DNA of 64,000 bases from Jaapia argillacea MUCL 33604. Taxonomy: Eukaryota; Basidiomycota; Agaricomycetes; Jaapiales; Jaapiaceae. A model generated the notes under the pieces. That model was not told the DNA's origin, did no database searches, and worked only from the letters and a program-made list of their open reading frames with translations. The stretch spans positions 913,613-977,612 of the forward strand of contig KL197720.1 of NCBI GenBank assembly GCA_000697665.1, written 5' to 3'. Each line of letters starts with the position of its first letter. Within the stretch, counting starts at the first letter, position 1. Of the stretch, positions 1 to 64,000 are shown piece by piece. The position numbers and the translations under genes were made by a program.

Positions 1-650
1 ACCTCCGACACCTTTTCCCCGGTGCACCTATCCGTTCCCACTGCCCCACCCCCCTCTCAAAGTTCAATTCATCATATACTACAAGTCTCCGTTCTTCATC
101 TTTACCCTTGTCTATCACCTCCCGTCCTTACAGTAACTTCGTTTATTACTCTCGCGCGGGGTGTATGTTCCACCCGAATAAAGATGACTGACTTATCTCC
201 ATCCTTTCCGACGTTGAGTGATCTCAAAAATATCATATTCAATTGTGGCTCCGTGATGTGTGACAGCCAGTCAATATTTATTCTGAGGCTTGGAGAATAA
301 AACAAGAACGACGCCGAAATCCAGCCACTTGCACGGCGGTCCAAGCTGCTCACTACCAAATCGAGTTGTGGCGCAGAGGGCGAAATGTGATCAACTCCCA
401 CACACCCGAAGGGAGTCTTACGGATATCTCACCACTTTCCGTATCGCTGCCCGTTTATCTCATCAATCCTCGCTTAACCACTCCGTCAAACTACCCCTTG
501 GTATTTGTCAATATTCTCTTCCATGCACCACGAGCCTGCCACCTAATCGCCCGCCAGCAACACCCGGCCCAGTGCCAGCCAGCAGTAACAGCACCCACTG
601 TTCCTGCCGGCCCATTTCTGCCTATCAAAAAGTAATCGACGGACAAGATA
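1..650. other. intergenic, no gene seen
   Basis: Pyrimidine-rich sequence with only short open frames on both strands. It probably contains the promoter and 5' leader of the gene beginning at 651. I see no RNA gene or repeat here. Confidence 0.4.
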
Positions 651-3218
651 ATGAACTTTGTCTGGGGTCTCCTTGATTACTACGTGTTTAACAGGCTGCT
701 CAACGTCAGAATCGTGTCAGACGATTTATTTAGTGACGACGACGATACACGTGCCGACCCTTCTTCCTCCCTTCGAGCTCATTCTCGTCGTGGTAGGAGA
801 GAGACTACTCGTCTGCTCGAGCAAACGACTCCCGAGCAAGCGGAGTCGCCAACTACCTCCATCGTGATTCCTTCGTCGTCTGTTAGAGGTCTGCGGGCTG
901 ACCGCGACCGCATCGACCATGGTATTACTCGTACCCTTACTGCAAGTCCAGAGGAGCAGAGAAGGAGGATGAGGAGTAATAGCCTGTGGGATCGTTCGCA
1001 CCAACAACATACCACTCAACATCGCGACCTCGAACGAAGAGGCACCACTATTGGTGTCGGTGCCAGTGTCGGTGCCAGTGTCGGTGCCGGCGCCACGAAC
1101 GCTGGGGCTGGTGTAGGGCCTCGTGCAGACCCCGTCGTTACTTTTGCTGAGGATGCCCAGCGGGAGAGGGAGAAGGAGCGAAGAGGTTCAAGAGAGCTTC
1201 GTCAAGAACTCGAGTTACAAAAGGAGAAAGACTGTCTCACCATCCAATCCCTCCAATCCGAAAACGCCTCCCTCCAAACTAAAATCAACGCTCTCCAATC
1301 CAGTCTCAATGGTTCGATAGCCCAGCTCACAACTCTCCAATCCCAACACCTTGCCCTCCGACGCCAACACGACGAACTCCGACGATCACACGACGCTCTC
1401 CAACTGAAGCATTCTCATTTCACTGCCCTTGCTCAATCTCATGCATCCACCTCGACCGACCTATCTCGTATGACGGCTCGGTACGACGGGTTGAGGAAAG
1501 CCTATGGGGATCTGGCGAGAGAGGCGGAGGATGGGAAGGAAGAGCTGAAGAGTTTGAGAGGGTTTCTGAATAGAACGGATGAATGGAGTGGGGCTCAGAT
1601 CATTCAGAATGTCCAAGATTTGAATGGGGAGGCTGTGCAGTTGGCCGCGTCTATAGCCGACGAATTTTGCTCAGCCAGTATTACTCCTGGCCCTGGTGCT
1701 GGTGGCATGTCCTTTGCGCCTCGTAGCCTACCCTCATCACCTCCTCGTCCTCGAGCTCGATCAAGAACGACTAGCACCAGTATTCAGTCCTCTTCTGGAT
1801 CGCACTTCCACCTCCTACTCCCTCGTAACTCTTCGACCGAGCTGGTCCAACAAACGTTATCAGAACCGCTCCTGGCCTTGTTGCATAGCCATGATCATTC
1901 ATCGGACCCGACTCTAGTACAGTTCGCCATTCAGGCATGGCTGGTGAAGTGTTGTACACTTGTCTTTGAAGCATTTTATTTTGGGCTGGATGATAAGGTG
2001 GATGGGTTGTTGAAAGAGATGTGGGAGGATATATGTCGAACTGGTGGGTATCAATTCTTCAACCTGGAGTGTATTGCTAAAACTTCTCTCTTCTTCATAG
2101 AACCCCAGCCGACTGCTTCACGCTGGCGAGCCTTAACGTATAACCTCACACGCGCTTCTACCGCCAACCTCCCAACCTCCTCATCCTCACGACCCCATCA
2201 CCACGCAGCCGATTCCATCTCAAACTTAACCAACACGTTCATCCTCGGTCTACATACCATCCTCCAGTTTTCCTCCTCGCCTTTGTCGTCGTTTGTCGCG
2301 TCACCCTCATCGCCTTCCTTTGTTGGATCTCCGAGTCCCATCAGTCCCATGACTCCAGGCGTCTCTCCTGTGCGTCCCTCGCGGACGGGGATGAATGGCA
2401 TCTACAGCGCTGTGCCTGGGGCTGGTACCCCTGCCTCGCCTATTCGTATAGCCAATGGTGGTGGTCAATCGCACCCCCAGACGCAGACACAGGCACAGGC
2501 GTTCATTTCCGTCGAATCACTCAAGGAACGTTATTCAGCCTCGGCTGGTAGGATATTTGGCGACGCGGCCAAACTGAATGAAATTTTGAAGGTGGGAGTC
2601 ATGAGTGGGTGGTTTGAGGTTCTCTGTGCTCGGAACATCAACGCTGGAGGGGAGTTTGGTGATTTTGGTGGAGTTGGGAGTGTAAGCCGGTTGAGGAGTT
2701 GGTCGAGTTCGACTTCACCTGTTGGTATTAGTCCCAACAGGTCTGGAAGTTTGAGAATTGGGAATGGGAGGGTGAGGGGTAGTTTGAGGAAGGTTGGGAG
2801 TCAGATCTTGGAGGGCGAAGCTAGTCATTTTACTTCGACCCTCAACGCTCCCGTACAAGATCAAGGTCACATCGCGTTCGATCCTTCTACGATGGAGAAT
2901 GTGTATAAAGATGTGCTCTCTCCTTCTGTTGGAGTCGCAGTTGGAGTAGGAGGTGGAAGAGATAAGGACAAGGAAGCTAGGGAGAGGGAGATGGAGAGAG
3001 GTCAGGCAGTGTTATGTACGGTTGAGCTGGGTTTAGTATGTACGACGAAAAAGGAGAGGGAGAGAGGGAAAGGAAGGAGGAAGGGCAGCTTCGTTGGAGG
3101 CGCTGTTAGCGGTGGGGAGGGTGAGAACGAGTTCGGAAAGGTGGGACGGATTGTTGAGGAGACGAATTGGCTTGTTAAGCCAAAAGTATTGTTGGAGAGT
3201 GTGAAGGAGATGTTGTGA
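651..3218 (+). CDS. large coiled-coil, low-complexity protein of unknown function
   Basis: One open frame of 855 codons. The N-terminal third is Ser/Arg-rich and acidic (DDLFSDDDDTRAD). A Gly/Ala/Val stretch near residue 140 comes from 12-bp tandem repeats around 1060-1095. Residues about 180-310 are a heptad-like Glu/Gln/Leu/Lys coiled coil. A hydrophobic, helix-rich segment follows near residues 400-470, then Ser/Pro-rich linkers. The C-terminus is basic and Gly-rich. A 57-nt stretch at 2044-2100 begins with GT, has a CTAAAAC branch-like motif and ends TTCTTCATAG; it is probably an intron whose length keeps the frame, giving about 836 residues. I do not recognise the family. The coiled coil suggests a scaffold or cytoskeletal adaptor, which is inference. 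Confidence 0.75.
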   Translation: MNFVWGLLDYYVFNRLLNVRIVSDDLFSDDDDTRADPSSSLRAHSRRGRRETTRLLEQTTPEQAESPTTSIVIPSSSVRGLRADRDRIDHGITRTLTASPEEQRRRMRSNSLWDRSHQQHTTQHRDLERRGTTIGVGASVGASVGAGATNAGAGVGPRADPVVTFAEDAQREREKERRGSRELRQELELQKEKDCLTIQSLQSENASLQTKINALQSSLNGSIAQLTTLQSQHLALRRQHDELRRSHDALQLKHSHFTALAQSHASTSTDLSRMTARYDGLRKAYGDLAREAEDGKEELKSLRGFLNRTDEWSGAQIIQNVQDLNGEAVQLAASIADEFCSASITPGPGAGGMSFAPRSLPSSPPRPRARSRTTSTSIQSSSGSHFHLLLPRNSSTELVQQTLSEPLLALLHSHDHSSDPTLVQFAIQAWLVKCCTLVFEAFYFGLDDKVDGLLKEMWEDICRTGGYQFFNLECIAKTSLFFIEPQPTASRWRALTYNLTRASTANLPTSSSSRPHHHAADSISNLTNTFILGLHTILQFSSSPLSSFVASPSSPSFVGSPSPISPMTPGVSPVRPSRTGMNGIYSAVPGAGTPASPIRIANGGGQSHPQTQTQAQAFISVESLKERYSASAGRIFGDAAKLNEILKVGVMSGWFEVLCARNINAGGEFGDFGGVGSVSRLRSWSSSTSPVGISPNRSGSLRIGNGRVRGSLRKVGSQILEGEASHFTSTLNAPVQDQGHIAFDPSTMENVYKDVLSPSVGVAVGVGGGRDKDKEAREREMERGQAVLCTVELGLVCTTKKERERGKGRRKGSFVGGAVSGGEGENEFGKVGRIVEETNWLVKPKVLLESVKEML

Positions 3219-5084
3219 GTTTATGGTCATGGATGGACGGATGCTTTCTGGTATCAATCCCCCAGCCCGGGTACGAACGACGGCAGGGCTTTCGTTCTGC
3301 TTAGCTCCTCCTAGTCTTCGCCCTCCTTGGGAATCCTCGAAACTTGCCAATACCCGCCTACTGTGCTCGAGCTCTCAATAAGGTTCAAAACGAGATGTTT
3401 GGTCGATGATCATCCACCACCTGAAGATGTGCCCCTCGATTTCACGACAAAACTTCGTGGTGGTGAACGATCTCCAACCACCGTCTCTCCTATGCCATTG
3501 GATCGCACTTATTCAACAAGCTGATCAGACCTGACCCATCTGGGTCCCCGCCTACTTCTTCGACTCCCCATGACGTCCGCTCACCTCGCTACTCGCTTCT
3601 CAATACCTCGGGTGTGGTGGGTCCGTATGTTTGCATATCTATTGAATGTTCTGTTGCATTGACTGCCGCTCTGAATGTGTTGTCTGTATTTTTACCACCT
3701 TGTTTATTGATTGACTGTTTTGAGTTGGTTCCTCGCCTCAGGTCTCAGATGTCGCATGTCGGTACTCGAAACTCACAATCACCTCTGCAAGTCGACGTCG
3801 AGAATGTCGTCCGTTGTGATCTGACTCGGATAGGACCACCCCTTCCCATATGAACTCAGGACGCATTCTAAGTTGCTTCCCTGTCATAGCAGCCATAAGC
3901 CGCTGGGCGACCCCCCGGAGATCAACTATATCCTGCTATACTGTCACGACTCGAGGCGGTTGGTATGGTTCATCCAAGTTCCATCGCTCGTTTGTAACAA
4001 GCCTTAACCCCGCTGAGTTACATAGTCTAGCCATCCGTGACATGTAGGAAGCCTCAAGAGCAAAATTGGAGGTATGGCATCCCTACTATGACCTTTGATG
4101 CAACTGAGCTGTATGGACTTTAGGAAGGTCTATAGGGCCCCCAGGTGATCATGACTTGAAGCCCAATGATGCTGCCGTCGCTCCCAGTCCATGTGCGAGA
4201 CACGCAACATCATTGCTAGCCTTGGAACCGTATCTCTCACACAGAAGTCAAAGCGAGCGGTCCTTTTGTACGCCTTGCCCAGGGGTTTCTTGCGAGCATC
4301 CTCGGACAGGTCGGCGGGATTTCACTGCGCCCATCTTGAGGTGCAAGTGTTCCCATTCAACCACCCTCCACTTGGTCGAACTAACCCTATCGACTGTTGA
4401 AGCTTCAGGCTTCCCTCAGGTCCGCCTGGTGATGGATTCTGAACGCTCTCACCGTCTCTCTGGTAAAATATGTGGCGGTGGAATGGCGAAGATATCTGTT
4501 CTTTCGAGGCTAGCCGAATCCACGAAATCAAGGGGCACTTGTATGAACGTCTTGATATCAGAATCTGTCCCCAGACTACTTCGTGGACACTGATAGCCTG
4601 AGTTCACATCCAACCGGGAACCATAACTCACAGTATCTCCTCAGGCTCTCACTGATCCCTCAGCGCAGGGTCCACTTCTTGCGTTCACTGCCTCTTCAAA
4701 TGTCAACGCTTTGGTTCTTTGGTCGACATCTCCATCCCGTTAGAATCGTCATCACGTGCCTTGCTGCGGTGCAGTTGACCAAGGTTTACTTAGATCCCCC
4801 TTAGATTGCCCACGTTCGACGCTAAGTTTCCAATCCAAAGTGACACCTGTCCTGCATTTACATACCCCATACAAACAATTGATCAATCGGAGAGGTGAAA
4901 CGAGTCATTCTACTCCAACACGAAATATTGGAGTCATAGAGCACGATCACTTTCGATCAGGGTTGATACAGGGCTCAGAATGGCCAGGCTAAATGCCATT
5001 TAAGAGTGGGCCTGTAACGGCTTTCTACCAACTCTCAAATACCAACTCTCACCCCTTCCCACTCATCGACGTCCTCGAATAACC
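3219..5084. other. intergenic, no gene seen
   Basis: About 1.9 kb with only short, mutually overlapping open frames and no recognisable protein. The left part is probably the 3' region of the preceding gene and the right end the promoter of the DUF3224 gene. A short direct repeat (ACCAACTCTCA, twice) lies just upstream of that gene. Confidence 0.4.
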
Positions 5085-5468
5085 ATGGTCCAAGTCTACA
5101 CCCTCACTCACCATGATAAATGGGAGGAAGATCGTTCAGCGACCACCACACCTCGCGTCACCCCCGCCCACGTCACCTTTAACCTACCTGATGTCTCTGG
5201 TACATCCACAGTCGACTATCAGATGACATACCTCCCCGACGGAAACGCGTCGTTCATCTACACCGAGACCGTCGTGGTCGCGAATTTTGATGGGAAGAAG
5301 GGATCGTTCATCACTCAGGGCAAGGGGACTTGGAATGGGAAGGAACATAAGGCGGAGGGGACTTTTGAAATTGTGGAAGGGAGTGGGACGGACGAGTTGA
5401 AGGGTATCAAGGGTACTGGAGTTCAGGAGAGTTCGCCCTATGGGTATCGATTCGATGTTACTTTCTGA
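5085..5468 (+). CDS. DUF3224 family small beta-barrel protein
   Basis: Intronless, 127 residues. The start has a good context (AACCATGG). The pattern is that of DUF3224 (allene-oxide-cyclase-like barrel) proteins: a W-E segment near residue 13, then a strand with STVDYQMTYLPDGNASFIY, then a Gly-rich block with GSFITQGKGTWNG, then GTFEIVEGSGTDELKGIKG, ending in YRFDVTF. The length fits the family (about 120-140). The biochemical role of the family is not established. DUF3224 is common in bacteria and scattered in fungi, so the lack of introns amid intron-rich neighbours is compatible with an old transfer, but that is inference. Confidence 0.8.
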   Translation: MVQVYTLTHHDKWEEDRSATTTPRVTPAHVTFNLPDVSGTSTVDYQMTYLPDGNASFIYTETVVVANFDGKKGSFITQGKGTWNGKEHKAEGTFEIVEGSGTDELKGIKGTGVQESSPYGYRFDVTF

Positions 5469-6408
5469 AGTTGGAAGCTTGGGATCTTGGAGAAGGAGTT
5501 GTTTTCTTGGTTGTACCGATAGGTTTCGAGAAGGGAACAAAACTTTCACTATCTTCCACTCATCTATCCTGAATCGACGAACAAATGAGTACCTGACGCA
5601 GTTTCAAGCCACAAGAGAGTGGCTGATTGTATTTGTCCTTGTATTCATGCCTATCTTTGCTGTAAGTTCGGATAAATCCACGACCACCGTCACCCATGCC
5701 CCAAATGTGCCCTTAACTTGGCGTCTCCATCAAAGTTCTCCTTCGAACTATGCCTCAGCCCACAAATCACGTCTGTTTTCGAATGCCATACAAATGCACC
5801 GGATCGTTTCAAAGGAAGATACACATTAAACTCACAGTTAACTTACATTACAGATGTCGCTGAGCTAGGCGGCGCTGTACGGACCCCAAGCTGCGTTATC
5901 TCCGGCTGGATCACTACTCTGCTCTCTGCAGTTCGCAGCAAAACAATCTATACCTCGACGTCCACATTCTGGGCTGCGTATGCTTTGGTTGCTGTCTTCC
6001 CTACGCCCAATATGTATCGCATGGTTGCGATCGTCCATTTCGTTGTCTGTCATCTGTTTATGTTTTGTGCTCGGGCCTGCACGGCTGGAGCGTAGGACAG
6101 TCTTGCCCTCCTGGAGTCTCCATTAAATGAAGGCTGTCGTGCAATCTCTCGGTCGTTTCCTCGCAGACGTTCAAACTCTATTCCTTGACGGAGCAATGCT
6201 ACTCCCGCGACGGGTTGTCTTTGAGCCGCAGCGGTTCGCTGGAGGCTAGCCTTACCATCCAGCTCGGGAATAGATGCGCGATGCACTTTTCCCTTACACG
6301 CACTCCACTCGGGTCTTGACTGCTCCTTCAAAATATGGCTTGAAATAGTGCTGATCATCTCGTTGGAGAAGCCTTTGCGCACCCGCATCATACGATTGCC
6401 CATCAGCG
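5469..6408. other. intergenic, no gene seen
   Basis: Short frames on both strands, including a 145-codon minus-strand frame at 6050-6487 that is Arg-rich, lacks recognisable motifs and overlaps the start of the ubiquitin-like gene. I treat it as a shadow. Confidence 0.4.
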
Positions 6409-7323
6409 ATGCCTTCAAGACCACACGTATCTTCTCCACAACCAACAACCAACAACGTCGTCGGTACTGCCTTCGATGCAAGGGCACATAATATTGACTG
6501 TTTCTGCTTTACTGCGATTTCATCGGACAAGCAGACGATCCTTCATCTTCAAGCTGCTCCGACCGATACAGTCCAATTCGTCAGATTAGCGATATCGTTT
6601 TTTGCGGGGATTCCTCTAGGTATGCTATGTTTTTCGACGTCGTTCGGATTTTACTCATAGGCGAAGATGGGGTACACCTTAATCATCATGGCAAGCAGCT
6701 TGTAGAGGTTGATGAGACTCTCGAGTCTTGTGATATCAAAGTAGACTCGGTGGTCGAGTTTGAGGTTCCGAGGGGTCCTCTGCCGCGAAGTGTTCCAACT
6801 GTATCCGGTGAATGGGTGCCGTTCATACGCGGCTCTCCTCAAACAACTTCTCCGAACCAAAGTGAGGTCTCTATCTTGGGTGAGTAACCTTCCAGTTTCA
6901 TAGTGTGAAGGCGGAATTGACTGTATGACATTTCGTTCCTTGTAGCTCCCAAGGAAGCGAGGAAGGGATCGTCGTTGTCACATGTTTTGCAAGCTAGTCT
7001 TCCTCCCAAGGATGACACGAGGGTCGGCGAGGGCGACCTTCCACTTCCAGAGTAAGTCGGGATTCTTCGATGGGAGTTTGTTCTACCAATCACCGTTTTT
7101 TTAGGGTATGGCCCACACAGGTCGAGCGAGCTCAATCCGCTTTGGACTTTGGTTTCAGGCTTTGAGAGAATGGGCCCCATTGGGGAAAGAGCGACGTTCG
7201 CCGGTATGATATTGAAGTTGTAGGTAGTAGACGTTATAGTATCGTCTCGTTCGTGACCATTGCAAATGGCTCCCTGCCTCCTCCAGAGATCGATTCAATT
7301 GGTTACTGCAAGCCAAAATGTAA
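6409..7323 (+). CDS. ubiquitin-like-fold protein, 3' end uncertain
   Basis: Exon 1 (6409-6619) and exon 2 (from 6661) join across a 41-nt GTATGC...ATAG intron to give a ubiquitin-like domain: TILHLQAAPTDTVQFV resembles the first strands and helix, GIPLGEDGVHLNHHGKQL the central turn, and ETLESCDIKVDSVVEFEV the last strands. Exon 2 ends near 6880 (GTGAGT), and a further exon runs from about 6948 to 7051. After that two readings are possible: read-through to a stop at 7165, or a 38-nt intron followed by a Trp-rich tail and another intron, with a stop at 7323. I give the longer one. No C-terminal Gly-Gly is seen, so it is probably not a conjugated modifier. Its role is unknown. Confidence 0.5.
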
Positions 7324-7858
7324 GCGGAATCCAGGCCGTAACGTCTCACGGAAATAGCGATGCGAATTCTCCCCTACCCAGGAACGTTCGAAAATATAGA
7401 TGAGAGAACGTTGGTTGGAGTTCTCAAGCGGTTAGGTTCTCGTCTCACGTTGGAGCAGGGACGTGTTTCTTGCCATCAGTTCAGTGCATTGACCTTCACC
7501 GATGCAGACGGTATACAAGCCTATTCAACGCGATTCATTCATAGAAAGGGGTCAAGATTAGAATGTTCTGGCATCCAGGTCATCGTTGTTTCAGGCCCGT
7601 TGCAGGCCTTATAAAGTTATAACGCAGCCATCGGAGTTGACGCTGGCCGTGATTGCGAAGGACGCCACCTCCGCATTTGGATTATGACGGAACGTCATTG
7701 GTTGGAGGTCGGCCTCAGCCGGCGCCAGGGCAATATAGAGTTCGATACTCAACACCCCCTCTGACCCACAACCAAATCACAAAGAAACAGGTCCATCCCC
7801 ACCGACATCCTTCTCCACCAACCACCACCACCAACGACGGCGGCGACGGCAGAACAGC
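7324..7858. other. intergenic with an unplaced open frame
   Basis: An 84-codon plus frame at 7360-7614 contains a segment (HQFSALTFTDADGIQAYSTR) faintly like a uDENN strand, but no intact DENN domain can be built around it. The rest is the 5' leader and promoter of MAF1. Confidence 0.3.
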
Positions 7859-7859
7859 C

Positions 7860-8948
7860 ATGAAATACATCGAATTCCCCGAACTCGAACGTCTCTCCCA
7901 AGCACTCACCCACGAAGGTCCAGAATGTGCCGTCCACACCCGCATTGAAGCCTACAGCTGCAAAGCCATCAAACGCGACAAGAAACTCTTCCGATCCCTC
8001 GAAACAGCCTACGCAGACGAAGTCTCCCATTCCCCTCCCATACCCTCCTGGATGAACATTGACCGCGAAGAAGCCGAAATGACACCATTCGGTCCTTTCG
8101 ACAAGCATTCCTCCCGAAAGACCCTCTACCTCTTGATCGCGACGCTTAATATCGCGTTTCCTGATTATGATTTTTCGGATGTGAGGCCAAGTCAGTTTAA
8201 TAGGGAGGAGAGTGGCGCTGGCGTGTTGAATTCGCTTAGTACCACTCTTACTGCGCCGCACAGGGCTGGTATGAGAGCACCTAGGACGTACTCGTCTTAC
8301 CCACCGAATTCACCGAATCTGTTCCCTTCGTCGGTACCCACTTCGTCCTCACCAACCAACTACACCCTCAGTGCCTATTCTCCACCCAAAATCGTCACAG
8401 GAACCCATCCGACCCTTTATCGCATCCTCGACGACGTGATAGGATTGTCAGAATGTGAAGTCTTCACATACGTACCCGATATTGAATTCGATCCCCACGC
8501 GAACGATTTATCGGACGACGAAGACGACGCTGCTTCTGAGGACGAGGAGACGTCTACTGATGATGAAGAGACTACGTTCCAGTTTGACGATTATGATGTG
8601 GATGAGACGAGTAGGGCGCCGAGGCTGGCTTGGAGGAGGACTTCGTCTGATACGGAGGGTAGTGAAGAGTTGTCGAATTCGTACCCGCATATACGATCAA
8701 AGAGACGCGGAGCGTTGCTTTGGAGTTCGCATTGGTTTTTCTTGAATAGGAAGATGAAGAGGATATTGTTTATTTCGGTTTGGGCGAGGACGAGGGGTGG
8801 GGTTTCATGGGATGAAGGAGATGATGTTTCGTATGATGTTTCGTTTGGGTCGCCGGAGAAGGTTAGTAGTACCAGTGAGAGGTTCCATGGATGGGAGGGT
8901 GCGGTGGGGGCTGGAGCGAGAGCTATGGGACTGAGCGCGTCGATCTGA
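7860..8948 (+). CDS. MAF1: Maf1, repressor of RNA polymerase III
   Basis: Maf1 binds RNA polymerase III and Brf1 and shuts down tRNA and 5S transcription under stress or TOR inhibition. The three conserved Maf1 blocks are visible: block A from the start (MKYIEFPELERLSQAL, then IEAYSCK), block B (SSRKTLYLLIATLNIAFPDY) and block C (WFFLNRKMKRILFISVWAR). I chose the ATG at 7860 because it begins block A; the frame is open upstream to 7653, but that part is low-complexity leader. Intronless, 362 residues from this start. Between blocks B and C sits a fungal-type Ser/Pro linker and a long acidic insert (about residues 220-260) rich in D/E; such linkers carry regulatory phosphosites in other Maf1 proteins. 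Confidence 0.94.
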   Translation: MKYIEFPELERLSQALTHEGPECAVHTRIEAYSCKAIKRDKKLFRSLETAYADEVSHSPPIPSWMNIDREEAEMTPFGPFDKHSSRKTLYLLIATLNIAFPDYDFSDVRPSQFNREESGAGVLNSLSTTLTAPHRAGMRAPRTYSSYPPNSPNLFPSSVPTSSSPTNYTLSAYSPPKIVTGTHPTLYRILDDVIGLSECEVFTYVPDIEFDPHANDLSDDEDDAASEDEETSTDDEETTFQFDDYDVDETSRAPRLAWRRTSSDTEGSEELSNSYPHIRSKRRGALLWSSHWFFLNRKMKRILFISVWARTRGGVSWDEGDDVSYDVSFGSPEKVSSTSERFHGWEGAVGAGARAMGLSASI

Positions 8949-10325
8949 AGAAAGGCGTTTGTGAGTCAGATCGCCTTCGCTTCTATTATCGTCAATGACT
9001 CACACTTTGCGGATCTACAGATTTGGATTCAAGACTCCTGCCAGAACCATGGCTTCCGGAAATGATTCTTCGTCACCTATGAAAACCTTCATACCCGTGT
9101 GTTTATTGCTTGATATTCAGGCTGGTTGTATTATGTCGGTGTACATTTTCCATACTGTAATAACCGCGGGCGCGGTAATATTGCTGGACTTACCTTAGTG
9201 TTATATTCGCGAAATATGTATTTTTTCCATGTAGTGTGCTGGGATGAGAGCGTGTGGTAAGTGAGGTTGAGTCAGGCCACGAGTCAGGAGTGACTCGAGC
9301 GAACTTGTGAGGAAAGGGAGGCTTTCCCGGAATTCAGCTTAGTTCAGACTCATGAGCACATGGGTAAGCAGTATATTGTGAGGTGGTAGATCTGTAACTG
9401 GATGGATGTCAGCGTCGGCGAGAGGCAAGGAGGATGATGGGCGCACCGTTTACATGACTGGATCGTGGTGGGGATGATCTACGAGGCCGCAGTACACAGA
9501 AACATCGCTCCCATGCTCACAAACCAAGTCTGGTGTGGCGTTCAAATCCCATGTTTCTTTGGTTCGATTAACCACTCCCGAGAATATGCAAGGATCGAAG
9601 GTGGGAGAGACGGAAAGCGTTCTACTAGCGATGAGTCTCTGGTAGACAGGGTAGGAGAGATGGGTGAGATGAACAGACGGATACGGGATTGAAAGTGAAA
9701 AGCGATGAAGATTGGGATCGATAACCAGCGCGTAAAATAGGATCAGAAGAAAAAAACATGTCAGAGTGTGAAGTTGATGGAGGGATCGATATCCGCCCAA
9801 ATATGGGAACTCGACCAGGCCTTCCGACGATCTGCGCTGCAGTTTCCAGACTGGGACTGGGAGATGGGGGCTCTGGAGCTATCGAGTACGTTATATTTTG
9901 CGTGGAGCGTATGCGAGGATGGGGTTGGGATGTGGGTTCAAGTATAAAGATGGGAGGAAAAACATTGGAGAGTTGACATTGTGACATTACGACAGACAGA
10001 ACAATCTGAGATGTTGACATCTTCACAGCCTCCCTATAAACACACTGCGGTTCGACGGCCATCCAAATAATTTATTACAGTAAGATGCTCCTCAAGCTCC
10101 TACCCTTCTGTCCTTCGCCAATATCCCCTTCGCACTACCATCGTCGGTCATAGGAACGAAGCCAGCACAATCCACAACCGGAAATAACAATGACATCACC
10201 GATATGGCTATTGTCGACGTCACATGCCTATGCCCGCATTTCTGGCAAAGTATAAAACCAAGGTTCACTCAGTCCCAAAGTCTCCTTATCCTTTCTCTCA
10301 CCAACCAACACAATACACACCAACC
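8949..10325. other. intergenic, no gene seen
   Basis: A minus-strand frame at 9450-9800 begins with a hydrophobic stretch (TCFFLLILFYALVI) but has no family signature and no clear splicing partner. I leave it unannotated. The right end is the promoter of the four-exon gene at 10326. Confidence 0.35.
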
Positions 10326-11041
10326 ATGTACTCCATCGCCCGCCAAACAGCTTTCAAACGCTCACTTGCACCCCTCGCTCGCTCACCAGCAGCGGTCGTA
10401 GGAGCAACCAGATCGTCAAGGTATACATTCGTCCCCTTTCACGTGTTAAAGCTTCAGTCGTGGGTTGTGTGGGCTAACTCTGATAAAGACATTATAGTTC
10501 TATGCATGATAACGATCCAGAGGTGCTCGAAAGAGAAAAACATAGAAATTTGAGTGGGAGACAACACGAGACATCCACTCCACTGCGAACCGCTCCTGGA
10601 TGGAACGAGAGTCTTGCCAGCCATTCAGAAGCTTCTGTCAAGGTCTGTCCATAATATTCTCCGCTTGTATACGTTGATTCCAGCGAGATGGTCGATATCT
10701 CAGGCCGATAAACATGATCACCTCACACCAGAAGAAATGCAAAGACATACCGTCGACTACGTCCAATCTCGACACCATCCTGAAGACCGTCTCTCCCGTC
10801 GCGTATCCGAAGAGCTCGACTCTGTCACTGGTCCTCTTTCTAGCGCAAGCGGGTCATCCGGTGGTGGAGATTTCATCGAGAATGGGAATATCAGGACTAC
10901 CAGGAAGGTGGTGATTGAAGAACATGAGGTGCGTAAAGAGGACTTCACTCCGAGTGAGGATGTGGTTCGTTGTGTTTCTCCTTTCAGTTGAGGAGAGCTG
11001 ACAGGTCTTTCTAGGTTAAAGGGGAACGCGGGGATGTTTGA
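10326..11041 (+). CDS. small fungal protein with mitochondrial-type N-terminus
   Basis: Four exons splice in frame: 10326-10420, 10498-10642, 10704-10964 and 11015-11041, giving 175 residues. The N-terminus (MYSIARQTAFKRSLAPLAR) is rich in Arg/Ser/Ala with no acidic residue, like a matrix-targeting presequence. The mature part is hydrophilic: APGWNESLASHSEASVKAD, then TPEEMQRHTVDYVQSRHH, and a short acidic/basic end (KGERGDV). Similar short proteins occur across filamentous fungi and are annotated as hypothetical. The exon 3 acceptor (10701-10703) was chosen because the earlier AG breaks the frame. Function unknown. Confidence 0.75.
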
Positions 11042-11659
11042 GCGGAGGGAGAGGCGGAGAGGCGCTGTCAGGGTTAAAACGGATTGCCATCACCCCCCGA
11101 GTCAATGTGTTCGATTGTAAATGTAATCTGTTGTAACATTATTTTCTCGGATTCATCATCGCTATAGCGAGACTTCATTCGTGTGATGTCGGTTGGCCGC
11201 GACGCAACACCGCTGAGCGTTCGGCAGTCTTGTCAGAGGGCGTCGTCATCCGGCTCTAGATTGCAGTTTGATTGCAGGACGACGACGGAGTAGGAATCGA
11301 ACACTCGGCTAGTATCATTCTCGCAAAAATACCGAGAGGGCAGGGCTTCACACCTGGCTGGGGAAATAATTTGTAGTGGAACGAGCAAGGAAAACCCTTC
11401 CGCAAGTAGGAAGTAAATTTGGCGACCGATTTGAAACCATCAAAGGGGTAAAACGTACCGTCTTGAGGATGGAGGATTGCAGTATGCTGATATACCGTTT
11501 TCTATGAATTCTGAAATGTCTGGTTGGTTCCATAGATTGTGGGAGGCACTCGTCTGCGCGGTCCGGCTGTTCGTGCGGCTCTTGCGATGTCGACTCGGCT
11601 CTCGTCCCTAAAGTACCATGCAATCTTGAGGAGGAATTTCAGCGCATATAGTTTTCGAT

Positions 11660-11990
11660 TTCCGCGAGTGGGCCTGAAATCCTGATTGGCAGCGATAAGA
11701 TGAGGTTGGCAGGGTAACTCCGCGCGTTCCGAGACATCGGGGTAGATATCTTGAAAGCCGAATCTATTGGTGGTGTAGACGCTCCCAGACGCACGACGAG
11801 TCGGACGACTTGTGTTGCACCTCGCTGATGGCAATGGGACTGAAATCTTGATTGACGGCGATAAGATGAGGTTGGGAGAGCAACTCCGCGCGTTCTGAGA
11901 CTGGAGTAATATCTTGAAAGCCGAATCTATTGGTGGTGTAGACGCTCTCAGACGCACGACGAGTTGGACGACCTGTTTTGTTGATTGCAT
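11660..11990. repeat. 166-bp tandem duplication, two copies
   Basis: The block containing GCGATAAGATGAGGTTGG, ATATCTTGAAAGCCGAATC and GGTGGTGTAGACGCTC appears twice, with corresponding bases offset by about 166 bp (for example 11675 and 11841). The copies differ at scattered positions. Confidence 0.85.
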
Positions 11991-13499
11991 CCGTATCAGT
12001 CGACCACACTCCAGGCTAAGTGTGAGGAGGGGGAAATCGGCGCACGAACGGCATATTAACGGCAGGGTGTCCAATCGGACATGCTATAGCGAAATAGACA
12101 CCTCAGACGGAGGTCGCTGCCTAGGAGATTGAAAGATTCTGCTCAGTACCGGTCATAGACATCAGTGACGATAACCGACCTTGGGGCTTACTGCAACAAC
12201 CACTGATCTGATGCGGACTACTCCGCTAACACGCCAAGATCACAAAGTCGTCGATCAGCTTCTTGGCAACTACGATGGAACTCGTGGGTGGCGGAGCAGG
12301 TTTTATTCGTGGGCCTTGGCAGGTGCGGGTTTGAGGTGTTGCAAGTGGGGGGGTTGGAGCGGTGTATGTGGGCGAATGGCATTGCTGCCCAGATCCGCGG
12401 AGTAGAGGAGAACATTTGGAGGGTAAAAGCTCCGTCTGGGGCCAAGGGGTCTGAAGGGAAGTTGGTGCTTCGGAGCAGAGAACCCGAGGCGATGACGAGA
12501 GTTCTTTCAATGGGCTTCCAAGGGTACCAGGAACGGTCATCGACGCCCAGGTATCAATATATCGTCGGGGACTTTGGAAATTTCTGCGACGGGTGGGACG
12601 AGTGGTACATGTGGGCAGAGACGGGCCCCTTTCTGGAGGCACCCCAGGGTGGTCCAGACAACCGGGCCACCATCCTTTGTTTGACCTGAAGACGGTAGGG
12701 GTGCGACGAATCGCCGCTGACTAACTCGTGGTGCGCAGTAAATCGGGTATCGGAACGTCGAGCCAAGGCACAAAGAATACTTCAAACATTGGCAAGTTCG
12801 GAGATAAAGATGAGATTTGACACCAAGTACTGATGGGATTGGTGTTTGTGTGTTATCCATAAATCACGATAGATCAGTCCAATTGGTTTGCTGACCGGAG
12901 CAAATAAGTAGGTGGGATGTCGGTAAATTAGCTGGACTGGGCAAGTCAAAATTCTTGACGGGGGTGGGTGAGGATGGCTGTGGCAAACGGTACCGGTGTC
13001 GACCTAGAGGTGCTTGAGAGCGAGTACAGCTCTCTGGGCAATTTTGGTGGACTCAACGGATCGCGATGTTTTGGGGCTTCAAATTTAGGAATCCATGAAG
13101 CCCAGCTCGTGCTGCTGAGTGCGGCCCTTGATCTTGAGCAGCAGGTTCAAAAAACTGGACAGTGGAACGGAGTCGTCGCCGTCAAAGCTGAGTGGCACGA
13201 CGTTCGGTTCTTCCCGCACGTTTTTGCTTCCGTCACTCGGCTGTCAAACTTGACCAGCCGAACCACTGTTTAACATTGAACAGATCCGCCTCTATTCTGT
13301 TACACTGGTTTGAAAGGACACATAATCACGCTGCCTCCAAGTCGGCCCCTCGATCTTGCTCGTACTTGTTGCTCACAAGAGTTGGCAATCGATACCCCCC
13401 CCTGCCAGAAAACCCACAGTTTTGGCTGAGCTGTCGAGCGAGGTCTCGAATATCCGGCTAGTCTTGGACTCACCATCCGCTCCTTGTTGAACGGTACCT

Positions 13500-14440
13500 T
13501 TTGTTCCTGTCGTTTTCAGACACCGTTTTACGGTCGCCTTGAGCCGCCAGGATTGATTTGGCATGTACCTGACGTCAAACTCAGCAAGTTGCCGCCAAGA
13601 CCTCTGAAACCTCAAGCCTAACGAAACCTTCCCACGACACCTCATCAATAACGATTGGACAATGGCTCCGGCATTGCCGCCGACGCTTCTCTCGACGTTG
13701 AACCTTCGCCCTCGCTGTTGGAAACGGTGACGACGCCTTATGCGCTGTATATTCACCAATTTTGAGCGGATTTTGGTAGTTTATTGCCTACCATGTAGCT
13801 ATTATGTTATGATAAATTATTATAGGACATTCAAATAGTTTTGGAGGGTTGGTTAGTGATATGGCCACAATGTGAAGGCACGTGAAACACATCCAGATTT
13901 GGGAACTGACATCATCAGGTGTCGTGTGGTTTGCCGACGTTCGGTTTCTTCAGCGCCACGAACGACGTCGACAACGTCCTCTTCGTCGGGCAGCAGGTTG
14001 ATTGTTGTGTGTGTGTTATGCTTGTGGAGAGATTTTACATCATCAACAGTTATTTTCGCTTTTTTGGGTATTTGATGCCTTTCTGTACTGCTCACCAACC
14101 CCTCCAAAACTATTTGAATGTTCTATAATAATGTACCATACTATAACAGCTACATAGAAGGCAAGAAATTACAAAAATCCACTCGAAAGTCGTGGATATA
14201 CAGCGCATGAGGCGTCGTCACTGTTGCCAACAGCGAAGACGAAGGTTTAACTTTGAGAGAAGCGTCGGCGGCAATGCCGGAGCCATTGTCCAATCGTTAT
14301 TCAGGTGTCGTGGGAGGGTTAGGTCAGACCTGAGGTTTCAGAGGTCCTGGCAGCAACTTGCTGATTTTGACGCCAGGTAAATGCCAAATCAATCCTGGCG
14401 GCTCAAGGCAACCGTACACCGTTTGTCAACTACCAGGAAC
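13500..14440. repeat. large imperfect inverted repeat (arms about 350 bp)
   Basis: The left arm (about 13500-13855) and right arm (about 14090-14440) are reverse complements at roughly 85 percent by eye. They flank a unique spacer of about 235 bp. Shared blocks include CAAAACTATTTGAATGT near the spacer, AGCGTCGGCGGCAATGCCGG in the middle and CCAAATCAATCCTGGCGGCT at the outer end. It resembles a foldback-type or non-autonomous element, or a local inverted duplication. I see no transposase and no clear target-site duplication. Confidence 0.8.
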
Positions 14441-17421
14441 CCTGGACTACGAGCTTCATTGAAGTGGCAACCGTGGGTGACATCTGGAAGGCCTTCTGAT
14501 GGCGACACGGCCCAACCTCAACCCAGCAAAGTACCCTCTCGAGAACAAACTACGGACCAGTTGGCTACCTTGTACTCAATTTCCCACAAGGCATACCTCC
14601 ACTGACAGGCCGTCGCTATGATGACAAGAACCTCCTCAGCTCGTTGGCTAACCTCGAGGCTTTCTTGTCTGGTTCAGGCGCTCGTCGCCCCATTATCATC
14701 GGCCGCCTTTCGCCCTGCAGTAACGGGAGCCAATGGAGATGATACCGCGACTCAATATGGCCGTTGTAGATGTGGATATAATCGCTATCACGATGACCGA
14801 CGGCCTGCATTACCTATCTTGAATGGCCCAATCAAGCGTTTTCCCGTGCCTGGCTCATCCCCTGGCCTTCTCCCGGCTTTTACATCCGTCCACACTCGCT
14901 GGATCTCTTTCGTCATTCTCGCCGACCCACACCTCGAGCTCGGCCCCAACATATCGGTCATTTCCATACCGATGCTTCGCGCCTTCGCAAAGTACAATTT
15001 TTCTCTGTTCCGGCCTGCACCCCTGGGATGACTCCGTTGCGTCGCCCTACCCTTTGCTCGCTGACATTGGAGAACAAACTTTCTCCCAGTTTTTTGCGTC
15101 CGAATTCGACCAAGGCATCCCTCTCGTATGTCGCCCCTCGTTGTGTTTACCAATGACGCATCGCGGCCCGTCGGCTTCAAATTTTGTGTTTTCCCTTTGT
15201 GTCCGACTTCCACCCATACACTGGCATTGGGTCCTCCAATCGATTCATCTAGTCACTGGACGCGTAAACCCTTGATGCTCATTTTGCGTGGCAAAACTTG
15301 ACCTCATGCCGACGCGCCCACTTCACGGCCAGTAAGAAAGACCGTGAATTTGTCGAGAGAAATTCATTGTCTCGTGCAGGATGCAACCTGTCTCCATGGA
15401 CACAAGCAAGGTCTTCGCATTCGCGTAATTCCCGTCGGAAGCGGTGTATGGGAGGAGGAAGCAGCAGCGCAGATCTAGTCAAGATCCAAGAGCAACATAC
15501 AGTTTCGTGTACTTTTTTATGTTGATTCTCTCATCCAAATCAGCTGCCATCGACCTGAGCAGGGGATAAGGAACCTCCGGAGGTGTTGAGTTCCGGTAGG
15601 ATTGAAGCTTTGATGCGGATAGCTAGATCCTTCTGTTAGTCTGGGGTACTTATGAAATGCAGTCCACCAAAGATCGGGTCAAGGGCCCCTGATGGGGTAA
15701 AGTCATGATTTTTGGTTGACATTTTAGACATGAGGTAAACCAACTACATAATGAAAGAGACATGCTCAGGTCGATCGTTCCAACGATTCGTCGAGGCATC
15801 CGACTCGGTGGGGGTGCTTGGACACAAAGTGGTGGAGTTATGCAGGGCGCACTCCTCCTGATGGACAGGAAGAACTTCAGGGCTATGGGAGACGTCTGGA
15901 GAGGATGTCATCACCTGATATGGTTGGATGATGTACGAGTAGCGGTGTCCAGATTCGCTGGGAATCGCAGTGTCGTGCTGTGAGAAACCCCCAGGCGGAT
16001 CTGTTAGGGGGGTCCCAGGACTTCCAGGGTCTGTGGAGGTACAGCGGAAAACGAACCAACCCCATATCCTGTCGTTGCTCCGCTATTGTGATGGGTATCA
16101 CAGAATGTAGTAAAGCCATGCATCCGAGTCGGTGTCGGCCTCCGAAAGGATTCAATGGAGATTAAAAACTCTCTTGTACAGCTAAAGGCGACGGGAGCAA
16201 TTCGAGCCTAAGTGCTCATGGGCTCAACCTAGTTTTCAGATGTAATGAATGTCTGTGGTCCGAAATTGAGCGATGTTCAGTGTTGTCAGTCTTAGCACCG
16301 CGTGAGATGGTTTCCTGAAGACTTGCCTAAGCAGGAAATATTTGTCAGCCATCGGTGGTTGATATGGTCATGGCGATAACGCGTCCAGTCATCCACTGTC
16401 TCCGCTACGATTCGTCTCCACACATCTGCTTCTCCACTTTCAGGATACCAAGGCAACATGGAACGTTCTGACCGACAAATACAAGTCATCGTCCACGCAA
16501 CGTCAGTCCTCCCACTCTGGGGTCAATCAGGATGACACGATTTAGGATGAGTAGCGAACGCCAACATGATTCATGAGTTGAACCGTCGGGAAAGACTCGC
16601 GAGACTAAGCATTTAATTAGGATTGACGTGCCGTGTGCCCATGTTTTTTTTTTGCTGGTTTTCGTGAGTTCGACTGGCGTGACTAACAACCGGCGTTTTG
16701 GCAGACTTCGCTAGGGTTCGCCAATTTCGACTTCGGTGCCTGGTGACTCTAGTGCCAATCTGCGTCCTGACGATCTCCAGCGATCTTTGGCCCATGATTG
16801 AAGATTCCCACTGATCTTAGTTTGTACGCAAGAAGTTGGCTGCGCATGGTACTCATCTCATTACACGCCGATGCCAATCTCCCGGCCCTTCTGATTGAGT
16901 TGGCTTCCTGCTACGCGAGAATTATCCGTTAACATCTTACGTTCCAGGCACGGTCGTTCATGCTGATGAACTCACCCTCGACCTCGGGAGTGGGCCATCC
17001 AAACGATTTCATTTCTTGTGGAATATCTTTCCTCGGTACGCGAGGGGATCAGCAATTACCCTGCGTCTTGTTCCTATTCTGTGCCGTTGTCACGAAGGAA
17101 GCCGTCTTTGGTTGCGCTTGTCAGATTGAACGGTCAAGATAACGCAGCAAACCAATGGGTACCGCTGGACTCTGTTGTCACGAGACACATCCCACTCACA
17201 CACGACGCTGGGGAATGACGTTGTCCTTCTTGATTAGCTTAACTTGTAGATTTAATTTTGAGAGCACGGCCTCTTCCCAAGACTGGAGTCACTGTTTTTG
17301 GAAGCATCTTTGTGTATCGTATTCTTTCGTATCTCATTGTTATTGCCGTGGATTGATATTTACCTCCAAAATCGGCTACATAAACTTGAGAGCGGAGTCC
17401 TGTACCACGCTTCAACCACCC

Positions 17422-18345
17422 ATGGCTTTTCGATTACCTACCCATCTGGAGTCCCTCGTTCCACCACCAGTGGCTCAAAGGCCTGAGCACAAGCCCTGGC
17501 GGGGAACATTCACACTGATGCCCAACGGATCGGCTACCACCGCCTCACAAGTTCTCTACGCCACGGCGGCGGAAACGGAGGGAGACAAGTCAGTTCATCG
17601 AATTATTCGAGACCATCCCTCTGTCCACTAACTCACGTCGTCAGCCGAACAGAATTGTGGCCCGCGAACTTCTTTATCCAGCATATGTATCCTACGATCG
17701 AACTCCAGGAGATCCAGTCGTGGGTAAAACGCCATTCGGTTCCTCTGTGCATGTTCATGCCCGATCGGCTACCGTATTCGAACGACAGCAAAGCCAATGA
17801 GGGGGGATTCCGTTCTTTGGCTCGTTTCCTGTCAGAAAACAAGATGGTCAGTGACATCTTAAAAGAATGGACCCGTTGCTCATCTCTGCATCATCATTCA
17901 GATCGCCGTCGCGCCTTGGAATGCACCCGATCGTTTCTCTGGTGCAGGCATACTTCTCTTTCCAACCCAAGCGTCCAGCGGCTTGCTCGTGGGCGCGATA
18001 TTCCTTCAAACAGGATTTCCCCCTTTCGTTGGATCGACCCCGACATCGCCACCGTACACCCGTGCGCAGGCATACACACCTATTCCCGCACAGGGAAGTC
18101 CATATCCGCCAGGCCCATCTATGGGACCCCTCCTAACACCCCAAATCCCCTCCATCCACTCTGCCTTCCCTCACGATGCTTCAGGTCAAGGATCTGTTCC
18201 AGGATTCCCATACGTCACACCTGACTTGGCCGACCAGATCGCCCCTACCACCTATGCGAGCTCGTCCTCCAATGTGGGTGGGCCATCTTGGTCACCCACC
18301 CACACAGGCCAAAATCCGAACTTCAACAACCAGCGAAACGGGTAA
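17422..18345 (+). CDS. Med25/PTOV-like domain protein, possibly 5'-truncated
   Basis: Three exons join in frame: 17422-17588, 17645-17846 and 17902-18345, giving 270 residues. Residues about 25-170 show a beta-rich pattern like the PTOV/ACID domain of Mediator subunit 25: KPWRGTFTLMPNGS, then TELWPANFFIQ, then GGFRSLARFLSENKMIAVAP, then GAGILLFPTQASSGLLVGAI. The tail is Pro/Gly/Ser-rich. Fungal Med25 proteins normally carry a von Willebrand A domain first; I find none upstream, so this is either a truncated copy or a stand-alone domain. A SPOC-like fold is the main alternative. Activator-binding is inference from the family. Confidence 0.5.
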
Positions 18346-20379
18346 ATTGGCAGATACCAGGGAATTTTTTTTGGCCGCAGCTGTATGTTTTTGGTTATTT
18401 ATCTGATTGGGGTAGCGTAGTCGCGGTACCTACGAATGCCGGAGCTTAGTATTTATTCAGTCAGTTTGTGTTTGTGTTCGTTTGGATGTTGCCATTGATC
18501 GATTGCGATAGCATGGCATAAACTCACCGAGCAAATGGGCGCCAGTACAGTCTAAGGATTGCGCACATTCGGGGGGGTCACAAAGAGAATTGGGGCCGTA
18601 CTCGAGTGCCAGTGAATCGACGCGACCCCCCAGCAACGGAGTCTAGAGATCAGGTGAATATTCGAATTATTTCGGTGATGCAGAAGGGGCCTCAAGGGCC
18701 GGATGAGAGGGGGTTAGCCCTAGCAGCAGCAGCTTATTGTCCGATATCAGATCCTCAGGGTAGCTCACATGCACCCGTACAGGAAGAGGAAAGCGGAAAG
18801 ATCCGTTCACTCACCCTTTCTCTCGAAACATTGCATATCATCGAACTGAATCTTGCGCAGCCTCGTCGGCGAATTCGCAGGCAAGTTTGATAGCAACCTC
18901 AGATCGTGAGACGGGTCCCGACTGGAATCTACCAAGGATGGGAAAGAAAGGTCATTAGAGAAACTAATGATGTCCCTATAGAGACAGCATAATTTTGGCC
19001 GTTTCGGCGAATAAGTGCTTTTACAAATAATACCCCTCACAGGCGTGACGCCTCGTGCCGCTGAGTCTGCGTGGATATCTGTTTCCTCGATGGGGGCATG
19101 AAGCCCCTTACTTCCTACAGGATATTAATCAGCGGACATGAGTCTTAAACGTACAATTGAACATACCGCCGCTCATGCGTCTTCTCGCCGGCACTATGGC
19201 CAAAGCACACCACCGTAGAGTAAGCTATCCAAAACCTCGGTCCACTAGTGGCGACATAGTAAATGAGATAACCTGACAGGCTTTGGTTAGCAGTCAAGCC
19301 ATCAATGGCGAAAATCTGCAGGGACGGGCCACCGGGTCGTAATCATTTCGGTGAGAAAGCAAACGAGAACGGCTCTGGGAATGGAACAATAGGTTGTCGG
19401 GTGTGCATAGTAACGTTATAATAGGATCTGAGGGCGAGGGCGACGCTCATCTCAGTAAGAGCATAAGGAAGATTACGGCAGAACACATATTCCTATACGC
19501 GCAAAAAATCAACACACTCTGTCGCAGACCTCCCTCTAGGCCAATGTTCAACATTTGCCACAAAAAAAAGCCAGTGGCGCTGGCAGTGGGCAACTTGCCA
19601 ATTGTCAGACGCGTCGCGCGGACAGGTTCAAGAAGCTGGCGAGTGTGTCGGAACTCTCCATCTGTGCTGAGTGACAACAAACCTATCCCGCATGGTAGTA
19701 AATCGTAATTGACCTCTCAGGGCGGTGCAAAAGTCCTTGGAGTAGGGTGGGAGTTGGTGAGCTCGTGCGCGAGTAATACGAGTCTGACGACATTTTGAAA
19801 GTACTGACATATTGCTCAGCAGTGATGGTAGAGGAAGAGAAGTAAGAGTAGCTGGAAACACCGAGGGTGAGTTGACAGTGTCCGATTGAGGGCTGGCAAC
19901 GATCCCGGCCCGACATGCCGACGGCCCTGAAGTTCGATTGGTCTCGTCTTGAAGCTCAATTGAAGCTTAAGAACGAGATAGAATTCTATGGCACGCGTTT
20001 CACTTTGCACGCGTTTTTATTAATCTCAGTTTTTTCTGCCTTCTGCACTCACGATTCACATTGAGTACCACCTCGGTGCCTCATGGAGACTGGACACGAG
20101 CCTAAGTTCGCATTCAGGTTGCGTCCCTCGAACTTCGAAAGTTGGACAGTTACAGGCATATGAACTGAGCCTCACTATACGTCGTGCTTCACGCCAAGGC
20201 CGAAGCGCCAGAAGAGATATTGTAACACATTGTTGTGCTGGATGTTGAAACACCGGTGGTGCCTACTACCAGGAAACTTAGACAGACGCGGCGGATTCAG
20301 AACATTCAAAATGGACAATAAAGTTGGAGAGAAGAACATAGGTATCTATCAAAAGTGGCAGCCTTCAATCTCCCGCGTA
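18346..20379. other. intergenic, no gene seen
   Basis: About 2 kb with only short frames on both strands and no recognised domain or repeat. Confidence 0.4.
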
Positions 20380-21953
20380 TCAAACAGTGTTCCACCGATG
20401 TGGCTCTCCTGGATGAGGCGAAACAGGTGAACTTCCCTCGAGACGCAAACCATTGCGAAGCGAGCCCATCACCCTTTCTTCAATCAAAGGCTCATGCTGC
20501 TCCAGGCTCTCGTCGGATTGCGAAAAAGTCGTACTTTTCGTTCGAGAGAGGAACTCCATGGGGCCAGAGACTGGTGGGACTGCATCCATAATATTCGACA
20601 ACCTAAGTGTTGTTTGTTCGGCACCCTTGCCAAGTCCCACCTGGACGATCACAAGAAGGGGAGCTATTCCCTAGATTCGGCACGATGTGAGAAGAGCTTA
20701 GCATAAATCGCCAGAAATAACAACATCAACTCACGCAAAATATTTGGGTGCAAGCGCCAGCAACATTCTAAATCCAGTGTTAGGATATCTCAAATTGGAA
20801 CCAATCAAAGGACTTACAGTGAAATACGTTGCGGAGACCAGATCCCCGATCAAAACGACAAGTTGCGAGATTGTGGCGAGCGCACCCGATTCAATTCTGC
20901 GATTAAACATGAAATGAGACAAACACGCCGAGTTACAGAAAGGCGAACTGACATGATGAGCATGGATCGATGGTACTTCTTCATCGCTCTTGGACCTAAT
21001 GTATCACCAAGTTCACGGGTCATCCACCACACCCGTCCCACTACTCAAATCAGGATAAGCCGTTTGCACGAAGAATGAGCAAGCGAACCAATGAGAGTGG
21101 TGAGGAGGAGGTTTGTAGTCATCATGAGGATTAACATCACGTTGGATAGATGATCCTCCAGCTTGATTAGGTATGCCAGGTGTTGAGGTGGAGCATCGAT
21201 AAATATGTCGTGTTCTCTGAATAACACGGCTGCATCCACGAACCCCAGGGCTGAAAAAAAAGGTATAAGGGAATCGTAATCGTTGTCCTTCTACACCCAC
21301 TCACTTGCGGTTGTGATCAATAAGAGAATCGGAAGAATAGTAACCCAGACGTTACGACCCCAGACGATGAAGGCGCGATAAATCTAGGGGAGGCCGTGGT
21401 AACAAATATCGATGTTGAGAGGCATGGTATTATCTTACCAGGAGGCCATCAGAAACAATCCTTGCGAACGCCGTCGATGAAACAAAAGAGATGGAATTCC
21501 CAATGAATGACTTACTGGTTAAATGAAAAGAAGATACCGCTCCACGCTATAAGGAGTTTATCCAGCGTGGCCTCTCGTGCCATCTCCTGTGACGTGGTAC
21601 CGCCACAGGGCAAGCAGACGCCCCCCTTGCAATAGTAACCGTCCAAGAGCACTGGCGATAGCATTCCAGCAACGGAGTCCAGAGTGAAAGATACTGTGAT
21701 GAAGAGCATAGAGGCAGATGCCACTGCGAGCAGCCACTTGCTGGGCCGGACTTGGGTGCAAATGTAGACGCATCCAGCAAACAACAGGAGGTAAACTCCT
21801 GAGGGAACTGGAGTCAGAAAAAAACTACAACGATGTTCGGGCATAAAGTATTACCGTAGAGGATGGATTCAAGCTACAACCGAGTTGATGACTGAGTACG
21901 AAGCATACATGAGATCCTCCAGAACGACTAGACACACCGTCTGACCGACCCAT
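20380..21953 (-). CDS. multi-span membrane protein of the Agaricomycete seven-span type
   Basis: Reading the minus strand, successive exons give a polytopic membrane protein: LESILYGVYLLLFAGCVYIC, then WLLAVASASMLFITVSFTLD, then SDGLLIYRAFIVWGRN, then ILPILLLITTA, then VMLILMMTTNLLLTTLI, then SGALATISQLVVLIGDLVSA, then FCGIAPLLVIVQVGLGKG and a hydrophilic tail. The layout (R-x-F-I-V-W-G-R-N after span 3 or 4, and a V-x-V-G-L-G end) is common in mushroom genomes, where these proteins are hypothetical. A short first exon starting at 21953 joins in phase but is uncertain. Function unknown; receptor-like topology is inference. Confidence 0.7.
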
Positions 21954-22507
21954 TCACTCTATCGGGGACATTGAGCATTGAAAACACTTTACAAAACGAA
22001 GACGACGAACAATATACGTTGATTCACCACACTGCATGGTGCAGATTTGAGGGCTGAACAGGCGAGGGAGTCGAAAAGGAGAGAAAAACTTGGGACGGTC
22101 CAAGAGCCACACTACAAATAATATCTACCCGGTGCAGAGCTCAGTAGACGCCATCATTACAGCATGTTCATAGCCCCAGCAAGTGCCTCGCAGCATCATT
22201 GTTGTTTGCCTAACAAATGAGTCATATATAACTGCCTCAGGCAGCAGGCTTCGGAGCAAATAGCGAGGACAGTCGGCAACGTTTAAGCGCACAGGTTTGG
22301 CAGGGCTCGGGTTTGGCGGGTTGATGAACGCTAATTTGAAGATAGATAGCAATGGAAAGACACGAACGTTCAAGATCCGTGGTAGGTAGGTAGGTATTTT
22401 GCAGCATCAACCTGCCGCCTTGCAGAGTCGCCCATCAGTGTCGAAAGTAAGAAGCTCGGCTAAGTAAAGTGCTCGTGGGTATGCATATGTACATGTCACA
22501 TCAGGAA
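21954..22507. other. intergenic, no gene seen
   Basis: Between the membrane protein gene and the CCATACC repeat. Only short frames. It holds the promoter of the minus-strand membrane gene. Confidence 0.35.
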
Positions 22508-22855
22508 AACGGTAGCCGAGCCATACTTCGTTGTACCAGCCGTACCAAAAACCGGTCCATACCTTTGCATGTTTGGTATGGACCTGTACAGGACGCCTAC
22601 TATATAAGGGAAATATTTCTCGATTTCGTTCCTTGACCTCGTCAGAATGATATCGTCTCTTCTAAAAAAGGATGATGTGATTGGTCTGCCATGGGAGACT
22701 ACTGATTTCCGGGATCGAAATCAGTGCTGCTGGATTTAGACATGGTCCCGGACCGCTCCATACCAGACCCATACCAACTCCATACCAGGTTCAGTGGTAT
22801 GGAGGTATACGCGGTCTAAACCTTGCCATACCACCTCCACATTTTCCTGATGCAT
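22508..22855. repeat. CCATACC-rich dispersed repeat, long copy
   Basis: The left end CGGTAGCCGAGCCATAC and right end CCATACCACCTC are shared with a short copy at about 47287-47375. Inside are many CCATACC motifs in both orientations that form hairpins: GGTCCATACC...GGTATGGACC near 22552-22585 and CCATACCA...TGGTATGG near 22780-22802. The copy lies just past the 3' end of the F-box-like gene. No coding capacity. Confidence 0.7.
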
Positions 22856-22880
22856 GTCATTAATATTGTCATCGCGCTTA

Positions 22881-24711
22881 CTAGTATCGGACGTCAACAC
22901 CCTTGTAAGTACCTGCTCTCCTCCCGTCGAAGTCAAACATCAAAGCATCCACGCGAGAGTAACTTGGGAGCACATTCGCCGCCCCCTCATCAATGGGCTC
23001 TACCCGACATCGAAACCATGTCATCCCAAATTTCCATTCGCTCCATTCTCCCAACGCCAACCCAAATGCAATCCTACAATACTCCTTGGCCTGAGAATGG
23101 GGACTCGGGAGACAATAAAAATCGTCTGCCATCCTGGAGCCACGAGCATCTTCGAAAGAGATCTTGGCATACTCCCCTTTCAGATTGATTCCCAAGAAGG
23201 TGACCTCAATACCACCTTTAGGTCGCTTCTCATCGTCTGTCTCCACGAGCCACTGCCAATCGAAAGCTGGATTGGGGACATTGGTGGCTGGCATGGCGGA
23301 ATGACGGGGAATAGGTGCAAGTAGGCGATAGCCCGCACTGAGGGTAAATCGCCTCAAATACGGCTGCACGATCTGAGGAAACTGGGGTATCGCATGTGCG
23401 AGGTTCCAAAGGTCCTGGATGCCCTCTACGTCCTCAGCGATTCTACGAATCAGCTCCACAGGGAGCTTCGAAAAAAGGGACTCGAGGTTGGAATCTGGCG
23501 AGACAGGAGGACAGACAGGGCGGGGTGGAATGTGGAAGAGTCGCCCTAAGGCCGTTATTCCTTCCGTACACAACGAACTTGCGTGCCAGGAGGGTAGGAA
23601 GGGAAGCGCCGCGGTGTGAGTGCAATTCGTAACATCGGCCAAGTCGATGCGGACAATAACACAATGTGTAATCGAAAATGCGATCCCCCACAAAAGTCCG
23701 CCCGAATATCGCGACCTGGCGAGGTGGAACACCTTTACAAGCGCAGCCTTGAGGTGGGCTGGTTCGTCAAGGTGTTTCGTATAGTGGACGCAAACGTTTG
23801 GCCGAGGCCAGGCTGGGTCAAAGGGTGCAATCCCAAACCCGGGTGAAAACGAAATCAAAGAGTCGTATCTTTGACGTCCGAGGTCGTATCGGACTTGGGA
23901 CGCCATCTCGACCAAGGAAGTGGCTAGATCGAGAAAACGCGGTGATTCGGCGGGTTCGAGAAGTGCTCGGAGGTACTTGAAGAACCAATCCTTCTTCGCC
24001 ATACACACCCCAACGAGAAATTCCAGGACGGCGACGCGGACTTGCTCGTCCGGTGAAGGCCAACGATGATCCCGAAGAATGTCGTGAGGAGACACGACTG
24101 ACGCTGCCGAAAAGATTTGATCGTAAGGCTGGAGGAAACCTGCAGGGAGAGGGGGGGCACTCGGAAGCCAACTCGCCCGGCAGGTCTGCGGAGTATCTGC
24201 GTTCCAGGACAGATGCCCATAATTATTCAACCCGAGACATCTTTGAAGGTCCGAAATGTCACCGTCCGATGCGCGCACAGTGGAGGGCATATGCCGAATG
24301 TCAAAAACAGGATATTGTGCGATGCGGAAAGAAAAGGTGTCGAGATCAATGGTGCAAGTCAAAGGGGGTTGATATCTGGGTAGAACGGGAGACACCAGGG
24401 TAAATAGATCACCGTTGCGGTCATAAAATGTGCAAGTCTGGTAATTTGCACCGGACGAACTGCGTGAAAACATTGAGAACGTGATCCGGCGATTGTGGTA
24501 GGACCTCTGACCTTCGATTTTGTACTGAAGGATCCTGCTCCCACAAAGATAGTTCATCTTGCTTTTCCTGAAGCCAGATATCGACTTCAGATGGGCACGC
24601 GGGGATTTGTCGAGCGCATTCAACGATAAACTCTGGGATAAAGCTCCCGTATTGGACTTCACGTTCCCACAACAGGCCATGGTAACGATATTGAAGTATT
24701 CCAGTAGTCAT
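22881..24711 (-). CDS. F-box-like hypothetical protein
   Basis: The main frame (stop at 22881, open to about 24680) encodes a large soluble protein. An F-box-like helix pair is visible around residue 410 of that frame (LFSKLPVELIRRIAEDVEGI, then QDLWNLAHAIPQF). The N-terminal part contains a DRNGDLFTLVSPVLPRYQPP-type segment. The most protein-like N-terminus (MTTGILQYRYHG, from 24711) lies in another frame. A 61-nt GT-AG intron at 24585-24525 would join the two frames, but its donor (GTCGAT) is weak; a real frame break is the alternative. F-box proteins usually recruit substrates to SCF ubiquitin ligases, which is inference here. Large families of such proteins exist in mushrooms. Confidence 0.55.
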
Positions 24712-25795
24712 CCTTTGCTGTGCAAGGAAGAATGAGATCGGCGGGAACATTGTCCACATCATAGAACTATGTGCTCACTTGTTATGAAGAAGGCGAAAAG
24801 GGGTGATGCGATGATGAGGCTCTCCACAGCTTTTAAACAAAGGCGGCTGTTTGTCCCCCCAGATAACACTGCTTCTGAGGAGTTTTGCTACATCCGCATT
24901 TCAAGGCCAGGACGTACACAAACTAGCGGCGTAACGCTAGAATGCGTCATATGACAAGCGGAGAGTTCAGATATGGTAAGTTCACGCCCCCAACTTGGCA
25001 GGGCGATGCCCTAATAGCAGCGAGGACAACATGCCGGTGGCGGGCAACAGACAAGTGGCTCAAGCTGGAAGCAAAGATCCCGAGTTCAGAGTATGTAGTT
25101 TGAATGTATCACCCAAGTATCACCACTTGCCTCTCGGCGAGAGGTTACGATAAGGACGTTCTAGGATCAAGAAGCTCCCCCATAAACCGAGAAGGAGGAT
25201 GCTCCGATTCATTGGAATGCCCGTGATCGGCCCAGGCGACGAGACGAGCCATAAGGAGGTTTGTCGACGTCTGCTGGTCCGTCCTGCACGGAGAGACTTG
25301 ATACGCAGGAATCAAGGCAGGAATGGCAATCATCATGTGCATGAGACACGACGCGATGTCCGCTGAATCTGGACCATCAGTGCTTTAGACCGGTCAACAG
25401 AATGGAGAACGAGAGATTGACCAAGCCTAAAGAGAATTTCAGGCAAGAGGAATGGTAGTGAGATGGTGGCGAGATGGTGGACGGTCCAGAGGGGGTGTTA
25501 GTGTGAGAATTTAATCGACGCACGGACCACATCATAGCGAAACCGCCAAGTCTACTATCCTAATCCGAACCATTAATGCATGATTGAAGGTGTCCATCCT
25601 GACTACACTTCTCGCTACCATCACCTGGCTACCATGGATCACATTTTTAATCTTTGCTGAATGGCCTGAAGGTGCGTCATAAAATCCTGCACAAGTGGGA
25701 CCTGACGTCACTGTCGGGGATTTCTGATGGACTGGGAGCACAAAACTGGGAGTTCGTTCATTCTCAGCTTCTCACCGCGACGCCCTTGTAGAAAC
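24712..25795. other. intergenic, divergent promoter region
   Basis: Separates the minus-strand F-box-like gene from the plus-strand carrier gene. Short frames only. Confidence 0.4.
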
Positions 25796-27426
25796 ATGTT
25801 CGACTCAAGTCTCGTAGATACGCTCTGGGGGACGTTCCAAGGTTCGCTCTCGGTTCTCATCACGACGCTGGCAGGATATCTGGCCGCTCGGTATGAATTT
25901 CTGGACAGGCCAACGGTGAAACGCGTGTCGAATATCTCCTCGTTGTTATTCTTGCCATGTCTTATCGTTGTACAAATGGGGCCATACCTTACAGCCCAGG
26001 AGCTTGGGACTGTCTGGATTATGCCTGTTTGGGGTCTGCTCAGTTCTGTCATCGCCCATCTATTGGGGTGGTTAGGCAAGGTGAGTCGCGCAACCAGGCA
26101 TATCTGAAGCACTGAAGATGGAGTATATGCTAGGCGACGCTGCGTTTGGAGTGGTGGACTGTCGTTGCTTCAGGCAGAGCAAATGCCAATGCACTACCTC
26201 TGTTACTCTTGCAAAGCTTGGAAAACTCAGGCGTGCTGAGCACTCTCAGGAAACCCGGCGAGTCAATGACCGAAACACTGGACAGAGCGAAAAGTATTGT
26301 TCTTCTCAACTCTGTAATGTATGTCATTCGACTCCCTGACTTGACGTCCTTGACGAACTGACCCCTTTGATTCGTGCACTAGCCAACAAGTTATCACTTT
26401 CAGCCTAGGCTCCTCACTCTTGCGCAGGGACCTTCAAAATGCTAAAATTGAAAACTGTGACCCCGAAGGCGATCGACTTAACCCAGGCTCCCGAGCCGCA
26501 CGCTTCCCCGCTATTCAAGACACAGAACATGTTGGCCTCCTCCGAGACTACGACCATGACGAGAGCGAGGACGATGATTTTAGGATCCCTTTCAATCAGC
26601 TTGACAATACGCCCGATCTAGACGTTTGGTCTCGATTACCTGTATCCCCGCGCGTCCGACGCGTATTCTATAAGAGCAGAAAGTTAGTCAAGAAGGGCTT
26701 TTCTTGGCTCAACCCCCCCGTTGCCGGGGCCTGCGTTGCGCTGTTCTTGGGTGTTCGTTTGATCCTCTCTAACATATTGCACTCTAATACTTTGTTCTTC
26801 AGATGATTCCCGCCCTTCACCACGCCTTCCTCTCCAAAGATGGTTTCTTCTACGATTCTCTCACTCAAGCTGTGAAGAATCTTGGTGGTCTATTGTATGT
26901 TTTGCTTGCCATTTGATTCAACTATCCCACTCACAGTGCATACACTCGTACAGCGTAAGCCTCCAAATGTTTATTCTAGGTGCTGATCTCGCCCTCGTCC
27001 CCTCCACGAAGCCAAAGATTCGAGGGACGATATCAGTTCTATCAATTCGCTATCTCCTCATGCCTCTTATCTCAATGGCTTTTGTGTACTTTACGGCTGG
27101 CAAGGGTTGGTATACAGATGATCCACTTGTATGGTATGTATCTTTAACTTTCTTTACAGCCACTTCCTTGATCTTTCCTTGATTTAGGTTTTTGTTGATC
27201 CTGGTCCCGAGTGGCCCTTCTGCGATGGTCCTTATCAACCTGGCGGAGCTCATGAACATTGATCAAGGCCCAATTGCTGGCTTTTTAGCCCTTTCGGTAC
27301 GTCACTGGAGCAATGCTACGTTCGAGCGTCCCGATTGATATGATCCCATAGTACCTGCTCTCTCCTTTTATATCTGTAGTGTGCACGATGGCGTTGAAAG
27401 TCGTCGAGGTCGTAGAGGAGCGATGA
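25796..27426 (+). CDS. auxin efflux carrier family membrane transporter
   Basis: Seven exons splice exactly in frame: 25796-26080, 26134-26318, 26383-26752, 26803-26894, 26954-27133, 27188-27296 and 27352-27426, giving 431 residues. It matches the Mem_trans (auxin efflux carrier, PF03547) plan. N-terminal spans include LLFLPCLIVVQMG and WGLLSSVIAHLLGWLG; the half-site WTVVASGRANANALPLLL is typical of the family. A central acidic loop (DYDHDESEDDDF) precedes C-terminal spans including SLQMFILGADLALVP and LVPSGPSAMVLINLAELM. Fungal members are uncharacterised transporters of the ER or plasma membrane. An upstream in-frame ATG at 25727 is possible; I prefer 25796 because the first span follows directly. 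Confidence 0.9.
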
Positions 27427-28178
27427 CAATCGGTTGCCCTTCTACAGCTCCTGATGTCAAACTGTACGATGTACATATCCGCAAGTGCTGGTTTCGGTGC
27501 GCCCCTGAATTTCTAGACTCTCATAATCGAACTCTGGTGTGCTGAATGGCGATATGAGTGGCGCTCCCGTGGTCTCCATGCTTCGAACGCAGAATGTGGT
27601 TGGTTCAATAAGTCCTAGCTCGCCGGCTGATGGATACCCTAAAGTCAGAGTCAATCAATTGATATATTGTGGGAAATCGCTGGCCTTTTCTAGACTTCTT
27701 AGAAGGACTAACGTCAGTTAAGACATCAGCTTTGGCTTGTTCACGCCGTTCAATCAGGAACCCGGGGGTGAAAAGTCTGATTTCTTGGAGTTGAACTAAG
27801 TATGTTGCTGGGACTCTGCAGAGCCAATTTTATCCAGGACATCATCCTTGGGATATACTTAGCCGCAGTCGAAACGTCCCTCCTACACAGCACTACGTAT
27901 TCACGCTCTCTTCACCTTCCCTTCTGGATTTCGGACATGCTTTCGAATTGCGTTACGCCTCCGTCCGTAAAGGGCTGAACGCCGTTGGCTTCGAATCGAA
28001 TGGTAATTCACTCGAGGAATGGGTTACATCATGTGAGGGAACCAAAATGCTATCCACACCTCTGAATATGTCACGATTATTTAGGAACTTTCGCTCCCAT
28101 GGATATGGATTCGCATTCTATATATATTCCCGAAGCCCTTCCTTGATCCTTCAGACATTTCATCCCTTTCCCTCAAAC
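27427..28178. other. intergenic, promoter of DUF6534 gene A
   Basis: No gene seen. A TATA-like stretch (TCTATATATATTCC, near 28116-28129) lies about 55 bases before the ATG of the next gene. Confidence 0.4.
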
Positions 28179-29845
28179 ATGTCGGCTTTCGACACTCTAA
28201 AAGATCACCCGGGACTGTTCGTCGGTAAGAGATGGGTTCTTTGAAGGTGGTTCGTACTTACTAACCGCCCTTTAAAGGTCCCTCCGTCTTTGGAATGGTT
28301 GCGCAAGCAATGCAGACCGGGGTGCTCGTGGATCAGTCAACCACGTTTTGGTCACGGGCGGCCGACGAGCGCCTTGTTGTCAAGATCATCGTCGCCTTTG
28401 TCTCCCTGGTGGCCATGTGCGTGAATAGACTAAATCGCGTGAGTGATCTTCTAACTTGCGGAAAGATTCCAGACGTCTGCATCTTTCTATTCTGTCTGGT
28501 ATACATGTGTCATCCATAAAGGCGACTGGTACGGATTGGTTTTTATTGCGCAGTCTCCAAACTAATGGCGATAGTAGGGTGCGTAATGTCTTACATTTGG
28601 TGGTGCACTTCCTCAGAGAAGTGTAGATAACTATGGTCTCGTTAACTTGGGATGAAAAAATCTCGAGCATGGTTGTGAGTGACCCAATGGCGATATCTCG
28701 TGAAGGCTCATTAATGAACTCCCCGAAGACGATGTGGATGGCCTGTCCCGTTCAGTCGTTCTGGATCTGGCGGTGTTGGGTGGTATGTCTACATCATGTG
28801 TCTCGCTGCCAAGCAGTGCATGATATTGTTTCTTAAAGCTCACTGGCAAGAGCTGGTTCACAATGGTAAGCCAAGAAGATCATGATGTAATATTATTCTT
28901 GACCTAATGTTTCCATAGGTTCCCCTAGTCTCCTTACTCCTCGGGACTGTCGCCACGAGCATCTTTATCACGGACGTTACGTTGGCGCTCAACTTTACGA
29001 GCTTCAATTCGCATCCTGGACCCTCCCCCGCATTAAGTGTTCGTCCTGAAGGGATACCTCTTCCTCAATTTGTGCTAATGCCCCTCCAGGTCTTCTCCCC
29101 TTGTCAGTCTGGAATCTTCCAGTACCCGATACCATTGAACTAAATTAGCATAGACGTTATAAACGTGGCATTTGGTGCAGGTCAGTGAATCATCACCCGT
29201 TTCGAGCGGACGCCTTACCTTCTATCAGTGCTCGATTTATCCGTGACATCTATCCGTTCGTCGCAACACCGATTAGATCCTTGAGATTGATATTCATGAG
29301 TTCCTCTCCACAAAGTTCTAGTCGTGTTACTTCGATCCCGACGGAACATTTTTACTCGAAGGTTTCGCAGGGTGAGCATGCCACTGGCAAATTCATTCCA
29401 ATCTCAACGCTGATTCTCCTCTTCTTAGACCTTCCGCCGCCTTGTTATCATTTCTTGGGAAGCGGGAGTCCCTCCTTGTGTGTGTGCCGTTGCGACACTC
29501 GCCATCTATCTGATATCCGCAAGTGTAATCGCTCCCTCCACCGCCGCTCCCATTTGATGATGCTTATGAAGAGAAACCAATCATTCTGGAACTTATTTAC
29601 GCAAGCGATTCTGGGAAAGTTCTACGTGATGTCGTTGTTCATCACACTGTGAGTCCCGTAACATGTCGCACAAGCCCTCCATCCGAGTACTCACGCAAAG
29701 TATCAGTAACGGTCGAGCGGATCTTCGAACGATGGGGTGTCCGTCACTGCCACCTCCCGCTCCTCACGACATTCCTGAAAATCAACCTGCTGTTGGTGCC
29801 CCAGCTGCTTGTGATCATCGTTTACCTGACCTCCCCTCAGGCTGA
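28179..29845 (+). CDS. DUF6534-type seven-span membrane protein, copy A
   Basis: A many-exon gene of about 310 residues. Recognisable pieces in order: MSAFDTLKDHPGLFVG, then GVLVDQSTTFWSRAADER, then FYSVWYTCVIHKGDW, then ITMVSLTWDEKISSMV, then MACPVQSFWIWRCW, then SLLLGTVATSIFI, then VLDLSVTSI, then FTRRFRRTFRRLVIISWEAG, then FWNLFTQAILGKFYVMSLFI and NGRADLR, which is the DUF6534 (PF20152) core, followed by a Pro-rich tail. Exon junctions hold phase throughout if a single base at 28578 is an exon of its own. Copy B at 30853 is its tandem paralogue. Function unknown; the plan suggests a plasma-membrane sensor or receptor, which is inference. Confidence 0.8.
28578..28578 (+). other. candidate one-nucleotide exon (copy A)
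   Basis: The G lies between two GT-AG introns (28529-28577 and 28579-28626). It completes the Trp codon of GDW and sets the next exon (ATA ACT ATG) in frame. The first intron has a CTAAT branch-like site. See findings. Confidence 0.6.
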
Positions 29846-30852
29846 CTTCCCTCACCATAGTGAGAATGGGCAAGATCCTCACATGGCGCCATTCCAACAC
29901 GAACAAGTCACCACCAATCCCAGAAACCCTCAAATACCAGGGTCTGTGACGCTACAGATATCGATAGTGGGCCGCTGACCACGATAGCTCTGTAATGCCT
30001 TCCTCGTTGATACACGATTCTCCTCCACCGTCATGTCTAATATCAACCAAACTCGCTTCACAAGCACGAGCCGCTGAAAGTTTACTCGAGCAGGGTCGAC
30101 AACAACCCGCGAGAGCGTCTGTTTCATGTTGTCGACCAACATGGGAGTAGTTTCGTTTGACTTCGTTGACCAAGCGCCCCGACATCAATCTTCGATACAC
30201 ACGTGGTGTGTATTCTCATCGGAGCCATTTATATGTCTGTGACTATCTCTCGCAGAATATCAAATAGAATCTACGCTAAGTTAAGCTACTTAGCTGATGA
30301 CCTCTGATGACCAGGTGATACCGACACGTGGCAACCATTGCCTGCGGCAAAGCAAAAGATAACGGCAGACATTTTGAAAATCGAGTCCTGCTTATCCAAG
30401 TATGTATCCCGAATTATTCGGCTTGGTCGACCATCGCATCTCGCAGTCTCCTGTCGAGGTACGTTGCTCCCCCCACACCACCTGTGACAGTTGCCTTGGC
30501 AGGCCTTGACATAGTAGAGCTATACCACTCAACCCTGTATGGCGTACCACCTGAATCACGATACCTCCCAGGCTTGGTATGAACGCCACCGCGTCACATT
30601 TCTCCACCATCACTTACTATCACGACATTCCGTAAAAATCGCATCTTAACATGAACCAGGTTGCGAGCATCGCCTCCGAGTTGGAGGGACCGGTGCTTGT
30701 AGTGACTTCACGAACCCGGCGAGTATCACACTTTCGAGGATAATGACCCTGAAACCAGGAATGTTCGCATGCGACATGCCGTGAACATCTGGGGTTGCAT
30801 TTATACGTCCAATGGACCTTCAAACAACATTGGCCATCTCATTCTTTCCAAA
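29846..30852. other. intergenic between tandem DUF6534 genes
   Basis: About 1 kb, short frames only, no recognised feature. Confidence 0.4.
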
Positions 30853-32531
30853 ATGTCGGTTTTCGACACTCTAAAGGACCATCCCGGCCTATTCATTGGC
30901 AAGAAATCTCCACATGTCATCTTCATCACCCTGATGAACGCTTCGCAGGCCCGTCTGTGTTTGGTTTGCTGGCGCAGGCCTTGCAAATGGGCGTCCTGGT
31001 GGATCAGTCGGCGGAATTTTGGTATCGGGCAGACAACGAGACCACCATAGTCAAACTCATCGTCGCTTTTGTATCAATGGTCGCCATGTGCGTATGGAGG
31101 CGAAGTGACGGAAGGGCGAGTTGTTGACCCCTCAAAAGTTTCCAGACCTCTGCGTCGTTCTATTCAGTATGGCACAGTTGTGTTATTCACAACGGGGATT
31201 GGTGCGCTTTGATACTCTCCCTCAAATTCCCCTACTAACATCGAGGTTAGGGTGAGTCCATTGGTCCGCGGATTGTTGTTTCATCCTCTGAGGTATATCA
31301 CAAGATAACGATGGTATCGATGACTTGGGTGGAAAAAATGACCAACATAATCGTAAGTGACCATTGGTACCACCGTATTTATCTGAAAAGGGAACCTTTC
31401 CAAGAACTTATGGATGGCCGGTCCCGTCCAAGCATTTTGGATCTGGCGATGCTGGATGGTATGGCTCCCCCAATCGCTCTTCATATTTTCTTGAGCTCAA
31501 CTCCTTGACTATAGCTCACCGGAAAGAGCTTGTTCACGATAGCAAGTTGCGAATCCCACCCCGCTGCCTCCGTCTCTCATCTTCAAGTCTTCATAGATTC
31601 CACTAGTTTCTCTACTCCTTGGATCAGTTGCAACGAGTGTCGTTGTTACTCATGGTGTATTCGATTTCAACTTCTCAAGTCCGGGGTCAGAAAGGGGACC
31701 TTCACCTACTCTTCCCGTAAGCACTGACGCTATTCCTCGGAACACTGAAATTCACTCCACACTAGGTGTTCTCGCCTTGTTCGTACGATAAACCGTTGGA
31801 ATCTTCGCGTCCTTAGTTTTGTCTTTCACAGTTGTTCTTAACATGGCATTTGGCGCAGGTTCGTGTTAGGCTCCATTTCGTATCAAGGGCTTACATCCCA
31901 CCAGTGCTCGACCTGTCTCTGACATCAATTCGTGCGTCTTCTTATCCTTGAAACCTTCGGCTGAGATTAAATCGCACGAAGTTTTGGTTGTTCTTCTCCG
32001 ATCACATTCATACATATTCAGTCGCAGATTTCGCAAGGTAGGCCTTTACAATGCTCTCTTTCACCATTCCAATCATTTCGTGCGGCTGGGTAGACCTTCC
32101 GTCGCCTGGTCATAATTTCCTGGGAAGCTGGGGTTCCTCCTTGTGCTTGTGGCGTTGCAACTCTCGTCACATACATCATCTGTGTCAGTCTTCCTGCTTT
32201 CTATGCCTCCTGTACCCGACCACTGATACACATGTAGAGAAACACATCGTTTTGGAATCTGTTCACGCAAGCGATTCTGGGCAAGCTCTATGTGATGTCG
32301 TTGTTCATCACTCTGTAAGTCTCAAGTATTTACACTATGTTCCACTTCGTTCACCCATATTTAAGCAATGGTCGTGCCGATCTTCGGGATGCGCGATCCA
32401 ATACTCCGTTCGCGATTCAGGCACCTGAAAGGCAAAATACTGTAGGTCTTCGAGCTAATGGTTGGGCCGAGGTTAACTCTATGCTGTCAGGTCGGTGCGG
32501 CGGGAATGATGTTCCAATCTTCAGAGAGTGA
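30853..32531 (+). CDS. DUF6534-type seven-span membrane protein, copy B
   Basis: Tandem paralogue of copy A with the same exon plan. Pieces in order: MSVFDTLKDHPGLFIG, then GVLVDQSAEFWYRADNE, then FYSVWHSCVIHNGDW, then ITMVSMTWVEKMTNII, then MAGPVQAFWIWRCWM, then SLLLGSVATSVVVTHGVFDF, then FSRRFRKTFRRLVIISWEAG, then FWNLFTQAILGKLYVMSLFI, NGRADLR and a hydrophilic tail ending PIFRE. Two introns begin with GC rather than GT (30899-30948, donor GCAAGA; 31542-31596, donor GCAAGT), where copy A has GT. It also needs a one-base exon at 31251. About 320-330 residues. Function unknown. Confidence 0.8.
31251..31251 (+). other. candidate one-nucleotide exon (copy B)
   Basis: The G lies between introns 31202-31250 (with a perfect TACTAAC branch site) and 31252-31304. 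It is at the position equivalent to 28578 in copy A. Confidence 0.6.
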
Positions 32532-33023
32532 AAGAGAGGATCCTCTTGTGCAAAGTCGTCAAGCGTGTAAATGCTGCATAGCTCAGGAGCCTAAGGTTAT
32601 CGTGGGTGAAGATCAGCATCTTGTTGCCCCTTGATAAACTTCCACAGCCGTCCCCCATGACAGTAACAAGTGATCCATATACTTACGCTAACTCGCTTTT
32701 ATAACGTAAACGGCTACCAAACCTGTCCCGCAACAACCCTAGGTCACCAGCATGCACTGCAGCGCGCCTGGCCTCCCTTCACCAAATCCCTGGCGCAAGT
32801 TGGGACCTAGCTAGCTTCCCTGAATGATCCGCACCCGCTGATGAATTGAAATGTGCATCGCGCGATGGGTTTAGCGTGGCGATTTCCTTGGTCGCGAGCC
32901 AATCTTAGGACTCTGTGCCTGCTACGGAGCGGGTCTTGGTGCTGAGGTCACCCAGTAAAATCGCAGTGTCAAGCAGTCCATTTTGTGGGACCTCATTTGC
33001 GATCTGGATGGTTCGTCAGCTCC
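32532..33023. other. intergenic, convergent 3' ends
   Basis: Lies between the ends of copy B (plus) and copy C (minus). No gene seen. Confidence 0.4.
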
Positions 33024-34547
33024 TTAAAGCGAAGTGGCAATAGAGGTCAAACGACGAACGGGCGTTCTTCTGGCACCACGATGACCGTCCAACGGGCTGT
33101 TGAAGCTGATTGACGGCTTCTGAAGATCGGCACGGGCATTTCTACAAGTTTGTCAATTCATACGCAGTACGGAATGACGGAATTCATACAGGACCCACAG
33201 TATTACCAAAAAGGAGATGGCGTAGAATTTCCCGAGGATCGCTTGGAAAAACAGATACCAGAAGCTGTTGTTTCCCTTTGGACATGTATCAGGTCAGAAC
33301 GGTTTGGAAAATGGTCGGGAAGTCTTGAAAAGTTACCTTGACCATGTAAAGCACCGCTGAGACAGTCGCACAAACACAAGGGAGGACAGCTGCCTCCCAG
33401 CTGACCATGATGAGTCGGCGAAGAAGCTAAGACAAATGGAGTTGATATTTTTGTCTTGGTAATAGAAGAACATTGGGCCAACCCGTTTGAATCGCCTCGT
33501 GAAGGCGTTGGAGCGAGACCGGAGAAGAAAGATGGAGACTACAAGACCAAGGATAATGTGGTATCGTGAAGATGTTGATTTAGAATGGAACTCACTCAGA
33601 GTTGTGATGGACAGATCGAGGACTGGAGAACGTTAGTTGAAGTCTCAGAGGTCGATTCATAGTGGTCGCTCGCCTGCGGATAGAATCAAGCCGATGTCGA
33701 CTGGTAGGTAAGCCGCTAGTAAGCAAGAGGTTATAGGTATAAAACGGGACGGAAGGACGGACATGGGGTATTCAGCTGCAAAGCATTGAGCCGTTGTTCA
33801 TGATGGACCGAAATTAAAACTTACAGGGATTCTTGTTACTGCTGGGCCATTAGATGGAAAATAGAAGGTGAACATGGCGGCCACCACGTAGATACTGATC
33901 ACAACGGTCGCCAGAAGCATTGATGATAACGGAACCTAGGGGGAGAGAATCATCAAGTGCTAGGTTTTCAGCCTCAGAAATGGACTCACCACGACTAGCC
34001 AACTTCTGTTCGTGAGCTAGATATGGAACCATGAGCAACTCATGGTAACCCGGTTAGAGATCAGTGGAGACACAATCACTTACTATCCAACACCGACGAA
34101 TCAAGAAACATTGGACGGGCGCCGCCATGGCTACTGTCTACAAAGGGCATATCTATAAACTGGCTATGCGTTTAGCCGGACGGTAGCGTACCATCACGCT
34201 CTGAAGCCTGTCCGTCCACTTCAGCTCCAGGAGTGACTCCCACTGCCCAAAGTTCAGTACAAAAAGTCTCCACCCATCCCAAAACGTAGTACCGGTCTGA
34301 AAGCTGTAAGATAGTTTCAGGTTAGCAAACTTACCAACTTATGGGAGAAGCAGACTCACAACGCAACGACGGTCACGAATGCCACCATACTTCTGATCAC
34401 CCAGCTCTCTTGGTCGGCCCGAGACCAAAAAGTCACGGAAAGGTCGACGATTATCCCGGCCTCAAAGGCATGAAACACGACGTTGGCCAGATCTGCTCCG
34501 ATGTACAAGCCCGGTCGCGCTTGCATGCAGGCGATAATGGACGACAT
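33024..34547 (-). CDS. DUF6534-type seven-span membrane protein, copy C
   Basis: Minus-strand member of the same family. Pieces in order: GLYIGADLANVVFHAFEAGI, then VDLSVTFWSRADQESW, then LFVLNFGQWESLLELKWTDR, then MAAPVQCFLIRRCWI, then SMLLATVVISIYVVAAMF, then VLDLSITTL, then FTRRFKRLLRRLIMVSWEAA, then FWYLFFQAILGKFYAISFLV and NARADLQ, ending at a TAA at 33026-33024. Unlike copies A and B, the segment between the two conserved Trp residues (W-x7-W) is uninterrupted. One intron uses a GC donor (GCGAGC at 33673). It is closer to copy D than to A/B. About 300 residues; function unknown. Confidence 0.78.
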
Positions 34548-35481
34548 GATGTCAACGGCCGCTCGTGTTCAACCTTCAGGGCCTCGGGGAAGGGGCGTGT
34601 CTTGGGGATTGACGTACTCGACGCGAGGTTATAAAAGAGAAAGAGGGCGAGCCAAAAGGCAAATGACACCGCTACTTGCATCAAGGTAGACCCGTCCCAA
34701 GGGTGGTCAGTTGCATCATTCGTTTTTGCCGATCCCTCGAAAAGGAGGTGTGCCCGAAAGCTCGTGGGAATATGGATGCACATTTGATCCCGCGAACCAT
34801 CAATTTGATCACGCCGAGGACACTTCGCACAGGAAAGTCGGCGCGTGAGGCACAATAGGGACTGTCCTGTTCGTTTTTGGACTCTTCGGTCTGCAGTTTC
34901 CGCGTGTCATAGGTTCCTTTTTCTGATCTGAATGAAAGGCGTCTGTGGCTGATGATTGAGGCGTCGCGTCGCAAGGTTTCGAGAAGGTGGACGGGACCGA
35001 GCGGTGATTTGGCTGCAGAATTCCCTCGTTACTTTGATAGTGTGTATTTAGCTCCAGTCGATTAGACGGTTTTTGGACTCACCAGGGTGCGGAATAGTTA
35101 CCGAGGGCACAACTTCCGTAGATAAGGACGCTGTGGAAATTTTGGGTGAGCGGGGTATCTTGACTGGTCATCAAGCCTCGCCGGAGGGTTTTCATTATAT
35201 GTTCCAGTGAGCACGATGTCTGAATTCTGGTGTGGGACGAGCGTCGTGAGATATTATAGCAAGAACGCCCGCGGAAAACGATAGCGGCGCCGGTGGCTAA
35301 GCATGATTGCATATTCCGGACTGCCAGTCGCAAGGAATTCGAATCTGCACAAGTGCAGCGGAGTTGAACAGAAAAGAAGCTTACACAGCCACCTGATTGA
35401 ACTCAATTCCCAAATAAGGCAAGCAAATATTCTGTTGCGTTGTGTTCAGCCACCCTGCGATTCCCATCACAAGTTTTTCCA
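34548..35481. other. intergenic, divergent promoter region
   Basis: Between copy C (minus) and RPF2 (plus). A 134-codon minus frame at 34451-34855 overlaps the start of copy C and has no family signature. Confidence 0.4.
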
Positions 35482-36712
35482 ATGCTCCGCGCAGTGCAAG
35501 TCCAAATATCTTGCACGATCCCCACTGTGAATCTGAATATTGATCTGTAGGAAACCAAAAAATGCTCGGTCAAAACGAGCTCTCGAGGCTCGCGAAGCCA
35601 AGGAAATTGAAGACACACGGACTGCAATTTTCATCAAGGGCACCCATACCGGCGAGGTGGTCAACAATGTTATGAAAGAACTTGTAAGCATGCTCATTAC
35701 GATCTCAAGCATGAGGAGATGACTGATATCTACCATCGCCCCCTTAGATGGCACTGAAACGCCCAGACGCCGTCTCGTTTTCCAAAAAGAATGCCATTCG
35801 ACCTTTCGAAGACGCCTCCTCTCTGGAGTTCTTCTCCCAGAAAAACGACGCTTCACTATTTGTGATTGGTCAGACTACGAAGAAGAGACCAGATGGACTG
35901 GTCCTAGTGAGGATGTTTGATAACAAGGTTCTTGACATGTGTGAATTGGGGGTGGACAAGTTCGTCAGTATGAACGAGTTCAAGGTTCGTTTTCTACTTC
36001 TCTCACATTTGATTGGAATGTCACTGAAAATCGATCGATTGATGGATAGACTCCAAAATCTACCCCTGGGCATAAGCCAATGCTCCATTTCGCCTCAGAC
36101 CTGTTTGACACTCACCCCCGCTTCATCCACATCAAATCCCTCCTTATCTCTTTTTTCAACGGTCAAGTCATCGATTCCATCCATCTCCAAGGAATCGAAC
36201 ACGTCATCTCCATCTCCCTATCTCCTACCCCCGCCTCCCTGGACACAACTTCCACCGACCTCCAATCACTACCAAAAGTTCATCTCCGAACCTACACCAT
36301 CAAACTCACCCCGTCTGGCACTCGCACCCCTCATGTCACACTCGTCCCAATGGGCCCGTCCCTCGATTTATCCCTCCGCCGGCATACACCACCGGAAGAG
36401 AATGCTCATTTGTACGGGTTGGCGATGAGGAAACCAAAATTGAAGAAGCAGGATTTAGACAAGGGGTTGGGTAAGAAGAAGAAGAATGTGGAAGTGGATG
36501 AGATGGGTGATGTTAGAGGAAGGATACATTTGGGCAAGCAGGACTTGAGTGGGCTAAGGGGGAAGAAGATGAAGGGGTTGAGGGAGGGAATGGAAGATGG
36601 GGATGCAGAAATGGAGAGCGATGGAGATGTGGAGATGGAGAGCGATGGAGACGACGACGACGAAGGAGAAGAAGCGGATGAAGAAGATCAACGGAAGCGA
36701 CAACGGCGGTAA
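35482..36712 (+). CDS. RPF2: Rpf2, Brix-domain 60S ribosome assembly factor
   Basis: Rpf2 works with Rrs1 to bring the 5S RNP into pre-60S particles in the nucleolus. Exons 35551-35683, 35748-35984 and 36050-36712 join in frame and align along the whole family: KPKNARSKRALEAREAK, then IRPFEDASSLEFFSQKNDAS, then KRPDGLVLVRMFDNKVLDM, then FDTHPRFIHIKSLLISFF, then PHVTLVP-MGPSLDL, then GRIHLGKQDLSGLRGKKMKG, and a long acidic/basic tail. The first exon is probably the tiny ATG at 35482 (M-L-R-A-V-Q, compare the family start M-I-R-T-V-K), but joining it at the visible GT-AG is one base out of frame, so the exact start is unresolved. Confidence 0.92.
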
Positions 36713-37047
36713 CGTTGCGATACCAGGTTCTGCACTTTATCATTGTGTTTTCTATCTGTTGTATCTAGTCTGCTACTCCCCTTCCGATGTTCGCCAATCC
36801 TTCCGCTTTTGTAATTTTTTTTGCAGATTTTTGTCAACTCTGCACCGATTGCCGAGGCAGTACATTAGAATGCTGCGAAGTGTGACGCTGGGCGGCGGTG
36901 ACGTCACAGCAATCCTCACCCCGAACTGCATTCTCTGCCTGTGGAAGGGACATGTTCCCAGCGTGCCCACCACTCCTCTTGCTCATCTCCACTTTCCTTC
37001 CCTTCCGTATTCATTTCCTTCATTCCTGAACCACAGATTTTCTTTCC
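36713..37047. other. intergenic, GLTP promoter
   Basis: Short region between RPF2 and the GLTP gene. It contains a TGACGTCA palindrome (36899-36906) and no gene. Confidence 0.5.
36899..36906 (+). promoter_or_regulatory. CRE-like palindrome TGACGTCA
   Basis: A perfect ATF/CREB consensus about 140 bases upstream of the GLTP start codon. Binding is inference from the motif. Confidence 0.45.
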
Positions 37048-37947
37048 ATGTCTCAGCCGTATTTCGAAACTGTCAAGGTATGAGTCAAAGATTAGATCAA
37101 CAGACCCTTCGTAGCGCTGACTTGGACTCTGGCATAGTCTTTCGCGGACGTTCCCATCGTTGAAGACGGAGTAGAGACGGTTGCATTCCTCGAAGCCTCA
37201 GATGGCCTCGTCTCAATGTTTGGTAAGTCACTTCCACTTCCCAACCATTCGTAGTCCGATGTTGACCCGAACACTACACAGACCTCTTCGGATCAGCGAT
37301 CTTCGGATTCGTACAAGACGATCTCCGAAGTAACATCTCCGTGAGTTCCCCTTGCTGCGTTTGGTCTGGCCAATGGATCTAATTAGAATATGATAGGGGG
37401 TCCGCGGGCGGTACACATCAACTGGAGAAAGCTCAACCACTCTTGAGAAACTCGTCATTGTCGAATCGAAAGAACAGCATCGACACGCCACTGGTTGTTT
37501 GGTTCGTTTGATGCGGTGCGTCACATACTCACCGCCCGCTCACTCCCCGAGGTGTGCTGACCGTGAGCGCCAATTACAACAGTGGCCTTGCCTTTACCTG
37601 TCAAGCCCTCCAAAATGCTCTCAATGACCGCCGTTCTGAGCTTCATGTCTGCTTCAAACGGTCATACGATGTCACACTTCGGCAACATCATTCCTTTATC
37701 ATTCGTTCCGTCGTAACCGTACGTCCCTTCACTCCGTACCACTCCAGCCATCTCATGATGTTGTTGGCTTCGTTGATAGGTGGCAATCCGTCACGTTCCA
37801 CGACGACCAGACTTCTTTAACCGTATCGCTCAGGGTGGATCCCACGAAAAACTTGATGAGGAGTTACAGAAATGGTTAGCTGGCCTTGACACCATCGTGA
37901 AGCATATGAAGAACTTCCTTGAGCAAGGAGGTCACGGAAGAGTGTGA
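37048..37947 (+). CDS. glycolipid transfer protein (GLTP, HET-C2-like)
   Basis: Six exons join in frame: 37048-37077, 37138-37222, 37282-37340, 37397-37515, 37583-37718 and 37780-37947, giving 198 residues, the usual GLTP length. The all-helical GLTP pattern is clear: SFADVPIVEDGVETVAFLEA, then GLVSMFDLFGSAIFGFVQDD, then GRYTS near the sphingolipid headgroup site, then TLEKLVIVE, then RLMRGLAFTCQAL, then HHSFIIRSVVTVAIRHVPRR and a C-terminal helix ending GGHGRV. It moves glycosphingolipids between membranes in the cytosol; in Podospora the homologue HET-C2 is also a heterokaryon incompatibility factor. The D-x3-N pair of the headgroup site is represented by the DDLRSN segment. Confidence 0.93.
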
Positions 37948-38285
37948 TCTTCTCGTCTCCGTCTGTGTCCGGGAACAGGATTCGCTCTTTGTGCTCTCGA
38001 GTTCGTCGCAGGATTCATAATTTCATTTTCGCCATCATCCGTATAAAATGGCTGCAGTACGATATGTAACACAAATATACAGGGTCTCAACCCGCGGATC
38101 TCTAATGTACATTGTAATTTATGTATGATACAGAATCGCTGAATACCATCAGCCAACGATGACCAAGAAAAACAATAAGAGACGAATAAGCGAGGAAAGC
38201 AAAAGATACAAATACAGGCCCGACGCCAGATAGTCCAAGAGACAGCAGAGAAACCCAAGAAAACAAGAAAATGCCGCCTTCTGGC
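37948..38285. other. intergenic, convergent 3' ends
   Basis: Between the GLTP gene (plus) and the C2HC finger gene (minus). No gene seen. Confidence 0.5.
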
Positions 38286-40730
38286 TTATGAAGTGATGCC
38301 TGCTCGTCCGATGACATCCCCGTTCACCGACCAAAGGCCTTCCAGGGCAGCAGTGACCTCTTCCCGATCATAGTGACTGTGTTTACGGGGAGGCATACTG
38401 ATATTGAGGAAGGAGACGAGAGTAGGAATGGTGAGCTGATCCTGGGAGTCATAGGTAGTGCTGAAAAGGTGAAAAATGGATGAATGGATGAACGAGGTCC
38501 TGCGTATAACGTGTTAAAATTGATTACTGAATGAAGAAAAAGGAATACTCGCCTTCCATTCGGAGTCTTCAGTTCGGCAAGACCTCGAGGAACTCTCGCG
38601 TGCATAGGGGAGGCATTCACACTACTGCCATGGCCATCCTCCATATCCGCATCACTCTCGTCGGAAACCACTCGCCGTCTCTTTTTCTGCCGCACCCGCT
38701 TAACGTCAACTTCTGTCCCATCCCCGTCCTCCAACTCATCCATTTCGACGTCTGCCTCCTCATCTCGACCGGATTCCCCACTCCCATCAGTACCTCGTAC
38801 ACTTCTCTCCTCCTTCCTCGGTCTGCCCCTTCCTCTCTTCTTGGCTGCCTTCTTCTCCAACATCACCTTCTTCTTCTTCTCCCTCCTCCTCTCCCTCAGA
38901 GCCTCTTCCTCACTCTCAACACCCTCCTCCGACTCTGGATCCTCCACTTCCATCTCGGGCTCAACAATTTCAGGCTCCAGGTGACCAGCAGTAGCAACAG
39001 TCCCTTTTTGTTCATTGCGTTGACGCTGCAACTCTTCTTGACGAGCCTTCATTTCTGCCATTTCTGCCGCCTTTTGCGCCCGTCGTTGTCTGAAATCTCA
39101 CAATGTCAGCCGAGCCCAAAAGAGACTTCAAAGAAGAAGCAGGAGTAGGACTCACGCTCGTCTCAAACACTTTCCCCGGTGCATTACCCAGGGATAAGCA
39201 CAGTAACTACTATCCTGCCTCAACTGTACCCATTTCTCGCATAAGGTACAATACACTCGATTTGCTTCAACCTGTCCTATCAGCGGATCCGCACGGAGGA
39301 AAGCAGCTCGCTGTTCGGCGTTTAGGCGACGAGTGGGTGTTTTCGTGTTAGAATTGACGGGGGAGGAAGGGGCCTCCGTAGCTATAGGAGTGTTGAGCGG
39401 TAGCTGGTCAAAAGAAGACGGTGGCGTGATGGGCTCTGAGATGGTTGACGAAGTCGAGGGGGGACCTTCGCCACTGAGCCGTGGATCAATGAGATCTGCA
39501 GTTGTTGAAGAGACGGGCTGAGAAAGAGCGGGTACCAGCCCATTATTCCTGGCGAACAAATATGGCCGTTAGCCAATGTGGGTGCATGAAATAAAATAAA
39601 TAAATCACCGAGCGACCGGGGAGACCGGTCCTCCAGAAGCCCTGCTGGTACTCGGCCGGTTTCTCTGCTCCTCCTCGCAAGCAGCTCGGTGTCTCAGCCA
39701 TCTCTTGACCCCGAAGTCATTATCAGCGTCTTCGGCGCCGCCTGCTTCACCTTCCTCTGTGTCTGGATTAAGAGATACCCAAACAGCACACATGTTGCAC
39801 AAAACGCGTTCTCCATCGAACTTCCTTACTTCAGGATCCCTCGAAAATATCGTGGATCGTGGATCGGCAGGTGCAATGCCGTCGGGACCGAGAGCGCTGG
39901 AGCTGGCTTTGAGACCTCTGAAAGTGCCAGAAGAGATGTCAGTAATACAGTTACTTCTAAAGGAAAGTCCAGTGCTTCACGAGGAATGGAAAGCAATCGG
40001 AAGCGAAGAAGAGATGGATGTGCCAGAAGTCGAACGAGAACCGATAATAGATTAATCAGGCTAAACTCTTACCCAAGGCCTTTTCTCGCGAGACAGCTCT
40101 TCCGATGCGCATCCCAAGGAATGGAGCAATAGGTCGAATTGGGACGGAGCCGAATCCATTTGCTACAGTTGGCACAGAGCACCCTGTAGGCCTCAAATTG
40201 GGCGACGTATGGGTCGGTTCGGAGGTAGGATATTCGTTCCTCTTCGGTGCGTTTAGCTCGGCGACGTTTGGAAGGAGCACCCGGGCTGGCCGTGACCGTC
40301 GGACTGAGTAAAGCTGATGTAGCGGTCAGGGGACTAGCCGAAGATGGGTGAGTGGGAGGGAGGAGGATCGCCGGAGTAGCACTGTCCGGAGCGGGTTGGA
40401 CAGATGCGACGCTGTTAACATATGGAGTTCAGAGGAGTTCGCGTTATCTCAAAATCCAGCAGTGGACGTACCACGACGCTCGGTGGGCATCCCAATGCTT
40501 CAAGGTGAAGCCGCCGGTCGCTTCATCTCTAAATGAGATTCCAGCACCGCAAAATTCGCAGATAACTCGGCCCGTCGCGTACTCGCCAGTTGGTGGGTCC
40601 ACAGGTGCTGATCCGTTTACTGGGTCATCAGACGGGCGGGGAGGGGTCTCAAAACCTTGCTCTCTGCCCATCAGTTAGGTCAGAAGAGACGAAAGATGTA
40701 GGAAATACGGGGGACTTACTGTCCATCCAT
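38286..40730 (-). CDS. protein with four C2HC finger-like repeats and an AT-hook
   Basis: Seven exons on the minus strand splice exactly in frame: 40730-40720, 40663-40472, 40411-40073, 39917-39609, 39548-39156, 39089-38553 and 38460-38286, giving 651 residues. Four repeats follow the plan C-x2-C ... W-x2-H-x3-C: CEFC...WDAHRASC, CANC...WDAHRKSC, CNMC...WLRHRAAC and CTLC...WVMHRGKC. They are spaced by Pro/Ser/Thr linkers. Exon 6 is Glu/Lys-rich and carries an AT-hook core (KKRGRGRPRKEE) and basic clusters. The last intron uses a GC donor (GCGAGT, 38552). The first exon is only 11 nt. A zinc-dependent nuclear DNA-binding role is inference; repeats of this kind occur in other mushroom hypothetical proteins. 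Confidence 0.8.
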
Positions 40731-42267
40731 ATTAGCAGTAGGTTTCTCGACCCTGATAGGATAGTGTGCTCCTGTGCCTCAGCGAGATGCAGGCTAAGCT
40801 CCAGGAAACGTTGAAGGGTGGAGTTTTGGGCTGGACGACGAGGTGTTGGTAGAAAAGTGGGTGGGGGAAAGGCGGAGGATGAACGAAAGCAAACGGTCGA
40901 GGATCAGCCAGCACATTTGGGTAATTGAATTATTATGACAAGATTAGCATGTTCCGGGAAATTGGGAAAACAAACACAGAACGGTTCCCACAATACCTCC
41001 GCAATGTTTCTTTTTCTGTCTCCATTCCAGGAACATGAAAAAACATACGCTCCTTTCGCGAACTTGGTGTATTTTCATCGCCATCCTCGATTCATCACCT
41101 TCATCACCTTCATCAACACAAGTATATCTGACTGCAACCCCGATTTTTTTAAACTGGAGGCTGTCCAACTGACGACTCGAAGGAGGGCAGACCTTTGTTT
41201 CCAGAAATGTTCTAGACATAAGGCACTTCCAAAGTGGCCTTGTGATTTCTGACGATCACATTCATCCTCTTATTTCATCTCATGTCAGATCAACTCTGAT
41301 ATCTGCAAATGGTTCAATTGGCTCTGCTGCATTCGATTGTGGAGCCCCACGTCGTTTGTCAGGCTCTTCTTCCAACATGATCGGGAGTATAGACCTTCCT
41401 GATCAACGAATCACGGTTTTCCACCGCCTATATTGGGGGACATACACGAGCCAGAGTGAGCCCTGCTAGAGGAAGATCCGATGAAGAAATATCTGCTCTT
41501 GGGCCTGGACAGGCGACGTAGAGTATTTCTCAAGAATGGGTTAATTTTTCCTCTCATTTACCCTGCAAGTTATGGATGATCCCTATAGCCAAAACGAGTT
41601 CCAAAGAGGGAAGACTCAACCTTCCTCCAGAGTTGAGTTGCAAATTTTCTTTGCTCGTAGTTTCGTGTCGATAGTACCGTCCCTCGCGAGACTAGTACTG
41701 ACGGGCTTTCGGCCTCAGCCAAGCCATCTCTACCATTGCCTCGCCTCTCAAGCTCTCACGACGGGTCGGGAGTGAACTCAGGCCCGAACTCAATGTCGCT
41801 TCTGAGTTCATACTCACCGTGTGCTCGTTGAAACCGTGCTACACCACCATACCGGGGGGATGTTTTCCAGAGGTCGATTCAGAGGCACGACAACGGTCTT
41901 GCACTCGAGGTCAGCTTGTCACTGATTGAGGTCGTTTTGACGTCCCTAGCGCAAATCAATTGAGCATCGGCTGATCTCAAATGTCCGTGCGACGTTTGAC
42001 ACTCAGACCCCAATGAGACATTTCTTGCTACCTCTGGTAGACAGTTAATTCAACCTTGGCGAAACAACACATAGTGGTAACACAGAGCTTTACGAATATA
42101 CAGTATTTTATTCAATTATCATTCCACTGCTCATACATATCTCGAGTTGGTCCGGACAGAGATGGAGAAACAGTCATGACATTGTAATGGTATACGGACA
42201 TTGGGCCTTAATGGTGTGGTATCTCAATAACCCAGCTCCGAGCAAGCCCTCAACCTGGAGAATGGAG
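40731..42267. other. intergenic up to the assembly gap
   Basis: The promoter of the finger gene, then about 1.3 kb with only short frames. Nothing recognised. Confidence 0.4.
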
Positions 42268-43264
42268 NNNNNNNNNNNNNNNNNNNNNNNNNNNNNNNNN
42301 NNNNNNNNNNNNNNNNNNNNNNNNNNNNNNNNNNNNNNNNNNNNNNNNNNNNNNNNNNNNNNNNNNNNNNNNNNNNNNNNNNNNNNNNNNNNNNNNNNNN
42401 NNNNNNNNNNNNNNNNNNNNNNNNNNNNNNNNNNNNNNNNNNNNNNNNNNNNNNNNNNNNNNNNNNNNNNNNNNNNNNNNNNNNNNNNNNNNNNNNNNNN
42501 NNNNNNNNNNNNNNNNNNNNNNNNNNNNNNNNNNNNNNNNNNNNNNNNNNNNNNNNNNNNNNNNNNNNNNNNNNNNNNNNNNNNNNNNNNNNNNNNNNNN
42601 NNNNNNNNNNNNNNNNNNNNNNNNNNNNNNNNNNNNNNNNNNNNNNNNNNNNNNNNNNNNNNNNNNNNNNNNNNNNNNNNNNNNNNNNNNNNNNNNNNNN
42701 NNNNNNNNNNNNNNNNNNNNNNNNNNNNNNNNNNNNNNNNNNNNNNNNNNNNNNNNNNNNNNNNNNNNNNNNNNNNNNNNNNNNNNNNNNNNNNNNNNNN
42801 NNNNNNNNNNNNNNNNNNNNNNNNNNNNNNNNNNNNNNNNNNNNNNNNNNNNNNNNNNNNNNNNNNNNNNNNNNNNNNNNNNNNNNNNNNNNNNNNNNNN
42901 NNNNNNNNNNNNNNNNNNNNNNNNNNNNNNNNNNNNNNNNNNNNNNNNNNNNNNNNNNNNNNNNNNNNNNNNNNNNNNNNNNNNNNNNNNNNNNNNNNNN
43001 NNNNNNNNNNNNNNNNNNNNNNNNNNNNNNNNNNNNNNNNNNNNNNNNNNNNNNNNNNNNNNNNNNNNNNNNNNNNNNNNNNNNNNNNNNNNNNNNNNNN
43101 NNNNNNNNNNNNNNNNNNNNNNNNNNNNNNNNNNNNNNNNNNNNNNNNNNNNNNNNNNNNNNNNNNNNNNNNNNNNNNNNNNNNNNNNNNNNNNNNNNNN
43201 NNNNNNNNNNNNNNNNNNNNNNNNNNNNNNNNNNNNNNNNNNNNNNNNNNNNNNNNNNNNNNNN
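42268..43264. other. assembly gap (997 N)
   Basis: A run of N. Open frames reported across it are artefacts. Confidence 0.99.
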
Positions 43265-45234
43265 CCTCTGGGCAGGCTCAGGGGAGCCAACGTTGAAATG
43301 CACAACATTCTGGTGTCACTAAGGTGGTGTCCCAGAGCCCTGCGTGATGTTGTGGAGGCAATGCCAAGGTGACATTTCCGGAACGGCAGACGGACGTTTC
43401 CGCAAACGATAGGTTGAGACAGCTCTGAGAACGACAACCTGACCTCCATCCTGGGCACGAAAAAATCTATCATTTGATCACATAACAATAACAACTTTTT
43501 GAGATCCTGTTGACAGTTTACAGGTTTGGTGGTGTACTCTTCGAGTCCGGAGTATTAGACAGATTGCGCGATTACTGCTCCTGTAATCCCAGTCTCTCGA
43601 CACTGTTCTTAGTACTGCCAAGGTCCCGTAATTGATACAATCAGTTTACAGTACGCTATACAAGCGAGTAGCCTGAGGGTATGTGTCAGCGTTTCTATGG
43701 ATCCTGCGTGCGGTAACGTTCCTGAATGTTTGGCTGCACATCGGAAGAGTTCCACCAACCTGAAACCTGCCGGGGTTACTTCCCCTGTTCACGATGAAGT
43801 ATGCGGATGATCCTTACAGCGAGCAATCAGTTTGAGGGTTCCCGTACTCAGTCTAAACGTTCACGAGACACGGCAATGAAGCTGCAACCGAGGTGGGCGA
43901 GCCAGCCTCAAGATCTCCTCCATATGCTCAAAACCACCCATGTTCATTTGGTGGTTCGTTCGGGTTGCACCAACACGGACCTGCGGCAACGTAGCCCAGT
44001 TCCAGTGGGCGACCCACATCTACGGCCACCTGTCTCATATCGAGAGCGGTAGTAGTGTCTATCCGCCGGATCCTAGGTAAAAAAGGATGGGTAAACGATG
44101 GTATGGAACACAGCTTCGAAAATAGCGATAGGGCTGAGGAGGTGCTGGAGAGGAGTTGACGAGAGTATCACCCACGCATGTGTGGCTGCCATTTGCAGAC
44201 TACGTATATTTCCCTTGCTAGTGGTCACCGATGAACCTCGACCTTCAGTTGAAGCAATGGCCAAGGTTAGGGTCTTGGGCACATCACAGACAGAGGGAAC
44301 GAACCGGTGCCGAGGGAGGGGAAGACAAGATGGTCCGCTTGCAATCAGCGGAATAATCGAAGCTCACTGAAATGGTCCCAGAATGTGATTTCAGGAGAAA
44401 TCATGCGACAGAACCAGCGGAACTCGCCGCAACAAAGGCCTTCTAATCTCATCTCGCGACAAATTATAGCACGGCCGTGGTCACCCGCCCCAGAAGAAAG
44501 CACCTCACCTCTGCGAACGTTTGGGACCTCAGGACATAATCAAGTCATGGCAAAATCTAGATGAACATCGATATGGGGTCTGCGAATTGCTGCATTGAGG
44601 ACATCAGCTGTTACGGTTTCAGGACCCCTTTCGAATCTCACCTCGACCGTGAACGACTCACTAGGAAGTGTGGGATGATGGAGACACATCCGTTGATCGC
44701 ATTTTACGAGGGCAGGCATACCAGGTGACCAGGAAGGAGGCAGTCGGACACAGGGTGGTCCCTCCAAACCCCATGCTGACGAAAAGGTGATCATGGAAGC
44801 GTATCCCGGACAAGCCCACAGTAGAGCCACCTTCAGTCCCTGATCAAAGGGGATCCAATCCCCTTCGAGGCTTGCGAAGTCGGATACAATGCTTAAAGCG
44901 CCGACATATCACCGAACGGCGAAGTCCCAAGAACGTTATGCAGGAAAAGCCAGGACAGATGAGAATAGAGAAAAGCGATGGCATATGCAAAGGGTTCAAA
45001 TTCCTCAAAACAGATGGAGTAAAGTAAACTCGCCGACATAAGACAAGAGAGCATTGACAGGCCTCGTCAAAGCAGGGCTGCATAGACAAAGACGGCAAGC
45101 TATGGGGTGGTCGCAGTTTTCTTTGCTTCTTCTCGGAAAGCCTCGCGCTCCGTGGCAGATTCTGAGTACCCAAACGATCGGAATACTGGCCCATCGCTTT
45201 CAGTGTCGCCGACGACCTACCAGCCAAGATCGAG
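43265..45234. other. intergenic, no gene recognised
   Basis: A minus-strand frame at 44540-44830 (segments CVRLPPSWSPGMPALVKCDQ and FTVEVRFERGPETVTADVL) looks somewhat protein-like but has no family match and no splice partners I could find. The rest is short frames. Confidence 0.3.
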
Positions 45235-46742
45235 TCAACCCACGAGCCAGCAGATAAATTGATGAAGCGAACGCACAGGAACCTGAACTTCGATACGAAG
45301 AGACGGGTTGACAGCCTGTTTATCCCAGTCGGTGCCGTCCTGAAGGGACGCACGGGCATTCCTAAAAAAATCATTAGAGTGGTGGTTGATTGAGGTAACA
45401 TCGATAAACCCACAAGATGATCAGAAAAGACATGGCATAAAGTTTGCCGAGAATAGCTTGGAAGAACAAGAACCAATAGTTGCCTCCTTCCTGTTAGAAC
45501 ATCCAATTTTGGAACAGATTTTATCACATATCTCCAGCCTACTTACGTTAACCATGTAGATTATAGCGGCGAGGAGCGCGCAGAGTGAAGGTGGGACTGC
45601 AGCCTCCCACGACATGGAGATGAGTCGACGCAGAATCTAGATTATTTCGTTTGGTTAGCCATGACGGATACGAGGTGTAACGGCACTCACCCGCCGAAAA
45701 TGACGAGTATAAGCGCTTCCTCGAGCACGGAGGAGCGAGGTTAATACTTTGGGAGGATAAAATTAGGTCAATAGTATGGTTATCATGGTTGGAGATACAC
45801 ACTAATCGTGGTGACAGATATATCAAGCACTAGGATGTATTAAAATAAGTGTGCGGTGCCGTGAGGATGCAAACTGACCAGCAGTTAAAATTAAGTTCAA
45901 GTCAACTGAACAATTAGGTGAGCCACTAAAAAGTCATGGTGCAAGGAATCATACTTACATGGGGTATTGAGCTAGTGTCGCTGGGTCAGAAGAAAAAGCA
46001 TCCACTGCGAAAAAATGATATTACTGACCGGGATGAGATAAATCGGCGGTCCCATAGGTGGGATGACCATAGAGAACATGGCCACCGCAACATAAATGCT
46101 GAGAGCGATATTGGCAAGGAGCAAAGCTACCAATGGCACCTGATACACGAGCAAGATTGTCAAATGTACGATCAAGGGAGTATGTAAGAGGAAACACCCA
46201 CGAGGATGAGCCAACTCTTATCGGTGAGCTTTGCGTGACAGATATTAAAATAGCAACGCCTCAAACTCGGAAAGGACACTTACGATCCAACAACGCCGGA
46301 TCAGAAAGCATTGAATCGGGGAGGCTAATGCCGCTGTCTTTTGGAGTATGTCATGGGAGGTTCGCGGAGAAGATAGGAACAAGCGGGCGAACCACAATAC
46401 TCTGTATCCGATCCTGCCAATGCAGCTCAATAATTACTGGCCAAACGCCGAAATTCTGAACAAAAATATGCCAGTGTGCGTAGAACACCGTCGCAGTTTG
46501 ATATCTTAGGTGGTGGGTGTGAGCTTGGTCGTTGAGGGGGAATCGAATGCTTACAAGGCAACGATGCTAACGAAGCCAACTGTGTATTTCACTTGGGGAC
46601 TCTCGTGTCGGGATCGATTCCAAAACGAAATCGACATATCGACGAGAAGGCCGGTTTGAAGCGATTGAACAATGGCATCGGCAACCAGAGGGCCCAGATA
46701 CTTGCTTGGGTGCTGCTGCAACTGCGTGATGATTGACGCCAT
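45235..46742 (-). CDS. DUF6534-type seven-span membrane protein, copy D
   Basis: The fourth family member. From the ATG at 46742: HPSKYLGPLVADAIVQSLQT, then LLVDMSISFWNRSRHE, then FVQNFGVWPVIIELHWQDR, then ASPIQCFLIRRCWI, then DKSWLILVPLVALLLANIAL, then VLDISVTTIS, then YTRHFRRILRRLISMSWEAA, then YWFLFFQAILGKLYAMSFLI and NARASLQDGTDW, ending after HQFICWLVG at 45235. All junctions I traced hold phase with GT-AG introns. The W-x7-W segment is contiguous, as in copy C. It is separated from copies A-C by about 10 kb that includes RPF2, GLTP and the finger gene. Function unknown. Confidence 0.78.
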
Positions 46743-47935
46743 AGTGCGAGTGGACGAAAAGGAGTGTGTGAAGTGCAACCTGAACGGTTGGGCTATTGAA
46801 GAACGACCTGTCAGGTGGGAGTTGTGCGCCGCAAAGCTAGAGCATACGTGGAGAGGCTATAACATATCAATGGGTATGTCTTCGACGTCAAGGCTCTAAA
46901 TTAAGATCCCAAGACATCTGGGAGTCCGGCATGAAATTGGAGTTTTACGTTAGAGTTCACCCAAGTCCTGAACGCCAAGACATACAAATGAGGCGACGGC
47001 TGGCCAACCTGCCAATTACTTTTCGTCCTGGTGACATCCACCCGTCTTCGAGAAGCTACGTAGGCCGCGGTGAATGAATTGCTCGTGTGATCGGTGTACG
47101 TCCTTGGGCTCAAGTACTTATGCGAGCACGAACTCTTCAGCCTTGGAGGAGGATGTTGGCCCGTGGCCTCGGCCTGAGCCTGTCATATAATCTTGTCATT
47201 TAAGCTTCGCCCGCTTGTCGGCCTTCAGTGGCGTTGATGGTGATCGAGCCCTGCGTTGATGTGATCCCTCCGCCACGTCTACATCAGTAAAACCGTAGCC
47301 GAGCCATACCTGCATACCACACCATACCAATAAACTGGTCCATACCTTCCCATACCACCTCGATATTTTAGAGATGCCGCCGCCCATTGGGGCAAAACCG
47401 TCGACAGATTGCCCCATACTGTTGTTCCTCATAGATAGGTTGGTCCCAGCCTAAGCAACAGGCGGCAAGTCGTGGAGTATAATGAGGGGATTCGAAGTAT
47501 TTTCAGGCTTCTATCGGCGGCCTGGGACGCCTAACGCCCAGCTCCTACCCACCCCACAGTGAGGAAATGGTACCAATAGCCGTATCGATAACCGTGACAG
47601 CCCCCGAGAGAATGAATGTGTTTAATAGAAGTCAGGTTGCACCTTCAACACTGAGTAGTAGCCGTGTACCTTGTCCCATCTCAAAGGGTCTAATCCAAGA
47701 TGATCAGGGTCACCAGGGACCTCGTGGAAGTCTTGCTCTTACGATCCGTGAACGGATAACGGAGAGTCGATCATTCATATCCATTTGGGCCTCAGAAGCT
47801 CCACACCTCCGTGGATATATTCTTCGTTGATAACAGTGAACACTGACAGTTTTCAAAACAGCATTCCGAAGAGGTCGCTTCATGACATATAAGTAGAAGG
47901 CAAATATATTCGACGGCTCATCGAAGAAGCGGGCA
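46743..47935. other. intergenic with one short dispersed repeat
   Basis: No gene recognised. Holds the short CCATACC repeat copy and otherwise short frames. Confidence 0.4.
47287..47375. repeat. CCATACC-rich dispersed repeat, short copy
   Basis: Begins CCGTAGCCGAGCCATACC and ends CCCATACCACCTCGATATTT, matching the two ends of the longer copy at 22508-22855. The middle is a string of CCATACC/CATACC units. Confidence 0.7.
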
Positions 47936-48665
47936 TTAGGACCCATCGGACCGGAAAGCTCTAGCAGCGCGCGAACCCTGAGAAGCAAAGACACTCAATG
48001 AAGGGGATATGTTGAAACGATGATAACGACATACCACAGCTCTAACGTCGCGCTTGGCCGCCCCTTGTTTCACCACAACACAGTTCCCGAAACCTGCAGA
48101 TGTCGTGAAGGACACCAAGCAAAGATCCTTGGCATCGCCGCCGGTGCATTTGGTGCCAGTGGGCAACTCAACAGTGATCTGTTGGGTGCCGTCTGAGGTA
48201 GGAGCCTGATAGAGAGATGAGCTATGAGCGAGAAGGGTAAAGAATACGATGAAGCTCACAGGATCGCCATTTTTCGAGACAGTTGCAGCGACAAATGTCT
48301 TGCCAACCGCTGTGGAGTCAACCTCAGCTGAGACTTTGCGCGAACCATCCTGTCCACTAGACGACGAAGGCGAGGGTACTGAGATCAGCCCTGGCTCAAG
48401 GAAGAATGAAACGAACGACTTACGGATTAAAGTTGGTAACATTGGCGGTGAATGTGGTGCCAGTCATGGCAATCGCCGTCGAGTTATTAAGAGTCTGAGC
48501 AATGTTGACATTGCCACAGGGCTTCGCCTTGCTCGGCCTCTGGACATCACTCCGCTGAAGGGTACCCTTGACGCCGAGGGCGGGGGATACGCCAGCATGT
48601 GCGCTGACTTGGAGGGACAAACAGAAGACCATCAAGGCGGCGGCGAGGATGAATTTGGCGAACAT
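47936..48665 (-). CDS. secreted Egh16-like (Gas1-type) protein
   Basis: Four exons join in frame: 48665-48424, 48356-48260, 48205-48035 and 47977-47936, giving 183 residues. A signal peptide is clear (MFAKFILAAALMVFCLSLQV, then SAHA). The mature protein has the family's start (GVSPALGVKGT, SDVQRPSKAKPCGNVNIAQ), a Thr/Asn-rich strand region, GQDGSRKVSAEVD, then KCTGGDAKDLCLVSFTTSAG with paired Cys, and FGNCVVV. It matches Egh16-like proteins (PF11327), which are secreted by fungi; some are expressed during host infection in plant-pathogenic ascomycetes. In a mushroom the role is unknown. It is transcribed away from the ligase gene. Confidence 0.85.
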
Positions 48666-48830
48666 CGTGATGTGGGCTTGCGGAATACGATTTCGTTAGG
48701 AGAAGTGAAAGAATGGATAAAGGTAGAGTAAATGAAGGAAAGATTGAGGAACCGGCCTCAGGTAGAAGTGGAAAGGAATTGGAGAAGGGGTTGGGAGCAG
48801 GAGAGATGGGGAGTACGGTTGTCGCAGAGG

Positions 48831-48839
48831 CTTTTTATA
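48831..48839 (-). promoter_or_regulatory. TATA box of the Egh16-like gene
   Basis: TATAAAAAG on the minus strand, about 165 bases before the start codon. Confidence 0.5.
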
Positions 48840-48950
48840 AGATCCCAGCCAGTGTTGTGGTTGGCTCGCCGCATGGTGTGAGCGTTGCCCTCTGGGTTGA
48901 AAGAATGATTTGTTCTTTGTTCTTGCGGCCATTGTCGTTACGGAAAGAGT

Positions 48951-49009
48951 CTGCATTGTTGAACAATGCAGACTGTGGGCAATGCACAGCAATTTGTTGT
49001 GCATTGCCC
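48951..49009. repeat. two adjacent perfect inverted repeats
   Basis: CTGCATTGTT-G-AACAATGCAG (48951-48971) is followed at once by GGGCAATGCACA, a 9-base loop, and TGTGCATTGCCC (48977-49009). Both share the core GCATTG/CAATGC. Confidence 0.85.
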
Positions 49010-49441
49010 ATTGCCTGCAGGCCCATAGGAGCCAATCAGCGACCTCGGTAGTAGTCGTCAATCGGCGATTATCAGCGAGTAACGAGACCAACAATGAATC
49101 AATATTCAACGCCCCTGAAGGCGGAACAACAAGTGTGAATAAGGACAGAAGTCGGAAAACCCTGTTGCATCGACTCATCCACGATCAGGTCGACGGACCA
49201 TCCGGAACTCGAGCTCAGAAGACAATATGACTCGAAGGATCATTGACAAGTTGGGACTGGGCCAAGACGGCAAATCAAATGGGCGGAGCAGGCCCAAAGT
49301 AGTAATTCCCGACATCCATAGTAACGCACAGCCCAGCGCTCCCGACGCGGTTGCACCACCTGCAGCTAAAACATGACTCCACGACCGCGGCTTCAGTTTA
49401 AATAGGCCCACGACCTTTGTTGATTCAGGTTCATCATCACC

Positions 49442-52425
49442 ATGGCTGACGAGTTAGCAGAGATCAACGGGATTAAACCCAACCAAATCCTGGCCGACGG
49501 AGAGGAGATTGAGGCGAAGTCTGCAAGCAGGTATGGACGTTCTTCCTTCGTACTAGACGGAGCCTAAACACCATCTTTGAACCCTCAGTAAAGCGGTCTA
49601 TAAGATCAAGAGAACTTTCGATCACTTCTACTGGTGAGCGCTATGCATATACTGTCCGCTCCGTTTGCTCATCGCCGTGTAGTACATGCCCTGTATGTCT
49701 TTCCCCCGTTTTGTCTCGTTCAATCACTGACACAGATTCCCACCAACCGTCAGGCCTGGCGAAATCAGGCAAGTCTCCCACGTTCTCGAGCACCGAAATG
49801 TTGTCCTTATGTCTCATCTCAGAGTGGTGTCCCTGTGAACGCTCGTTCTTGCAAGCACATTCGCGCGGCGCTCGGCGACGCGTATGAAGATGCTCGACTT
49901 ATGTTGAAGAATCCAGACGGCCCTCCCCCGAAATCCAAAGCGAAGCCAGCCTCGAAAGCCAAGGCAAAGCCCGCATCTTCCAAAGCCACGAAGCCTGCTT
50001 CCACGAGGGGAAAAGCCAAGAAGGCAGAAGATGACGAGGAAGGCGACGACGACGACGACGATAAGCCTGCTAAGAAGACGCGGGCGGCAAAACCTCCCTC
50101 GTCTAGAGCCGCGAAGCCTACCACTACCAAGGGGAAGCGCAAGCAGGACGAAGATGATGACGACGAGGAAGACGCGGAGGAGGAGGAAGAAAAGCCAGTC
50201 AGGAAGACGAGGTCGTCGTCAAAGCCTCCATCCTCCAAGGTCGCAAAGCCAGCCTCAGCCAAGGGGAAGCGCAAGAAGGACGAGGACGAAGGAGAGGAGC
50301 AAGATGATGAGCAAGAGAAGCCGGCCAAGAAGGCGAGGACGACCAGATCCAAGGCCAAACCCAAGGTCGAAGAAGATGCGGAGATGGAAGACCTTCAGCT
50401 GCCTAAGAGGGCCAGAGCTACGAGGGGGAATGCCAAGAAACTTGAGGAAGTTGAGGAGGCTGAGGAAGAGGCTGAAGGGAATGACGACGGGGAAGATGAT
50501 ACCAAGATGGCAGTTGACCCGTCCGACGAACTGGCAGAGATCGATGGCATTAAGCCCAAGAAATACCTCGCCGACGGTGATGAAACCGAAGCCAAATCTG
50601 CGAGCAGGTGGGTTGAGAAGACATCGTCATCTCCGGCGATCATGGGCTGATACTCAGATGAAACTAGCAATTCTGTCTACAAGGTCAAGAGAACCTGGGA
50701 TCATTACTATTGGTGAGTTCACTGAACTGAACTGCTTGTCTCCGTGTACTCATCTATTGGGCAGTACTTGTCCGGTATGTTCTGAGTTTCCTTGTTCGGG
50801 AATCACCTCGACTCATCTCATCTCACGGTATATCAGGCTTGGCGGATGCAGGTACGGAAAGTTGTCTTGCTTTTCAGAAGGTGATGCTTACACGATATAT
50901 CAGAGTGGCGCCCCCGTCAATGCACGCTCTTGCAAACATCTCAAAGAAATCCTTGGTGACGCCTACGAAGCTGCCCGCCTCAGACTCAAAAATCCCGATG
51001 GGGTTCCACCAAAGTCAAAAGGTAAGGCTCCGGCTTCCAAGGGCAAAGCTCCAGCCTCCAAGGGCAAACGCAAGAACGCCACTGGCGACGACGACAACGA
51101 CGACGAAGAGGGCGAAGAAGATGAAGACGAAGACGCGCCGGCAACCAGCGGAAAGAAAGTTCCTGATCTGTTGCTTGCCAATAAATGGGATATCGAGACT
51201 GGACCTGATCCAACGGGCTGGTGGATCTCGGAGAAGCTTGATGGTGTCCGGTATGTTGTGCGCATCATCTTGCCCGTTCCTATGCCAACGCCTCGTTCGT
51301 CCGTACAGAACCTACTTCGACGGTGCGCGGATGATCAGCCGTCTTGGCAATCCTTTCACCCCTCCGCAGTGGTTCATCGATAGTAAGTTTTTGGGTACTC
51401 CAACCTTTCATTGTTCTAATTCCCTGCAGAACTTCCTAAGGACGTGACCTTGGATGGCGAGGTAGGTTGCTCTTCCCCTGTAGTTGAACCGTTTATCGAT
51501 TCTCCTGTCATGTAGCTGTTTGGAGGCCGAGGTGAATTCCAATCGACGGTATCCGTCGTCAAAACGGTCAACTCTCCGCATTGGAAGGGCATTACATTCC
51601 AGGTACATCGCTCTCGCACCACCCTTTGTCATAGTTATTTACCACTTGTCTCAGATCTTCGACGTACCATCCCTGGGCAGCAAGCCCTTCGAAGAACGGC
51701 TCGAGTATTTGGCCCAGACGTTTGGCCCGGATGGCACTCATGCATGTGCCCATTTCGTTGTCGTCGATCACACAAAAGCCACCAGTCGTGATCATGTCCT
51801 TGAGAAGTTGAAGGAGATTGAAGATCTTGGTGGAGAGGGTTTAATGTTGAGGAAGCCTGGGTCGTGAGTGGCAATTTTCATCCTTGAAATTCCTCTCGAT
51901 GCTCAGAGCAGCTGGCAGTGCGTACGAGGGCAAGAGATCCGGCACCCTTTTGAAGCTCAAGGCGAGTTCAACACCGATTCACCACGTCTCCCTCTCATTG
52001 CTCTCCCTTTTTTGCAGACCTTCTATGACGCGGAAGCCATTGTCACCGGATATGTTCCCGGTAAAGGCAGGCATAAAGGTTCCACTGGCGCGCTCAAGTG
52101 CAAGATGGCGTCGGGCAAGGTACGTAGACAAGTTTTGGAATATACTGTAGTCTCATGCAATCCCATCAGACGTTCAACGTCGGCAGTGGTTTGACTGACA
52201 AACAAAGGCGTAGCCCACCCAGCGTCGGCTCGATTGTCGTTTACCGTTTTCAGGAACTCACAAGGGATGGTGTCCCCAGGTATATTATGTTGTTATCTCC
52301 GTCAAATGTTGATCTCATTGTCGACCTGTAGGTTTCCAACATTCGTCGGAGAAGCTGCTGATAAGACGGAGCCTAAGGATGCTGAGGTACCTGATGCTAG
52401 GAAAGCTGGAACTGCTGCTGAGTGA
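49442..52425 (+). CDS. ATP-dependent DNA ligase with two SWIM zinc modules
   Basis: About 700 residues from many short exons. Module 1 starts MADELAEINGIKPNQILADG and module 2 repeats it as DELAEIDGIKPKKYLADG; each is followed by VYKIKRT or VYKVKRT and a SWIM zinc motif C-T-C-P-A-W-R ... ARSCKH. Module 1 is followed by a long Lys/Ala/Ser and acidic linker, clearly nuclear in character. The C-terminal half is a ligase: motif I EKLDGVR (catalytic Lys), motif III LDGELFGG, motif IV GGEGLMLRKPGS and motif V TLLKLK, then an OB-fold with GTGK-like YVPGKGRHKG. Two introns use GC donors (49769, 51962). The ligase adenylates itself and seals nicks; the SWIM parts probably bind DNA or partners. An internal ATG near 50506 could give a one-module form. 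Confidence 0.88.
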
Positions 52426-53136
52426 AGGAGTGCGCCGTGGTTGAACACGTATTCACCTTGACTCGGAGATTCATACTTGCCATGTTTGTCTATGCGGCCG
52501 TTCCTTAATAATATACCATTCTCCTTGCAAGTTTTGGTCAGGAATCTTGAGATCGACTATTTGTGCAGGCATCAGAGCAGAAGAACGGCGACGTGGGGTT
52601 AGGAGTACTTTTCCCACATTATGATCATAAGTCTCAGCCGTTTTGAATCCCCGTACAGGCTTAAGCAGCGGGGAAATGGGCACGCGGAAAGTTTGGCGCA
52701 AGGACCGAAGTGGTGGAAGATGGGTCTGAAGATATTGGCGGTGTATCTGTTTGTGAAAAGTCATACTCCAAATTCACCTGACTCCCTGCGTCCACCCGGG
52801 TCTTCTCAGTTCCACGCAGCCGCTAAGAAACAAGGAGAGATTCGTTCGAGGTCAATATGGCACCGGCGCCATCGTTCTCGCGCATATATACCACCTCTGG
52901 TAGTATTGGTTTCAGATCATAAGATTGTCGCATACAACTACATCCACCCGTCTCACACGACCCCTCGCCATCTCGGAAGCACAAAACATTCTCATAAATG
53001 GAAAGAGATATCAACGTTAAACTTCTCCAGAAAGAGGCTCCGCAGCCACAGCGGACCCATTACGAATCTCTACTCATTTGGTGCTGTTGTGCGCGCATCA
53101 ATTTAGATTCATAAACATTGTCATGGAATGCACCAC
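52426..53136. other. intergenic, outer end of the inverted duplication
   Basis: No gene recognised. From about 52865 onward the sequence is the outer part of the left arm of the inverted duplication. Confidence 0.4.
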
Positions 53137-53786
53137 TTACGTGTTGATCACCGACACGACGAGAGTGGTATCGTGGACGTCGTGATCACCACCGTCCTCG
53201 GTATTATACTGCAGGTTCAATGGTTGGGTGATCGGTCGGTGTTCGACTCCAAAAGCAACGCGAACAATACTCACGGTGTAGTTGGTGACCCAGGGGATCG
53301 GTTTGTTCTGCAAAAGGACACAAGTTACATGTAGAGCAGGATGTTGAAAGGGTTTTTCACTCACCACATTAGTGTCGAGCTGAACGATATCCCTAAGGTA
53401 CCCGTCCCTGCCATACGACCTGAATACGAGCTGGAGTTCCCTCTCACGGGTGCTGTCTGGATTAATCACGATGGTGGTTTGGTGGGCAATGCCTGAGCCT
53501 CCTTGGGTGACCTCAAGTGGAGTGTTGAGTCCTTCAAAGGTGCAATCTTGTAGGTCAGTGCCTTCGGATCGGAGCTTGACTTCGACTTGTTGCTTCACAC
53601 CGGATGTAGCTGTCTGTTGAAATGGAATGACACGACGTTGAGTTGGTCTGCGCAACAATTGAGCAAGACAGTAATAGAAGACGACTGACGCCGAATATGA
53701 ACGCAATGGTATTCTTGGGCAGAGTGACAATCGCCCTGTGTTGGGTTGGGCCAGAGTCTGGGGCTGTAACGGGAGTTACTGGCATT
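53137..53786 (-). CDS. PA-IIL-like calcium-dependent lectin
   Basis: Spliced from four exons to about 148 residues. The family (calcium-mediated lectin, PF07472; bacterial LecB) binds fucose or mannose through two calcium ions. Family marks: RAIVTLPKNTIAFIFG at the N-terminus (compare TLPANT in LecB), ATSGVKQQVEVKL, a middle sheet with RERELQLVFRSYG, and the calcium loop EDGGDHDVHD, which lines up with LecB EDGTDNDYND and keeps the acidic ligands (the Asn is His here). It ends VVSVINT rather than in the Gly carboxylate of LecB. No signal peptide, so probably cytosolic or non-classically released. The last intron (GTGAGT...CTGCAG) is a multiple of three without stops, so it could be retained. 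Confidence 0.62.
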
Positions 53787-53865
53787 GTAGAAAAGTGAAG
53801 TGATTGTAAGGGATGAGAATAGGAATGAGGGATAGGGAACGGTGAATGAGCCGAGGACAAGCCCT

Positions 53866-53871
53866 TATATA
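53866..53871 (-). promoter_or_regulatory. TATA box of the lectin gene
   Basis: TATATAAGGGC on the minus strand, about 80 bases before the ATG. It is conserved in the inverted copy at 56039. Confidence 0.6.
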
Positions 53872-54537
53872 CCATTTCACACCTGAATCGAATGCCAAAT
53901 CTGTGCAGGAGGTGGGTGGATTTCGCCGTCATTTCTGGAACCGAAGAGCTGAAAGCCACACAAACCGCTTCGTGATTCCATTTGAGAACAGGTTTCGGTG
54001 TTTGGGTTTCGCCGTCGTTCGTGGAGCCAAGCGCTGGTTATGATGGTTCTGTGTGCTCGCTATCATAAGTCCTCCATCGCTCATATAGACATCTGCCGTC
54101 AATGAAAACTCAACAAGAGTGAAAGGCGCACAAGATAAGTATACCCTTGCCCTCTCATCTCGAGAAAGGGGTCTTCTGGGGAATAGGCGGTAGTGTAAGG
54201 ACGGATAGATCACTGTGCAGCTAGCTCGCACCTTGGCATTCCATGAGGTGATGCAGCAATGATTCTACGGGAGTAGTTGTGAGCAAGATAATCGGAGACA
54301 CGCAAGAGCCGATCGTAAGGTCACGTTCGAGGGCCAAGACTTCTCCGGAGTGAGGATTTCTGCATTGGCGGTGTGGCATGAAGGAAGCTGGAGTCAGAGA
54401 TCGTATCGATTGGGCGCTGACAGGCGGAGGAGCTGAAAGCGATTGAAGGAAACCCCTTATATCGATAGCCGAGATATGTAGTCGGGTTCTTCGTGATTCT
54501 AGCTGACTCACTCGCTGGGGCACCCCTATGTTCCCCT

Positions 54538-54855
54538 TCACGCTCCCTGGACCCGATGCTCCCCGTTGAACAGGGCGAATTTCTGCACTAAGTACACTTG
54601 CACAGGCACTCCATCTCGGTAAGAGACGACGCGGTGCATACCGGGACAGTCTGACATTTGTTGCGGGTCCGAAGGAGGAATTGCGGATGAGTTCACTTGA
54701 GATTCACTCTGAAGAAGTATCAGAGTTGGGAACTTGTCGATTGCTACGACGCCCACCGATGTCAAGGGCTCGCCGATAGTATCTTGTCGGTGTGAAGCGA
54801 TTTGAGAACAAACTGCGAGAAGTGACTGAAGACACCATGCCTTAGTAATAAGCAC
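54538..54855 (-). CDS. possible small protein of unknown function
   Basis: A 105-codon minus-strand frame between the inverted arms. The second half reads like a folded protein (GEPLTSVGVVAIDKFPTLIL, then DCPGMHRVVSYRDGVPVQVY, then FALFNGEHRV) with codon use similar to nearby genes. No family recognised and the start is uncertain. It could be chance. Confidence 0.3.
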   Translation of the reverse strand: MLITKAWCLQSLLAVCSQIASHRQDTIGEPLTSVGVVAIDKFPTLILLQSESQVNSSAIPPSDPQQMSDCPGMHRVVSYRDGVPVQVYLVQKFALFNGEHRVQGA

Positions 54856-56038
54856 AAGTTACTCTTTCCTTCTTCATTTCTTCCGAGTCGCTCTTCGTCT
54901 CCATTTCCCTGCGACTGGGTTGACGCAGACTTGAAGGGTGCTACAGTACGATAAGTCCCACAGCTTCCGCGGCGCTTTGTCTTCAATTCGATGCCCGACC
55001 AACCCGGATTTATTTTTATCTTTATTTTTATCTCTGTTTATATTTTCCGCGCACTTATGCGTACATCCCCCAAGTTATGCACCGCAACCTGCAAACCCAT
55101 TTTCTCTTGGGCGCAAACCTATATATGCCTTACACCCCCACCCTTCACGATACAATTTTGAAACCACCCTATACTAGATACCTTAGATTTAGAACAGTCG
55201 AGACGGCCCCAAACATTACTTACTGTAAGGCAACAGTAGGATTAGTACGGACCACCGCGTCTTAGCTCGTAGTTAGCTTGTTGCGGGATAAAAACCCAGA
55301 GTTCATCATCATCATCTTCAATTCGATGGGCTGTGTCTGGAAGCACAAAGGTACGCTCCAACAACCTAGGCTGAGGTCAGACGAGGGAGACCTAATCTTT
55401 TCAATCTTGGCAAGCAAAAATTTCGGTATTCGTGGTTTGGCATGAACGAACGGTCGGTTTCCTCGAGACGTTTTCAGCTCCTCCTCCATTTGCCAGCACT
55501 AAATTTGCACGATCTTCGGTGATTTATAGACTCCGAGTCCTCTTCATACTGCCATCGCAGAAATCCTCACTCCGGAAGGTAGCTGACGCTCGAATACGCC
55601 ATTCCCTGAGTTAGTGTCTTAACCTTATCATTGAACCATCGACTACACGCGGCTCTTGCGCGTCCCGATTGCTTACCTTGCTCACAACTACTCCGGTAGA
55701 ATCCGTGCTGCATCACCTCAGGGTGCCAAGGTGTGAGCTAGCTATACATTGACCTATGCATTCTCACACTACCGCCCGTTCTCAAGTTGGGAGGACCGGG
55801 GAATAATCTGCGTGCCTTCACTCTTGTCGAGTTTTACTTGACGGTAGATGTCTATGTGAGCGGCTGGGGGCTTGTAATAGAGAGTACACAGAACCATGAT
55901 AGCCAGCTCTTGGCTCCGGGGACGACGGCGAACCCAACCACCGAAAAATGAAGTCGCGGTGGGCTCCAGGACTGACGGCGAAATCCACCCACATAAACCT
56001 ACTGCTCGGATTTCGCACTCGATACAGGTGTGACATGG

Positions 56039-56045
56039 TATATAA
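56039..56045 (+). promoter_or_regulatory. TATA box of the decayed lectin copy
   Basis: TATATAA, followed by the same leader (CTCATTCCTATTCTCATCCC) as the intact gene. Confidence 0.5.
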
Positions 56046-56123
56046 GGGCCCGTCCTCGGCTCATTCCCAATTCCCATCCCTCATTCCTATTCTCATCCCT
56101 TGCGACCGCCTCACTTTTTCACA

Positions 56124-56339
56124 ATGGAAGCACCTCCTATAATACCCTCCACACCGCAACTCAATACAGGGCGATTGTACCGATCCGCTGGGTTACCGAT
56201 TACACTGAGCATTGTTCGCCTTGCTCTTGTAGCCGAACACCAGCCAATCACCGAACCTCTGAACCAGTATAATCCCGAGGACGGTGGTGTTCACGACGTT
56301 CACGATACCACCCTTGTCGTGTCCGTAATCAAGATGTAA
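56124..56339 (+). pseudogene. collapsed lectin copy lacking the core
   Basis: An inverted paralogue of the 53137 gene. The promoter, leader, start region and the 3' segment with the calcium loop (EDGGVHDVHD) are kept, but most of the central exon is absent; the deletion joins the first exon directly to the region corresponding to the IPWVTNY segment. The remaining 71-codon frame (MEAPPIIPSTPQLN...) is unlikely to fold as a lectin. One aspartate of the loop is changed to valine. It may still be transcribed, given the intact promoter. Confidence 0.75.
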
Positions 56340-56862
56340 GTGGCGCATTCCATGGCAATGTTTATGAATTTAAATTGACGCACCAGCACCGAATGAGTAG
56401 GGGTTCACAACGGGTCTGCTGTCGGTCCTGAGCCTCTTTCTGGAGACGCTTTGATATCCCTTTCTGTTTATGAGGCTGGTTTGTAATTCCAAGATGGCGA
56501 GGGGACGCGGGGACTCGTGGCGATGGCGCAATGTAGCATGCGACAATCACGTTCAGGATCGAAAACCGAACGATGGTTCTCGCCGCGGTTTTGTGATCAT
56601 CACAGCATCCTGTGGACCTGAACAGTCCCAGGACCACTAAGCAGTCAACCTCCTACCACGAGGCCCGACAACGATTCATTACGCTCGCCGCTCATCTACT
56701 CACGTGTGTGCAAATAAGTACAATTATCCAAACAGAAATTGAGTCCGACTGGAACAACCTTGACGACTAATGTCAGAAAATGTGCATTGAGTTCTCTCCG
56801 TCATGAATACTTGGAAGGACTACGACGTCTACCAAGCAATATGTCTCCGAGTCGTGCATATG
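56340..56862. other. intergenic, right arm end and 3' side of NiR
   Basis: The rest of the right duplication arm (to about 56600), then the downstream region of the nitrite reductase gene. No gene seen. Confidence 0.5.
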
Positions 56863-59800
56863 CTACCAATCCAGGACAAGATTGCTGCCGCACGACTGGC
56901 TTGCGCACCCAGAGCTAGGTTTGTCTTGTTGTTTTTCGGAGTCAATCATTCCGGCGATCTCAATCCCATCACCACCACCACGATCGACGACTTCGGCAGT
57001 CGCTCTCCGGACCATCCATTTGCTGGTACCGATAATGGCGTCCAGTTCATCTGAATCTGGCAGTAATACGAAAAGATTATGACTCTCTTCCTTTACGTCG
57101 AAGGCGAGAATGGAGTAGTCATCGTCGTTGAGGCATTCTCCATCCGTTAAACGGAAGTTACGCTTGTGAAGAGGACCTACAGGAACTAGTCACAACGACT
57201 CGCGATGGAAGGTTTCGCTGGACTTACATGAGATGTACAAGTTGCCGCTGGGATCATCGCCGACGATACCGTGATCAAGGACGAACGCCCGCTTGTGAGG
57301 ACACATCTGGACCCTCTTTCGTTAAGGTCATGCTCACACGTCGCTGGTGGTACTCACTTGTTGTGTGGCATAGTAACCCTTCTTCGCAACGTGGAAGATG
57401 GCGAGTTGAGAGTCTCCATATTTTGCAGCAACAGATCTAAGGCAAAGTCGACATCAGATTAGTGATTAGAAAGTGCGACTTGCAGGACGACGTACGTCGT
57501 TCCAGCTTGAGAAGGCATCAGGTCTTGCACAGTTGCCAATCGCCGCCATTTCCATTGGGATTTCGGTGTGTGGATGGTTGATAGACGTATCTTCGCAGCT
57601 GGGAATTGTTTCGGCCAATCTGCGGGACGCTCTTGACCCCGCTCTTTGATCTGTTCAATCTGTGGCCGTCTCTCGTCCTAAAAAAAAATATTTTATCACC
57701 GACATTAAGGTATGTGTATTAGGAGCTTACTGTATTCACAAATTGACGAAACTGTTTCCGGCGAAGGGGATCCTGAAGCACGCCTCGCCACTCGTCTGTA
57801 TAAGTGCCAACAAGGTCGTTCATCTCCTTTTCGAGTTCGGAGCATATCCCCAGTTCGTCGTCGAGGAGGATTTTTTTGAGTCTCTGCAGCTCGTATCAGA
57901 TCCAATACAAGGGCAGTCTCGGTTAGAATTAGACTTACTTCTATCCCACCGTCAAACTGTTCCACCCATCGGGCAGTCCGCATCAGTTTGTCCGCTGTTT
58001 GGATGTAGTACATGAGGAAGCGGTCCAGGATGGATACGACCTTCGAAGGGGGCACATCCGTGGCGAACAGGGTGGCGTGACGAGGATTGGCACCTCCATT
58101 CCCAGCCAAGAAAACTATCGGTGCAAAAAAAATTCAATGACCGATGTCACCTGATTTGCTTAGGAACTCACTGTTCCATCCCTTGTCCGTTGCTATCAAG
58201 CCAAAATCTTTCGATTGGGCCTCCGCACACTCACGCACGCAGCCGCTCACACCACCCTTGATTTTATGAGGGGAGCGAATTCCCTTGTAGCGTTCCTCGA
58301 GGTAAATTGCCACTGTGAACTTGGATATCAGCCGTCCAGTTATCTGAGATCCCTATATCTACTCACTTCCAACCGAATCGCCAATACCGTAGCGACACCA
58401 CGTACTACCTACACAAGACTTCACAGTCCGTAGAGCCTTACCTAGTATGAAGAACTTCAGTTGCTTGATGTTTGACACACGTGCAAGCAAGCTCACCATA
58501 TGCGTGACCGCTCTCAAAGCCGGCTTCGATGAGCTCCTCCCAGATATCAGGCAGATCTTGCTTCTGCGCCCCGAAGAGGTCAATGCGTTGTCTTTTATGA
58601 TCTATGAACATCGACTGTAATGGTTTCTCGGCAGTGAACGTACCCGCCGGTAATCTTCGTATACAGCTTGTCTACAAAGAGGCAGAAGAAACGGGAAATG
58701 AGGAATTTTCCCGAGGAGAAGTGTTGATATATGCGTACATTTTTGAGCAACTTGACCGAGGCGAATGAGCTTGTCCGGAGTGATCTACAGTGAATCGTAA
58801 GTGGACCAGAAAGCAACTGGTGCTCTAACTGCCAGCTTACCTCCCCGGCTGCGATTCGAGGTACCACAGAGAAAGTTCCTAAAGGAAGAGATTCAATCAA
58901 TGGGTCATCACCCTTCTGCGGAAAATAGCAAACCGTTCCGCTGGATATTCGCAAGGAACCTGCAACAACGGTGAGCTTGAACGAGACGGAGGAACCGATT
59001 GTCTACGAACCGGTCATTTGTGTCTTGGTTTGCGTGATGGGCTGGATCCATCACGGGCTCGTTGAACAGCGAGGACAGAATTGAACCTTGGTGACACTCA
59101 ATTTGGGATACACGTCGGCGACTGCGAAGAATCCCACCTATCACGGGTTTACATAGCTCGCATCCTACTGATTCTCCATTCGCACCAACAGCTTCCATGA
59201 TCTGCGTAAACGTCTTCAACTTTCTGATCCTATCCGTCGGAAAAGGTCTATCAACACCCCCAAACATGCCCCAAACATAAAATACTGGAACTTACTTGAC
59301 AACACCGAACAATTCCTGACGACTCATCGCAAAATGAGCACAGATATTGTTGGTGACGGTAACTCCGGCTTTCTTCAACTCCGCCTACACACTACGTCAA
59401 TGGTGATCCAGCATAAGATGTAGGGACCAGACCTTGAATATATTTGTCACAAGCGGCATACACCCGCCACACCCAGTGCCCACTTTCGTCTTGGCCTTGA
59501 GATCGTTGATGTTCTCTACACCACCCTTGACACAGTTGACGATAGAGCCCTTGGTGACGTTCTACCGGATGCGTCGGTCAAGTATCGCGATTGAAGAAAG
59601 GAAACAATACACACATGGCAACTGCAAACCTGAGTGTCATCGTCTAAATCCCCTCCATCATCTTCACCTTTCCTCGAACCAACGATAAACTCAGAAGGCG
59701 GTGCTTCGATGGGTTTCTGTGAAGACAATAACGTTCATGTCAGCGACAAGCAGATGGAGAAGACGTTCAATGAACGAACTGACCTTCTTCTTGACGAGTG

Positions 59801-61792
59801 AAACAAGCTTCACGTAATCAGAAGTATCGCCCACCATCATACCCCCCAACAGATACTTCCCATCCGCGGTAAAGATATATCTAAAAGAAAAAGCTGTGAA
59901 AATTCCATTAACTAGTAAGATGAAGCGAGAAACATACTTTTTATACACAAACGAAAATGGATCTCGGTAAGTCAAACACTCAACCGGTCCTTCCAAGGCT
60001 CGTTTCTTCGCGGAATGTGCATGGCCAGCCGCCTTCTCCGAAGCTTTGGGGATCTCGACTTTGACTCCGATGGTCTCACCACTGGCAGAGCCAGAGCCAG
60101 TGACAATGTCATCAACCTTGACTTCCCAAACAAGTTTTTTGGGTCGTGTATCCTGTCCATTCAGCTCATTTGAAGTTGGAGCCACGACCTCCACTTTCGG
60201 CATACCGACTTTGCGGGTACTGCCGTTCGAAAGTTTGTCGGCAAAATAGTCTCCGAATGACGCGACCTGTTTAAAAAAGCGAAGCGGGATTCAAACGTTA
60301 AGAATGGGAGAGAAAATGGACGGTGGAAACGAACGTCAACACCCATAAGCTTCAATTTTGTCGACAAGTCTGGCATGTTCTTCAGAAACCCCACAAAAAT
60401 CAGCATTTGTGGCGTAGAAAGTTAAAAACATCGCACCATCTGCCTCGGAGAGAACCCTCCCACGTCTGTTTGTACCTGAGTGAAATTAAAAGCCAAGATA
60501 TCCGCCATCTCAACTACCCACCCCTTCATTTCAGTACCAAACCTCAACACCAAAAAGGTGTAAAAGTAGGACTTACTACCAGGTGCGATCAACCCATATG
60601 TATTCCCTTTCCAACTCGCGCACTCCCCAATAGCCCAAACATCCTCCACACTAGTCTTTAACGAGTCATCCACCAATATTCCAGCTTTAGCATGACATTT
60701 CAGTCCCGCTTTCCTGGCTAGATCATCACGCGGTGTGATTCCTATTGCGAATATGACCATACTAGAAGGGAGGTGGGAGTCGTCGTTTAATGTAAGACCG
60801 GTAAAGACGCCTGAAGGGGAAGTGGTGATGTCTTTGACGGTGGTTTTGGTTAGGACTTGGACACCCATTGCTTCGATACGGCGGAGTACGATCTCGCCGC
60901 CTTCGTTATCGAGTTGGCGGGAGAGGGGGTAGGCTTGGCGGTTGATGATGGATACGTGTGAGATGGTGTTGCTGTTGCATGGATGGATGATGATTAAGAG
61001 AGGAATGGGACGAGGGGGAAGGGGACGTACAGGTCGAAAAGAGCTTTCGCAGCTTCTAATCCAAGAAGACCACCTCCGACTACTACCGTCTATAACCCCA
61101 CAAGCTCAGAAGCGAGATTGTGATAAGAGAACGGATTAACTCACTCTTCCACCTCTAATGCCCTCTTCTTCCGAATACGCAAGTATCTTATCCAAGTCGG
61201 ATATGTTCCTATAGACGAACACTCCCTTGGTCTTCTCTGCTCTCTCTGGTGGAATATAAGGAGGAAGAACGCTTTCGGAACCAGTAGCGAGTACACAATG
61301 ATCGTAGGTGATGGTTCGGCCTTTGCTCGTAGTGACAGAATGAGCTATGGGGTCTAACGAGGTCACTTGTTCGCCGATGTGGAAGAGAAAACGGTCTGGG
61401 TCTTGTTTGGCATACCATTGGACTGCGGGGAAATAACAAAGTGAGTGGTGAGTGGTGAGGGGGGAAGGGGGATGGAGAAGAGTACCATCGTTTAGGTAAA
61501 GCTTCTCGACAGAGCGGTGCTGGAAATAGTCGGTAAGAGCAACGCGGTTGTAGGCCAAGTGGGATTCTGATGAATGTGGAAATTGGTGAGGCAATCTGGC
61601 TGATGTAAAAAGGACCGCGTACCTTCTCCACAAGTGACAAGGCGGTAACGCTTCTCTTCGTCGAGGTTTAGGAGCTTCTCGATGAATGCTGACGCGAGGT
61701 TTTGGTCAGTGTTCAAAGTGGGTGAAGATGAGGGTGTTGTACACACCGATGCCAACCATTCCTAATCCTACTACTACGATGGTCTTTGCCAT
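56863..61792 (-). CDS. niiA: NAD(P)H-dependent assimilatory nitrite reductase
   Basis: A many-exon gene, about 1100 residues, reducing nitrite to ammonium with six electrons from NAD(P)H. Domains in order: FAD-binding (MAKTIVVVGLGMVGI), a NAD(P)H site and oxidoreductase core (HCVLATGSES, IFAIGITPRDDLARKAG, VEDVWAIGECASW), a BFD-like [2Fe-2S] domain (CSCHNVTKG ... CGGCMPL), the ferredoxin-like/siroheme part with the 4Fe-4S-siroheme ligands as C-x5-C (SCVGSTWC) and C-x3-C (GCVREC), GGNGGANPRHATLFATDV, and a C-terminal Rieske [2Fe-2S] domain (MCPHKRAF ... SCPLHKRNF). The stop is at 56863 after SNLVLDW. All cofactor ligands I looked for are present, so it looks functional. It is divergent from the nitrate transporter; the nitrate reductase gene is not in the window. 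Confidence 0.95.
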
Positions 61793-62867
61793 GGTTTGGG
61801 ATGTGACCTCTTGAAATGTACACTGCTGGAACAGAGAAAGAGACGAGTAAAGGGAAGGAGGTCGATCGTGGTGCTTTCTGGAGTCTGTATGGGAGACTTT
61901 ACAAGTTCGTACCACTTGGTCTTGTGATGATACTCGGCCGAACAATCAAGTCCTCTTAAGCACACAATCCTCGTGCAAGAGGATAATCTATCCCATTCTG
62001 TTTGGTGTTCCGCCACAAACATTCATCGGCGGTGAATAGTATTCCATATCGCTTTTCAGTGTCGGGCATTCGGGCCATGCGCAAGTCCAGCCTTGCACTG
62101 GGGCTTTGGAGTGCGTGCATCAGGACGCTAGCCAGCCAGGTGCGCCAGAAATGGGAGCCAATGAAAGGTAGGACGGAGAGATACGAGACGTTAAAAATGT
62201 CGATAAGAGAAGACACACGTTATTTGCGCATTGTAGTCTATTTTCCAATTGCAAATTAGCCGATCATAGCGACGTGGCTGTGCACCAATAGTCACTGCAA
62301 CCACAACTTCAGCCACCCACGCGTCTTTGCTCATCTCGGTCAGACTTTCCCAACTCTTTCATATAATCGACGAATTCGAGCCAAAAACTAGCATACAGAA
62401 CATGAAGGGAGGATGCCGGGCATTCTTCCACCATCAGGCCAAGAGTCCAACACCCTGGCAAACGCTTCACTTTCTCTTATCGTCCAATGGTATCAACCGC
62501 CATCTCCTTATCTCCAGCTCATTCCAAATGTCTCTCAACCCGTCGAACCTTCCTTCCCCACTTGCTCCAACATCCGTTCGAATCGTCGTGCCAAGTATTG
62601 GGACCAATCACGATCCGAAAGATGCGAACTCGAAGTTCTTGGATCCAACCCCACTCGGTCCCATTTAATCGTGCTCGCACCTCCCGGAGACTCGGAAGTT
62701 GCATTAACACTAAGTGCTCTCATCCGTCCTTTATGATTCATATACCTGTCCCGACTCGGTTCGTGACATGTCAAGTAACAGAGACGTCTCGTCCAACAGT
62801 ATAAATACAACCTCCCTTGGACCACCTCATCTAGACTCGACAGCTTGCGTAGAGTTTGACCATTAAA
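61793..62867. promoter_or_regulatory. shared divergent promoter of nitrite reductase and nitrate transporter
   Basis: A 1.1-kb region between two divergent nitrate genes. GATA-factor cores: GATAAG at 62202-62207, CTTATC at 62476-62481 (next to a CCAAT) and CTTATC at 62507-62512. A TATA box for the transporter is at 62800-62807. AreA/NIT2-type GATA factors control these genes in other fungi; binding here is inferred. Confidence 0.6.
62800..62807 (+). promoter_or_regulatory. TATA box of the nitrate transporter
   Basis: TATAAATA, about 60 bases before the ATG. Confidence 0.5.
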
Positions 62868-64000
62868 ATGTCTTCCCCTACCCCTCCCTTCAGCTTGACC
62901 CGAGCCATCGTCAACCCCGCCAACTTGAAATGCACCACCCTACCGATCTTCGCTATCAATAACGTCTACTCGAGGGCTTTTCATCTGTACGTCGCGGACC
63001 CTTCATCTCAGCCAAATTGCAGTATTATTAAACCAGGTTCCTAGGTCTTGGTTGGGCTTCTTCGTAGCATTGTACGTACCCATCCTGCTCTCGTCTCATT
63101 GATACTAATTCATCTACTCATCCCCTCACAGCCTCTCATGGTTCGCCTTCTCCCCTCTCATCCCCGAGTCCATCAAAACAGACCTCAAACTCACCTCCCA
63201 AGAAATCGGTACGTCCCTCGCCCCTCCCCCTCCCAAAAATCTCACCCCCTCCTATCTAGGTAACTCCAACGTCATGTCACTCTGCGCCACTCTCCTCGTC
63301 CGCTTAGTTGTCGGACCCCTCGTTGACCGTACGTCCTACCCCTTCATCTCCAACTCACCATTAATATCATCATGCAGGATACGGGCCTCGGAAAGTAATG
63401 GCTACCCTCCTCGTTTTAGGTGCCATACCATCTGGGTTGGCTGGTACGGTCACTACGGTTAATGGATTATACATCATTCGGTTCTTCATCGGTATACTCG
63501 GTGGAACGTTCGTCACTTGTCAAGCTTGGACTACAGCTTTCTTCGATAAGAGCGTCGTCGGTAGAGGTACGTCTCAACCTCTCATGTACCTCACTCGTGA
63601 TTTGCTGACTATAAGTTGGTCGTAGCGAATGCTTTGGCTGGTGGTTGGGGTAACGCCGGAGGTCAGCTATTCCCCCCTCCCCCTCTCTTCCAAACACTAA
63701 TCGACCCCCCACCGAAATCCCACAAAGGCGGAGTAACCTTCATAGTAATGATCGCACTCTACAACACCCTCATAGCGGACGGTCTCTCAAAACATGTAGC
63801 CTGGCGAGCAGCATTCGCAATCGTACCTGTACCAATCCTCCTAGGCACAGCCGCACTTGTCATGATTTTCGGACAAGATCACCCGGCTGGTCGGTGGGCT
63901 GATAGGTTCAAAACTCCTGGTGTCGTTGGGCGTGGCTCCGAGGAATTGGACGAGGGGGATGAGAAGGAGTTGGATGGTGAGAAGGGGGTGAAGGGAGGTG
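62868..64000 (+). CDS. nrt2: nitrate/nitrite transporter (NNP family, NRT2/CrnA type), 3' end outside window
   Basis: A major-facilitator nitrate/proton symporter of the plasma membrane. Short exons splice to [20 protein letters not shown], then [20 protein letters not shown], then [20 protein letters not shown], then [19 protein letters not shown] (the MFS loop 2-3 motif), then [15 protein letters not shown], then [18 protein letters not shown] (NNP nitrate signature in span 5), then spans 5-6 and the start of the long acidic cytosolic loop ([16 protein letters not shown]) typical of fungal members. At least seven exons are inside the window. Residues key to nitrate binding (Arg in the GPLVDRYG region, the span 5 Gly-rich motif) are present. 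Divergent from and probably co-regulated with the nitrite reductase gene. Confidence 0.94.

Follow-up and report, generated by a model that had tools for sequence, protein, structure and literature searches.

The locus considered here raises the question of how a reading frame is restored when one base of a conserved codon stands by itself between two introns. The window, a 64,000-nucleotide stretch of Jaapia argillacea DNA, contains two related forward-strand genes for membrane proteins, A and B, which match the Pfam family PF20152 (DUF6534) with 45.5 and 41.5 bits, respectively, against a curated cut-off of 28.2. In gene A, which starts with the ATG of exon 1 (28179..28224), exon 3 (28466..28528, 63 nt) ends in GGC GAC TG and is followed by a phase-2 intron of 49 nt (28529..28577, GTACGG...CTAAT...TAG), a lone G at 28578, a phase-0 intron of 48 nt (28579..28626, GTGCGT...TAG) and the 48-nt exon 5 (28627..28674, ITMVSLTWDEKISSMV). 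The same succession is found in gene B (exon 1 with ATG start, 30853..30898), where exon 3 (31139..31201, 63 nt) ends in GGG GAT TG and precedes a phase-2 intron of 49 nt (31202..31250, GTGCGC...TACTAAC...TAG), a lone G at 31251, a phase-0 intron of 53 nt (31252..31304, GTGAGT...AAG) and exon 5 (31305..31352, 48 nt, ITMVSMTWVEKMTNII). Introns 3 and 4 of these models are referred to below as intron 1 and intron 2 of the pair. In both genes the G completes the TGG codon of the motif GDW as its third base. The earlier note had read it as a one-base exon, and the coordinates and intron lengths it gave (49/48 nt in A, 49/53 nt in B) proved exact when the sequence was read again. Spliced alignment, the arithmetic of 63, 1 and 48 nt, purifying selection downstream of the site and a normal branch-point spacing all speak for this reading, and we predict that A and B very probably each carry a genuine one-base exon.

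The model of gene A comprises 15 exons and ends at a stop codon in its hand-fitted last exon (29707..29845); that of gene B has the same 15 exons, with a provisional 3′ end. A custom spliced protein-to-DNA aligner with hand-set consensus splice scores, uninformed of the one-base exon, traced gene A as far as the beginning of exon 8; in gene B its calls cover the stretch from the second intron to that same point. With paralogue D as guide, exons 9-15 in A and B, as well as the first intron of B (30899-30948), were fitted by hand, and the equal lengths of exons 1-14 in A and B were favoured by this hand-fitting. Both hand-fitted models contain a 13-nt exon (29090-29102 in A, 31766-31778 in B) as well as several 27-nt exons. 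GC-AG introns with GCAAG donors account for 3 of the 28 introns in the A and B models (30899-30948 and 31542-31596 in B, 29519-29571 in A), each having GT in the other gene; of the 75 introns modelled in 16 other genes of the family, three were of this kind.

The precursor of both genes has the order AG-G-GT, with a single base between the AG and the GT of two introns of viable length and both splice-site pairs intact. If the G is skipped, GD is immediately followed by a stop codon (TGA) in both A and B. Retention of intron 1, of intron 2 or of both led to a stop in all six cases, as the earlier note had stated for reading through the first acceptor. Its further claim, that one large intron would run into a stop, was borne out for the donors at 28529 and 31202, which produce TGA at once, but it had overlooked two frame-keeping paths in gene A, one with a four-base exon TAGG and one from a donor at 28539. 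The G is thus required for both the frame and the conserved Trp, apart from these two other paths in A, which keep the frame without the residue or the spacing of the family. With the G included, the W-x7-W spacing of A and B equals that of copies C (W-ESLLELK-W) and D (W-PVIIELH-W), again in agreement with what had been noted.

When copy C was used as query, the aligner placed a phase-2 intron, a lone G and a phase-0 intron in both A and B. The copy C query of these early alignments was approximate, deviating by a few residues from the C model; model-derived proteins were used in a run with 16 paralogue queries. In that run the one-base exon lay on the best path with 16 of 16 queries in A and 16 of 16 in B, and when intron 1 was disallowed the score fell by 12.4-20.0 units in A and by 22.5-36.5 units in B. 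The 16 queries are related genes and therefore do not represent independent trials. A version of the test with seven queries likewise chose the one-base exon. The aligner called no internal exon below 27 nt in the 16 other genes, which were modelled over approximately their first 150 residues.

The splice paths open to the two genes were then listed, admitting those that are free of stops, keep the frame, contain no more than two GT/GC-AG introns, each 30 nt or longer, and retain the conserved head and tail. This left 22 paths in A and 32 in B. In each gene the complete head, GDW and the W-x7-W spacing survive together on the proposed path alone; a further path per gene kept W-x7-W at the loss of ten residues, and it too runs via the lone G. 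The other paths of B rely on GC donors lacking AAGT or on GTTATT, GTTGTG, GTGTTA or GTCCGC as donor, with one exception, in which the one-base exon is retained and intron 2 ends at 31292.

In gene A the two remaining candidates deserve separate consideration. Intron 1 of A ends in a tandem acceptor, TAG-TAG (28572..28577), and splicing at its first AG, which ends at 28574, would give a micro-exon of 4 nt (TAGG) in frame with the same two donors and intron 2, yielding GD-C-R-ITMV, B still having its one-base exon. This path was the runner-up in A for 7 of the 16 queries, but there the alignment margin against it was 13.0-20.0; it would also lose the Trp present in 16 of 16 other members and add one residue, and the corresponding first AG in B (31245) opens no in-frame path. 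Moreover, its acceptor and the branch A are 9 nt apart, less than the minimum of 11 nt in the 13 other introns with CTAAY, a lower limit that is not firm because two CTGAT introns have branch-to-AG distances of 5 and 8 nt. We regard the four-base exon as improbable. For the other nine queries the runner-up was a single 88-nt intron from the very poor in-frame donor GTTTTT (28539..28544) to 28626, which leaves the frame intact with the three extra residues YGL after the Trp (GDWYGL-ITMV) and would have to be combined with a different irregular path in B. The donor scores below 71 of 72 family donors, the intron exceeds the family maximum of 68 nt, and B lacks a matching donor, its other paths having poor GT or GC donors or retaining the one-base exon. 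Such an intron is, in our judgement, most unlikely.

The signals of the intron pair were compared with those of 75 introns from the 16 other genes. Family introns measure 45-68 nt, a range into which the 48-53 nt of the A and B introns fall and from which the composite introns of 98 nt (A) and 103 nt (B) are excluded. With GT-AG ends, a branch-point-like site and typical length, all four have the features of U2-type introns. Among 72 donors, those of intron 1 ranked low to middling (percentile 12.5 in A, 25 in B) and those of intron 2 average (42nd in A, 51st in B), on a matrix that takes in exon positions biased by shared intron positions. On an ad hoc score, the branch-point-like sites of intron 1 were strong, with CTAAT at 28562 in A at the 80th percentile and TACTAAC at 31233 in B at the 100th; the latter is the perfect branch site already pointed out in the earlier note. 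Those of intron 2 were middling (53rd percentile in A, 27th in B). The branch A of intron 1 lies 12 nt from the acceptor in both genes; a strong branch-point motif was present in 39 introns, and in the 13 others with CTAAY the distance is 11-37 nt. In both genes the 12-nt interval of intron 1 also holds an extra AG, at 9 nt in A and 7 nt in B, and AGs at 7 and 9 nt are skipped by other family introns. The acceptor context of intron 1 is poor, scoring below all 75 family acceptors in A and at percentile 1.3 in B; for intron 2 it is likewise poor in A (1.3) and lies at 42.7 in B. Folding of the RNA across the intron pair revealed nothing special (z-scores of −0.86 in A and +0.81 in B).

The weak acceptor signals of intron 1 would be compatible with A and B being decaying pseudogenes, the frame problem then being a lesion. 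The comparison between the two genes points the other way. At silent-site saturation (pS 0.70, dS about 2.1), dN/dS was 0.075 over 269 codons and 0.093 downstream of the site, and for the 80 codons immediately past it (exons 5 to 8) it was 0.114; as judged from these values, the frame downstream of the one-base exon is under purifying selection. No other lesion was found in either gene model, and the same arrangement is present in two old paralogues. Decay is accordingly a very unlikely account of the site.

The intron cores of A and B showed no similarity significantly above that of shuffled sequences. Given this dissimilarity and the silent saturation, AG-G-GT has been kept while the remaining intron sequence was largely replaced. 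For each composite intron, 20,000 dinucleotide-shuffled versions served to gauge how readily the motif arises by chance. AG-G-GT occurred anywhere in 14% (A) and 16% (B) of the shuffles, and together with two introns of at least 40 nt in 2.9% (A) and 4.0% (B). Barring GAG acceptors and requiring RNG donors as well lowered these shares to 0.33% (A) and 0.21% (B).

Four protein searches, which returned the same set, identified at least 18 close paralogues in the genome, including A, B, C and D; since such searches score only the best candidates, 18 is a lower bound. Copies C (L020, 33198..34547) and D (L019, 45413..46742) lie on the reverse strand of the window, their extents being those of the tblastn matches. 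The four DUF6534-like paralogues of the window are clustered in two orientations at 28179-46742. Amid this cluster lie a gene with a Brix domain (tested on the piece 36050-36709) and one for a glycolipid-transfer protein (tested on the piece 37512-37817), and a Mem_trans transporter gene lies upstream of it (tested on the piece 25706-26104). Two PF20152 loci, L007 and L008, coincide in part with the genes of L023 and L022, and a remote, weak match at C1:1307798 stands outside the 18 modelled genes. Six PF20152 loci were also aligned: L001 and L003 gave low-scoring partial models with no intron at the codon, and for L002, L004, L005 and L006 the aligner gave no usable model. No relatives outside the source genome were found in general-genome and viral contig collections, which included no fungal collection.

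The intron structure at the TGG codon divides the 18 paralogues into three groups. Eleven have a phase-0 intron of 49-67 nt directly after the codon, five (L011, L013, L017, C and D) have no intron there, and only A and B have an intron pair. The Trp is present in 16 of 16 other paralogues, none of which has the one-base exon of A and B. In the five genes without the intron, the segment is a single, uninterrupted exon of 112 nt. The intron preceding the segment was placed by the aligner in phase 2. In all 11 intron-bearing paralogues the phase-0 intron is preceded by an exon of 64 nt; the exon after it measures 48 nt in nine, 45 nt in L025 and 52 nt in L029. The segment in A and B consists of 63 + 1 + 48 nt, and 63 + 1 + 48 = 64 + 48 = 112. 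Because these lengths fit exactly, intron 2 of A and B can be assigned to the old family position and intron 1 identified as the extra one, sitting one base upstream within the same TGG codon. At the phase-0 site, a GC donor was seen in L015, L018 and L029.

In the unrooted tree, A and B form a pair with a support of 97/94, which L011 joins next with 98/98. As L011 is sister to A and B yet has no intron at this site, either loss of the shared intron in L011 or multiple gain must be assumed. The five paralogues without the phase-0 intron are not one clade, in keeping with repeated loss or gain.

From this distribution a course of events can be proposed. Most members of the family have a phase-0 intron immediately behind the Trp codon TGG. 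In the ancestor of A and B, a second, ordinary U2-type intron would have come to lie within this codon (TG|G), so that the G became an exon of its own. The spliceosome, used to introns of about 50 nt in the DUF6534 family, would remove the two one after the other, and joining of TG and G would restore GDW and the frame. We infer sequential removal because two spliceosomes should not fit on a single exon base at once; either order would leave the splice sites of the remaining intron whole and give the same mRNA. The earlier note had offered the sequential removal of nested introns as an alternative to a one-base exon. Its sequential element is likely, but it does not describe a separate structure, the introns being placed side by side.

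A related question is whether the pair should be regarded as one complex intron, a stwintron or recursive site, instead of two introns and an exon. Adjacent introns with almost no exon between them do resemble fungal stwintrons, as far as these are described in the accessible parts of PMC5639578 and PMC12403724. A [D1,2] stwintron, however, requires a T after the internal AG, where A and B have a G; a zero-length recursive site requires AG|GT, where they have AG-G-GT; and both splice-site pairs are whole in the precursor. We consider a complex intron extremely unlikely and retain the reading of two introns flanking a one-base exon.

As to the source of the extra intron, it is possible, though we hold it to be rather unlikely, that the one-base exon arose from the one old intron by a two-step ratchet. 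The intron and the base preceding it would first have been tandemly duplicated, the composite still being removable as a whole and the gene still working. Loss of a base at the first donor would then have left the one-base exon as the only means of restoring the frame. No sign of a duplication of intron 2 into intron 1 was seen, the similarity between the two introns of A, and between those of B, not being above that of shuffles; the comparison is uninformative because silent saturation would have erased any likeness. An origin from an introner or repeat was also considered and rejected, as the DNA of each pair matches only itself in the genome (one match each for A and B).

One-base exons are already known in a few plant and fungal cases, to which those predicted in A and B add. 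That they are very rare in eukaryotes, as the earlier note held, agrees with the literature found, which does contain precedents. The accessible parts of the papers cited here describe them in APC11 of Arabidopsis (PMC4674806), in plant APC11 and VPS55 (PMC8831610), in CYP621A of Fusarium with the order AG-G-GT (PMC12940212) and in snoRNA host transcripts of Candida (PMC5033589). The Fusarium case is a fungal protein-coding gene with AG-G-GT, as in A and B; the composite intron, which measures 139 nt in F. graminearum, has roughly double the usual length, the exon is needed for a conserved motif, and an intronless relative aided its recognition. In CYP621A the G stands in the middle of a Gly codon, between a phase-1 and a phase-2 intron, whereas in A and B it is the third base of Trp between phases 2 and 0. 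The Fusarium exon is conserved in 20 orthologues and supported by 18 reads, and A and B are a paralogue pair read from genome sequence; unlike in CYP621A, as far as that report goes, one of the flanking introns of A and B is at a position common to 11 paralogues (PMC12940212).

The one-base exons of plant APC11 and VPS55 resemble those of A and B in being essential for the frame and in having some uninterrupted copies, and they have been kept across land plants (PMC4674806, PMC8831610, from the parts accessible). In Arabidopsis APC11, in contrast to A and B, the exon consists of a single A amid 422 nt of intron, and it was tested by mutated reporter constructs, RT-PCR and RNA-seq, whereas A and B are read from the genome (PMC4674806). 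The Candida snoRNA hosts likewise have fungal one-base exons between two introns and successive splicing, but they are non-coding, with no frame at stake (PMC5033589). Stwintrons share with A and B the proximity of two U2 introns and their stepwise removal (PMC5639578, PMC6616335, PMC7138796, PMC12403724); they differ, in the descriptions available, in that a splice motif of one intron is interrupted by the other, while in A and B both motifs are whole and one base is left (PMC5639578, PMC6616335, PMC7138796). No basidiomycete one-base exon was found in the literature searched, which leaves out most subscription papers.

On the very short list of one-base exons found, A and B would be the second fungal protein-coding case. 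If the ratchet were true, they would be the first basidiomycete case, with the older intron identified. Gene predictors that are unable to place a one-base exon would presumably break both genes. They belong to a family whose proteins, according to the accessible part of PMC12842992, have been put forward as receptor candidates by machine learning, all 767 consensus candidates being in Agaricomycotina, which points to a probable basidiomycete host. The one-base exon of A and B would have survived a gene duplication and the saturation of silent sites. Since the same genome holds 11 paralogues with one flanking intron and five with none, the origin of such an exon can be studied directly in this family.
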